The notes beneath the pieces are model-generated. The model was not told where the DNA came from. It searched no databases and saw only the letters and a program-made list of their open reading frames with translations. Below are positions 1 to 64,000 of a stretch of 64,000 nt of DNA, one piece after another. The first letter of the stretch is position 1. Each line of letters begins with the position of its first letter. The stretch covers positions 7,017,568 to 7,081,567 of the forward strand of contig NC_057925.1 of the NCBI RefSeq assembly GCF_018873765.1, given 5' to 3'. Source of the DNA: Telopea speciosissima (Eukaryota; Streptophyta; Magnoliopsida; Proteales; Proteaceae). The position numbers were made by a program, and so were the translations under genes.

Positions 1-527
1 ATGCCATCTCTATCTATGCGTAGTATCTATACTTCTGGACAGATTTATTTTTTCCCTAAAGTATTATAAAATTTAAAATATTGGAGATGCTCAATCGACA
101 TGTGGGAGGGTCTACAAGTTGATTGGAGTCTGAAATCTACCATGTGGTTAATCTATATTATTTCTTCTTAAATATTCAATTGACTAAAATTGCAATTTCA
201 GTTTCAAAATTAAAGTTTCAGCTAGTCTCTCCTTGTATCTCTCACTTCTTTAATGAACAAATAAATCATTTATGTATCCAAAGGATCAAAATCATTTGCA
301 TATATATATATTTAAGAATTTCTTGGAACACCCTTCACCCCGTTTTGGAATTAGCAAGCACAATCAGCGAGCGACTGTTAGAACAATTGGCTCTTAAAGT
401 TGTTTCAAACAAGTCTATCGTAAATATCTTTTCATAAGTAATATAGTTTTTATTTGCATAAAAAAAAATCATTTACATATACGGATACAAAAATAACATG
501 GAATGGAAAAGAAGGTGGGTTTTTTTA
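1..527. other. AT-rich intergenic stretch
   Basis: I see no gene, RNA or recognisable repeat here. The only long open frame lacks any familiar motif and sits in low-complexity AT-rich sequence. Similarity to the other two U1 copies begins only about 40 bp before the upstream element of U1 copy 1. Confidence 0.6.
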
Positions 528-580
528 ATCCCACATCGGACAGATAGTAGAAGATAGAAAAGAGACTTAGAGTACAAATA
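528..580 (+). promoter_or_regulatory. U1 copy 1 promoter (USE plus TATA-like box)
   Basis: ATCCCACATCG at 528-538 matches the plant snRNA upstream sequence element RTCCCACATCG. A TATA-like box, TACAAATA, lies at 573-580. The 34-bp gap is the spacing of RNA polymerase II-type plant snRNA genes; polymerase III types such as U6 have about one helical turn less. The TATA-like box starts 31 bp before the predicted 5' end of the RNA. Confidence 0.88.
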
Positions 581-603
581 AGGGAAAGCAAGTATGGTGA
601 AAC

Positions 604-764
604 ATACTTACCTGGACGGGGTTTATGGGTGATCAAGAAGGCCCATTGCCTAGGTTGGTGACTTCCATTGCACTTGGGAGGGGTGCCCGCTTAACATCTC
701 CCCAAGTGGGAGAGTGTACGTCATAATTTGTGGTAGAGGGGGTACGCGTTCGCGCGGCCCCTAC
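604..764 (+). ncRNA. U1: U1 spliceosomal snRNA, copy 1
   Basis: This encodes the U1 snRNA, which pairs with the 5' splice site as part of the U1 snRNP. The 161-nt sequence opens with ATACTTACCTG, the splice-site recognition end. It carries the stem-loop I segment GATCAAGAAGG (U1-70K site), the ATTGCAC loop bound by U1A, and an Sm site AATTTGTGG at 725-733, and it closes with a GC-rich stem-loop around TTCG. It differs from copies 2 and 3 by only a few bases, so it may be functional. Short open frames across it are spurious. Confidence 0.93.
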
Positions 765-773
765 TAAGTTCTT

Positions 774-780
774 AGTAAAA
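774..780 (+). terminator. U1 copy 1 3' processing box (variant)
   Basis: AGTAAAA lies ten bases after the predicted RNA end and matches the AGTNNAA core of the plant snRNA 3' end signal, CA(N)3-10 AGTNNAA. The leading CA is not obvious in this copy, unlike copies 2 and 3, so 3' processing could be weaker. Confidence 0.6.
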
Positions 781-928
781 TATTTTACTGTTTGATAATT
801 GGATGTAGCAGCGACCTTGTTCAACGAGCTGAGGTAAGCCGGTTCTTCTGTAGTTCATTCGGGTAAAATGTATCACAAATTCACAAGAAAACCATTTAAA
901 AGGATCACAATCAGGGACAACTACGAAG

Positions 929-964
929 CAATAATGAAATCTCTCAGGCTTGGTTGTTTTGAAC
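929..964 (+). repeat. short relic similar to the RLP gene
   Basis: About 35 bases here match, with two or three differences, the RLP coding sequence at 6262-6296, which encodes part of a late LRR (NLSGLVVLN). The match is short but far longer than expected by chance in this window. It sits upstream of U1 copy 2 just as the RLP gene sits upstream of U1 copy 3, so it looks like the remnant of a duplicated RLP-U1 unit. Confidence 0.5.
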
Positions 965-1342
965 CGAAAGGAAGTTGCTTTGTGGTTTCACATGATTTTA
1001 CCGGGATTTAGTTAGACAATCTTGCTCAAGAATGCAAGGTTTTCACAGTTCCAAACACCTAAAATCTGAAGAGAACGAATCGCGTTCTCTTGTTCCACAT
1101 TCCTCCGGTCTGATCGATTTAAGTCGATTCAAATCGGAATCAATGGAGACTAGAACCATTATAACAAGGGAAGAACCCACCTCCAAAATTGCTTTTTTCT
1201 CCCCCCTTCCCCCAACCCACATTTTGAGTGCTACCATTCCCTACTGATCCATGAAAACAGGGCCCAAATATCACCACAAGAGAGACCAATACTTGACCGT
1301 ATACCCATGAAAAATAGTATGGGAAAGGAGGTGGGTTTTAAA

Positions 1343-1395
1343 GTCCCACATCGGTCAGAAAGTAGAAGAGAGAAAGGGAAACAAATGTATAAATA
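1343..1395 (+). promoter_or_regulatory. U1 copy 2 promoter (USE plus TATA box)
   Basis: GTCCCACATCG at 1343-1353 is a perfect plant USE, and TATAAATA at 1388-1395 is the best TATA box of the three copies. The gap is again 34 bp (polymerase II type). The stretch from about 70 bp upstream of the USE to the start site closely matches the promoter of copy 3. Confidence 0.9.
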
Positions 1396-1417
1396 GGGAA
1401 AGCAATGAGATTAAAAT

Positions 1418-1578
1418 ATACTTACCTGGACGGGGTTTATGGGTGATCAAGAAGGCCCATTGCCTAGGTTGGTGACTTCCATTGCACTTGGGAAGGGTGC
1501 CCGCCTAACATCTCCCCAAGTGGGAGAGTGTACGTCATAATTTGTGGCAGCGGGGGTACGCGTTCGCGCGGCCCCTAC
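1418..1578 (+). ncRNA. U1: U1 spliceosomal snRNA, copy 2
   Basis: A second U1 snRNA gene of 161 nt. The ATACTTACCTG 5' end, the U1A loop ATTGCAC and the Sm site AATTTGTGG are intact, and the terminal GC-rich hairpin is present. It differs from copy 1 at a handful of sites in stems and at the loop before the last hairpin. Promoter and 3' box are both consensus-like, so this is probably an expressed gene. Confidence 0.94.
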
Positions 1579-1587
1579 CCAACTCTC

Positions 1588-1594
1588 AGTTAAA
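1588..1594 (+). terminator. U1 copy 2 3' processing box
   Basis: CA, six bases, then AGTTAAA directly follows the RNA end, a good match to the plant snRNA 3' box CA(N)3-10 AGTNNAA. Confidence 0.8.
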
Positions 1595-1599
1595 TATTT

Positions 1600-3200
1600 T
1601 GTTTTTTTTTTCATGCAATGAAGATTATTGATTGTTTGTTTCAAACTTTGTAGAAATTTTATTTTGTCATCCTTACGGTGTGAATCTTATTGCTTTTTGT
1701 TTGTTTGGGTTCTAGTTTATAATCTTAGACATCTTGTATAACTCCCAACCAATGTTTTGAACCATCCCAAATAAAAAGAGGAATTCTATAAAATAACCAA
1801 AATGCCCCTATTAGGGTTGACTAGTTAAAAGCTCATCAAACAACATTGAGATCAGTTCAAATTTGAGGATTTTGTGTATTTCATCATAGAAACTCTTATA
1901 TTCGAAAATTGTTTGAAAACAATTTAATTTGAACATTATTTATGTATGATTCCATTATTGGTCTTGTGGGATCCATTTTCAAACTTGATTGTGGTTAAAA
2001 TGGTTTTTGATTTTCACACTATTAGATGTACTCCGAACAAGTTTTTTAATGATACATGCGTCACTAAATTCGATTTTATGGTTTGAAAGCAATAATTTTT
2101 TTGAGAGATTTCTCACTTGATTTATAGTTTTGGGCATTTTCTGTGAAGAAGTAATTTCATGAAATTTTTACTAAAAATTGAAGGGAAAATCATTTGGCCA
2201 TGGAAAATATACCATTTTATACTTTTAATTTATAAATTATGAAAAAATAAAAATTTTGAGTTGACATTAATTTTTCCATTTTGTAAGTGAAAAGTTAATA
2301 GTTTATTATTAAAAAAATATAATATGTTGCACAAAAATAGTGTATTTTTTATTTTTGTTAAAACATCTAAATGTATTAAAATGATGAATAAAGAAGAGAT
2401 GTACAGGATTAACATTTGGGCAACTTAGATGAATACAAGAACAAAAATAACTGGGAACTCACACCTTCGACAATGCCATCAACAAGAGAAATCTAGGCCT
2501 ACATTGAGCATCTCTCAGCAGCTCCTCGTTTATATGAGCCGATAGGCCAACAAAAGAGGATGAAATCCCATGCTTCGATGCCTCCTTAGCCGAAAAATCT
2601 GTCATGGGATTTGATCAGTGGCTCAGCCGCCAGTACCATTACAACGATCCTCATGGTTGTTCCTTTCAACTAGCCTTTGCATTAAATGATTGTAACTCTA
2701 TTCAAACGGTTACACCATCACATTCTCTATAACTCCTTGCGATAATGAGCATTTACTCACTCATTCGTTAATGGCTTCTAAGGTTTATCAAACAGTTACA
2801 ATGGTTAATGCTCATCAACCTCCACATTTGACTAGTGGTTATATACCTTCAATTTCAGCCACTCCACAATGGGCCAGAAGTTACATTTCATCAGTTTCAA
2901 CATCTCCTAGCGAGAATGGATTACCTCAATTTCATCTGTTTCATCCACTTAAGGATATCATCATTAAGCTCATCAATCCCTACAAGTGGGGAATGGTTAT
3001 ACATCTTCCGTTACAAGTGGCAAGCATTTCTTAGTGGTAATGAGCTTCTTCAATCAGTTATGAATCATAATAGCCATCAATTTTTTAACAATAAAAAAAT
3101 ACTTATCGTAATGGCACAACTAGCTAATGGTATATCAAATGTCGTAACGTTACAAAGACTCTCCACAAGTAATGTCCCAATGGATATGGCCATTACAGCT
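1600..3200. other. intergenic stretch without recognised gene
   Basis: AT-rich up to about 2440, then more balanced sequence. Two overlapping open frames near 2771-3227 contain no motif I know and their composition resembles the surrounding non-coding DNA, so I do not call them. No repeat boundaries were seen. Confidence 0.5.
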
Positions 3201-3203
3201 CAT

Positions 3204-3334
3204 TTCTATTCACATGATACGAGATAGGTTGTAATTGTTAATTGGAGAGTAATGGTGAGTGGTGATGGTCTCAAGCTTTTGATGTTTTCCCTTTATTAAT
3301 AATGGAATAGGAATCTCGTATCATGTGAATAGAA
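3204..3334. repeat. foldback with perfect 22-bp inverted arms
   Basis: The arm at 3204-3225 (TTCTATTCACATGATACGAG and two more bases) is repeated exactly, inverted, at 3313-3334, leaving an 87-bp loop. The perfection of the arms points to recent origin, for example a MITE or a template-switch event. No clear target duplication flanks it. It ends about 330 bp upstream of the RLP start codon. Confidence 0.75.
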
Positions 3335-3667
3335 GAAATTTCCACACATCGTCCCCTGCCGTCCTCCCCAATTTTCCTGTTAAGAATAGTCAACTAAATT
3401 TATATTCTATTGCAATATTATTTCAAAGGTGACTAAATGTTGACAAGTGTTCATCTTTCACATGAAAGGCCTTGAAAGCTTCATAATTCATAATTTTTTA
3501 GCTGGTCAAATATGAAAGTGATTGGTTTCTTGGAAGAGAATCATCTACTTCTCATTCTGATAATCTTCTTTCTATGATCTTATCCATATTGAGGCACTTA
3601 TAGACTACTTTCAAATATCTGTCTTCTGGGTTCATAGTGAGTCATAGTATTGGGAATTATTGACATA

Positions 3668-6600
3668 ATGGGTAGATTTTCTGTTACTCTTCTGGTCCTA
3701 TTGATTCTCTGTTTGCTATCAACTGAGAAGTTTGCATGTAATGGTGAAACCCATTCCCATTGTCTGGAATCCGATTGGAAAGCTCTTATTCAGTTTAAAA
3801 ATGGCCTCAATGATCCTGAAAATCGTCTCTTGTCATGGCAAGGAAATGATTGTTGTCAATGGAGAGGAGTGCAGTGTGAGAACAGTTCTGGAGCTGTGAT
3901 TGCAATTGATCTCCACAACCCACATCCATATAATAGTTCTGATTCTTCTAACAGGTATGGTTTTTGGAACTTAAGAGGAAATTTTGATCCTGCTTTGTTA
4001 AGACTCAAGTCATTGAAACAGTTGGACCTAAGTCTCAACACATTTGATGGAATCCCAATTCCTGATTTTCTTGGTTCTTTGCAAGAATTGCAATATCTAA
4101 ACCTGTCAAATTCAGGTTTTAGTGGTGTAGTTCCTCCCAGTTTGGGAAACCTCTCTAGCTTGCAGTACCTTGATGTTTCTTCAGGTTTCCCTCCTTTGAT
4201 GGCTAACAGTCTACAGTGGGTGTCTGGTCTCAGCTCTCTGAGACACCTCGCGATGAATGGGGTGGACCTTTCGATGGTGGGATCAGGTTGGGTTCCTATA
4301 TTAGGAACAGGCTCCCATTATTGATTGAATTACATTTATCTTTTTGTGGCTTGACTGGTCCCATTCCATCCCTTCAGTTTGTGAATTTCACTTCACTTGC
4401 AGTGATGGACCTTAGCTTGAATAGCTTCACTTCAAAGTTTCCTGACTGGATTGTAAACATAAGCAGTCTTGTATCTTTGGACATAAGTGCTAACAGGTTA
4501 CAAGGAAAGATTCCCCTTGGTATCTCTGAGCTTCCAAATTTGCGACATCTGAGTCTTGCAGAAAATGGTAATCTTACTGCCAGTTGTGGACAGCTACTAA
4601 AGGGAAGCTGGAGAAGCATTGAGGTACTTGACTTATCTATGAACAGAGTACATGGGAGACTCCCTTCCTCCATTGGAAATATGACTTCTCTGGTTGATTT
4701 TAATTTGTTTGTTAATAATGTTGCTGGAGGGATCCCAAGCTCCATTGGTTTCCTTGCAACTTAAAAAGTTTGAACATAGCAGGTAATAACTTAACAGGAG
4801 GTTTACTAGAATTTCTTGAAGGAACAGAGAACTGCGTCGGTAGGAGTCCATTGCCTAGTCTGATGTACTTAAGCTTGACCAGCAATCAGCTGGTTGGGAA
4901 TTTACCAGAATGGCTGGGGGAACTGCATAATCTAATGAAACTTGATTTGACTAACAACTTGCTTCGAGGTCCAATTCCTGCTTCTTTGGGAAGATTATCA
5001 ACCTTGACAGATATGGGACTTGGGGGGAATAAACTAAATGGAAGCCTTCCTAATTCTATAGGAGAGCTTTCTGAGTTGGTTTCACTTGATGTGTCATTCA
5101 ATCAATTGACTGGGATTGTTTCTGAAGCTCATTTCTCAAATCTAAGTAACTTGAAGTTCTTATTCATATCTGCAAATTCCTTAACTTTGAATGTTAGCTC
5201 CAAGTGGATTCCTCCATTCCAGATCAATAATCTTGACATGGGGTCATGTCAACTAGGTCCCTTCTTTCCTGATTCGCTTGAAACTCAAAAGGAAATCAGT
5301 TTTCTGGATATTTCAAATGCTAGCATTTCAGGCCTTATACCCAACTGGTTTTGGGATCTTTCTTCTAATCTCTCTCTTTTAAATGCATCTTTCAATCAGT
5401 TACAAGGCCAACTACCTAACCCTCTTCCAGTTGCATCCTTTGCAGACATAGATTTCAGGTCCAACCTCTTGCAAGGACCCATTCCTCTTCCATCGGTCGA
5501 GGTTGAATTACTGAATCTCTCTAAGAATCGATTTTCTGGTTCTATTCCATTGAGCATAGGTGATGTGCTGCCAAATTTGGTGTTTCTGTCTCTTTCAGAT
5601 AACTGTATAACAAGTGAAATCCCAGCCTCCATTGGCAAAATGTTGCTTCTAGAAGTCCTTGATCTGTCACAAAATAATCTGACAGGCAACATACCATCAA
5701 GCTTACAGAATTGTTCTTATCTAAAAGCTCTAGACCTTCGACAGAACAATCTATCTGGATTGATCCCATTCCAACTGGGTCAGTTATTAAAGATTCAGAC
5801 ACTGCACCTAAGTGACAATAGTTTATCTGGGGAACTTCCATCATCCTTGCAGAATTGCTCTAGTTTGGAAACTCTAGACATTGGTAACAACAAATTCTCA
5901 GGTAACATTCCACCTTGGATTTACGAAAGGATGACCACTCTTCGAATTTTACGCTTGAGATCAAATCTGTTTTCAGGAAGACTAACTCCTCAACTTTCAA
6001 ATCTGAGGTCATTGCAAGTTCTGGATCTGGCAAATAACAATTTGGTTGGAGACTTTCCAGCCAGCTTAGGGGATCTTCGAGCCATGACACATGTGCAAAG
6101 TGTAAACAAGTATCTACTTTATGGGAAGTACACAGGGCTCTACTATGAAGAGAATGTGGTTATTTCTATTAAAGACCAGGCTAGACAATACACAAAGACC
6201 CTTTCTCTTGTAACCTGCATAGACTTGTCTGGAAATAACTTAGTGGGAGAATTTCCTGAAACAATAACAAATCTCTCAGGCTTAGTTGTTTTGAACTTGT
6301 CAAGAAATCATATCAGTGGGCAAATTCCTGAGAAAATTGCAAACATGCATGAATTAGCCTCTCTTGATGTCTCAAATAATCAGCTGTCAGGGAGCATTCC
6401 TTCCAGCATGGCATCCATGGCTTCTTTGGCTTATCTAAACTTTTCAAACGACAACTTATCAGGAAAAATCCCAGATAATGGGCAGATGACTACTTTTGAT
6501 GAATCTTCATACTATGGAAACCCAGGTCTTTGTGGTCTTCCACTTCTCAAAAGTTGCCAAATTGGTGCTTCAGATAGAAGAGGGACAGTTGAAGATGACA

Positions 6601-6815
6601 GTGATATAAAGGATAAATGGTTTTACTTGAGTGTTGATTTGGGATTTGCAACTGGTCTTTTGGTACCTTGTGTTATTCTAGCAATCAGAAAGCCATGGAG
6701 TGATGCCTACTTTAGTTTTGTGGATATACTTATCAATAGAACATTGCAGATGGGTAGCAGCAGAGCAACATCCCACAGAAACCGACGTCGTTCGACGATA
6801 GTGTACAAAACTTAG
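3668..6815 (+). CDS. LRR receptor-like protein (EIX/Cf-type), frameshifted; possible pseudogene
   Basis: This encodes a cell-surface receptor-like protein, a class that senses microbial or developmental ligands at the plasma membrane together with SOBIR1-type kinases. The first ATG is at 3668, giving MGRFSVTLLVLLILCLLS, a clear signal peptide. In order come an LRRNT cap (SDWKALIQFKNGL, then DCCQWRGVQC), a long run of extracellular plant LRRs (LxxLxLxxNxLxGxIP), an island domain near 6105-6235 (YYEENVVISIKDQARQYTK), the last LRRs, a GNPGLCGLPLLKSC cap, an acidic spacer, one membrane helix (from WFYLSVDLGFATG) and a basic tail of about 45 residues. There is no kinase. The class is normally intronless, as here. 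The frame changes twice: near 4290-4312 (two extra bases or one lost, before NRLPLLIELHL) and near 4752-4757 (one base short, before CNLKSLNIAG). Unless these are sequence errors, translation stops at 4324 and the gene is a recent pseudogene; the remaining 680 codons are open. Confidence 0.88.
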
Positions 6816-6829
6816 ATATTCTCCTCCCC

Positions 6830-6859
6830 CCACCACCACCACCACCACCACCACCACCA
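6830..6859. repeat. (CCA)n microsatellite
   Basis: About nine CCA/CAC units lie just after the RLP stop codon, in the presumed 3' UTR, followed by a short A and T run. Confidence 0.85.
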
Positions 6860-7423
6860 AATTTTTTTTTCTTCTCTCCTATTTGTCCCTCTTGGGCTTC
6901 CTTCCTCCATGAATACAGCTCTGCTTGTTCTGACTATTTGTATAAACCACCACTATTGGTTTTAGCACTTGTGACTTAAGTGTATTCTCTTGCCAGATCT
7001 GGAAAACTGGTCTCTGTCTTGTACTATTATTCCCATTCAAGAAGAAAAATTGAAGGATAGGAGAAGAGCCAAAGTGTTTCTTCTGTATTGAAGTTTCTGC
7101 TATTCTCTCTGTAGTCTGTAACCTCAACTCTTTAATGAACAAAAAATGTCACATGGATATCTACTAATTTGGTGCTTTCTTAATTTGAAGCAGAGAGTGA
7201 ACAACTCAATTTACTGGAAGTAGAAACATTATAACAAGAGAAGAACCCACCTCCAACATTGCTTTTTTTTCTTTTTTTTTTCCTGATTTTGACTGCTAAT
7301 CTTCCCTTCAAATCCATGAAAACAAAGCCCAAAGATCATCCTATGCACCCTTGATCTATTGTCCATATGTTGGCCAAGCGATGCTATAGTATGGAAAAGG
7401 AATCAAAGGAGGTTGGTTTTAAA

Positions 7424-7476
7424 GTCCCACATCGGTCAGGTAGTAGAAGATAGAAAGGGAAACAATTGTACAAATA
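7424..7476 (+). promoter_or_regulatory. U1 copy 3 promoter (USE plus TATA-like box)
   Basis: GTCCCACATCG at 7424-7434 and TACAAATA at 7469-7476 are separated by 34 bp, the polymerase II-type arrangement seen in the other two copies. Sequence from about 7211 on resembles the upstream flank of copy 2 from about 1150 on (for example GAAGAACCCACCTCCAA in both), so the duplicated segment reaches well beyond the promoter. Confidence 0.9.
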
Positions 7477-7498
7477 GGGAAAGCAATGATGGTAAAAC

Positions 7499-7659
7499 AT
7501 ACTTACCTGGACGGGGTTTATGGGTGATCAAGACGGCCCATTGCCTAGGTTGGTGACCTCCATTGCACTTGGGAGGGGTGCCTGCCTAACATCTCCCCAA
7601 GTGGGAGAGTGTACGTCATAATTTGTGGCAGTGGGGGTACGCGTTCGCGCGGCCCCTAC
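7499..7659 (+). ncRNA. U1: U1 spliceosomal snRNA, copy 3
   Basis: A third 161-nt U1 gene with an intact 5' recognition end, ATTGCAC loop, Sm site and 3' hairpin. It has a few private differences, including one in the stem-loop I segment (GATCAAGACGG instead of GATCAAGAAGG), which is part of the U1-70K binding loop; whether that weakens binding is unknown. Confidence 0.93.
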
Positions 7660-7668
7660 CAAATTCTT

Positions 7669-7675
7669 AGTTAAA
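7669..7675 (+). terminator. U1 copy 3 3' processing box
   Basis: CA, seven bases, then AGTTAAA follows the RNA end, matching the plant snRNA 3' box. Confidence 0.8.
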
Positions 7676-8332
7676 TATTTTGGGTATTATGCATATAAGG
7701 GTGGGTCAGGTTGAGATATTTTAACTAAGACAATGTCAGTTTGACCTTGTTGGCCTGAACTTGTCTTGTCTTACCTTGCCTTGACTTGGAATAGAGCTTG
7801 GGTTGAGATACTTGTCCAAAGGGTAGTGATATTAATGGTGGTAATGGTGGGTGGTGGTTAGTGGTGGTGGTATTAGGTATGTAAAAGAAGATCATGATTT
7901 GGGGAAGATGAGGGTATTTTGGTATTTTTAATTTTTAGTAAATAGGTTAGGGTAATTAGGTCTTTTCAAAATTTTAGAACAAATAGAAGAAAGGGTAGTT
8001 TGATTATTTTTTAGCATTTAACACTTGGTATGGATTTAAATGGCATTAAGGGTTAAAGCAGGGGTGGTAAGTAGACTTATCAAAAGCTTAGGGGATACGT
8101 GTGTTCCAACAATGACAAACCAAACACACCTCTTGGAAGGGAAAAGAAAGGCTTTTAAAGGAGAACCGTTATTTCACTTCCCGCTACCGGTCATAAACTT
8201 GATGGAGAAAGGTAGGTCCACAACACCTCACGGGGCTCACACCCAGCGCGACCAAGAAGCCCCAACCCCTTCAGCTCCCAATGTCTCACTTCATAGCTGC
8301 CAAAAATCTTCTTCTTCTTCCGCCTACTCTCG

Positions 8333-11300
8333 ATGATGACGATGATGATGACGACTTTGTCTACCTCTGTATCAGCAGCTCTGCCTCCGGTCTCCTTCGT
8401 CTCACTCCATCACCCTCAACGAAGTCACAGACGCTTCTCCTTCCAGGTCGATGCTCTGAGCTCATCATCATCATCATCACCTGAATACTCTCCTACCGAG
8501 AGCGTCACTTCTTCTTCTACCCCTGTAACCAAGAAACCCTTTCTCGAAACTTCTCTACCGCCGAAGCCAAGCTTCAATTATGCGCTTGCCAATCCCAACG
8601 GTAGCCCAGTTGTTCGCTTCGTCCACTTAGCTGAATCCTCCATCGAGAAAGTAAAATAAATGGTTTTTTCTTTCCTCAATCTTCAACTTAGTTCTTTGAT
8701 TGGATGAACTAATTGTTGGAGAAAACCCTCAATTTGAGAGATGATTTTGAGCAGACACTACACTTGTTGACGTACTAGCTGTTTTAGTTCGTTACATGTT
8801 AGTCCTAAAATTGTGTTTCTTCTGTGATCATTTCTTCCAATTCTATTTCCACTCTTTGTGTTTTATGCGGTTTTATTATTTCTTTTTATCGGTTTTGTTT
8901 TAGATATATTTTATTATTAAAATGGAGACGGATTCACTTCTTAATTAAATATTTCTGTTGCCTTAACTGTTAAGTAGACTGGCCAATCAATCAGCTTCTC
9001 ACGCTGTCAATGATAAGTTCAGATATGGACTTGAGTAGCATTGCATCAACAGTGTACCTAATTTATTGCATGGAATTACTATTTTTTTCTGACCTTGCAG
9101 GGCTCATTTTTTATGTAAAATTAAGCATCACATTAATTTTGTGTATTAATTCGGTTAAGTTGCGCTATTGCAACCTGTTGGTTGTGGGTTCAAAAGTTGG
9201 AAACAGCCTCTCCTGTGAAGTAGGGGTTAAGGCTGCGTACATTTGCCCCTCTCAGACCCTGCAGTAGCGGGATCCTTGTGCACTGGGATAGTGGGATGCT
9301 CTTTTTATTAATTCTGATGGACGATTAAAACATTTGGTCATTGATGTAATATTGTTTTGAGTCACCCTTGGTTGATCATGGCTTGACTAACCAATATATA
9401 TGGATGCCCTTCTTTGCACCTATTTTTGCATCAAGTGATTGATTTTGGGTAAGAGCATGGTATTTCTGATATAATATTGTGCAATAGATGCAAAGGGAGA
9501 AAATTCCATGTTTGCTTAAGTCATGAACATGGTTTTTATACCATTGCCACAGATTTATGATTTTCCCACATCCATATTCTAGTTTAGTAATGTTTTTCAT
9601 GTTTGCACTTCTATTGAGCAGGCAATTTTTGATTTCCGTTTCTTGGCGCTTCTGGCTGTTGGAGGTTCATTGGCGGGTTCCTTGTTGTGCTTTTTGAATG
9701 TAATTTTCCTTGTAACACTATTTCTTTTATGTCAACTATGAAAATGTTGGTGCCATCCATATTATATTTGTCTGGTGAAAGCATGAAGTTAACTTGTCAC
9801 TGTTAATATGCTATTAAAGTTTGATTTTGCCTTGAACCTTTTCCCCTACAGCTTTATATGGTTGGTTATAAAATAGAATTGTGCACTATTATATACAAAA
9901 TCAAATAATAAAATAAAAGACCAAAATGAGTTTTTAGTTGTCTATACCACATATGTTGTGGTGTGTCTCACAAAAGGAACTTAAGACTTGCTTATGAACC
10001 ACCACATATTTGCTGCTTTGTTATGTTACATCTTATTGTTAGTACTAAGTCATATTTTAGAAGTCTGAATTATGTTATAATAGGAGGTTTTCTCTGCTCT
10101 TTTTACCAATTCCCCTGGCCTTTTTGAATCAGGACTCTGGGACCTGCAATAGAATAGCACTGAACCATGTGGCTCTGCTGCTTGTATTGGGGCTATTACA
10201 TCACTCATAGAGTCTTGGATTAGGATCTGAAGTGGCTACTAAAGAAGGTAGGAGTTTTCTTAAGAGGAAACATAGCACAGGAAAGAATATCCACTCCTGC
10301 TTGTATTGGGGCTATTACATCACTCATACAGTCTTGGATTAGGATCTGAAGTGGCTACTAAAGAATGTAGGAGTTTTTTACAATGAATTGTTCTCTAGTG
10401 CCGCTCTTGTAGAAGCTGGGTTACATGTCACTGTAAATGCATTTGTTCTTTCAGAAGGCTTTGTTCATTAGAGAACTTCTTACCTCAGAATGATGGTTTT
10501 TATTTCATACTTATCAACAGTATTTCTAATTTGAATAAGAGAATCAAGTCAAGTTACAAGTTCTAAACCTTATTATAGCTATTAACAACCATTATATTCT
10601 AATAAGCATTTCATGCATGTGAATAAGAGACTAGTTATTCCTATCGATAACAACAAAATAGAAGTTTGGAATTCACTACGCTGCAAACTCAAAAATACTT
10701 TAATATGGAGTTATATTTTGAAGCTTCTTCAATATTTAGGGCTATGCATCAGAATCCACTTCACTTTGCCTTCCATTAGCTCATAGTTATCAAGGCAGGA
10801 AGGTGACCATGGCGTTTTAAAGGGTAAAAAATCAAGGCAACACCGCCATGGCAGCAAGGCGCGCCATGGCGGCAAGGCGTCCAAGGCGACCACGGAGCTT
10901 GGACGCCATGGCGTTGCCATGGCACCGCCTTGATTACTATGCATTAGCTCTAATTTGTTGAATTTATCATCTTTTCTTTCTGTATAATCCAACGAATTGA
11001 AAATAGTAAAAGGCACCTTGATGTTGAAAGTCTTTATTTTCAAGTATCTTGCCAAATTAATGTTGGAAGTCTTTATTTTCAATTATCTTGCCAAATTAAT
11101 CTTGTTAGAGCATTGATAAATTTACGTTGCAAAGGGAAAAATTCTAACCCCACAAATTATTAGAGCCATATAGTGGAAGAGTTCCAATTTTTCTTCTTTT
11201 TAAGTATGAACATAGAATTTATTAAGAAAAGCAGGTCTCACTATACACAACTATAGGCTATAAAAAAAGACGGTACAGGTTATTGAAACAAGGAGTTCCA

Positions 11301-14300
11301 AAAATATCTCATGTCTGCAGCTGAAGAGTCTTTGAATTTTCATATGCTAAGCTTCAAATACGAGTCAGCTCTGTGGCTCTTTTTCCCCTCGTTTTCGATG
11401 TGATGGTCATTTCATCTTTAGTGGTATTGTTCCAATTCTTCCCATATGCTAATCTTCTTGCTTCTGCTTGTTCAATTGCAAATAAGAGGGTTTTAAGTGC
11501 CATAGGTCATTTAGAGATATTAAACACCTAGAAGCTAGAACTGTTGTTTTTCTTTCCATGAAGATACGAACTTTAAGAATTTGATCTATGTGGAGGTTTC
11601 AGGCTCAGGGAGATTGATTCTTGCACTCTATAAGTTTTTTTGGCTTGCATATTTCTATTACTATTGGAGTATATATTTGATAGGATGAATGTATTTTGGT
11701 AATTCTTTGATCTTCTAGGCATGCATTTTTCCCCGATTTGAGCTGGATATCATGAAGCTGACTAATACTAGCGTTTGTTCTCTGCAGGGTTGTGTTTACA
11801 TTTTTGACGCATACAAGGTATACTGGACAGGATGCCTCAAAGGAGTTCATACAGGACAGATGGTTCTACGATTAGTTGAAGCTATTGGTTAGATTCTTAA
11901 AATTCACTTCATGATGCGTTGCTTTTATCATAGCCGTTAGCAGTCCAATTCAACAATTAGATAAAGCACTAGATGGCTAACTGAATACTTTCCTCATTAT
12001 GTGCTGCAAATTTATCCAAAAGGCTCAAGTTTTAAGTTTATCCTTCTACTTGTGGCCTCACTTTTGGGCCTGAAGAAAAGTGCATCAAAGCACATTGACG
12101 TTGGTACGGATAAAAGAGATTGTCCAATAACCCATCTAACAAGCTCAAGATTACATTTTTATGCGAACTGAGAAAGTTAGGGCTAAAAGACTGTCTTTAT
12201 ATTGCATAGTTGTCAAGGCATCACCTAGGCAGGTCTCTTGTTGGTGTCACCTTGACGTCCAGGCCCCCTCCAATGCCTTGGGTCGCCTAGATGCTGTGAC
12301 AATTATGGTATGTTGCATTGATTTAAATAGGGCTTAACAGCCTTACATCTACTCAGCCTAGGAGTCTAAATAACCCCTAGCTGACTTAACTAATCCACAC
12401 TCCTCTCTAAATCGTGGGAGTGTGGTGTGGACCCAAAAAAAGGAAAATTACATATTAGTAGTGGACTCAAGTCACTTAAATTGAACCACTGGTTCAACCA
12501 GGTTGGGCCGGTTCAATTTAAAAACATAAAAACACTAAAAAAAAAACTAAGTATGGATCCACTACTAATACTACTAACACTTCTATTTGGGCAGCTGCTT
12601 CTTATTCTTCTTCTTCTTGCGGATGTAGTGCTTCAGCTTTGCATCAAGATTAATAAGGTTGGAGCTTTGGCACTCTATTCAGACTGGTGTTTGCTAAGGC
12701 TCTAGATTGTCCTTTGGTTTCTGTGGGAACTCCTGAATGTCTGGTTTAGAGTTATTTCATATCTCATTTAAGAGGCATGGGCAACACCCCTTCTCCTTCC
12801 CCCTCCACCGAAAAGAGAAAGGAAAAGACAAAAAGAAAAAAAAAAGTTTCACTCTCTAGTTATCTGCCCCATAGGTTTCCATAAGCTTCAGTTCACATGG
12901 AAAGATCCTATGGACAATGGTACATTTCATTAAAGAGCATAAATTGAGAATCATTGTATGAAAGAGTTCTCTTTTTTCCCCCTATTAGATAACAAAGAAA
13001 TTTATTGGAAACTGTTAAGAATGTCGATTAAAGTTAGTAGTCTGGGGGTGTTTTGGTCTTATTTTTTATCCTAGTTATGTTTCTAGTTTATTTCTTGTAC
13101 TAAGGGCAGTTTGGGTATTTACCCTTGTAACTTAGTTAAGTCTTTATAAATAATACTGCCTCCCCTCACGATTCAATTAATTAGAATTGTGAGGGAGGTT
13201 CCTTTGGCTCTCCCAATTGATCTCTCTTCTTCTCTTCTCCCTCTCCATCTTCTCTCTTCTTCTTCTCTACTGATTGCACTTACAGGTCTGATTTGTTACA
13301 TGGTATCAGAGCATCAATTCTGATCCACGATCTTCCTCCTCCCTCCTGCAGTTTTGAAGGAAATGAGGTTCCTTTGGCTCTCCCAATTGATCTCTCTTCT
13401 TCTTCTCTTCTCCCTCTCCATCTTCTCTCTTCTTCTTCTCTACTGATTGCACTTACAGGTCTGATTTGTTACATGGTATCAGAGCATCAATTCTGATCCA
13501 CGATCTTCCTCCTCCCTCCTGCAGTTTTGAAGGATTTCCTTTGTTCCCTCTTGTTGTGGTCCACAGCAACCATATGCTGCCTTTGTTCCCTCTTGTTGTG
13601 GTCCACAGCAACCATATGCTGCCTTCTATTGACTGAATCCTAGTCGTATTATGATGAAAGACTAGGGTTCCCTGCTATGCTGAAGTTTGGCTGCCTACAA
13701 GGTTGGATGATTGAAGTGCTGTCTACCCTCATCTGAGATCGATCCTCCAAAAACCCTGTGGAAATCGATCTTGTCTCTACTAGGAGTTTATTTCCTCATC
13801 ATTGGCTGCTGATCTAGGCCCACGGATTTATGATTTATATGAAAGGTTTTTCTCCTTCAAGCAAGAAGGAAAATCTCTTGGCGAATACTACAGTTCTTTG
13901 AAGGGCATGTGGAAGGAACTCAATGTGTACCAGCCTATATCTACTGATGCTGCTGTAATTAAAGCTCACGTTCTGAATTTCTTGTTGCTAAATTCCTCTC
14001 TGGGTTAGATTCTGATCTTCAATCAGTCAAAAGCCAATTATTGACTGGTGAGATTGTGAGAAGATCCCATCTATGAATGAAGCTTATTGTCGCCTACAAA
14101 GGGTTGTTTCTCCCTCCACGGCTAAATCTGAGGCTGCTCCTGTCTCTTAAGGATAATTCTGCCCTTTTTACTTCTACTGGAGGGCATAGTCGTGGTGGTG
14201 GTACCTCTTCTCAAGGTGGCCGTGGGGCTGTTTTTGGTAGTCGAGGGGCTGGTTCGAACCCTGCTGGTTCATCTTCTGGTGATGGTAATTCTCGATGGTG

Positions 14301-17300
14301 TTCTCATTGTGGTCGTCCCAACCACATTGTTGAAAAATGCTGGCTGAAACATGACAAACCACAATGGGCTCGAAAGCAGTTTGCCAATGCCGCAGTCTCT
14401 GATGGAGCGGCTGAATCTGTGCATCCTTTCAACACTAATCATGGGTCTTCTACTGATGGTGGTAGTCCTTCTAGTGATCTGGTTTTTCAATTGTTACAAC
14501 GGGTTCAACAACTGGAGGCATCATCTTCTACTCCTACAGCTACTCTTGCCCATTCAGGTACTACTGCATGTTTTGCCTCTTCATCTTCTCCGTGGGTCAT
14601 TGACTCCGGTGCATCTTCTCATATGACTGGAAAGCCTAAATTATTTTCTTCTTTTACTCAATCTACTACTCCATCTCGAATTTCCATTGCCGATGGATCT
14701 TCCATTCCTGTTGCTGGTCATGGGGATATCTCCTTATCCTCTAATTTGTCCTTGACTAATGTTCTTCATGTCCCTAGGCTGCCTCTTAATCTTTTGTCTG
14801 TTAGTCAGTTAACTAAATCTTTAAATTGCTCTACAACCTTTAATCCTTCTCATTGTGTTTTCCAGGATCTTGCAACCAGGAAGGCGATTGGTGGTGGGCA
14901 TGAGAAGGGTGGTCTCTATTATTTTGATTTGGCAACTTCTCCAACAGCGGCTGTTGCTACTTCCTCTGATGTTTCTCAATTACATTGGCACTATCGGCTA
15001 GGACATCCTTCCTTATTCAAGCTGCGGCATCTGGTTCCTAGCTGCAAATCTGTCTCCTGTATCGAGTGTGAAGCTTGTGAGCTTGGCAAGCATCATTGAA
15101 CTGTTTTTCCTTTGAGTCCAGAGTCTAGGAGTACTTCTTTATTTCAGTTCGTCCATTCGGACATTTGGGGTCCATGTAGGGTCAAGAGTCGTTTAGGTTT
15201 TCGTTATTTTGTCAGTTTTATTGATGATCATTCTCAGATGACATGGTTGTACCTCTTTAAGGATAGATCTGAGTTTGTCTCTGTTTTCAAACAATTTTAT
15301 AATGAAATTCGTATTCAATTTGGTGTTCCTTTGAAAATTTTACGTACTGATAACGCCCTGGAAATTGTTCAACATGAGATTTTTTCCTTTTGTTCTGACA
15401 ATGGCATTCTTCATCAAACTAGTAGCTCTTATACACCACAACAAAATGGTGTGGCGGAGCGCAAAAACCGTCATTTGTTAGACATTACTAGATCTTTGAT
15501 GTTTCATATGAATGTTCCTAAACTCTATTGGGCTGATGCAGTGTTCACTGCTTGCTTTTTTATTAATCGTATGCCTTCATCGGTTCTTAATGATCAAATT
15601 CCCTTTAATGTTGTTTTTTCGGAGCGGGCTGTTTTCTTGCTTCTCACTCTTGTTTTTGGGTGCTAATGTTTTGTTCATATTCTTTGCCCTGGCCTTGATA
15701 AATTGTCTCTTAGGGCTATCAAGTGTCTGTTTCTTGGTTATTCTCGTACCCAGAAGGGGTATCGGTGTTTTGATCCGGTTTCTCGCCAACAATTTGTTTC
15801 CGCTAATGTAACCTTCTTCGAAAATACCCCTTATTTTGCTGGTTCTCCCAATGATGTTGATCTTACTGTTGATACTGGTGTTGTTGGTCCAGTTGATACT
15901 ACTATTCCTCCTCTCCCGTTAGTTGCCAATCCTGGTTCTATTGGTTCCGAGCCTCTGCAGGTCTATCACCGACGTACCCAACAACAGCCGCCGCCTGTGC
16001 CACCTCAAAATATTGTTGCTGCCCCTCTACTACCACCAGCTGAGTCCTTACCTGCAGATCTCCCTTTAGATGATGATGACCGTCCTATTGCTTTGCGCAA
16101 AGGTACTCGTACTTGCACTCAAAATAGTTCTCTTTACCCGTTGGCAAACTATGTCTCTGTTGCTCATCTCTCCACTCCTTATCGTGCTTTTGCTACTACG
16201 TTACACTCTACTTTTGTTCCCACCTCTTATACACTTACCTTCTCTCACCCAGGGTGGAAACATGCTATGGATTTGGAGATGGATGCCTTGATCTCTCGTA
16301 AGACTTGATCATTAGTGGATCTACCACCTGGTAAAGATCTTGTTAAGTATCGTTGGGTGCATACAGTTAAGTACAATCCAGATGGAACTGTGGAACGGCT
16401 TAAGGCCCATTTGGTTGCGAAAGGGTTTACACAGACCTATGGGGTCGACTATTTTGAGACCTTCTCTCCTATTGCGTGGTTGAATTCTGTTCGTATAATT
16501 CTTTCCTTGGCCGTCAACCTTGATTGGCCTCTATTTCAGATGGATGTAAAGAACGCCTTCTTATATGGTGACCTTCAGGAGGAGGTCTATATGGAGCAAC
16601 CTCTTGGGTATGTTGCTCAGGGGGAGGATAGTATTAGGGTTTGTCGCCTTTATAAGGCAATTTATGGACTGAAACAGTCTCCCCGTGCATGGTTTGACAA
16701 ATTCAACAGTGTTGTGGCTAGTTATGGGTTTTCTCAGTGCTATTCTGATCACTCTATCTTTGTTAGACATCAGGGATCTAACGTGGTCGTTCTTGCAATC
16801 TATGTTGATGACATTATTGTTACTGGTAATGATGCTTCTGGAATTGCACAGGTGAAGACTTATTTACATGATAATTTCCAGATCAAGGACTTAGGTAACC
16901 TCAGGTACTTCCTTGGCATTGAGGTTATTCGCTGCTCTCGAGGTCTTAGCCTGTCTCAGAGAAAGTATGTTCTTGATTTACTTGATGAGACAGGAATGTT
17001 AGGTTGTAAACCTATTGATACTCCTATGGATCCCCGCATCAAGTTTGGTGCTTCTGATGACAAAGAGTTTGGTGACATACATCAGTATCGATGCCTGGTT
17101 GGTAAACTTATTTATCTCACAGTTACTCATCCTGATATCTCCTTTGTTGTGGGGGTTGTTAGTCAGTTCATGCAGATTCCTAAGCAAGTATATTAGGATG
17201 CTGCTTGTCGCATTCTAAGGTACCTCAAGGGTGCTCCTGGTAAAGGATTAGTGTATTGTCGTCGTGGTCATACCAACGTGGTTGGGTTCTCTGATGCGGA

Positions 17301-20300
17301 TTGGGCTGTTTCTGATGGCGATAGAAGATCGACTACAGGTTATTGTACCTTCTTTGGAGGAAATTTGGTTACTTGGAAGAGCAAGAAACAAACGATTGTA
17401 GCTCGTTCCAGTCCTGAGGCTGAATACAGAGCCATGGCTCATACAGTTGCAGAGTTTATGTGGATTCGTTCGTTCCTTATTGAGCTTGGGTATTCCAGTG
17501 ATCAGCCCATGGAGATGTACTGTGATAACCAAGCTGCTATTTACATTGCCAACAACCCTGTTTTTCATGAACGGACCAAACACATTGAAGTTGACTGTCA
17601 TTTTGTTCGGGATGCTGTTCAAAAGAAACTGATGGTCTCTCCTTTTGTTCGTTCACAGTTTCAGCTTGGAGATATGTTTACGAAGGCCTTGTTTCGACCT
17701 CAGTTCTTGGATGGTTGTTCCAAATTGGTTCTTGGTGATGTCTACGCTCCAGCTTGAGGGGGAGTGTTAAGAATGTCGATTGAAGTTAGTAGTCTGGGGG
17801 TGTTTTGGTCTTACTTTTTATCCTAGTTATGTTTCTAGTTTATTTCTTGTACTAAGGGCAGTTTGGGTATTTACCCTTGTAACTTAGTTAAGTCTTTATA
17901 AATAATACTGCCTCCCCTCACGATTCAATTAATTAGAATCGTGAGGGAGGTTCTGTTGGCTCTCCCAATCGATCTCTCTCCATCTTCTCTTCTCCCTCTC
18001 CATCTTCTCTCTTCTTCTTCTCTACTGATTGCACTTACAGGTTTGATTTGTTACAGAAACAAACAGCAAGAGTGCAACAGCGACCCAAAGGGACAAAGCC
18101 CACCCTCAAAGTGTTAAGAGTCTATGTAATAAGGGTATTTTAGGAACTAGTTCAATGTCTAGTTGTCTTATATTGTAATTTCTCTTTTTTACCTTTTACC
18201 TCCCTAGGGAGGTGTATGTAATTCCTTTCATCTTATTAGTGAAGTAATATAGGTGTGGTAGAGTTAATTCTCTAACACATAACATTGCAGCAGCATCTCT
18301 CTTCTCCTTTTCTTCTTCTTCTCCAACCTTCTACTTTCATCTTTTTCCTTGTTTTCTTACATTCTTTAACTTCCAACTTGGTATCAGAGCGCACTTTGTC
18401 GGTTTGAGAGTCGTCCTACAAGCTCTTCACCTCCTTTCCCTCTCTTAGGAACCTTAGGTTACAAAGGGGTTCCAAGGTAGGGGCTGCTATGTGAAAACAT
18501 TGAAGAAATCATGTCATATCCCTTGATGAAGGCTATAGAAGCACCAAGATAGGTCTGCATGTGAAGACTTGGCTGTTGGAAGCTCAAATCAAAGGACAGC
18601 CCAGATTACTGTTCCGTGGACAGTAACCCGAGAAAACACTGTTCCTTGAACAGTACCCAGATTTCTGAAACAGCCCTTATTCTCCCTCATCTTGGCTTTG
18701 TTGAAGCTTGGACCTGGCCCATTGGAGTCGCCCTTGGGTCCCCTTTCAAGTCCCCAAAACCTTGGTTGTAAAGGAGGGAAGCCCAAGGTTTGCAACTCAT
18801 TTTTGTGCTGCTGCTATAGTTCGTCCGCTACAGTAACCCGAGAATCTGTCCCTTTATTCTTGTTTTTCTCTCATCTGACCTCAGCTGGAGATGGGACCAG
18901 CTTCATTTGAGTCGCCCAAGGGTCATCTCAGCTGGTGATTTCTACCCTTGTTTTCTGCAACTCCTTTTTTTGTTTGAACAATTCTGCCACCAGACTGGCT
19001 CGTTGGCCTGCTGTTGCAGCTTTTGTTCTCTTCAACCTGGAGCTTGTTAGGGCAATGGATTGGTACCTTTCAGGTCACCTAAGGGTCCTTGAATAGTGGT
19101 ATAAATGTGGAGTTTGGAAACTGCCTGATCTGGTTGCAGTAACTCAAACCGCCTCTTTGAGCCTTTTTGGCATCTCACAAGAACTTCTGATCTATAGGCT
19201 CCCATTTGGCCTAGTTGGTTGGTAATGATTGATGATTCCATCTTGTAATACATGCTAGAAGCGATTTACAGTGGAAATATTACTGTTATGGATGTTTTTT
19301 GTAATTGTTTCTATGAAGTTTCTTTTTGGCGAAGTCCTACTTGGGAAGAATAGTCTAGGTTTGGCTAGAGAGTGTACTCCCCATTTGGTTTGGGTAACAT
19401 CCCCACTTTCTACATGAGTTCCTACATTATGTCATGTGAATTAACCTAGAGGGGGGTGAATAGGTTAATACTAGTGGAATATACCTCTTTTTTTATTTCT
19501 TATAATAATGCATGAATTTATGCAATGATATGCGGGAAATAAAATTTAAACAATTCACAAGACAATGTATAAGTAAGAGAAGAGATAGAGAATTTTATAG
19601 TGGTTCAACTCCAAGAGTCTACATCCACTCCTCTTAACCTTGAGAGAATTCCACAGTGTTTCCCTTTCAGTACAATAGGTGGGGAAATAATCACCTTTAC
19701 AAATCTTTTTAATGGATAAGTGGATCCTTACTCTTTTAAGGATAAAAGAATCCTTGCATTACCTAATTACAGTCTAGGGTAATGCAAAACACTGCTCCAA
19801 TCTAGAGTTCTACAAACTCAAGAACAAAGCAAAATAATTACAATTATAGAGACAAAAGATTACCTAGGCAAGAAGTGTGACGAATACTCCTTGCAAGTGG
19901 ATGAAATGATATAAGATGAATGCACGATGCAAGCCTCTTTGAAAACTTCTCTTGATGATGTTAACTTGAGGGAGTAAGGAGACTTGAATGCTTGAGTTAA
20001 TGTTTGATGGAGACTTGACAATTGATCACTTGACTCAAGAACAATAAATGCCTTTGGAATTGACTTTTCTCTTACTCATAAAGTTCTCTTTTGGACTGTA
20101 GTGCATTGCCAGAAAGTTTGATGGGTCTGTATTTATAGGCATCAATAAATGCACATTTGAACATGTGATAAAATTCTCTAACGGCTATATTTTGACCTTT
20201 ACTGGTCGACCAGTGGCATATGACGATTGACCGCCAAAATATGACCATTAAAAAACTAGCCGTTGACGGCAGCAACTGTCAATCTTTCTGTTATGGCCGG

Positions 20301-23300
20301 TCGATATGTTATAAAAAATTCCTGTTTTATCGGTCAACCGTCAGGTTCTCTGTCTTGATTTTTTGACAGACTTGACTTTGGGATCTTTTTGTAACATGTC
20401 CAATCTTAATTTAGGGCCTTTTTAGGAATGATTAAGTACCTCCTAGGTCTCTAAGATGTACGTATACTCATGATGTATGAATGCAAGTTACATTATGCAA
20501 TTGTGTTCTATTCTAGCCTATGTGTACTTGATCATCTTCAAGACTTCACTCTTGAATCTTGAGCTTGAACTTTTGATGAATTCTTGAACTTGATCTTGAC
20601 TGACTTTGATTTTCCAATCTGATAATCTTATGGCAAGCTACACACAAGCCCCATCTTAAGATGAGGAGTTAGGTTCACTCAATTTGTTTGTTATTGTTAC
20701 ATATGTTAAGAGATATGTAACAGTTATCATCAAAACACACTTGAATGTGAGTTAGGAGAGTGAGGTTCCATTTTCTCAACGTTAGCTTTGGAAATTGTGA
20801 CTTGTGTCTAGAGACACAGCCTACTCTTTATTTAAAATAATAAGATATGAAGTAAAAAGACATTAAAGCCCCTAGGGCAACACAAGATAAAACCCTATGG
20901 ACAATTATACCCTTGAACCCCATATTACAACACTCAACATGTCAGAGGTTGGAGGAAGAGGTCAAGGGCCACCCCGAGGGAATGACAGGGATAGATTCAG
21001 CTGTAATCATTGTGGGAAATCTGGGCACACTAGAGAGAGATGTTGGATGCTTTATGGCTGTCCCCCTGGTATGCATGGCAGTAGGAGAGGGGGAGCCATA
21101 GCACACACTATGATGACTGAGGTTGAACCTATGGGATATCTATCTGGACTATAGACAAACACCAGTCTCTCACTCAGGATGATATTGCAGCGTTTCGCAG
21201 GGTTATGTCATATCTGGATAGCTCTTCTTTTACACCTACAATACAAGATTCTTCAGCTTCCACCTTACAGGCCTCTACATCTGCTTCTTCCACTGCCTCT
21301 TCGTGGGTCATTAACTCTGGAGCCACTGACCATATGATCGACATATCTCAGTGTTATGACTCCTACTCTATCTCTTCCTTTCTCTCATCTTAACTATCTT
21401 GTAAATAGTTTTTTCCTCCTTCTTTAGTGTTTAGGTTGGTATAAAGATCCTCATATTTCTTCACCCTAGCCAACCCCACAATCTTCCTAGCTTTGTTTTG
21501 GGCATCAGAATGCCTCTTTTTATCCTCTATTTCTTTAGTCCTTTGCCATGTCTTAAAACAAACTTTTTTGGTCTTAATGGCTGCTTGGACCTCAACATTC
21601 CACCATCAAGTCTCCCTAAGGGCCTAACGACTACCCTTCGCTTCCCCTAGCACATCTTTGGCATCTCGTTCCACATCGCATTGGTGTCTCCTTCAAAATC
21701 CCACTTTCCTTGTTCGACCATATTATCATTAAATGTCTTCAGGACTCCCCTTTTAATCTCCACCACCTTATCTTAGGGTACATAGGATCCCTCCTCTTGC
21801 GCTTCTGTGCACTGAGGCACACATCTAGGACCACCAGTCTATGTTGGGTGGTTAGGCTTGGTTAGGCTCTCCCCAGGGATAACCTTATAGTCCTTACACA
21901 CCATCTTGTCTGCCCTTCTCATTAGGAAGAAGTCTATAGATCACATGGTTTTTGCTTGTTTTGCATGTTTTTTTTAAAGACCTTTGTATGGTCTTTGCTT
22001 GTTTTGGGTTTTGTTAGGACCGATTCTCATACCTTGTATATTTCTTCTCCTTACCAATAAGGGAAGTACGGAGGTCTTCCCCCTCCCCAAAGAAAAAAGA
22101 AAAAAAAAAGAAAGTAAAGAATAAAACGGAAGTCTAATCACATCTTGTTACTTTGGATGAAAATATTCCATGAAATAGTAAGTTCATAGTCTACAATTAT
22201 TTAAATACATAAATCTACTGAGAATATTTTTATATCTGTGCGTTTGTTTTCCGCATAGAAGGCATTCTACTTCCTGCTGGGTGCAGAATTCATCTTTGCT
22301 GTTTGGTTATGGAATAACCCTCTAACTCATTCAACCCTAAAGGGACAAAAGTTTGAGGAATCCCATGTTCTATTGCATATGATATTTCTGCTTCATATTA
22401 CAGATTAAAGAGGCAATCTCATCTTAATGCAGATGTTTATCTTGCTGGTACTGTCATGTTAATATTTGGTATGGGCTTGTATGGACTATTTATCAGTAAT
22501 GAGCCTCCTGGTGTATCCTCCAAAAATGATCGTGTTTCCAAGGGATCTTCCTTGTTTGGGATGTTCGCATTGAAGGTAGGTAACATTCATTTGAACTGAA
22601 CTCCAAGTATGTATGGTGTTTAGATGAACCAACATCTCCTTTCCTTTATTATTGGTACTTGATGTTGAACTTTCTCTTAAATACACTTATCAGGGTGAGG
22701 CTCTTGTTACATTGCAATTAATAAATTAGATTACAGCAAATTCTATCACTAAAGATGTCGCTTAGCATTTACATCATCATAATTTGCAGGAATTTGACCG
22801 TTAATGATGTGTCAAACACTGGATTCATCTTATACTTCAATCAACTAATTTTTATGCATTGAAAGAAGTTAAGGATATTAGATTCATATGAATCATTGAT
22901 AAATGCCCCTTATAGACTGGACTTTGGCCTGCCAACCCATCCATTAATACCAATTATTTTCCTGGCCACCTCAATCGGGCATAATTTACTAGTGAGACTG
23001 AGTGGACACATAGGATTTTTTTTTTAGAAATATACAGTTTGAAACATTAACCTTTTTCTCTTGTGATTTTTTGATCTGGTTCTTTTTTGCCAGACATGTT
23101 TTAGCTGTTGAAAGAAAAAAAATGGGGATATCCCATCAAAGGGATACCCACTAATTTGTAGGTTCAAATCATTGTGTTGGTAGTCAACATGTTGAAATCT
23201 GATTTAGGATAATAAGCAAAAGTCCTTTTCTTACCATGAGTGTAAATACACGAGTTTTAGAATTAGATATGCATCTATAATTTAATTGGCATGCTGTGGG

Positions 23301-23781
23301 GCTGACTCAGAAAGTCAGAATCTGTTATCAGTCCATATATAACTAAAAACCTGAACATGGCTTGGCAGGATTTTGAATGATATACCTGCAACTATTCTAT
23401 GTTGTTGACAAATATGGAATTCTTAAATCTCACTAAAACTAAATTATGGTCTGGGGTGTACCTACCGCTCAGCTTATTGATGTTCACTGCTACCATGAGT
23501 TCATGGGTTCAAACCAAGCTTAATGCCAAGAACATAAAAACTTGATTATGATTCTTGCTATTGGTCTGTAGGAGAGACCAAAATGGATGAAAATCAGCTC
23601 ACTGGATGAATTGAAGACAAAGGTGGGACACGTTATTGTCATGATTCTTCTCGTAAAGATGTTTGAAAAGAGCAAGATGGTGACAATAGCTACTGGATTG
23701 GATCTTCTAAGTTACTCTGTATGTATTTTCTTGTCATCTGCTTCATTGTACATTCTTCATAACCTCCGCAAGTCAGAATAA
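8333..23781 (+). CDS. UPF0114-family organelle membrane protein, five exons
   Basis: The product belongs to the UPF0114 (YqhA-like) family of integral membrane proteins, whose biochemical role is not established; plant members carry an N-terminal targeting region. Exons inferred from reading frame and GT-AG sites are 8333-8650, 9622-9699, 11788-11887, 22433-22575 and 23572-23781, together 849 nt or 282 residues. Every junction keeps frame. Exon 1 gives a Ser/Thr/Pro-rich, acid-poor leader typical of a plastid transit peptide, ending PVVRFVHLAESSIEK. Exons 2-5 give the conserved core: AIFDFRFLALLAVGGSLAGS (helix 1), GQMVLRLVEAIDVYLAG with MLIFGMGLYGLFIS (helix 2), SSLFGMFALKERPKWMKISS, TKVGHVIVMILLVKMF (helix 3) and ATGLDLLSYSVCIFLSSASL (helix 4). 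From memory this matches an Arabidopsis UPF0114 protein closely in sequence and length. Intron 3 (11888-22432) is swollen by transposons. Start and targeting are inferred. Confidence 0.9.
9153..9305 (+). mobile_element. Au-type SINE in intron 1
   Basis: A short tRNA-derived retroposon. The box B-like stretch GGTTGTGGGTTCAA is followed by the family's typical body (GGAAACAGCCTCTCCTG, AGGCTGCGTACAT, GTGCACTGGGAT) and a short T-rich tail. It is flanked by the direct repeat TATTAATTC at 9144-9152 and 9306-9314, the target duplication. It lies in intron 1 of the UPF0114 gene in sense orientation. Confidence 0.88.
10179..10376. repeat. imperfect tandem duplication, period 119 bp
   Basis: A roughly 80-bp segment beginning TGCTTGTATTGGGGCTATTA occurs at 10179 and again at 10298 with one or two differences. 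It is a recent local duplication inside intron 2 of the UPF0114 gene. Confidence 0.85.
10782..10941. mobile_element. hAT-like MITE, GC-rich, with 8-bp target duplication
   Basis: The ends are inverted (CATAGTTATCAAGGC against CATAGTAATCAAGGC, read inward) and flanked by CATTAGCT at 10774-10781 and 10942-10949. The interior is unusually rich in GCCATGGCG-like motifs for this AT-rich intron. An 8-bp duplication suits the hAT superfamily. It shares its terminal motif with the elements at 12205 and 26311. Confidence 0.78.
12205..12307. mobile_element. degenerate hAT-like MITE of the same family
   Basis: It begins CATAGTTGTCAAGGC and ends with the inverted form (TGACAATTATG), with GC-rich CCTAGGC-type interior. 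The candidate target duplication (TTATATTG / GTATGTTG) matches at six of eight bases, as expected for an older copy. Confidence 0.62.
13013..13300 (+). repeat. Copia-1 5' LTR
   Basis: It starts TGTTAAGAATG and ends TTGTTACA, directly before the primer-binding site TGGTATCAGAGC at 13301-13312. A TATA-like stretch (CTTTATAAATAA) lies near 13142. Confidence 0.92.
13195..13622 (+). repeat. tandem duplications at the LTR/leader junction of Copia-1
   Basis: The last part of the 5' LTR plus primer-binding site and leader (170 bp) is repeated directly: 13195 onward recurs at 13365 onward, so a second primer-binding-site copy lies near 13471. Just beyond, a 42-bp unit (13539-13580) is repeated at 13581-13622. 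Such duplications are common slips during reverse transcription. Confidence 0.88.
17765..18055 (+). repeat. Copia-1 3' LTR
   Basis: It begins after the purine tract (GAGGGGGAG) with TGTTAAGAATG and ends TTGTTACA, followed by the GAAAC target duplication. It is about 97% identical to the 5' LTR by eye, with one small length difference. Confidence 0.92.
18112..21395 (+). mobile_element. decayed second Ty1/copia element (Copia-2), 5' part only
   Basis: A single LTR of about 264 bp (18112-18375, TGTTAAGAG...TTCCA) is followed two bases later by a TGGTATCAGAGC primer-binding site at 18379-18390. Downstream, after a 1.35-kb insertion, come a gag zinc knuckle (CNHCGKSGHTRERC, about 21.0 kb) and a protease-like motif (SSWVINSGATDHM, about 21.3 kb). 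Nothing recognisable of integrase or reverse transcriptase remains. It is a truncated fossil, clearly older than Copia-1, lying about 50 bp beyond it in the same intron. Confidence 0.75.
19430..20779. mobile_element. non-coding LTR-like insertion within Copia-2
   Basis: It starts TGTCATGTGAATTAACCTAG, a start I associate with a widespread plant LTR-type repeat, and ends near CATTTTCTCA. It separates the Copia-2 leader from its gag relic. The flanks CATTA and CGTTA could be a diverged 5-bp target duplication. No coding sequence is seen, so it may be a solo LTR. The right boundary is uncertain by a few bases. Confidence 0.5.
21396..22114 (-). mobile_element. LINE (L1-type) fragment
   Basis: Minus-strand translation shows the end of an L1-type endonuclease and the following linker: SIDFFLMRRADKMVCKDYKV, then TQHRLVVLDVCLSAQKRKR, then LNTKEGGKNYLQDS nearer the low-coordinate end. 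Several frame changes are needed, so it is dead. From about 21.96 kb on, the sequence reads instead like the plus-strand 3' end of a LINE (CCTTGTATATTTCTTC..., then an A-rich tail at 22087-22114). An inverted 5' part joined to a sense 3' end would fit twin priming, but two separate fragments are also possible. It lies in intron 3 of the UPF0114 gene. Confidence 0.7.
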
Positions 23782-24060
23782 GGTTATTTGAGAATATGTC
23801 AGATAACAAATCCTCTTGCGTGTATTTTATTAAATGTAATAAGCTTATTTGAGAACATGTCAGATAACCAATACCTACTGGAATGGATCTTCTATGTTAC
23901 TCTCTATGTATTATCTTGTCATCTGCTTCCTTGTACATTCTTCATAACCTCCGGAAGTCAGAATAAGGTTATTTGCGAACATGTCAGATAACAAATCCTC
24001 TTGCCTCTATTTTATAAAATATGATAAGCTTGTTCAAGTAATGTCAGATAACCAATCCTA
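23691..24060 (+). repeat. tandem duplication of the last exon's end, period 185 bp
   Basis: The last 91 bp of the UPF0114 coding sequence, including its stop codon, plus 94 bp of 3' flank (23691-23875) are repeated at 23876-24060 with a few substitutions. Within the flank, a shorter unit around TGTCAGATAACMAATCC is itself repeated. The second copy has no start and lies outside the coding frame, so it should only affect the 3' UTR. Confidence 0.9.
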
Positions 24061-24099
24061 TTACCTCTATTTTCTAATATGTAATATCTAATCTAGGGG

Positions 24100-26302
24100 T
24101 ATCAAATGCTGGCCTGCACACGTAGGCCTGACTGGAACTGACTGGTAAGTAAAATCCTCGGTGCCAGTCCTAGCTCGATTATGGACTGGTTGTTCTTGGT
24201 GTTTGGTTGTAGCCTGACGGGTGAAAGAACCCTGTACATCGATCAGATTCAAGTTTTTGAATTTTTAGGACACCATGTAATAATCTTCAAATCCAGTGTA
24301 GATGAGCACGGAGACCACCTTATCAGACATGCACCGACAACTTTAGCCTTTTTAGGTTTCTTTTTGTAGCAAAAGTTGAACCACTATATCCTTTTGGTAT
24401 TGGGTATTGTGAAAGCAGATGTTGCAGTGCTTTCCAATTAGGATAAGTAATCTCACATTGCCTATTATTAATTGTAGACTTTAAGGAAGTGATATAATGC
24501 TTTTGAAATTTCCTGGCATGTCCCTGGTCAGATGCATTAGTAGTCAAGGAGACATTATGCAACCAATGCTTCGGGGTGGGGGGGAAGAATGATTCTGTGC
24601 ACTGGTATTCCTTGATTGAACAATCAAATGGTTAGTGACATGATTGCGAATGTCAACATTCAACAAAGGATTTGTCTGGAAAACCAATAGCTATATGGAA
24701 ACTCTGCCATGCTTGAATGGTTAGAATAATTTCCAAGTTGTGGAGTTATTGACTTTTCATAGGTGTGCTATTCTAGCAATGATGGTAGGCTTCTCATATC
24801 ATTCATGAAATTGGAAATCCAATATGTGGGTCCCCTGCCTCTTGATGGGAGATTTATAGCCATACTGTGGCTGTTTGGATTCGAGGGCATATCTATACAG
24901 CCACAACTCAAAGGTGATTAGTTTGGAGCAGGAAAGTAACAAATAGTATACTACTTCATGGGGTAAGTGTGTCAAAAAATGTACTAGATGCATAAATAAA
25001 ACAGAAGGATCAGCATTCAGTACGAAGTCAACCTTGGACATCAGCATGTGCAAGGAGGACCAAAATGCATGGAAACTGTCATCAGTTTGTAAAGAATTGT
25101 TACAGTGACAGGGTGACCAAGTCCTAGAGTCACTTAGAAGATTTATTTGAATACATGGAGCTGAATATTCCTGTGCAGTCACACCAATAAACATAAATGA
25201 GACACCAGTTACGGTTTTTCTAAAGTGGATATATATTTTGTCCTTACCCAAAAAAATGATACATTTATAGTGTCATTAGAAATATTAAAATAATAATACC
25301 ATTAAAATGTGGGAAAAGGCTTCACCTCACAACCTCTAATCACTTATTTTCTATCATTTGATGCAGTTCCGAGGAAATTTCTTTCCTATTTTTGTGATAG
25401 AATTTGGAAACATTGTTACTTCCAAGCTGTGTGCTAATTTGCAGGAAAGATTGCTTATGCCTTAAAGTTGTTGTCAAGATCATGATGTTCTAAAGTGCTC
25501 CTGACTGTTCTCTCTATGGCTCAAGATGATTTTCAAAATAGAATTTCGCTAGCAACCTGGGAAAACAGAAATCATGCATATTCTTTTAGTAAACTCTCAA
25601 GTGGTACTCTGTTATATCCTTAAGACCATGAAATATCTTTTTTGTATATGCTGAGAATGTGCATGTGGATGCTACCCATCATTCCAGGCCAATAAAATTT
25701 GATACTCTAACCATGCGACACATCACATTACTTTGGATGCTCAAAAAGGTGTTGAATCTCTATTTGGTTGGTGTCATCACCCCTATAGAACCATCTCATG
25801 TCTGAATCTGATTTAAACATGAATGCTCAAAATTTTTTGTTCCAAGCTTTTGCCACATATTTGGAAAATGTGGCCTTGGTAATGGGGTATTCTAAGTCAC
25901 CTAAAGATTAGGGTTTAGGAAACCTTAAGTAAGCCAGAATCGCAAGAAGGGAACCAGATTCAGAATTGAAGAGTTTTACAATAGCTCAATGAAAACAAGC
26001 CTAGTTGACAGATAATTCTGGTCTAGTTGTCCATGTCACAAAGAGAATATCTCAACAAAGTTTGAATGCAATCCAAGGTCAGATTCAGAAATATGTAAGT
26101 TTCCTACTGGAAAAAGGAAAATTGGAAACCCAGAATAATTAGTAAAATTGATGGATGGTACTTTGAGGTTTTGGAATAGAATTAAACAAAGACCTGATTT
26201 AGTGATTAAACAACAATGAGGACTCAACTACAGCCAGAAATTTAGAAAGTTGAACAGCAGTAGATTCTAGAAATTGATGGAGAAAGCTGTCTATAAAGCA
26301 GA
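24100..26302. other. intergenic stretch, nothing recognised
   Basis: This stretch follows the 3' end of the UPF0114 gene. A 150-codon minus-strand open frame at 24799-25251 has no motif, domain or composition that I recognise and is probably chance. No repeat boundary or RNA gene was seen. Confidence 0.5.
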
Positions 26303-26310
26303 ATCTGAAC

Positions 26311-26678
26311 CATAGTTGTCACGGTGACTAGGCGATCAAAGGCATTGGGGGGTGCCTAGGTGACAAGGTACCGGCCTAGGCACCCTAGGTGTGCAGTTTA
26401 TGAGTGTATAATATAACAAATGATAATTTTATATAATTAGGGTTATATGCAACATAGAAGTCATCTCAATGCAATATGATATAATTATGCTAGTAATGAC
26501 CCAATATTAGAAAACCAACATATAATAAACAAAGCATAGGATATAATATAAGCATATTCACTAAAAAACAAAACAATAAAAATAAATCGACGTAAACTCG
26601 TGAAGTGTCAACAAGGCGTGTTGTCGCCTTGGACCCAATAAAGAGCCTGGATGCCGAGGCGACGCCCAGCCAACTATG
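26311..26678. mobile_element. hAT-like MITE with perfect 8-bp target duplication
   Basis: It begins CATAGTTG and ends CAACTATG, and is flanked by ATCTGAAC at 26303-26310 and 26679-26686. The subterminal regions are GC-rich (GGCCTAGGCACC, GGATGCCGAGGCGAC) and the centre AT-rich. Its 368 bp carry no coding sequence. This is the best-preserved member of the family at 10782 and 12205 and fixes its ends. Confidence 0.88.
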
Positions 26679-26686
26679 ATCTGAAC

Positions 26687-29600
26687 TACTAACTTATTAA
26701 GCAATTCGATGGCATGGAAGCACAGGGACTGATCCATGATTAACTCACTAACAGGAACTAGAACTAACAGAAAAAAACAACACTGAGAAATTTCACATAT
26801 TTAGAAATCACAGGTAAAGTAAGTTGGAATAACTGATTGATTTGTGCTGTGAAGTATACAGAGAAGATAAAATAAAGAGAGTTTTCATCCAGGAATCCCA
26901 GATGAATTGTAGCTATTGAATTCTCAACAGCCCACTTCTGAATCCACCAAGTAAAACACCTTTGAATCCTACAAGAGCTGGTCTGTAATCCTCAGAACTA
27001 ATTGGCAGTAAAGAGCTTCTTCATTAAATAAATAGTTGGGTAGGGATGTTCCCTTACATGCTTATTCATAATATTAGAAACTGACTAGAAAAAGTCGACA
27101 AACTAAAATTAGAATTGGACTCTAAAACCCCAGCTGACAGCTGCTTTGGAGGTTTCTTAATGCAAAAAAAGCAAAAGGAAACTGACCTAAACAAGACTGG
27201 ATTTACAGTAACCTAATCCAGCTCAACTACAACAATATAGTAATAAGAAACATAAGGAAATAGGACTCTCAAAACAGACCCCACGGTTCTGATTCCTAGG
27301 TGAACCATATCTGGAACCGCAGGGTTAATTTTGAACCAGAAAACTGGTTCAAATCTTGAACCGCAGAACCAAGAAAGGCCCTGGTCTTCATGCAGCTGCA
27401 GGTTATTCTTCTCTTGTACCCTGGATACTGCATTACCTAGATAGAGCAGAAAGGTGGAAGAAGATCCATGTAGTGGAACCCAAGCAGTTGGGAAAAGGCT
27501 AAGATGAGTTTTCTTCAGGGATTCATTGATGGTCGATCCGACTGTGTTCTCATGGCATGCACAATATGAGGATGCTCACCCACTCATAATGCATTTGTGG
27601 AGTTATTAGATGCAGCCTTCTGCTTTCCATTACCATGATTTACTTGCACTACTCTTGTTTTAAAGAGGGGGAAAAAAAAGATGGAGAACAGAGGTTTTTG
27701 TTTTCGAAGTTTTCTTCTTTCCTGAAAATTTGGGAGGAAGAACTAACTGATTAGGTAGCCGTGGATCATAGGTCTGAGAAAATCATGTAGTCATAGATCT
27801 CTGATGAAAATGACAGATGAAACAAAATATTCAACGTCCTCAGATCTGTTTGCGTCTAATTGATTGAATATTTGATAGTGATTCTGATCATTCTTATGCA
27901 AGAAAACAATGAAAAATGTAGTTAAGACTAAAGGATCCAAAAATTTGTTTGTTTTGAAATTCGTTGATCAATAAATCTGTCAAAGAAGTCTTTGGTAATT
28001 TGTGATACATCAAGTATGCTGAGGAAATTTATACTATGTAAAGCAACCTTAATTTTCCTTTTCTTTTTTATTTCTAAACTATAATCCTCTAGATACTGTT
28101 GGTACAGAGTTGCTGGTTAAAAACTCCTCAAGCTTCCCAGCATTTTATTGAGTTCAAAAAAAGGACCACATTGCAATGCTTTGGAAGACTAAAACCGAAT
28201 GATTGCACATAATTTGCAGGACATTAGGGCTTCTGTGATGGGGTTTGTCGAGTTTCTTTCTATTTTTTGTTTGGAGGGACAGGAACTTGTATGTCCATAA
28301 GTTTGAACTGATTTAGGTCTTTTTGTGGTTGAGGATTATTCTTCGAGGACCTTCTTTTCCAAGCTGGCTCAGATTTTTGTTAGGTTTATTATGAGTTTTG
28401 TTTTGGAGTGAATGAAGATCCTTTTGCCCAGGTGAAAGAAAATTGTAGTCAAAAGAACTTCCATGATTTCATTAAGGAATCCAATATGTGCTGGGGTTGG
28501 GGACATGGCCTGCACTCTTGGTGGATGTGAGAATGAGCCTCATATGCTTTGTATGTCGGCCAATGAGTAGTAATGGTGGTTGATTGCTTCAGGAGATGCC
28601 CACCCCTCTTTTTTTTGGAGGGGTTTGGGGTGGGAAATGTATTGTGGGCTCTTGATCCCGGATGTGTTGACAACACATCTGGGTAGGTGATTCCATTGTT
28701 GTTTTTCACCTTACCTCTCAAGAACTAATATCAGTTGATTACTCATGGAAGTATATCACCCAAATGCTCTCAAAGTCATTTCTGCAACCTTTCTTGTCAC
28801 CCTCTTATTTTGTGGCTGGGGCCAGTTCACACTTCACAGCTCTAAAGCTGTCTATTTCTTTCCTTCTTTTGATAAGGTTTCTTCTTTGGTACAGAAAGGA
28901 TATATTATATTTAACTCCCCCCCCCCCCTCCCCCCACCCCTCTCCCTAGCCCTTCCCAAGTGAAGCAGGAGAGTCTATTCCATGATCACCAACTGTGCTA
29001 ACAGTTGTCTTCTTCGTTGGATCAATTCATGTTGACTAGAACTAGACCCAACATTTCACTCACAAACAGAGCTATGTTGCTTTTACTAAGGTTTGCAGGA
29101 AAGAGAAAAAAAAAGGGGGGGGGGGGGGGGTTGGAAGGATTAAAGAACCGCTGGTCTACAATTAATGTCAATGCTACAATATTTTGCATGTAATATCTAG
29201 TTGCCATTTCTTGTTCAAAATGTTTTGCAGGAGTATATTAAATCTAAGAACTCGGACAGTTCCTGCATTTCGCTCTTAAGGTGTTGAGATGTTGGGGGGT
29301 TATAGAGTTATATTCCCATGTCAGTTTGTTCAGGTCCTTGGTTCTTTCATATAGCTCTCTCCACCTAATGCTTTAAGGTTTTGAGTTAGATCTTCTGGTG
29401 GTATTTTGTGGATTATTCCACTTTATGTAATATGGTGTTAAAGCCTAAGTCCCTTTGTTATCTCCCTTAGTTATTTGTCCATGTGTAGAGCTAGGTATGC
29501 CAAAACCACACGTGGGGATTATTAAGATGTTGAGAGTTATATAGTCTCACATTGGTTTACTCAGCTCATTAGTGCTTTCATATACTTGAAGAGTTCTCTC

Positions 29601-30310
29601 CACTTAATGATTTAAAGGTTTGCAATAAGGACAAATGGGGAGGAATTTAATTGCTATAGGTCTGACATGGTTATACCTGGAAGAAAGCCACCCTGTTACT
29701 TGAGTTTTAAGTAGAACAGTAAAGGGCATTAGAATACACGAAGAGCTTTAGTGGGAACGAACCACTTACCAGGGAAACAGGGACCACCATTAGCATTTAG
29801 CAGGAATGAATCCAAAAGGTCACTAAAATAACATCAATTCACACTTTGGCAGGTAATGCTTTTTTCTTGCTTTGGTGCGTCAACTCAACTGATTTGGGAT
29901 TCCTGATGCTGTCCTGCTTCTTGAAATCTTGCTTCACTATCTTAGCTGCAAGTAGTTAGTAATGCCATATCAAGAACCAAAGCAACATCCACACAATGTG
30001 TGTGTGTGTGTGCTGTGTCTCATCCTCCACCCTCAACTATATAACCATAAAATGATGAAAATTAAGTACAGGTGACCAGCATAACATGCATTCATTGATT
30101 CATGGTGGTTGTGATAATTTCTTGCTATCATATTAATGTGACGAGGATAGATGCACAAGGCCATGTTTGGCAAGAAGCAAATAGAAGAAAAACAAATCTA
30201 GTTGTTTGTTAGGAGGGGATTTATATGCTGCCAGTGTGTAATGGGATCAACATACCCTGCCAATTGGAGCATGGGAGGGGACATCACACAATTTTTATAT
30301 ATATATATAT
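26687..30310. other. intergenic stretch with simple repeats
   Basis: No gene was recognised. It holds a C-run at 28917-28933, a G-run near 29115-29131, a short (GT)n near 29998-30012 and an (AT)n at 30297-30310. Near 29284-29460 and 29525-29625 two related segments (GATGTTGAGAGTTATA..., CTCTCTCCACNTAATG...) look like pieces of a dispersed repeat. Sequence near 28440-28530 resembles the flank of Copia-3 near 34455-34520. Confidence 0.45.
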
Positions 30311-30320
30311 AAAGCCCGTA

Positions 30321-30410
30321 ACCCGTTGGCAAAGACCAACACCTCTCAAAGAAGAGGTCATGAGTTCAACTCTCCTTGGGACCCAACTATCAAAAAAAAA
30401 AAAAAAAAAA
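30321..30410 (+). mobile_element. short tRNA-derived SINE with poly(A)
   Basis: A box B-like segment (GGTCATGAGTTCAACTC) lies in a body of about 70 bp followed by about 20 A residues. Direct repeats AAAGCCCGTA at 30311-30320 and 30411-30420 flank it. The perfect target duplication and long A tail indicate a recent insertion. Confidence 0.78.
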
Positions 30411-30482
30411 AAAGCCCGTATGTCAGGGAAAAGAGAGAATGTGTATTCTTTTAAGGACAAGATAATGTTGACCGGTCATGTA

Positions 30483-32402
30483 GGCTCTATATGATAACGT
30501 TCTTTTTTAGTGTTTTTTCGTTTTTTTGGAACAGAAACATGCTAAAATCTGAATGGTATGTTCGGTTCATTTTTTTGTTTTTTTGAAATGAACCGGGCAC
30601 TTGGCACATTTTTAGCACACATTTGCAAAACACTAAATTGGTGTTTCTCACCTAAGAGAAACACTTTTACAAATTTTCGAAGAAACATGAGCTTCACTTA
30701 AATTAACGAGGGTAAAAATGTAAAATGTCATCTAAACATAACAAATAGGTGGTTTTCGCCCTCAAACCTTAAAACCTCTCTTCATTGTTCTCGCTCGACC
30801 TCTGCAACCCTCTGTTGATTTCTACTGCTCTCTTTGCGTGCTCCCTCTGCAAATTAAGGCATCGATCTGGCCAAAGGCATCCAAGCAATCTGCACAGACG
30901 CGTCGATCACAGGCCCTGCAGCGGTCACGTTGAGTTATAGCCCAATAGATCTGATCTCTGTAGATGGATTTGAGGCTGAAGCGTTTGAAGAGTTTTTTTG
31001 TTTCTTCATTTGATTGATTTCGTTACAGAGAGACTTCAATTGATCTCTCCGACGAGCAGCGACGACAATGTTGCAGCCTGCCATGGTGAGATTCAAGCAG
31101 AACTCTCGCCCTAGCCCCGAAGAAGCTTCTGTCACCATCACTACCCTTCCATCCAATCGATTCCATGGTTCCTGATTTCTCTCCACTTCGTTGTCTCCCA
31201 GTCCTTCTTCGATCCTCAACTTAATTTCTTCTTCGATTCATATTCCATCGACTTATGAGAGAGAGAGAAGCGATGGCGCCAAGCCAAGTAGCCAATGAGC
31301 TCGTCTCAGTCTCTTAATAATTACACCAAGACCCTCTCTTTTCATTATCTAGTTTCAGTTTTCGTGAGAAGTGACATTGGAGATTGAAAAAACCCTCTCT
31401 TTTCTCCCTACTAGCTCATGAATGGATTTTGCAATAGCTTTCCGTATTTACATCTAAATTTCCCACTCAAAAATGGAAGCTTTGAGAGTTTGGTCCTTAA
31501 AAGGGGACTTGTGGGTATCTCCTCTTTTGGAATTTAATGTGGGTTATTCCTGTATTTCAAGAACAAAGAGAAAATGGGGGTTGTTGGTCATGCTGTACAT
31601 CAGAGCAGAAGTTGCCATCACCTAATAGTTTCAAGCACTGCAGGAGATTTTTGGACCCGATCTCATCGTCGTTGGCATCCAAAATTCGATGCTTCATATG
31701 GGATTTTTTGTGACCTTCGTGTGATTGTTCCACCTTCTTCTTCACTTGACAATTTGAATGGTTGCATAAATCTTATGCAGGGAGGTTCAGATATGGAACC
31801 ACCAACAACCACTGAATTTGCTTGCTTAGTTTGTCTTAGTTGAAATCTAGAATTGCCTTATATTCTTGTGGCTCTTATCATAATGAATTTCTAATGAATT
31901 GCCTTAAATTCTTGTGGCTCCATCATTGTTTGGGTTTGGAGAGTTTGATCTCATTAGTTACTTGACATAGCTGAGCTATTTGAGTAAATGGATTGGAAAG
32001 ATTTAGAATAACCTAACATGTGTAATGATCTAATCTCATTCTAAATCGAATTCACTTAAAAATCATAGGTTTTTAATTTTGATGTACTATCTAAACAATT
32101 AAGTAGTTTTGAATTGTGATGTTTGTTTCTTTTTTTTTTGGCTTAAAAAATCATAAGTATAAAAGCCATGGTATAGATGGCAATTACGTAATTTTTGGTA
32201 AACAAAAGAAACGATTTTGTTAGTGCGACCCATACAAATTTCTGTTTCTTCTAAACTTCGTAAACGTTTTTTTTTTTCAGGATTACCATACAGCATTTTA
32301 GGACCCAGAAATGCTCAAAAAACACAAAAACACAAAAGTGTGCCGGACCCAAAAACACGAAAAAAAAAAAAAAAAAAAACAGAAGCATTACCATACAGAG
32401 CC
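30483..32402. mobile_element. TIR element (Harbinger-like?) carrying a gene fragment
   Basis: The left end GGCTCTATATGATAACG and the inverted right end GGCTCTGTATGGTAATG match well, and T-rich subterminal stretches with GTGTTTTT motifs follow on both sides. GTA flanks both ends, a possible 3-bp target duplication like PIF/Harbinger elements, though TAA/TTA would be typical. A second partial end-like motif near 32281-32296 complicates the right boundary. No transposase is seen; the interior contains a dehydrogenase fragment, so it is non-autonomous. Confidence 0.5.
30852..31219 (-). pseudogene. short-chain dehydrogenase/reductase (SDR) gene fragment
   Basis: Minus-strand translation gives [40 protein letters not shown] and SLCNEINQ, the Rossmann-fold start of a plant NADP-dependent SDR of the FabG-like type. 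The dinucleotide motif TGxxxGLG has Glu for the first Gly. Further on, after an in-frame stop, LNVTAAGPVIDASVQIAW matches the next part of the family, and then the frame shifts (DAFGQIDALI is in another frame). No ATG start precedes it and the catalytic YxxxK region is absent. It is a broken fragment, probably captured by the surrounding TIR element. Confidence 0.8.
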
Positions 32403-32405
32403 GTA

Positions 32406-33329
32406 GTCCCTGTACAACGTGGTAGCCAATGAAAGTGTGCACAGAGGCATTGGTTTGGATGTGATTTTCGATTTCATTGGGGCTCAATAGTTTTTTTGCA
32501 CAAGGAGACATTGGTTTGTGTCTAGGCGTAGGAACCATATTAACCATGCGACTCATTAACATTCTTTTCCCCTTCTTTTAAATTTAAAATCACCAAAGGA
32601 ATGATGAAATTTATTTTCTTTTCTCTCACAAAGTTTCTTTACATAATTGGAAGATTTTGAAAGTTTTTTTTGTTTTTTTTCTTGATATTTTCTTTTTTCT
32701 TTTCTTCTCTTTTTATTTCTCGACAAACGAAGAAGACAGTCTAAAAGAGGGATCATTAAGTCAATAAATATAAAGATACCTCGAAATGTTGCATTAAATG
32801 ATATTCATCTTTTCAAAAATCCTTGGTTACCGCGTGCATTAAGTACCACATCAAAGAGATTTAATTTCATGCATACTATATTGTAACTATTGAATAAAAT
32901 CATTTTCCTATTAGTTTAGGTCATTCTTGGTTACCTTCATTAATGATCAGTGAACAATGGAGCATTGTTCACACATATCTTCAAGTTTGGTTGAATAGTA
33001 CTCAACTCCTGATCTCAAAGATTAAGACGAACATGTCTCCTAAATATGCCCTAAATTTTGGTTTAACAAAGCAATTTTAGATGAAAGTAATTAATTGTTA
33101 AGATTGATTGCTAATGCAAAAAAATTTCAAAATCGCTTCTACGCATGTGCTTAAATCGAAATCACTAAAACAATCCAAAGTAATCAAAGCACAAAATATA
33201 TGTTAAGAAAAAGACTGAATCAACAAGACATTTTATTTTTGTCCATCGAAATGAACTGAAAATTTTACAACTAAGGTACGAATGTTTTACATCTTATCCT
33301 ATAGATAAATCGAAGTTTTAGAAATGTTA
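32406..33329. other. AT-rich intergenic stretch
   Basis: I see no gene or clear repeat boundary. Poly-T and CTTTTTT tracts are frequent near 32660-32720. Confidence 0.5.
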
Positions 33330-33466
33330 GGCTGTGTTTGGTATGTATTCTTGGAATAGATTATGTGTCTAGAACATACTTTGAAGTAATAAAATAGAGA
33401 AGAACCGAGATTTAGAATGCATTATAGGCTCGGAATCTATTCTGAGAATGCATAACAAACACAACC
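33330..33466. mobile_element. Tourist-like MITE
   Basis: The left end GGCTGTGTTTGGTATGTATT and the inverted right end GGTTGTGTTTGTTATGCATT form terminal inverted repeats, with AATAGATT inside both arms. The left flank is TTA and the right flank starts TA, compatible with a decayed 3-bp duplication. It is related to the elements at 53736 and about 56250. Confidence 0.68.
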
Positions 33467-33738
33467 TAGGAATCCAAGCTCCTAATAGCAATGCATTCTA
33501 GAGAATCCATACTTGTTGCATTTTGTGGTGTGACTAATTACACATCTACTACTACAACAACACTTGCGGACTCTTCTCAAAACAACAAGGGACAATCAAC
33601 TCTACATAAAGAAGGAAAAGTGCTCATTTGCACGAGAGGAGGTGATGTTCCTTGACCACAAGGTTTGGAACAGAATGACAAGGGTGGATGAGAGTAAGGT
33701 GTGGAATGTGTAGATAAAATTAACAAGCTAAAATAATA

Positions 33739-33887
33739 AAGGGCGTACACAGTGAACGAGGCTCCCACCACTGCAGAGTCTAAGGAGAGTCATAATGTAC
33801 ACAACCTTGCCTCAACTTCATGGAGAGGCTGCTTCCCGATTCGAACCTGCAATAGAGTAATCTTACCGTTGTGCCAAGGTCCGCCTC
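33739..33887 (-). mobile_element. Au-type SINE, minus strand
   Basis: The reverse complement reads GGTTCGAATCGGGAAGCAGC, CTCTCC..., then GTGGTGGGAGCCTCGTTCAC and a T-rich end, matching the Au SINE at 9153. It is flanked by a long direct repeat TTAACAAGCTAAAATAATA at 33720-33738 and 33888-33906. This perfect 19-bp target duplication indicates a young insertion. Confidence 0.9.
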
Positions 33888-34069
33888 TTAACAAGCTAAA
33901 ATAATATTAAGGATAATTTGGCTTTAAATCAAGTGGTCCAAACTAAAGTAAGTTTCTCAACAAGTGGTGGTATTCAGTCCACACACAAATTTTCTTATAA
34001 CACGCACACTTTCTCAACAAATGGTGGTATTCAGTCCAGACACAGATTTCTTATAACTCTCTCTCTGAG

Positions 34070-34253
34070 GAATTTTTATCCTCTCAATTTCCCTGCTCGC
34101 ACTTGACGTCAAATACATCTAATAGAGGGACGTGGACCCACCTCGGGCAGTGTGTTTGGGCAGGGGGTAGGATAGTCAGTTCCACACTTCCGGCCCCTCT
34201 GTTAGATGTACTTGACGTCAAGTACGGGCAGGCAAATTGAGAGGATAAAGATC
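34070..34253. mobile_element. foldback MITE with TGACGTCA palindromes
   Basis: Two arms of about 60 bp are inverted copies: TTTTTATCCTCTCAATTTCC... on the left and CTTTATCCTCTCAATTTGCC... on the complementary right. Each arm contains CTTGACGTCAA, a perfect CRE/TGA-type bZIP site. The centre contains GGGCAG...GGGCAGGGGGTAGG. A target duplication is not clear (CTCTCTGAG against CAGGCTGAG is the best, 6 of 9). The ends resemble the Mutator-like foldbacks at 47553 and 60786. Confidence 0.75.
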
Positions 34254-34520
34254 CCAGGCTGAGTAGGATCTTACATGTACAGTAGACCCCACATTCATAT
34301 GGGGAATGGTAGACAACAGAAGAACTTGGTAGTTTTGGAGTCTGAGCAATGGAATCCAAATTTGGAAGTAGAAACAGGTCTTGTAGATGAGGAAATGATT
34401 CTGAGACCACATGGGCTGTGGATTCACAAAACCATTTTATTAGAAAGATCTTCTATGATTTCACCAAAGAATCCAGTATATATGTAGGGAGTTGGGGACA
34501 AGGCCTGCACTGTTGGTGTA

Positions 34521-34967
34521 TGTTTGAACTGAAGAAATATTAAAGAAGAACAAAGAAAGAAGGAAGGAGACAGAAACGTTTTTAATGTGGTTCGGTTTCA
34601 CTGGAAACCTACGTCCACAGCTCTTGTTATTTTTCCACACTCCTAGCCTTCATCTATCCTCTCTTTATATAGAGGCTTAGAGATAGATATGATTAGTTTA
34701 CAAGGATAAACACTGTGATAAGGATGGGTACAGTGAGTATTACAGTTTGAGTGCACTTGGTCACGATCCTTGAGTTTGAAGGAGTTGGGTTGTAACTCTA
34801 CCACTTGGTCACGATCCTTGAGGTTGGAGGAGTTGGATTGCAACTCAACAACTACAGCAGCCTTGTGCGTTGGTTTAGGGATAATCACTGAGGTGCTCTT
34901 ATCATCTGATCCATTGATCTCTTCAAGAGTGGTTGTTACGGATAAACCATTATCCTTATCGCTAACA
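34521..34967 (-). repeat. Copia-3 3' LTR
   Basis: Read on the minus strand it begins TGTTAGCGATAAGG after the purine tract (TTGCGGGGGCG) and ends near CAGTTCAAACA. It contains a TATA box (CTCTATATAAAGAG, 34664-34677). The other LTR is absent, so no divergence date can be given. Confidence 0.78.
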
Positions 34968-36908
34968 CGCCCCCGCAAGTTCAAGGGTGGCTGAACCTTG
35001 AGCTTGGTACTGAGATGACTGAACCGCTGTCGTGATAGAGCTTTGGTTAAGATATCTGCGATTTGATCCTTGGTGGAGATGAAGCGAACATCAAGATCAC
35101 CTTTAGCAACTTTATCCCGGACAAAGTGGAAATCAATTTCCACATGTTTGGTGCGAGCATGGAACACCGGGTTCATTGTTAAGTAGGTTGCCCCTACATT
35201 ATCGCACCATAGAACTGGTGCAGTAGACATGTAAATCCCTAGTTCATACAATAGAGATTGTAGCCAGGTAAGCTCTGCTGCTGCGTTTGCCACAGCCCTG
35301 TATTCGGATTCGGTGCTGGAGCGTGCAATCGTGTTCTGTTTGCGTGAGCTCCAGGAGATTAGGTTCGTGCCATGGTAGATTGCATAACCACCAGTTGACT
35401 TTCTGTCATCAGGGCAGCCGGCCCAGTCAGCATCAGAGAAGGCATAGAGTTGTAGAGTCTGCTGAGGCTGAAAGTATAACCCATGATTTATGGTAGATTT
35501 TAGGTAGCGTAAGATCCGTTTAACGGCGGACCAATGATCAGTAGTGGGTTTGTGCATAAACTGGCACACCTTATTGACGGCAAAGGCTATGTCTGGCCGA
35601 GTCAGTGTTGCATATTGTAGACCCCCTACAACACTGCGATAAAGAGTTGGATCATCCATGGGTGTTCCTGCTGCCTTCGATAGAGAATGAGTGGTGGCTA
35701 TTGGTGTAGCAATCGGTTTACACCCAGTCATGTTAGTTCGATCAAGAAGATCAAGAATGTACCATTTTTTAGAGAGGTACAGCCCATTAGCTTGTCTAGC
35801 TACACTGAGGCCCAAGAAGTAGTGAAGTTGGCGTAGGTCCTTGATGGCAAAGGTGTCGGCAAGCTTATCAAGAAAGCGTGCAATAAATCTGTTATTGTTA
35901 CCTGTGAGGACAATATCATCAACATAGACCAATAAGAACAATGTGATGCCAGTAGAGCTGTATATGAACAATGACGTATCAGTTTTGGAACCCCGGAAGC
36001 CAAAATCCTGTAGAAACGAACTGAGCCGTTCAAACCAGGCCTGTGGGGCCTGCTTAAGACCATAGATGGATTTGTGGAGTCGACAGACATGATTAGGGTG
36101 TTGTAAATCTGTAAAGCCTGGTGGTTGGGCCATGTACACCTCCTCTTGTAATACACCATGTAAAAAGGCGTTCTGAACATCAAGTTGCCGGATTGCCCAT
36201 GTCACACCCCCATCCCTGAACCACGGGGAATGCAACCAGAGCATACCAATACGCTCTCTAATCACCAGAATCACTAATGCAGTACCCAAGACTAACTCAT
36301 TCACAACGACAAATAATAGGTAAAAGGAAAGGATTAATATTAATAACATCAGAGTTAGCAGAAACTAGGTGATAGCATATAAAATATTGTATATTCAAAT
36401 TTACCCCTTCATATCAATGGATTCTAATCAGGATCTATGTATTATCACTGTTTAATAAATAAACTTATCAAGAAAGGAATAAAAGAATACACCTTTGAAT
36501 CAGAAAATAGTTTATCAAAGTGTAACAAAAGATCGCCACCAGCCAAGAATCACTGTTCCCTCGTGGAACACATCTCACAGTAGCACTCCGGTCCATGATC
36601 CTCATACTCCGAAGTCCACCACTCTTCATGACCTTCTTCAGGAGTCTTGAACTCCATACCGTCCTGCTCGAATGTACCTGCATCAACTAAAAAAAATATG
36701 TTTCCTCGAGGAGTGAGCTCCAACTGAGCCCAATGAGTGGCTAAGCCACACAAGCATACACAATAATAATAATGAATGGGGTTGACTGCAAACCATACAT
36801 GATGGACGGATACCAAGGTGTTCCATACCACCAAGGTAGACCGTACATCACATACAATTTACAATCATGCTACATGAATGAATGATGATGTATAGTTTTA
36901 TTGTTATC

Positions 36909-37552
36909 CACCTAACACACGACTAAGTCAGGTATAGTACTATAGCAACACCTTAGGTAGTATCCCCGACATCGGTACCATAAACGGATGGTATACCTGC
37001 GATGACAAACCCGAGTCGCGCTGGAAGCCTGTCGTACCGGTCTCCACCAAGAAATATACATAAACCCCCAAGTCAAATCCCGTCCTGGCGTTCGGCCCAA
37101 AATACGGTTGGCGCCCGAACTTCCCGGATGGGTATACCCGAATAACGGTCGGAACCCATAGATTTGACCAACACCTAACCCCCTGTCGGTAAGGGTTATA
37201 GTACTGGGTAAACATTTTTCCTAGCCAATCCACCTAACACACAACTAAGTCAGGTATAGTACTATAGCAACACCTTAGGTAGCATCCCCGACATCGGTAC
37301 CATAAACGGATGGTATACCGACGATGACAAACCCGAGTCGCACTGGGAGCCTGCCGTACCGGTCTCCACCAAGAGATATACTCAAACCCCTAAGTCAAAT
37401 CCCGTCCTGGCGTTCGGCCCAAAATACGGTTGGTGCCCGAACTTCCAGAGTGGGTATACCCGAATAACGGTCGGAACCCACAGATTTGATCGACACTTAA
37501 CCCCCTGTCGGTAAGGGTCATAGTACTGGGTAAACATTTATCCTAGCTAGCA
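36909..37552. repeat. 322-bp tandem duplication within E1
   Basis: The unit starting CCACCTAACACAC recurs after 322 bp with scattered differences (GACTAAGTCA against AACTAAGTCA and others). E2 has one related unit near 43286-43550 (CCACCTAACA..., AACCCCTGTTGGTAAGGGTC), so the doubling is specific to E1 or has been lost in E2. Confidence 0.9.
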
Positions 37553-38312
37553 TTCACCTATTGTATAAGTGAGGTACGCATGTGCATAGGCCAGAGGCCG
37601 AGTCCATAGATACCGAAATACGGTCGGCCGGCTATCCTCTCGCTTCTCTAGCCCATACGTACGTATACAAGTACGAGATGTGAATACCGAAGGTAGTCGG
37701 TCGGTCACCATCCCGTTTCCACCTAATGCAATTTACAACTCTAATGCAATTTCAAGTACGGCAATCTCAAGCCCAGCACCCACCGGCACTTGGATCCCGC
37801 TTCCGAAAGCCCTAGATCTACATGCCATGAGTAAGTCCATATTATGGAATCCCCAGGTCCAGCACCAACCGACACCCGAGTCCCATAACTAAATCCAATA
37901 CCATTCGCACCATAGTGCAATAAAATAAATAATATCGCAAGACAAGAATGTAAAGTCCTATCAACATCTAAACATTTATATCGTCCTATATCTTACCAAT
38001 AATTATATATTATAGCACACATGCATGAATGGCATTCGCAAGACACGACACACAAACATTCCATAAATTAAGACGTTTGCTTAACTCACTCACCTTGATT
38101 CTCAGTCAATCGTCAGTACGGAGCTCTTCGAATCGGCGTTCGATGCCAAGTACACTGTCCCACGTACTAATACGCCCCCAAGCTGGGTCAGTCAACCTAA
38201 AGAGAGTGTACAACGTGGGGAGAGATTAGTGCCTTAGGGCTAGAAGAGTTGGGCCCCATAAGTTATCAAACAAGGCTAAAATAGGGGACCAGCACATACA
38301 AGAAGGCTATAT

Positions 38313-38560
38313 CATGTGCCTGTCCATGTGCCTGTCCCCTCTCGGACTTTCCCACCGCAGATCTAGGTTCTCGGGACTGGCACTTGCATGTGTTTGTCCA
38401 TGTGCCTGTCCCTCTCGGACCTCGCACCGGCAGATCTTTCTCAGGGACTGGCACTTGCATGTGCCTGTCCATGTGTCTGTCCCTCTCGGACTTCTCACCG
38501 GCAGATCTAGTTTCTCAGGGACTGACACTTGCATGTGCCTGTCCACGTGCCAGTCTTGCT
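38313..38560. repeat. minisatellite in E1, units of about 71-74 bp
   Basis: Units begin CATGTGCCTGTCC at 38313, 38387, 38458 and 38532 and contain CCCTCTCGGAC and GGCAGATCT. The fourth is partial. E2 has a different tandem repeat (period 83 bp, GTCGGATGC..., 44138 and 44221) at the corresponding place. Confidence 0.9.
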
Positions 38561-39041
38561 GTTCATGCCATTCCGAGAATGGTTTTGCAGCCCAAAGTCT
38601 GGGGCTAAAATGGGGTATTCTTAGGGGTTTTTAGGGGTCTCTTTGGCCATGAGAACAACCCCAACCAAGGTGCCATAGCACACACCCAACATGGGTTTGT
38701 AAACCCCATGATTGATTAGGTTTTCCTCCATTAAAATACATATGGAAAGGAAACTCATGGGTTTGGGTATTGGGGTTTTGAAAGGGCCGTTAATCAATGT
38801 TATTTAACAACCCACAAACCACACATCTATGGTCTTCCATGAGGGTTGGTGAAACCCATAAATGGAGGTGAATCCCCAACTTAGGGTTCATAAATGGAGA
38901 AAGGGTGAAAGGGGGTTCAAGGTAGGATTAGGTGTCTTTATAACTAAGCTTCAAAGATTAGTCATTAATAGCCTTTCCATTAGGGTAGATGAAGCATTCA
39001 TGACTCATAATTCCAAACCCTAGGTCTATAAATTAGGAAGT

Positions 39042-39190
39042 GAGAGAGAGAGAGAGAGAGAGAGAGAATGCTCACCAATGTAGGAGAGCAAGCTTGGGTT
39101 CCACCTCTCTTCCTTCTTCTTCTTCTTCCTTCTTCCTTCTTCTTCTTCTTCTTTTTCTTCTTCTTTTTCTTCTTCTTCTTTCTTTCCTTC
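39042..39190. repeat. (AG)n and CTT-rich low-complexity tract in E1
   Basis: About 13 AG units at 39042-39068 are followed by a CTT/CCTT-rich pyrimidine tract to about 39190. An open frame of Lys and Glu on the minus strand is an artefact of this tract. E2 has a similar pyrimidine tract near 44690-44755. Confidence 0.85.
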
Positions 39191-42170
39191 TCTCCTTTCC
39201 TCTCCACGATTTAGGTCTTCTATTGTGAGGTGAATAGTAGACTGACCCCTATTTACCTCACTTTAGTCTTAAGTCATGTTTGGTTGTCTTAGGTCCTTAG
39301 GTCCATTTGCTTAGGAGCTTGTTTGGTTAGATATAAGCCCAAGGTCTAGTTTAAGTCATTGGGCCATTGGATCCACTTGGGCCCATGTCCTAAGTTCTAG
39401 TTACAAATAGAAAGAGGCTAAGCTCCTAAGCCCAAGCCTATTCTAGTTCTTATGCTTATTAATGGTCATGCATAGGCATGAATTAGTCGGATAGTAACTT
39501 ACTCCCAGTCATCGCTAAGTGGATAAGGGCGATTCAGGTGCGGGCCCCACGGATCCCCATCATAAGGGAATTCCAAGAATATGTTTTCGTGGACGATTTT
39601 CCCCCTGTCTCTGACGATGGATCTTTCCTCGAGGACTTCCCCTGTTTCGCGGTCGACAATCTTGTGTGATGGCTTGAGTATTATGACCCACAGTTCGCGA
39701 GTGTACTCCACTCCCGGTTCTACACAAAAGGTTCAAACCAGACCGGTGGTCAGATCGGGTTTCAAATCGGGTTTTGGGCACGGATTTAACAGCCCACCCC
39801 TTTGAAATAGCCAAAGATAAAATAAGCCGAATTGTAGTTGGTTTGACAACAGGACTGAAGGTCTCTGCGTAATCCGACCCTCTTGTTGATGGAATCCTTT
39901 TGCCACTAAGCGAGTTTTAAAGCGCTCGATAGTCCCATCACCGATCTTTTACCTCAGACACCCATTTGCACCCTACTACATTCATCTTAGGGTGGTGGGG
40001 AACTAGAGTCCAGGTTCCATTACGGATGAGGGCATTAAATTCGGTGTCCATTGCATGACGCCAATTAGGGTCCTTAGAGGCATGTGTATAACACGTTGGT
40101 TCCATAGAATGTGCCACGGATTCGGTTAGGAGAGATATTGGTATGGGATGCTTGGTGGTGAGAAGTATCTTTGGTCGTCTGGTGCCATCCAGGGTTCGAG
40201 TTACCATAGGATGGCTTTGAACCTCCAGAGGTGGCTGAGCCGAAGATGAAGATGGTGGTGGAGATTGGGTAGCCAAGGGTGAGTAGTCCATGGAAGTGTT
40301 GTTTGTAGGAAGAGTAAGGGCAGTATTGGTGTGTGTTGGCTCTATGGTTGCATTAGATGGAGTTGGGTGAATTAATGGAGCAGCATTAGATGTATCTTTG
40401 TGGTGATATAGGAATTGTTGTACCGGCTCGGAGTGGAGCCTTGAGATGTCACGGAAAATAGAGGAAGTAGTGGTGGAGGGCCAAGTATGGATGAGGGAGG
40501 AGTGGGTGGTTCAACCTTATCCGCAGCCTCTTTAAATGGAAACCAATCCTCATCAAAAACAACATGCCGAGATATGATAATTGCCCTTGTGCGCATATTT
40601 AAGCAAGTGTACCCCCTGTGTCTGGAGTTGTATCCAAGAAAGACATGAAGCTCAGAGCGGTAATCAAGCTTATGCTTGTTGAATGGCCTAAGTAGTGGGT
40701 ATCAGGCAGCCCCAAAGACCCTCAAGGTCAGGTAGTCCGGTTGGGTCCCAAATAACTTGAATAAAGGACAAGTATTCCCAAGCACAACAGTAGGTAATCT
40801 GTTAATTAGAAACACAGCAGTAGTAAACCCATTTAGCTCTTTAATTTATTGGTTGTCTTTGTTCCCTAACCGCATATCACATGGGATTTTAGCTTGGTAT
40901 ATATTGTATGATATCTACATATATATCTGCCCTTTCCGAAATCTCGACCGGGTGAGCTCTGCATTGAGAACTCTCCTTTTGTTTTTCCGTATCATATGAT
41001 ATGTGAAAGGGGACAAAATATTTAAGGAAAAAGGCTGGGTATGCTAGCGGTATATCATAAACTAGCACCCTATGTGTGTATCGCTCTCTTTATCATTAGA
41101 ACAGTCAACAAGAACCTATGCGGATTTGATCATCTCCTTGCCATAACTCATATATGGATCTACATTTTACTGGTTTAAATTTGAAGAAAACAATCTTTTT
41201 CTTTAGGTGTCAATAATCAGCCCAAACTGATTGGACCGATCGAAACCGGAATTGAACTCCTTGTCAGTTCGGTTTCAATCCAATTCAACTGAAGTAAGAT
41301 AAGAGATTGAACCAAATTGAACTGATAGCTATCGGCTTCGGTTTGGGTTATACAAACTGACCAGTTTATTGATCCTATTTTAATCTGAAGTAATATATGC
41401 AAAAATTTTGAAAAAATTGATGGAAAACCGAACCAGATACCTATACCTTTTTTCCATGAGTTTAAGTTAACACTCAACAGTGATAGTGGCATTAATTAGA
41501 ATACCCACTGGAATGGTTTAGTGAGAAGTGATCATCAAGTTGGGGGTACGATGTTTTGTATTCCGTCACGGCGTCACATGGGTTTGTGGGCTGATTCCAA
41601 AAGGACGTTAAAAGGCCATAGGGCCCGAGGTCCGAAGGAATCGGCCCACTCTATGTTTTATCTTTGCTATTGAGGGCTCAACGAACTAGAGGTGCATGGT
41701 GGGGGTTAGGGGGGGCGCTGGGCGGCAATACTGAGATTATTTTTGGGGGGCTATATGGGTATTTCGATAATGTGTCTATGTGGGTTTTACTAAATTTTAT
41801 ATTGAAGGTTCATTCTCTGTAATGTGAGAGAAGCATGAGGACGAGTACCTTTAACCCTATTCTCCATTGATGGTGAAATGGATGTCATTTTTTTTTTTTT
41901 ATAATAATAAAAAATAAATATATTAACACATAAAATTTACATTGCCCATTTACAACAAAATGTTTTGGAGGACGATTTTCCCCCTGTCTCTGACGATGGA
42001 TCTTTCCTCGATGACTTCCCCTGTTTCGCGGTCGACAATCTTGTGTGATGGCTTGAGTATTATGACCCACAGTTCGTGAGTGTACTCCACTCCCGGTTCT
42101 ACACAAAAGGTTCAAACCAGACCGGTGGTCAGATCGGGTTTCAAATCGGGTTTTGGGCACGGATTTAACA

Positions 42171-45100
42171 GCCCACCCCTTTGAAATAGCCAAAGATAAA
42201 ATAAGCCGAATTGTAGTTGGTTTGACAACAGGACTGAAGGTCTCTGCGTAATCCAGACCCTCTTGTTGATGGAATCCTTTTGCCACTAAGCGAGCTTTAA
42301 AGCGCTCGATAGTCCCATCAGCCAGTCTTTTTACCCTGTACACCCATTTGCACCCTACTACATTCATCTTAGGGTGGTGGGGAACTAGAGTCCAGGTTCC
42401 ATTACGGATGAGGGCATTAAATTCGGTGTCCATTGCATGACGCCAATTAGGGTCCTTAGAGGCATGTGTATAACACGTTGGTTCCATAGAATGTGCCACG
42501 GATTCGGTTAGGAGAGATATTGGTATGGGATGCTTGGTGGTGAGAAGTATCTTTGGTCGTCTGGTGCCATCCAGGGTTCGAGTTACCATAGGATGGCTTT
42601 GAACCTCCAGAGGTGGCTGAGCCGAAGATGAAGATGGTGGTGGAGATTGGGTAGCCAAGGGTTGTCACGCCCCTATTCCAGACAAGGAATATAATATCAT
42701 ATAAAGGGTGACTAGGACGACGCGTGTCATCCTACTAAACCGCCCGGATCACTGACACAGTGTCCCAACGCACAGTCATATCCAATATTAACACAATGTA
42801 ACATTAGAATGCAGAAAAGAGGAATATTACATTCCAAGGATCAGTAGTATTGCGGAAGCGTATAAATCGAATAGTTACAAGACGTTCAAAGCTAGATGAT
42901 AAATACAGTAATTAGTTACATTTCCAATGATCATCTAATAACTATCAAAAATGGTATTACAGTAAGTATTTCACCATAGGCCTTAGCCTCAAAAGTAATC
43001 AAAAAGGGATCGAGTCCCGAATATCCTCACGGCCCGTAGGCACAATCATCGCAAGGACACCCGTCGCCATGTTCCTCAAACACGGCCTCCGGTTCCTCCT
43101 CACCGATCTCATCGTATCCCGAGGGCTGAACTCCAAGTCCCGCGAGATATCCGTCACCTGCACCATAATCTAAAAAAATGTGCGCACGAGGGGGTTAGCT
43201 CCACTGAGCCAGTGAGGGGATGGGAATGCACAAACACGCAATTCACATAGTCCAATGATGCATGCACATGTTAAGTCCATTTTTCCACCTAACAAACAAC
43301 TAAGTCAATGGCATATGCTCATCGTGACAACTCGGGAGACACTCGTGGGTCACTTAACTTATCGCCACAATGAAACCTCAATTGTCACGTGGGACCCACG
43401 CCGATCGAAGCCTCCAAGACCACTCGGTGGCGGCACTGATAACCAATACTACCATGATGGCCTCTCCCACCTCCACGTAATCCGGTGTATCGATTACCCA
43501 ACACCTAAACCCCTGTTGGTAAGGGTCGTAGCATAAGGGTGTGAAATCCTAGCCACAAATATACTACATGCAAGTCCTATCGTCCCGAGAGGTAATCCGG
43601 GCGCATCAACTTTTCATCTGGTTTAGTGCCCGGTTACCAGCACGGCACGGCGCATACAGTTCAACATGACATTCAACATAATTTCTTCATAAATGTTTAT
43701 AAAGTTCGAGGAGTCTCGCAGACCCACTCCACCGGCACCGAGACCCATCAAGATACAACATTATCAATCAACATTATAACAAATAGATATAAAATTATGC
43801 AATATGCGCACACATGCTTATTAATTATAATGAGTACATAATATATAGTGCAATAGTAATAACAAGCCCAAACAACCAAACCCACTCACAACGTATACGC
43901 CAAGCACCCAGTTTATCAGTTGTCGCCTCGATCAAGCAATAAGCCACAAAAGTGAATATTTTAACCTATACAAAGAGTGGAATAAGGTTAAACGAGCGAA
44001 AGGAACGGATCCCCAAAAGATCTCCCATAAACACTTAAGTATAAGGTTTCAGAGACGAAGTGGTTGCAGGAGTGGTTTCATGCCCAAATTCTGCAACCAC
44101 ATGTAAATCCTAGGAAACCGGGACAGTTTTAGTCAAGGTCGGATGCAGATGTGGTTTCAGAAAAACTGAATCCAAGTGTAAATCCGAGCTTCACAGGGGC
44201 TCAGGACAATTTTTGCCAAGGTCGGATGCGGATGTGGTTTTGAAAAATCAACGAAGTGTAAATCCGACCTTCACTGAATCCTTCTCGGGAAGGTAGTTTC
44301 AGGGGTTTCTTGCAGGTCTGAAATCACATGTAACCCTCACACCTTCAGGTCCAAAATCCGAAGGATTCCCCTCCAAGGACCCCATTTCAAGTGGTTTTTA
44401 AGGCACAAGGACTTCTAGAAAACTCTATCCTAAGCTCCTTAGGGTCCAACCTTAAATCCCCCCAAATGGCAATGAGAACCCTCACATTAGAGCTCATAAT
44501 GGAGTGAACTAACTCCACCATAGCTTGGCTTTAAAGCTCCATCTACTCCCTAGGTTCCAAGAGAGATCTAGGTCAATCTCTCCCATTACCCAACCCCTTT
44601 TTGAAACCCAAAATAGAAGAAGGAAGAAGCTTACCTACCCCCAAGATGAGAGCTCCACGATTTCTGCCCAAGAGATGGGGTCTCCACCTTCCTCCAAGCC
44701 TCTCTCTCCTTCCTCTTTCTCTTTCTCTCCTCTTTCTCTCCTCTTTCTCTCCTCCACGATTTAGGGTAGAAGAGGATGTTGAAGAAGAAGTAATGTTCTC
44801 TCCCCCTCCTCCTCTCTTTTATAATAAATGGGTATTTGGGGTACCTCAAGTCAAATGGGTCATGAGGCCTAATGGGTCAACCCATTAGTCCTATGTGGGT
44901 AAGTGGATGGAATAACCCACCATTGGGCCAATAGGTTAATTGGGCCTGCCCACAACCTTAATTAGGGAAAAGCCCATTCTTAGATGGGTTCATATGAGAT
45001 GGGTTTAAGTCCCCAATGTACTTCCTAAAGGTACGCGGGACCCGAACTTAAATTATTCCCTTCTCTCATGAAATAGCTCGAGCGGTTCCAGCCCGGACCC

Positions 45101-46075
45101 GCACTTCGAGGTTACCAAAGGAAAAATAATTAGTAAGACTTGAGGCTAGAACTTACCTTTTCCCCTGTCATGGTTTATTACCCATGACCCCGAACAGCTT
45201 CGCCACGGCAATGCTAAGCTCATCACCGAACGAAATATCCAGCTGAGGTGACGGTCCAGGATGCTCTCTCCTGAACTCCTCGCTTCCCGGGCTGGTACTT
45301 GGAGGGTAGTCGACGAAGTCGCCGTCAACGAACTTTCCCCACTGGCGGTTGAGGAATCTTTCCTCCACAGGCAATCCCGTGTTGTGGTCAACGATTTTGT
45401 AGCTAGGTTTGACCATCATGGAGAACAGGTCACCAGCATACATGGCAGCGGTATCTACACGTCACGAGAAGAAATGATATTTAATTATATCCCGGGGTAC
45501 GGGTATAACAAGGGTGAGTAGTCCATGGAAGTGTTGTTTGTAGGAAGAGTAAGGGCAGTATTGGTGTGTGTTGGCTCTATGGTTGCATTAGATGGAGTTG
45601 GGTGAATTAATGGAGCAGCATTAGATGTATGCTGTGGTGATATAGGAATTGTTGTACCAGGCGTCGGAGTGGAGCCTTGAGATGTCACGGAAAATAGAGG
45701 AAGTAGTGGTGGAGGGCCAAGTATGGATGAGGGAGGAGTGGGTGGTTCAACCTTATCCGCAGCCTCTTTAAATGGAAACCAATCCTCATCAAAAACAACA
45801 TGCCGAGATATGATAATTGCCCTTGTGCGCATATTTAAGCAAGTGTACCCCCTGTGTCTGGAGTTGTATCCAAGAAAGACATGAAGCTCAGAGCGGTAAT
45901 CAAGCTTATGCTTGTTGAATGGCCTAAGTAGTGGGTATCAGGCAGCCCCAAAGACCCTCAAGGTCAGGTAGTCCGGTTGGGTCCCAAATAACTTGAATAA
46001 AGGACAAGTATTCCCAAGCACAACAGTAGGTAATCTGTTAATTAGAAACACAGCAGTAGTAAACCCATTTAGCTC
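42171..46075 (-). mobile_element. second copy of the Copia-3 fragment, split by E2
   Basis: This repeats the 39792-40838 piece of Copia-3 (start of reverse transcriptase and end of integrase, minus strand) through the tandem duplication. It lies in two parts, 42171-42662 and 45511 to about 46075, on either side of E2. It is not an independent insertion: it carries the same end of E1 (41960-42170) at its side. Confidence 0.88.
42663..45510. mobile_element. E2: 2.85-kb TG...CA element related to E1
   Basis: It starts TGTCACGCCCC and ends GGGTATAACA, with target duplication AGGGT at 42658-42662 and 45511-45515; copy A of the tandem repeat shows the empty site. Layout parallels E1: a GAGCCAGTGAGGGG-like stretch near 43210, a CCACCTAACA block, an 83-bp tandem repeat, a pyrimidine tract ending CTCCACGATTTAGG, and two minus-strand protein-like blocks (near 45260-45443 with KPSYKIVDHNTG, and near 43032-43168 with EEHGDGCPCDDC). 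No gag-pol is seen. E1 and E2 are clearly diverged, so they are separate insertions of one family. Confidence 0.82.
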
Positions 46076-47203
46076 TTTAATTTATTGGTTGTCTTTGTTC
46101 CCTAACTGCATATCACATGGGATTTTAGCTTGGTATATATTGTATGATATCTACATATATATCTGCCCTTTCCGAAATCTCGCACTGGCAGGAGCTCTGT
46201 GCATTGAGAACTCTCCTTTTTGTTTTTCCGTATCATATGATATGTGAAAGGGGACAAAATATTTAAGGAAAAAGGCTGGGTATGCTAGCGGTATATCATA
46301 AACTAGCACCCTATGTGTGTATCGCTCTCTTTATCATTAGAACAGTCAACAAGAACCTATGCGGATTTGATCATCTCCTTGCCATAACTCATATATGGAT
46401 CTACATTTTACTGGTTTAAATTTGAAGAAAACAATCTTTTTCTTTAGGTGTCAATAATCAGCCCAAACTGATTGGACCGATCGAAACCGGAATTGAACTC
46501 CTTGTCAGTTCGGTTTCAATCCAATTCAACTGAAGTAAGATAAGAGATTGAACCAAATTGAACTGATAGCTATCGGCTTCGGTTTGGGTTATACAAACTG
46601 ACCAGTTTATTGATCCTATTTTAATCTGAAGTAATATATGCAAAAATTTTGAAAAAATTGATGGAAAACCGAACCAGATACCTATACCTTTTTTCCATTA
46701 GTTTAAGTTAACACTCAACAGTGATAGTGGCATTAATTAGAATACCCACTGGAATGGCTTAGTGAGAAGTGATCATCAAGTTGGGGGTACGATGTTTTGT
46801 ATTCCGTCACAGCGTCACATGGGTTTGTGGGCTGATTCCAAAAGGACGTTAAAAGGCCATAGGGCCCGAGGTCCGAAGGAATCGGCCCACTCTATGTTTT
46901 ATCTTTGCTATTGAGGGCTCAACGAACTAGAGGTGCATGGTGGGGGTTAGGGGGGGCGCTGGGCGGCAATACTGAGATTATTTTTGGGGGGCTATATGGG
47001 TATTTCGATAATGTGTCTATGTGGGTTTTACTAAATTTTATATTGAAGGTTCATTCTCTGTAATGTGAGAGAAGCATGAGGACGAGTACCTTTAACCCTA
47101 TTCTCCATTGATGGTGAAATGGATGTCATTTTTTTTTTTTATAATAATAAAAAATAAATATATTAACACATAAAATTTACATTGCCCATTTACAACAAAA
47201 TGT

Positions 47204-47542
47204 TGTCTATGCAATAAGGCAAAATAAATCAAAAAGTTAGTAAAAATCAGCTAGGGAGGGTCTGATGATAAGAGAGCGGAATTCCTATGATAACATCCAA
47301 AATCTTCAAAAGGAGAGGAACCAAGTGCCAAGGCCAAGAGATTTTTGGAACAGATGTCATTTCGTGGACGTAGAAAATCATGTCGAGCCACATTAATCCT
47401 TTCGTTTATGTGATTGTTTGTTTGTAATTTTCATTTGTTTTACATATCGTCATAGGTTTTTTATTTCTACACACCATTGATGAGGGATCCTTATCATGTA
47501 CGAATTCTAACATAGTCAGAATATATAACATCATATCAGAAG
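47204..47542. other. intergenic stretch after the duplicated block
   Basis: This is the unduplicated sequence that follows the tandem repeat. I recognise nothing in it. Confidence 0.5.
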
Positions 47543-47552
47543 GGTTATTATC

Positions 47553-47740
47553 GGATCCAGATACTCTACTATCGAGCTGCCCGGAAGGACCGTGCTGCCT
47601 ACACATGGTGCTGCGCCCAATGACCGCCTTACCCCCACTCGGGCAAGGCATTTGGGCAGGGGTAAGGCGGACATTGCGCACAGCACCGTGTCTGGGCAGC
47701 ACGATCCTGCCGGGCAGCTCGGCAGTAGAAGATCCAAATT
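47553..47740. mobile_element. GC-rich foldback MITE with about 10-bp target duplication
   Basis: The arms are inverted copies of about 65 bp or more (GAGCTGCCCGG, GTGCTGCC, CCGCCTTACCCC in both). GGTTATTATC occurs at 47543-47552 and 47741-47750, a 9-10 bp duplication pointing to the Mutator superfamily. The transcript would form a long hairpin. Open frames on the minus strand here are shadows. Confidence 0.85.
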
Positions 47741-47760
47741 GGTTATTATCCTCTCCAATT

Positions 47761-48224
47761 CTTAAAGCTTGACAGTGCGGTAGTGTTAGGTGGAGATGCC
47801 GACACGTGACAGCTCGGACATCCAACGATCCCAACTCAACATAACCAATTCCTAAACCATATTTTTTCTTTTTTTATATATATATAATCATTTGAATTGG
47901 AATTAGCTTTATACTTTCCCTCTTTAAGTAAAGTAAATGGTAGAAACAAAGCAAAGCAAGGTTTACACAATGTGTGTGTATATGTTTCATCACTCTTACA
48001 CCACTTACTATATAATCATGGATGTTATGTAAACACATGCTCTTATTATATCTTCTTAATGTTTAATGTGAAGGCAACTAATGCATAAACTTAAGAGGGT
48101 TCATACCATTTTTTATTAATTTAGATTTTTTTCCAAAATTTTCCAATTTGGGACAATAGTGGGTTAGAAATATTTGGAAATGTATGGTTTGTCCTTTCTT
48201 CATGAATGGTTTGTCTTATCCTCA
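47761..48224. other. AT-rich intergenic stretch
   Basis: Nothing was recognised apart from short T-runs and a TATATATA tract near 47876-47886. Confidence 0.5.
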
Positions 48225-48604
48225 GTATAATATACCATTTAAAATAAACCAAAATATGAGGTGGGCTTGGAGTTTTGTAGATTAAAATTAGATTCTGTTT
48301 AATCAACCTTAATTTAATAATAGTGATATATATACACCTTCAAATCTTTGTATGGTTGCAAAGATTGTTTAAGCAATCCCCAAAATATATAAAGAGAATC
48401 CATATTTGTTGCATGTATAATATACCATTTAAAATAAACCAAAATATGAGGTGGGCTTGGAGTTTTGTAGATTAAAATTAGATTCTGTTTAATCAACCTT
48501 AATTTAATAATAGTGATATATATACACCTTCAAATCTTTGTATGGTTGCAAAGATTGTTTAAGCAATCCCCAAAATATATAAAGAGAATCCATATTTGTT
48601 GCAT
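48225..48604. repeat. two near-identical 190-bp tandem copies
   Basis: The unit at 48225-48414, starting GTATAATATACC and ending CATATTTGTTGCAT, is followed immediately by a near-perfect copy at 48415-48604. Such identity means very recent duplication, or an assembly duplication. Confidence 0.93.
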
Positions 48605-48819
48605 CAGGTGGTGATTGGTGGTATTGGTTTCATGTATAAATAGGCAATTCATACGGGACAAGAGGAAAATCCATTAAAGGGTACCCTCTACATTAAATTG
48701 TTTATGAATGATAATTGGTAGTTGAATACCAAATGACAAACCCCACCCTAAAATAAATTAAAATAAAAATAAAAAAGCAACCAACTTTAAAGGAGAACTT
48801 ATCATGCAAGAGATCTCAC

Positions 48820-50062
48820 TGTAGACACTGATTTTTTGTCACCCCCTAATTGGCGATGATGACAACGGGACATGGACGATGGACGATGTACTCTCCCTCT
48901 TTTTAGACCCAAGATACCTGACACATAAGACCAAGAACCATACTGAGCACAAAATGACCCATTTTAGGCCCAAAAACAAGAAAAAATGGCACTGCGTTCC
49001 CACGGTACCGTGGACTCTTCCCACGGCACCGTGGGGATGTGTACCGGATTTTCACGGCGCCATGAGGGGGTGTGACATCAGTCTGCTGACGTCACCCACA
49101 GTGCCGTGGAGGACTTATCCGGCCAGGAGAGAGAAGGGGTCCCTCCCTATAAATTGGAGGGTCCCCTCCCACATTTCCCAAGGAATTTTGGGTGGAGAGA
49201 CCCTCCCCAAATGATTCCTAGCCTCTTTTCCTCTCTTTTCACCCTCATTTCTCCTCCTTCTCTCATGAGAGTGTGAGTGCTTGAAGTTTTCTTGTGACGG
49301 ACAGATCCTTCGATTGTCCCTCTGAGTATAGAGCGCTTTTGCTCCTTGGCGTTGTTATCCCGTCTGTGCACGGATAACCATCAAAACTCCTTTATTACAG
49401 ACGTTATTCTGTCTGTTTACCCCTCTCCAAATCATTTGAAAGAGCCGTTACTCTGCCGAGAAAGAATCGGCGTCAGTCCATTCGTCTATCTCCCCTGAGC
49501 CAGGGAAATACAACCATACAGGTATAATTACTGTGTTTTTGTTGATTCAATGTAGTCCTTTCATATTTCATCGTTTTAGTCCGCATTTATCATATATGTA
49601 ATGTAGTTTATTATGCTTTAGTTCAATTCATAGCATCTGAATGTAGTTCATAATATCCTCCATCCCCGAAATAAAAGAGAGAGAACATTCGTCCTTATGT
49701 AGCATCTAACACAGAGAGACCGGCTTCGGCAGGGCGAGGTGGGTGCCTAACACCTTCCCACACTCGTAACCTGACCCCTTACCCGAACCTTTAGCCGGAC
49801 CATATGGAGTCACGTAGCCCGATTCCGCTTACAACGGATAGGGCTACACTTAATGGGTCCTAGGCCCTAACCCTAAGTAGCGACTTCACATTACATTAAC
49901 ATATTTTAATGCATGATCCCAATCCCCTATTTATCAATATTATACATTGATAATATTATCCATATCCATGTACACACACACCATACATCTCCCAAAACCC
50001 TTTGTCGCCATATACCATAAGGGCTGAGGAAACCCTCGTCCCGAGGGACCACGGTACTTACA
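48820..50062 (+). mobile_element. solo LTR, probably Ty3/gypsy type
   Basis: It starts TGTAGACACTGATTTTTTGT, a start typical of a widespread plant gypsy LTR, and ends GGTACTTACA. The 5-bp target duplication CTCAC lies at 48815-48819 and 50063-50067. A TATA box (CTATAAATTGG, 49147) lies in the first third, and the downstream block with GGGTGCCTAACACCTTCCCAC is typical of the end of this LTR class. No internal region is present, so the element was reduced to one LTR by recombination. Confidence 0.85.
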
Positions 50063-50067
50063 CTCAC

Positions 50068-50209
50068 CATTTCAATTTTTCTTACATTTCTGTGGTTGTG
50101 GTGGTGGTGGTTATTGTTTCATGCAAGAACTTATCAACCAAGTTTTCGCTTTCTGTTTTTTGTTTTGTTGGTATAATTTTTTTATGTTTTTTAAATTTGG
50201 GTCAAAATT

Positions 50210-50252
<43 letters not shown>

Positions 50253-51310
50253 TTTACCAGTCCAATCTAAAAATTAAAAACAAAAAAAAAAAAAAAAATT
50301 CGACTATCACATACAATTTTTTTAAACATTACCTCGCAGAGCCTTAGTGTTATTGGTGAAGCCAGATTTTGATTCAAATTGTGCGGTTGAGATCTTCAGA
50401 GGGTCATTTCAGCCTCGAAACGATCTTGAATTGCCAAAAAAATGCGTACTTTATTGCCAAAGGCTGGGAGTTGTGTTAGGCTCGTCAAGATCTACGAAAC
50501 GGTATATTTTGTGATATACGTTATGTTTTGGTCCGATCCCATCCGGTTTGGCAATTTCTAGGTCATGGGGTTTTCTTGTATTTCCTCATGTTAGGGCTTC
50601 TCTATATAATGTTCATATCTCTGAGAGAGCTGTAAGAGTGGTTTTGTAACATTTTCAAAGAATAGTGAAATTCGTTCTATTGCTCGACCGTGGATGTAGC
50701 TTTCCATCTTGGGGGTAAACCAAGTAAATTTCTGATGGTGTGTGTTGCTTGTTCTTCTCTGTTTTTTGTTTTTCTTCTGTAAATCGCCATTTTAGGCGTT
50801 GTTTTCTTAACACTTAGCGATTCTAGGGTTTCTTGAAATGAATTGATCATGTCAGATTGGCTAGAATCTATCAACCAATTCACCGATTTGATACTCAATT
50901 TTTGAAACTTATATATATAGTTGGCTTATATATATATTTAGACACAAGATTAATGACCATAAGATCAAGCAAAGAAAAGAGTTGTACTTTTAGGCTATTA
51001 TTATACAGGTGACAGTGGGGCATCATCATTAAAACGTGATAAATGTGATTAGCTTTTTCTTACTTTAAAGAAATTTAAAACTCATTTAAGCCTCCCATTA
51101 TATAAGGATTTGGTTTCTGGATCAAAGCCTAACCTTTATGGTCCTCCTCAGGCTTTGTGTGGGGTCTAATGAAACTGGACAAAAAACGCAAAAGAAAAGA
51201 TGGGACTCGACAGTCATGACTCATGAGTGAGAGACAAGGGGAATCGAACCAATCCATCCCACACAAAGCCCAATATTGGGGTCAGAGGATTGGATTGGCC
51301 GCCCAAAGGG
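50068..51310. other. intergenic stretch with poly(T) tract
   Basis: It contains a 40-base T-run at 50212-50251 followed by an A-run. Between about 50400 and 50840 there is an LTR-like segment, listed separately. No gene is seen. Confidence 0.55.
50400..50840 (+). repeat. degenerate LTR-like fragment
   Basis: A TATA box (CTCTATATAATG, 50600) is followed by GTGAAATTCGTTCTATTGC, then CCGTGGATGTAG and AACCAAGTAAATTTCT. This series is familiar from the R-U5 part of plant copia LTRs (CCGTGGATGTAGG...GAACCACGTAAAT). Ends and target duplication were not found, so it is a fragment. Confidence 0.45.
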
Positions 51311-51822
51311 TAGGGGTATCAATCGATTGGTTCAGATCGGCTTCGATTTGATTTTATTGGTTTCAGTGTGAGAATGAGTGAGTTCAAAACATGATCCAAT
51401 AAAGATGCATCAGATTTAGTTTGGTTTCGATTTCTAATTGGTTTACTATTGGGTTGGTTTCGTTCTTCTATATTTTATACACAGAAGTATGAAAAAAAAA
51501 CATTTTTTTTTTTTGGGAAGCAATTTTCTGTACGGGAGTGTGGTCTACGTCAGCACTCCCATGTGTCTATTTCTCTCCTCCTTAAAATAAGGGGGTAAAA
51601 GTGTCTTTTCACATAGGGAGGAGAGAGATAGACTCATGGCAGTGTTGGCGTAGGCCACATTCCTAGACAGATATCTTTTCCCCATATTTTTTTTTTATGA
51701 ATTTTGGATTGGTATTGGTTTCGACGTCACAAAACCCTAGTCCGAAACATGATTCAATAAGTTCATATCGGTTTCGATTTGATTCAATTTCGGTCGATTC
51801 AAGCTAGGTTTTGACACCCCTA
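51311..51822. mobile_element. hAT-type MITE (TAGGGGTGTCAA family)
   Basis: The left end TAGGGGTATCAATCG and the inverted right end TAGGGGTGTCAAAAC are the classic ends of a plant hAT MITE family. The flanks CCAAAGGG and CCAATGGT match at six of eight bases, a decayed target duplication. Another foldback lies inside it. Confidence 0.75.
51515..51683. mobile_element. foldback MITE nested in the hAT MITE
   Basis: Arms of about 58 bp pair with some mismatches (GTGTGGTCTACGTCAGCACT on the left, ATGTGGCCTACGCCAACACT from the right strand), both followed by CTCTCTCCTCC. The flanks are T-rich, so a target duplication cannot be judged. Confidence 0.7.
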
Positions 51823-52379
51823 CCAATGGTGCCACCCTTAGGGGATGGGAGGCGGTGCAGGTTACGAGTGCGTAACTTTGTGAGGATTTGATCCACTAAC
51901 CAAACCTAAGGTATGTTCTTAAACAATTTATCTTCCCACAACTATATAAAGCAAAGTTCAAGCATACAGTATACATAATTAGATTCGAGCAAAAAATAAA
52001 AAAGTATACATAATTAGACATGAGATCGGCTTCCATCGATTCTAATTAGATTGATCGTAATCAGTTCGAAATCGGATGGTATCCAATGAAAAATCCTAAA
52101 AATGAGAATAAAGCAAAAGAAGAAAATATTTCTCAAAATCTATGGTTATTTAGAATTTGGGCATGAGTTCTTTGTCGGGAAGCGTAACCCCTATCGGTGC
52201 ATGGGGGTGGGGATTTCCACCTTTCATTGGGCCGGGGAAGGGCGATCATTCCCCCCACCCCCTCCCCTAACTATGTCTGGATGTGGGCAGTACACTCCTC
52301 CACAGGAACTTTTCTTCTTAAAATATTTTCATTCTAAAAATTTGGAGATCTGATCTTACTTGTATGTTTTGTGATATAA

Positions 52380-52930
52380 CCACTCTTACCTGACCATTGA
52401 CGTACTGACACGTGTCATCCATTCAGGTTAGGTCGGCCCGGCCGACCTGAATTTAGGAGTATCTAAACCCAAGTAGATCGGTAGGACGTGGCAACCCGAA
52501 CGGAATTGAGAATGATGATCAGATCGGTATAACCATGATCGATCTGAGCTTCAGATATCCATCAACCAGCCCACACGATGAGGACAGGATCGCTTCACCC
52601 ATGTCACGTAGACAGCGTGAACTAGGGTCATGCATCTGGGATGACCCTCCGGACAGGTGTCAACACAGGCAGAGCTCCACCCATGCATCCGCTAGATCGA
52701 AGTAACGGTTTGGCATCGACGAAGAGCCTATGACGGTCTAAGACATAGAACCTATAAATAACCAGGCATCACTTAGGTAAAGAGGATTGAATTAGCTCAA
52801 GTTTTTACCACCTAGAGATTATCTTTGTACGCGATCTAATTTTGGCATCGGAGCTCATTCCGCCAACTCAGACCGGCATTCCTCAGCCCGAACTTACTGT
52901 TTTGTAGGATGGTTCGACCCCAGATGAGCA
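52380..52930 (+). repeat. probable Ty3/gypsy LTR fragment
   Basis: GC-richer than its surroundings. A TATA-like CCTATAAATAACC (52749) is followed about 100 bp later by TTGGCATCGGAGCTC, a motif typical of the R-U5 part of plant Tat-type gypsy LTRs, and by CTGTTTTGTAGG. No matching ends or target duplication were found. Confidence 0.5.
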
Positions 52931-53600
52931 AGTCCAGATCACATCATAATACTTAGCTTTGCAGATTTCTTTATTATCATAAGTGATGCAACTTTTTACT
53001 CCTTTTGATGGGAATGAATTCTGCATAGTATATGGTGCTCCACAGACTGAAGATTCTTTTAACCTTTTTCCTTCCCTTTCCAAATATATGTCTGTGGCAA
53101 GTGATAATAAAAATGTGAGAGATGACTTCCTAGAATGAAGATTCTTCCACCATTATAGGGAAGAACTCTATTATTGGAATTTCTGGATGGCAATTGGAAA
53201 TTTATTTAACTTTCCAGAGGTGAAAAGGCCAAGCATTTCCTTGTGTCAGAAACTATTTTGTTATTTAATTCCTCCTTTTTGCTTTATTTCTTCTTTTGTT
53301 TTTTTGGTAAACCTTTTTGCTTTATTTCAATTTCCGATGGTTTCATTATTCAATCCCCCACACGTATTGTTCACTTCCACCATTATGGGGAGTAGGACCC
53401 GGTTCGTTCTACTATCATTTAATTAATAGATTAAAAAAGAGGGAAGAGATTTGCTGCTAGGATGCGTGGCTCCTGCATGTGTGCACACAAGCATCCAATG
53501 CAAGGGGTAGGATGGTCTTTTTCTTGTGAGAAAATAGTAACCAAATAACCACCAAGATTTTTCTTACCAATTTGTAAAATAATTAACTTAATTTGAAACT

Positions 53601-53632
<32 letters not shown>

Positions 53633-53732
53633 TCCATTAGAAAGAAAACCTTATAAACCAAGACTTACAAATATGAAGAAAGACAACTTTATACTTAAGA
53701 CATTGTTTGGTATGCATTCTTGTTTTGGAACG
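52931..53732. other. AT-rich intergenic stretch
   Basis: No gene was recognised. An (AT)n tract followed by T-run lies at 53603-53635. Confidence 0.5.
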
Positions 53733-53735
53733 TTA

Positions 53736-53873
53736 GGTTGTGTTTAATATGTATTCTTGGAATGTATTCGAGGTCGATTTCACATTCTCGAATGATAAAA
53801 ATAGTTGTTTTTATTGTCCAAAAATGCAAAATCGACCTAGAATACATTCCAAGAATGCATACCAAACACAACA
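53736..53873. mobile_element. Tourist-like MITE with TTA target duplication
   Basis: The ends are GGTTGTGTTTAATATGTATT and, inverted, TGTTGTGTTTGGTATGCATT; TTCTTGGAATGTATTC and AGGTCGATTT are paired inside the arms. TTA flanks both sides (53733-53735, 53874-53876), as in Harbinger/Tourist elements. Further TTTGTTTGGYATRCATTC-like scraps lie just outside on both sides, suggesting nested or neighbouring relatives. Confidence 0.8.
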
Positions 53874-54556
53874 TTAAAAACTTTGTTTGGCATACATTCC
53901 ATTCTCAAATCCTTGGAATTCGAACACGGTCAAGAATGCAATCATAGGGGAGAAATTTAAAAGGAAGGAATAAGAAGTGAACTTTGACAAGATTGTAGTG
54001 ACGAGCTCCAACTTCCATACAAGTGAATTCACCTTCAAGTGTTGCATCAGACTGGAAGGTTGTTATCCCTTAGTATCCCCTTTGGTATTATTCTCTACGT
54101 CGCCCACTCTCAAACAGCTGCCCTCCCAGAGCTCATTTCCGTTACTCATTTAAGGTTTTCTTCCTCATCACTATGCCTAGTGAAGTATAACGTTTCAGTA
54201 TTTGTCACATGACAATATATGGGTTAGTCCATATGATAGAAGGTGAGGAGGATTCTCTTTTTTTATAATTTCAACTTAAAATGAGTAGAGGAAATAGTTA
54301 AAATTACAAATGATGTCATTTTGTGTTTTATATTCATCTTCATTTGATTACCTTTTGATAATTTTATTAAAACTTTGAATTAGAGTCTGAGCAACTTCCC
54401 TTGTTTATTTTAGATTAAAATTTGGTCATTGAAATATACGTAGCGTCCTCTATCACATGGACTAACACATGTATACAAAATGGCAAATAATGAAGCGTTA
54501 TAATTCAAAATTGAGCATAATGACAACCTAAAAATACCCAATTATTGTGACCCTTG

Positions 54557-55860
54557 GTTTTTTTGTTTTTTTTAATGGTGAGAAAATAAAAATATATAAA
54601 AGAAGGATAATAAAGTCTGTACAATGTTATCATACAAAACAAAGTCATGCTGCTTATCAGCTACATGTCTAGTTAAGATGTTAGTGAACTCCCAAATATG
54701 GGCATTCTTTGTGATGGTGAAGGGAATGTTAGAACTTGACTTTGATACTTTCATCCATAGGGGGATCAAACTCCAAAGCCGCACCGCTGTAGTTGAGGAT
54801 AGAATAATATCCTTGTTGCAGCAACAAATCTCCTTGATCTTATAACCTAGTTGTGAAGAATGATCCAATCCCTGGACAAGACCAAAAAGTTCGGTCTCCA
54901 AAATCCTTTTAGTTCCCAAAAAAACTGCAGTTATTAAAATAATATGTCCTTTCAACAAAATGGAATATATCCACCCTGATCTCTTCAAAGGATGATAAGT
55001 TATTCTTATGCAAATCAAAATAGGATAATGTAATATAGACAATGAATCCAGGCAAGATAATAAAAAGTTTTCACATCAATGCAGGATAAACATCTCATAG
55101 GATTAAGTGGGGGAAGGGGGTAAAATAGTCAAATCATATAACCAAGTATGAGTATTGTTGATGACCCACATAGGATCAGGTTTAACAGATTCATGTATCA
55201 CCTTATTTCTGGTGCCAAATGAAATAACAAGTTATAATAAAAACCAAGAACAACCATCTAGTAGACGCCTTATCTAGGTGTTTATAAGAGAGAAAAGAAA
55301 CACAAAGCTAAACCATAGAGGAGTGGAAGAGATACTCCGTTCTCAATCCCAAGGGGCTTGCCACCCATATATGCTTAGACCAATCACATGAAAGGAAGAG
55401 GTGCTAGATGGATTCAACCCAAGATCCACAAAATACACAACAAGAATCGATCTGGGTCCATTTTGAGAGAGTCGCTTTGACAGAGATCCATGCATGTAAA
55501 ACACGCCAAAAAAATAGTTTGAATTGTGAGTGAATAGGAAGCTTCCAAAGAAAGCGCTACCAACATGAGTCTCTAACTTGTTTAGACGGTCTCAAAGTAG
55601 ATTGAATAAAATCGACTGCTAAACTAGTAGTGAATCTACCATATTAAGAGATAGAACATCTCCAACCGTCTGCAGTGTTAGTTAAAGTCAATTTAGAGCA
55701 AGCAAATACATAACATGTCGGGAGAAAGGAAGGGATGGAAGATATATTCAATCTATTATTATCAAAGTAACTACAAACAAAATCCGTTTTGAAATCATCA
55801 TGCAAAAAATAGTTGAACAATAGCCTGGAATTGATTTCACCACGGGTCAATCCAGAAAAA
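54557..55860 (-). mobile_element. LINE 3' fragment (zf-RVT and RNase H-like remnants)
   Basis: The minus strand reads FKLFFWRVLHAWISVKATLS, then CCVFCGSWVESI, HLFLSCDWSKHIWVA, the zinc-binding domain that follows reverse transcriptase in plant LINEs (Cys-Cys-His-Cys). Nearer the low-coordinate end, KNAHIWEFTNILTRHVADKQ resembles the end of the LINE RNase H domain (N.VAD). T-runs at 54556-54575 on the plus strand would be its poly(A) tail. Several stops and frame changes are present and the reverse transcriptase itself is absent: a 5'-truncated dead copy. Confidence 0.75.
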
Positions 55861-57016
55861 AAGAGGTTATGTGATCACCAATTTGGCAAAACCTTATTTT
55901 TTAGGGTTGATGGCATACGCTATACTATTCCACGAGCAAAACCTTTTTTTTTTTTTGGCATACCTTAGGATTGAAAGTGGGTGTGTGGTTCTTATTCCTA
56001 TTTTGCAAAGACCTTTTTTTAGACTCGAACCCACGACTACTAGATAGTAATAGAACGGCAACAAGGTTAAAACTATGAATCAATAATAAGAACAATTTCA
56101 AAAAAAAAAAAAATATATATATATATATATATTTTTTTTTTAATTCAATACTGTTTTGAAATGTCCTGTATTGGCTGAGGGCGATTGAAATTTGATTGGA
56201 CTTGATCGGAATCAGATTAAATCAAAATAAGTGATGTTAATTAAGCTGTCCAATCTCAGAATAGATTCTATTTCTAGAGCACATTCTGAGACAATTCTTC
56301 TCCATCTATTGTTTTATATTTTACGCGCTAGACGCATAATCTACTTTGAAAATGCATATCAAGCAAAGCCCAAAATTAAGAACAGTCACCAACTTAATTA
56401 TTTTAAATAACACGTGTCATAATAAAACCCATGTTCAAGATTCCAGAGATCTTAAAAATAGCAACTAATAATTTCTTTTTCACAAAAAAAATATGTATAT
56501 ATATTGGGTGCATTCCCTCTGTCACACACAGACAGATAGAGAGAGGAACATGTGCCAGTACTTAATAAATTTTTTTAAAAGAAAAATCTATGTTCCAAAG
56601 GATTTAAAATTGTCATTTTTGAAAATGATTTCTGAATAGGGAATGAGTACCATCTTGACTATGACATTAATTAATATATGAGACTTCATCCATGATACCT
56701 GATTTTTTTTCCATAAAAAATGATACCTGATTTTTGTTTTTTTTTTCTTTTTTTTTTTTCTTTCTTATTTATTAGGAAAAGGAAAAAAAAAAAAGTTAAA
56801 TAGATACAAGAAAACACTAATGCATACCAAGACATTGAAAGGGCATCAAAAAGTCAAAAACAAAAATAAGAAAAGAAAACTCATTGAATATTTCTTTTCA
56901 AATTAATAGTTTTTTTTTTATGATTGAATTTATATCATTATAGGTGAAGCAGAAGTGAAGAGAGAATCTCTTCATCTATGATGATTTGATGTTATGATTA
57001 AATTTAGGAAAGAATG
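55861..57016. other. AT-rich intergenic stretch with a degenerate MITE
   Basis: An (AT)n tract lies at 56114-56131. Around 56250-56368 the minus strand resembles the Tourist-like element at 33330 (TTATGCGTCTAG, AATAGATGGAGAAGAA, CAGAATAGATT), an older relative. Nothing else was recognised. Confidence 0.5.
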
Positions 57017-57133
57017 AGATTTTATCCACTGCTATACTCATCGTGCGGTGCTGCAAGTGTCATGTGTGTCATGTGGGGCCCATTGTGCACACATGGCACC
57101 TATAACACCACACAATGAGTACAACAACGCTGC
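57017..57133. repeat. imperfect GC-rich foldback
   Basis: TACTCATCGTGCGGTGCTGC on the left pairs with TACTCATTGTGTGGTGTTAT from the right strand, and both arms contain CATGTGTG near a GGGCCC centre. It resembles the foldback at 60786. Target duplication not found. Confidence 0.55.
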
Positions 57134-58039
57134 ACTTACAACAACGAACAATGATCCGAAAGAAATCTCTTCAATATGTGCCACACAGATCCATCATAAA
57201 AGGGTGGCCCCTTTCTCAAAGGCGTTGAAGGGTACTCAGAAACATCATCTGTAAAATATTTTCTTGGTCCATGCAACCCCCTTTGTTCTTGATTTGACTT
57301 GAGAGATATATTGTCCAACAAATTAAGAGCACACTAAAAAACATTATTTCATGATTGAAATTTCTGTATTTTATATGTTTGAAATGTGCAGATCACTTTT
57401 TCCATCCAACGTATCATTCTCATGAACATCAATTTCAAGGACTAGCTAGGACTTAAAATAACTTAACTCACACTTTTAGATTTCCAACTACCCTAAAGAA
57501 TAATTTAAAGTCTTTCACTTATAATATAAGAAAATATCTCTTCAGTCTTCACAGGTTGTTTAAGCAGCTTTTGTCTAACACATTGGTTTTCTTTTATGTG
57601 GATACAGGATTTTGGCCATTATGATTATTGGACAAATAAGATATGGTCTAGATCAAGTATCTGTTTTTTTCCTATTTCTTATAATTTAAATTACTGCAAG
57701 CTATTTTCAAAATTATTGACATTTCAATATCCTTCAAATTATGCCTTTGTAAGTTTTTGATCGATACATCAAAAGCTCCGGAACTGATAGAACACGTTAA
57801 ATTAAATTTTTTAACCTTTCTCATACTAGGTTGATCCAATCTAACACTCATACACTAGAATGGATCCCATTAAACACATAACAGCTTTATTTTCTCCACA
57901 TGGAATATGCACTCTAACCATTTTCAAATGGTTGAGGCTCACAAAGACAACAAGTCTGCAAAGTTTTGTCATTAGCTTTAGTTACCACATGGCCAGGGAG
58001 AGAGATACCCAAATATATGGATACATGCAGCCCTTGGAT
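57134..58039. other. AT-rich intergenic stretch
   Basis: No gene or repeat boundary was recognised. Confidence 0.5.
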
Positions 58040-58365
58040 TATGGGTGTCAATCGATCGATTCGATTTGGTAAGGTTTGGTCTGGTTTAGAATTAACATGT
58101 ATAAATAAGAAAATTAATGAAAAATCCTAATTTTTTATGGGTTCCGATTTCTTATCAGGTTACTATTGATCTAGTCACATTTTCATATCGTGTTTGGTTC
58201 ATATTTTGATTGGTCTGTGCATTTTTTTTGTTCCTATCATTTCGGTTTCTATAGATCCCATAAAACCCCAACCCAAAACCAAACCACTAAGGAACAATTC
58301 GCTCCAAGCTATACCTATCGATTTCAACCGATCCAATCGATTCGGACTTAACTTTGAGACCCTTA
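58040..58365. mobile_element. hAT-type MITE, older copy
   Basis: The left end TATGGGTGTCAATCGATCG and the inverted right end TAAGGGTCTCAAAGTTAAG are variants of the TAGGGGTGTCAA terminus seen at 51311. Flanks CCTTGGAT and CCATGAAG match at five of eight bases. No coding sequence. Confidence 0.6.
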
Positions 58366-60774
58366 CCATGAAGAGGTTGGATCAGGTTCTCGTATGAAAA
58401 TCATTCTCGTAAGTCCTAATGTACACAAATGGAATCCAAGAGAGTGAGTAGATTTCATCTGTACACCTAAGGGTTTGCGATAATGATTTTCGTACAAAAA
58501 CCTCATCTGGACTCTACCATGGATACATCTCACTTTTTTTTTTTCTTTTCATTTAACTTCTAAGTTTCAAAATTCAACTACTTAGAAATCACTCAAAGGT
58601 AAAAACATTTTTTAAGAAAAAACATAAATTATAATATTTTTTGGTTGAAAAACCATAAATTATAATCCTTAGAATCATAACCCAACCATTTTTCAACTGA
58701 ATATTAACTACAAATGGGGGTAGTAACATGGTACATTATAAGTACCTAAGAATAAAATAAATATCTACCCGATAAGATATCAGGTGAGCTTAGTTGAATT
58801 ATCCCACATTACAGTATTACACAACTTGCTTTACTATTTTTTTCTACTTCTTGGGAAATGGAAATTCAGTTATTTTATAAAAATAAAATATTTCTCTTTT
58901 ATGGTGAATATTGAAGTGGGTCCTACCTGCCAAATCAATCTCAATCATCTATGGCCATGAGTATGACTGTTGCCGTCCGATCAACAAAACCTTTAATGTG
59001 TTTTTCTTTTTTTCCTTTTTTTTTTTTTTGTTGTTTGGTGGGCTCTGAGGTTTTAAAGCTTAATTACCCAAAATGGAAAGTTCCCCAAAATAGGAAATTC
59101 TTTGGGGGTAGTTATAATCGACAAAATAATGCTCCTAAACTTAATTATTTAGTGTTGATTGTAGATACTTCATTCTAAAACCGTGGAGACATGCACCACC
59201 ATGATGATAGGATGTCCTTGGATAGTATATGGGGTCTATTTTTTAGTTTTGGAGGTCATGTGTAATTTACACGGTTTTAGTAATTCATATCAGGATTAGT
59301 TTTGGTCGATATCAATCCAGATCAGTTTAAATCGAGTCGAATCGAATGAATTTATCCATGTTTTTTTTTTAAAACAATCAGCTTTTTTTTAACTCTTGGT
59401 CTGTATCGATTGATTGATGCGGGATCATCCCAGAACTGATATCAACATCTACCTATCCTGATTCAGGTGACTCAATAACGACTCCTCAAACCATAGTAAC
59501 TCCTATGTAACGTTTTGAACCATAGTAAAGCAAAAATGTGTTTAAAACGGTGTTCTTGTTTTTACTGTTGTAAATTTGTTTTCTCATTTGTTTCCTAACA
59601 ATATCGAAAAAACGACGAACGACAAGTATTTTGAATTTAAATGTGTTTAAAACACGTTCCTATTTTTTTGACATTTTTTAAGACCTTAGACTTGTTAAAG
59701 AATAGCTTACTTAATTGAGTATATCTTTCTCTACTAAACTCTAATTGATTTGATTCTTTCGCCAACATAAAGTTGACTCTAAGGACCACATTTCTCATGC
59801 TATCACCTTTAATTCGTGTTCAATGCACGGATGCCGGAATTGAACTACAAAGTGATGTTTGAAAAGTGTTTCAAGCATCACTCTGAGCTGATAGTGTATT
59901 GGTTGTGTTGACAACAATGAACAATACCATAGCCAAGTGACATTGTTCAACAATACACTGGACATGTTTTTTTATGGTGTATGAATTTGGAATTGTATTT
60001 TGGACGGTATGTGTTAAAACTTATTATGGGTTTTGGAATATATATATGCACTAAACTTTGATGTTATAGCTGTTTTGAAACATTAGATGCAAATATTCAG
60101 ATAATAATTCCTCAATTTATATTTTTTGTGTCCCATTTTTTTACTGTATAGTTCAAAGTTTTACGCCATTTAAAACATGTACCGTATGTTTTCATTTTTT
60201 TTGTCATTCCCGTTTTTTGTTAACTATGTTTTGAAATTTTCATATTTTCTATCTCTTCAGATGGATTTTATTTACTCACTTTCAAATGGATTTTCCAATA
60301 GAATGTTCTAAGTATTGTGTCACATGAAAATGCAATAAGAAGGGCATGATCTAAATTAGCCTCTAATCAAGCTTCATAACAATTTCTTTCATCCATTTTA
60401 AGTTTTTAAGGTGGATATATTGCCACATCATCATCTTTCCAATTGAATACAAACTTGACAAGTATAATTAAAGATACCATGAAACCTACTTTTATATTAT
60501 ATGGGCTCATGTTATTTGTGGCTACACCCAGACACATGAGGCTGCCACTCAGGAGGCAAAGTGGTCATTGCACCCACCCCCGTATGTCTAGGCGCAGCCT
60601 GCGCCCCCAGCAGAGAAAACATTCTCTCATATTATATTTAAAACTTTGATTGCCCTCCATATAGGAAGTACTAAGTCCCACCACCCCAACACTCCTTTTA
60701 TTTATTTCCATTATTAATGTTATGGAGACTTGTCATTGGGAAACTCCTTGCCTCTTGGGTCACAGCCACGAGGC
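58366..60774. other. AT-rich intergenic stretch
   Basis: No gene was recognised. Near 60510-60632 a weak inverted arrangement (GGCTACACCCAGACACATG against GGCTGCGCCTAGACATACG on the other strand) may be another small foldback. Confidence 0.45.
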
Positions 60775-60785
60775 CCCATCTGCCC

Positions 60786-60924
60786 GAATGTTTATCCGTT
60801 ATTGTGCACTGTAGCGCTGCTGTGCCATTGTGCGGCGCAGCAGCAGCCATATGTGCACAGGGGGCCCCATTATGCACACATGGCCTCTGCTGCACCGCAT
60901 GATGGCACAGCAGCGGATAAAGAT
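60786..60924. mobile_element. GC-rich foldback MITE with target duplication
   Basis: Arms pair over most of the length (TTTATCCG, GCTGCTGTGCCAT, GTGCGGCGCAGCAG and inverted equivalents) around a GGGGCCC centre; the left arm has about 17 extra bases. CCCATCTGCCC flanks it at 60775-60785 and 60925-60935. The 9-11 bp duplication and TTTATCC ends suggest the same Mutator-like group as 34070 and 47553. Confidence 0.82.
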
Positions 60925-60935
60925 CCCATCTGCCC

Positions 60936-62243
60936 TACACCTAGAAAAATAATTGCCCATTGATCAGTACTTTAAGATCTCACTCTTCTTAGTCAAAAAA
61001 ACCCTTTAGAATCCTTTACAAAAGACCACGTGTTATCTTAGATGACATTTGTATTGAAATGGTTGAATCAGCGTGGGAGGTGATTTATTAAGATTGGGTT
61101 TCTCAACCCTTCTCATTTATTAGATTGACAATTTATGAACTATTTGTCACGTGGTGAATTTTGATTTGCCCTCATAAAAATTTGTACATGTATTTTGTTC
61201 AAGTATTTTTAATAATTTTGATAATTGTATAAAGATTTCTGATTTTCTATAGCAATGACTCTTGCAAGTTTGATAGTTTTTAATCACATAGAATAATGAT
61301 TTGACAAGTTACTTTGAACCTTTAAAATAAATGGTTTGTCAAATTAGTTGTTTATCTCAACCATAGAGTTTACTAAATATTGCGGTTTTTGTTGATATTT
61401 CAACTTGAAATATATATGTATATATATATCTTCTATAGTTACTTATGGATGTCAAATATGTCTGCAATTTTTACCAAATCTAATGCTGATGTTGACAACA
61501 TATCTATAAAATCTTAGTCCCAATCAAATTTTCAAGTCCCACCAAATTGAAGGATGTGTACAAACAGGTTTTGGCACAAGAGAAGAAATTTTTTGTTCCT
61601 CTAAATTTATTTTATTTTTAATTAACATATCATTATCTCTACACAAGTATCTGGGCCAATGGGAGAGCACACCTATATATCTATCTAGGGGGCAGAGGCG
61701 TCACTTAACAGTATCCTATGAGAGAGCGTAGAAAACAACACCAAATATTGATCTTTGTCCCATAAATCTCATATATAATATTATTTATGTATTGATTTTA
61801 CTCATAAATTTTTTAGTATTTTAAAACAAGGTGGGGTTTTAGATGACCAATAAATTTAACAAGTGATAATAATTATCAATAATCAAAATATTAAAGCTGA
61901 CCGCCACATGTTAAAGTAACCGACTTTATTTGTAGGGACTAAAGAATACATATCACATAACATAAAATATACAATAATTTACCCTAAAAAAAACATTAAA
62001 ATTATTAAATAAAGACGAGTAGCTACTCTGGTCTTTTATGATGCAGGGACATTTCTAATCAGGGAAAGGGTCCCACTGGTATCAAGGTTTTAGTGCACGG
62101 TATGGGAACGGGTATTAGTGACCCCAAAATCAATACGATATCGACTGTATTGATCACAAATGTACCTGAATTTCTTTTAAAAAATGAGTTTTGTGACCAT
62201 TTTACCCTTTCTCATTAAAGTTTAGGAAAAGATTATGGTACAA
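60936..62243. other. AT-rich intergenic stretch
   Basis: No gene or repeat was recognised. TATATGTATATATAT at about 61412-61428 is the only simple tract. Confidence 0.5.
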
Positions 62244-62316
62244 GGGGATGTAGCTCAGATGGTAGAGCGCTCGCTTAGCATGCGAGAGGTACGGGGATCG
62301 ATACCCCGCATCTCCA
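62244..62316 (+). tRNA. tRNA-Ala (anticodon AGC)
   Basis: The 73 bases fold into a complete cloverleaf: acceptor GGGGATG with CATCTCC, D stem GCTC/GAGC, anticodon stem CTCGC/GCGAG around TTAGCAT, T stem CGGGG/CCCCG, discriminator A. The anticodon AGC is at 62277-62279 and the G3-U70 acceptor pair, the alanine identity mark, is present. Box A (TAGCTCAGATGG) and a box B variant (GGATCGATACC) are intact. CAA directly precedes the gene, as in many plant tRNA genes. No intron and no encoded CCA. Confidence 0.97.
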
Positions 62317-62324
62317 TTAATTGA

Positions 62325-62330
62325 TTTTTT
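62325..62330 (+). terminator. RNA polymerase III T-run terminator
   Basis: Six T residues lie nine bases after the tRNA-Ala end, a normal polymerase III stop. Confidence 0.8.
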
Positions 62331-63068
62331 CCGGCGCCTCTCTTTTTGGTTCAGAAAGGTTTGCAGCTTTGAGAGGAACCTACGGCTTAAGAGACCCATT
62401 GCTTTCTCTTTCCATTGATTTTTTTGTCCCTTTTTGGTAAGCCTTTCCATTGATCTCCATTGACACTTTTTTTTTAAGCACTAGGTTTGCAGGTTCAATA
62501 GTAGCCAAAAGAAGAATGGCTATCCTCTCAAGTCTCACCTTCCATTGCAGCTTTAACAGGAGCCATGGCTTAGGGAAGCATGGCTTTCCCTTTCTCTCAC
62601 CTTCCATTGATCCATTAAATTTTGCATCCAATGAGTTCATCAATTTTCTGCTCTGCATTGGAACAAAACGTCTTTCTTTTCCCCCCTTTTTAATCTCTTA
62701 TTTAGGGAAAGGGGAATATAAAGAAAAAACAGAGAAGGACAAGATTCACAAGAGTAAAAGCTGCAAACAGTGGTTCAACAAGCTGTCCTTTTTCAAGTTT
62801 CAACTCCAAAAACTCTCTCAATACTATTCAAGATTGAAAGCTCTCTTTTTCATCTACAAACTCTCTCAATCCTGTTCAAGAACAGATTAAACAGAAAGGA
62901 AACTGGAGAGGAAAAAAAAAGTAGCTGAGACTAAACAGGAGTTAATTTTAAATTAATACGCCGACACCCAACCAAATCACATCCAAAGGAGGAAAAAAAA
63001 TGGAAAACTACAAAGATGAGATGCGTGGAATGAGTGGTGACTGGTGAGGCGGTTGATCATTCAGTCAA
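62331..63068. other. stretch between tRNA and bHLH gene
   Basis: It probably includes the 3' UTR of the minus-strand bHLH gene. A 146-codon plus-strand open frame (62450-62890) has no motif I know and is not called. TTCCATTGAT-like words recur several times between 62400 and 62610. Confidence 0.5.
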
Positions 63069-63880
63069 TCAGTCCAGCTGGTCATATGTTCTCTTCAGAG
63101 AAGAAGATGACTTCCTTAATCTGTGAAGCTTGGAAGCTAGTTGCTGTAATCTAGCTTTAAACAGAGCAGGGGATTTATCCAACCCATCACAAACCTGAAA
63201 TCAAAACAAGAAAATAAAACCAACCCAGTTCAGTAAATCAAAAATTGAGTAATGGGTACCAAACACATTAATAGAAAGAGATTTGAAGCAATGCAGACCT
63301 TGCACTCAGTGTGATGTAGTATCTTGCTTCCATCACGGCAATGGGTAGAGCGAATAAGTTGAAGGTGATGAGCTTCAAGTTCATCTAATATGGCAGAAAG
63401 TGGGAGAACCTGTGACGTTCCCTTAGGATTCGTATCGGCTAGTGACACGTTGACTCGGTCCCCTCTGATCCGAATCGACACACTTGACGGCGGCTCCGGC
63501 GAGACTCGGATGTCATATTCCGACGAGTCAGAAGAAGCAGAGTGGCGGTCCACCAGCGGTACCGGCGATGGTGACCCCCTAGAGGAAGCAGAGGAAGGGG
63601 AGTCTTTCCTATTCTGGAGCGATCGGAGGCGAGCGACAGCCAAAGGGATGTACTTGATGATCTCTTCGAGGATTGCTGACTGTTCTTTGCGGACAGTTTT
63701 GGCGTGTGGGAGAAGAGCGTGGAGGGAGAGGAAGAGCTCTCGCATCGATTTACGCCGCTCCCGCTCGGCCAACTTGTGACGCTCTCGAGCGTCGACGCAG
63801 CCTCTGGCGGTGGTTGCGTCGCCTGATTTGCCGTCTGAGACTGATTCCACTCCGTCACATTCTTTCCAATCGAATGCCAT
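63069..63880 (-). CDS. bHLH transcription factor, two exons
   Basis: A nuclear basic helix-loop-helix transcription factor. The ATG is at 63880-63878; the frame is open further upstream but without an ATG. Exon 1 is 63880-63299 and exon 2 is 63194-63069, with a 104-bp GT-AG intron, giving 235 residues. The bHLH lies at about residues 30-90: basic region ARERHKLAERERRKSMRELF carries H35, E39 and R43, the pattern of E-box/G-box binders; helices and loop follow (LSLHALLPHAKT, then SAILEEIIKYIPLAVARLRS). Residues 93-125 are Ser/Pro-rich. A second conserved part (VSIRIRGDRVNVSLADTN, LPLSAILDELEAHHLQL) resembles the C-terminal fold of group Ib/bHLH162-like plant factors. Exon 2 adds CDGLDKSPALFKARLQQLAS and a basic tail. 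The subgroup is a guess. Confidence 0.9.
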
Positions 63881-64000
63881 GATCGCTTCTTTTTTTTCGG
63901 AGAGTTCCAACTTGTTTCTTCCGGGTACTGAGCAGAGAGGGGAAGAGGTATCTCTGTTTCTTCTTTACAGTTTCCCTCTCGTGTTGTCATTTATAGTACA

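Follow-up and report, generated by a model that had tools for sequence, protein, structure and literature searches.

Conserved blocks in the LTRs of Telopea chromoviruses are candidate spliced exons of an integrase tail

Few plant retrotransposons are as abundant as those of the Tekay/Del type. Proteins can be encoded in LTRs, as for sag in the 3′ LTR of MMTV, and splicing of BARE reportedly makes its Gag message. In CRM group A the coding region extends into the 3′ LTR, where a putative targeting domain, the CR motif, is encoded, and in some Reina elements (Bingo) the coding region reaches the LTR too (PMC3059260, PMC3605345). Outside CRM, the chromodomain is placed upstream of the polypurine tract (PMC3605345). 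Splicing takes place between the two ORFs of the Ty3/gypsy element Ogre, with an intron between PROT and RT (PMC6317226), and splicing of BARE mRNA splits RNA pools (PMC3735527). Extra ORFs in plant LTR elements sit between pol and the 3′ LTR, with none described inside the LTR in the extract concerned (PMC7264820). Among titles and abstracts of the open-access literature we recognised no description of spliced LTR exons of pol.

Here, we consider a 64,000-nucleotide stretch of Telopea speciosissima DNA (the window; contig NC_057925.1, positions 7,017,568 to 7,081,567) containing two LTRs, E1 and E2, with conserved protein-like blocks. We give a probability of roughly 0.7 to the reading, drawn from sequence, that these blocks are LTR exons extending pol as a spliced integrase tail. 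Just past the chromodomain, pol would end in a splice donor, and a first intron of ~0.1 kb would reach across an inverted repeat and the polypurine tract into the start of the LTR. The frame would be restored, and exon A opened, by an acceptor located 56-72 bp inside the 3′ LTR, so that the spliced mRNA would encode integrase, chromodomain and exon A. In E2 only, a second intron of ~2 kb would connect exon A with an exon B that ends in CxCxxC. Because the first intron would hold the polypurine tract and the first bases of the LTR, we propose that the spliced RNA would be fit for translation but not for proper reverse transcription; the unspliced RNA would yield a shorter pol and serve as the genome.

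E1 and E2 are solo LTRs of two different chromovirus families. E1 (36200..39791, minus strand, 3592 bp, TSD GCCCA at 36195-36199 and 39792-39796) belongs to a non-autonomous family and E2 (42663..45510, minus strand, 2848 bp, TSD AGGGT at 42658-42662 and 45511-45515) to a pol-bearing one. Both possess TG...CA ends and a perfect 5-bp TSD and consist of a single LTR without an internal region, which bears out an earlier sequence-only reading of two diverged LTR-bounded elements. Two-LTR relatives of each exist as genome copies, and solo-LTR copies, including E1 and E2 here, are relics. The same reading had placed a conserved minus-strand protein block at three sites, of which those in E1 and E2 hold. 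The third, at 41960-42170, lies in an incomplete duplicate of the E1 end that covers LTR bases 1-221 (41950..42170, minus strand, 97% identical) and is no independent evidence because it is part of a local tandem duplication of ~2.38 kb. Tandem copies are spaced 2379-2382 before E2 and 5235-5241 after E2; the difference equals E2 plus its TSD, indicating that E2 inserted later into the duplication.

The relatives of E1 and E2 identify their parents as chromodomain Ty3/gypsy elements. All plant-genome searches covered one genome, the window's own (823 Mb), and the copy search scored 40 of 582 candidates for E1 and 40 of 2029 for E2. Six E1-type elements (L009-L014) have paired LTRs that are 94.6-100% identical over the 0.6-1.5 kb compared; their internal regions of 2.3-3.3 kb have TTGGTATCAGAGC or a near match at the start and a purine-rich tract at the end, and between these contain mere remnants, for example a CCHC knuckle (judged by eye). 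Three E2 pairs were found, with LTRs 10.4-10.9 kb apart. Internal fragments of L022 match the Pfam families RVP_2, RVT_1 and RT_RNaseH, and in L021 one fragment exceeds the cutoff for SH3_Tf2-1 and for Chromo (28.5 bits against a Chromo cutoff of 25.1). The frames of the E2-type elements show the order protease-RT-RNase H with a C-terminal chromodomain. The gag-like and integrase-core fragments of L022 (2 of 6 proteins) had no Pfam match and were assigned by eye, and the pol frames are broken in all three E2 elements examined (L020-L022). Since the internal regions of the relatives match these domains, E1 and E2 are LTRs of chromodomain Ty3/gypsy elements. The positions of primer site and polypurine tract fix the orientation, so that the minus strand of the window is the LTR sense strand; the possibility that the block is antisense to the LTR was rejected on these grounds. 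The chromodomain lies upstream of the polypurine tract, and the primer site is TTGGTATCAGAGC, with TGGTATCAGAGC being the tRNA-Met site. From this layout the parents appear Tekay/Del-like.

Block 1 has a conserved protein reading in E1 and E2. The two LTRs have little DNA in common, in short pieces of at most 56 bp, and tblastx aligns blocks 1 and 2 co-linearly with a sum E of ~1e-14. Over 44 aligned codons of block 1, 19 residues are identical, 13 of them through different codons, including serine TCA/AGC, and the BLOSUM62 score is 89, whereas 20,000 shufflings of one of the peptides never scored above 16. Counted by codon position, the differences number 18/11/27, in agreement with the earlier claim of mostly synonymous change and at odds with equal conservation at all codon positions. 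As also suggested earlier, the block matches no Pfam family: four block peptides had no Pfam match at E up to 10, and the best hit of a block peptide in a PDB profile search had an E of 0.48. The predicted structure of exon A has a mean pLDDT of 50.4 and a pTM of 0.29.

Putative splice sites flank block 1 in both families. E1 exon A (39503..39719, minus strand; peptide E|PGVEYTRELW...KPSHKIVDRETGEVLEER...LSDDW) lies between an acceptor AG at 39720-39721, 72 bp inside the LTR, and GTAAGT at 39497-39502. E2 exon A (45182..45454, minus strand; peptide D|TAAMYAGDLFSMMVKPSYKIVDHNTGLPVEER...KLFGVM) follows the acceptor GTGTAG|AT, 56 bp inside the LTR, and ends at the donor ATGG|GTAATA (45176-45181). 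Copies were counted as distinct LTRs, shorter matches being dropped and duplicates removed (the same LTR occurred twice in 12 of 69 exon A rows), which left 24 copies of E2 exon A, chosen by DNA similarity to the exon A region, and 25 of exon B; the E1 sets hold 33 and 22. In E1, acceptor AG and GTAAGT are present in 33/33 copies and the frame is open in 28/33. In E2 the acceptor AG is kept in 24/24, the donor GTAATA in 23/24 and the open frame in 22/24. A GTAAGT had been noted after block 1 in both LTRs. This stands for E1 (39502-39497), whereas the E2 site at 45156-45151 lies past an in-frame stop and reads AGTAAGTT in 17 of the 24 copies and GGTAAGTT in 6, with 1 gapped, and the in-phase donor is the GTAATA at 45181-45176.

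A donor-like motif directly behind the chromodomain would connect pol to exon A. The E2 chromodomain ORF reaches ...PFLAYLQ|GTACGT; behind it come first an inverted repeat (TTYGAGGACGAAATT), then the polypurine tract and then the LTR. The 5′ splice-site motifs at the pol end are CAAG|GTACGT in E2, CTAG|GTACGT in E1 and CAAG|GTAAGC or CCAG|GTATGT elsewhere, and in most readable loci the donor splits a codon after its first base. Joining CAA G|GTACGT to GTGTAG|AT in E2 is predicted to give ...LQ-D-TAAMYAGDLFSMMVKPSYKIVD..., and joining CTA G|GTACGT to GTGTAG|AA in E1-type loci, L170 included, ...RYL-E-PGVEYTRELW...KPSHKIVD. Where the repeat lies upstream, the donor is GTACGT in 5/6 E2 copies (GTACAT in 1/6) and in 7/7 E1 copies. 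The exact inverted-repeat pattern TTYGAGGACGAAATTY occurs at 1028 genomic sites, compared with 2 for a reversed control, and AGGT precedes it by 8-10 nt at 635 of the 1028 (~12 expected by chance with equal bases; reversed control 0). Among 100 listed AGGT sites, 93 have A at +3 and 93 have G at +5, +4 varies (A45/C41/T14), and the distance from donor to repeat spans all three frames (71/16/13). A splice site fits this pattern better than codons do, because +5, a third codon position of the unspliced frame, is held while +4, a second position, is free and the distance shifts the frame. Part of the change at +4 and +5 is CpG decay.

The repeat was also looked for in collections of viral contigs and genome contigs. 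Its 16-base pattern matched 79 stretches in viral contigs, of which a filter left 6, none like an element end, and a longer pattern had no match in the viral contigs. Genome contigs yielded one match, L172, in a leaf-nodule Burkholderia record; this decayed copy appears to be a stretch of plant DNA and has no AGGT before the repeat, which speaks tentatively against a universal donor. The 11-mer is printed in 15 papers, and one such occurrence proved to be an unrelated primer. A role of the inverted repeat as an RNA hairpin is not supported: its variants include C-G, T-G, C-A and T-A, the set expected from CpG decay, and folds predicted for seven junctions disagree.

The phase of the putative donor was followed through 28 loci fetched at the repeat (20 + 8), which are related to one another and so do not form independent trials. 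A GT at the donor spacing is present in 20 of the 28, the exceptions being L147, L151, L153, L154, L156, L163, L164 and L169. L154 is also without a polypurine tract. Eighteen of the 20 have a recognisable pol tail (not L152 and L159), and 16 of these 18 are in phase 1, with L160 and L162 out of phase; in L171 the in-phase GT counted is not preceded by AG and differs from this locus's AG|GT. An in-phase acceptor opens an LTR frame of at least 45 codons in L145, L146, L148, L149, L166 and L170 by script, and an in-phase LTR frame was seen by eye in L155 and L161. L168 has a donor, and the AGs scanned there offered no in-phase route to an LW-like frame. Left unspliced, the pol frame stops after 23 codons in L021 and near the polypurine tract in L145, and E2 exon A lies in another frame.

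These observations bear on the possibility that the blocks form an accessory gene in its own right, using a start of its own or another upstream exon, in place of an integrase tail. The blocks are protein-conserved and located in the LTR, MMTV sag is an animal precedent, and E2 exon A has an early Met. E1 exon A has none in the part shown, and the donor right behind the chromodomain, its phase and the frame shift relative to the repeat are best explained by joining pol, so that we regard a separate gene as unlikely.

For the spliced integrase tail, exon B would form a second step. E2 exon B (43027..43169, minus strand; peptide D|YGAGDG...EEHGDGCPCDDCAYGP then stop) follows the acceptor TTTTTTTAG|AT, which is phase-compatible with exon A, and the exon-B-like block of E1 (36550..36686, minus strand; ...EDHGPECYCEMCSTREQ*) follows TTTTTTTTAG. 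The C-rich second block reported near the other end of both LTRs is confirmed as co-linear, with 9 of 25 residues identical. In E2 the AG and the stop after CPCDDCAYGP are kept in 25/25 copies and the frame is open in 18/25 (7 gapped); in E1 the AG is present in 21/22 and the frame is open in 13/22, with no frame preference. The earlier suggestion of splicing gains from E2, where the predicted phases close at both junctions, pol to A and A to B (ATG G|GTAATA to TTTTTTTAG|AT). The corresponding A-to-B join of E1 is out of phase and creates a stop (GA| + TTGA). Pol to exon A is the stronger step, the A-to-B join being drawn from E2 only. E2 contains TATAAAA (LTR 688) followed by CCTAAATCGTGGAG (LTR 746) at 44752..44823 on the minus strand, a candidate start region at the level of motifs that would assign exon A to U3 and exon B to R. 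The CCTAAATCGTGGAG motif is common to E1 (LTR 577; 39202..39215, minus strand), with no TATA motif near that copy. It counts against exon B that it would need transcripts running through most of the 3′ LTR, which these motifs only suggest.

In L145, L146, L148, L149 and L166 the frame that opens in phase is of a second exon type (GQEPLIRQPGSLWSITPVTWIDEETLC...DPCKCIAH), highly diverged and lost in L150. It has no clear alignment with the KPS type. Searched against the genome, the L148 peptide drew 6240 candidates; of the 150 scored, 138 are without a stop, a share biased by being taken from the best-scoring copies. Possibly related W...P peptides are found in L147, L156, L157 and L161, with no frame preference in L157/L161.

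Protein-level constraint differs between the families. In a random-placement test, which compares nonsynonymous variants among distinct copies with random placement in predicted and control frames, 7 of 18 variants in E2 exon B are nonsynonymous (P = 0.004; other frames 0.94 and 0.68) and 5 of 10 in E2 exon A (P = 0.16, not significant). E1 looks neutral in both exon A (59/88, P = 0.31) and exon B (63/79, P = 0.83). The second exon type has 27 nonsynonymous variants of 51 (P = 0.002; 5 of 6 copies, the decayed L150 left out), and its pairs give P = 0.004, 0.002 and 0.078, the last for L148 and L166. Comparisons between families, which share sequences and are not independent, look mostly constrained in the predicted frame, with single-test P values of 0.018 for E1 vs L155, 0.049 for E1 vs L170, 0.047 for E1 vs E2 and 0.046 for L170 vs E2. 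L170 vs L155 gives 0.94 in the predicted frame and 0.045 in control frame 1 (11 differences). Eight control-frame tests for E1 vs L155, L170 and E2 and for the second type lie at P 0.58-0.94, and 17 of 18 between-family control-frame tests are above 0.5. The dN/dS comparison proposed earlier thus splits by family, with E2 exon B and most between-family comparisons constrained, E1 copies neutral and E2 exon A not significant. This would fit LTR exons that stay constrained as long as their family is active and that now drift in the non-autonomous E1 family.

It is correspondingly very unlikely that the conserved stretches are noncoding regulatory DNA, such as polypurine-tract context or U3 signals, with incidental frames. 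The extreme conservation of the inverted repeat (1028 sites vs 2) and the variation of E1 copies without frame preference would suit such DNA; the deficit of amino-acid changes in one particular frame, seen between families and in E2 exon B, the donor-like constraint at +5 and not +4, and the phase closure at two predicted E2 introns would not. The first proposal, in which a non-autonomous element carries an accessory or captured gene, is not supported, and capture by such an element is hardly credible: short E1-type internal regions and the missing Pfam match would agree with it, yet the same block occurs in pol-bearing E2-type elements, adjoins the elements' own chromodomain tail in E1-type loci, joining it in phase across a putative intron, and is without constraint in the non-autonomous family.

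If the blocks are spliced exons of pol, the integrase extends beyond its annotated end with a tail encoded in the LTR. A part that possibly decides the insertion site would then have been missed, and polyprotein annotations would end one or two exons short. Our most likely guess for the tail is integration targeting or partner binding, by analogy with what has been proposed for chromodomains and the CRM CR motif. The unspliced RNA would be replicable and encode a short integrase, and the spliced RNA would be a dead-end message for the long one, which makes for a simple way to test how a retroelement keeps the RNA it translates apart from the RNA it replicates. LTRs, usually treated as noncoding and used as neutral clocks, would be partly coding and would store swappable targeting domains, and solo LTRs, being scattered, would supply ready-made exons with splice sites. 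The wider proposal is evenly balanced in our judgement: in a large share of the genome's Tekay-like chromoviruses the polypurine tract and the internal/LTR boundary may be intronic, with a fast-evolving modular integrase tail in the LTR and splicing as the switch.

Among known systems, MMTV sag is a separate accessory protein of an animal virus and resembles the present case in being encoded in the 3′ LTR. Likeness to Tekay/Del lies in the PR-RT-RH-SH3-chromodomain order, the primer site and the chromodomain position; LTR exons are not mentioned for Tekay/Del in the excerpted text (PMC3605345). Ogre and BARE are similar in that splicing sets the polyprotein made or splits RNA pools, and in the partial accounts of them neither is seen reaching the LTR. 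The Ogre principle, a donor and an acceptor that keep pol in frame, is predicted to apply in E2, E1-type and second-type loci, with exceptions. With CRM group A and Bingo, these elements have in common that they are chromoviruses with pol, on the present reading, reaching the 3′ LTR. In CRM group A pol is one unspliced ORF through the polypurine tract, whereas here no such ORF runs into the 3′ LTR: stops are encountered, an intron would be needed and the added peptide would follow a chromodomain. The closest precedent is thus the CRM elements, in which pol continues unspliced into the 3′ LTR.

E1 (36200-39791) and E2 (42663-45510), both minus-strand solo LTRs of chromodomain Ty3/gypsy retrotransposons, lie in a stretch of the window at 34643-47204 where E1 sits inside a Ty1/copia-like pol region, recognized by eye from its open reading frames. 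Part of this region is duplicated in tandem and E2 is inserted into the second copy. The two LTRs are otherwise hardly alignable, yet they share short DNA motifs with 87-96% identity, located in sense LTR coordinates at 2269-2299, 2596-2624, 2540-2563 and 2862-2888 in E1 and at 1980-2013 and 2204-2230 in E2. The motifs are present in two copies in E1 due to a 0.32-kb tandem repeat and could possibly represent cis signals of the RNA leader.

Among the best 150 of 6240 candidate matches to the second, very diverged type of predicted LTR exon in the Telopea genome, several form same-strand pairs spaced ca. 11.3 kb apart, which suggests complete elements of one large family. Our impression is that matches concentrate in the middle parts of chromosomes. 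The inverted-repeat and polypurine signature also occurs in Candidatus Burkholderia humilis contig LFMX01000071.1 (L172), where plant retrotransposon DNA appears to lie within a bacterial genome record, probably through host contamination or a chimeric contig.

The internal region of one E2-type element (L020) carries a 382-codon antisense ORF (6164-7309, plus strand) matching Pfam family PF20167 (Transposase_32/putative plant transposon protein) with 78.6 bits, arranged as 5' LTR, antisense ORF and gag-like ORF. Shorter antisense ORFs with similar residues are found in two further internal regions (L021 and L022). The L020 ORF brings to mind those that Retand and Grande carry in antisense orientation, although it is located on the opposite side of gag-pol.
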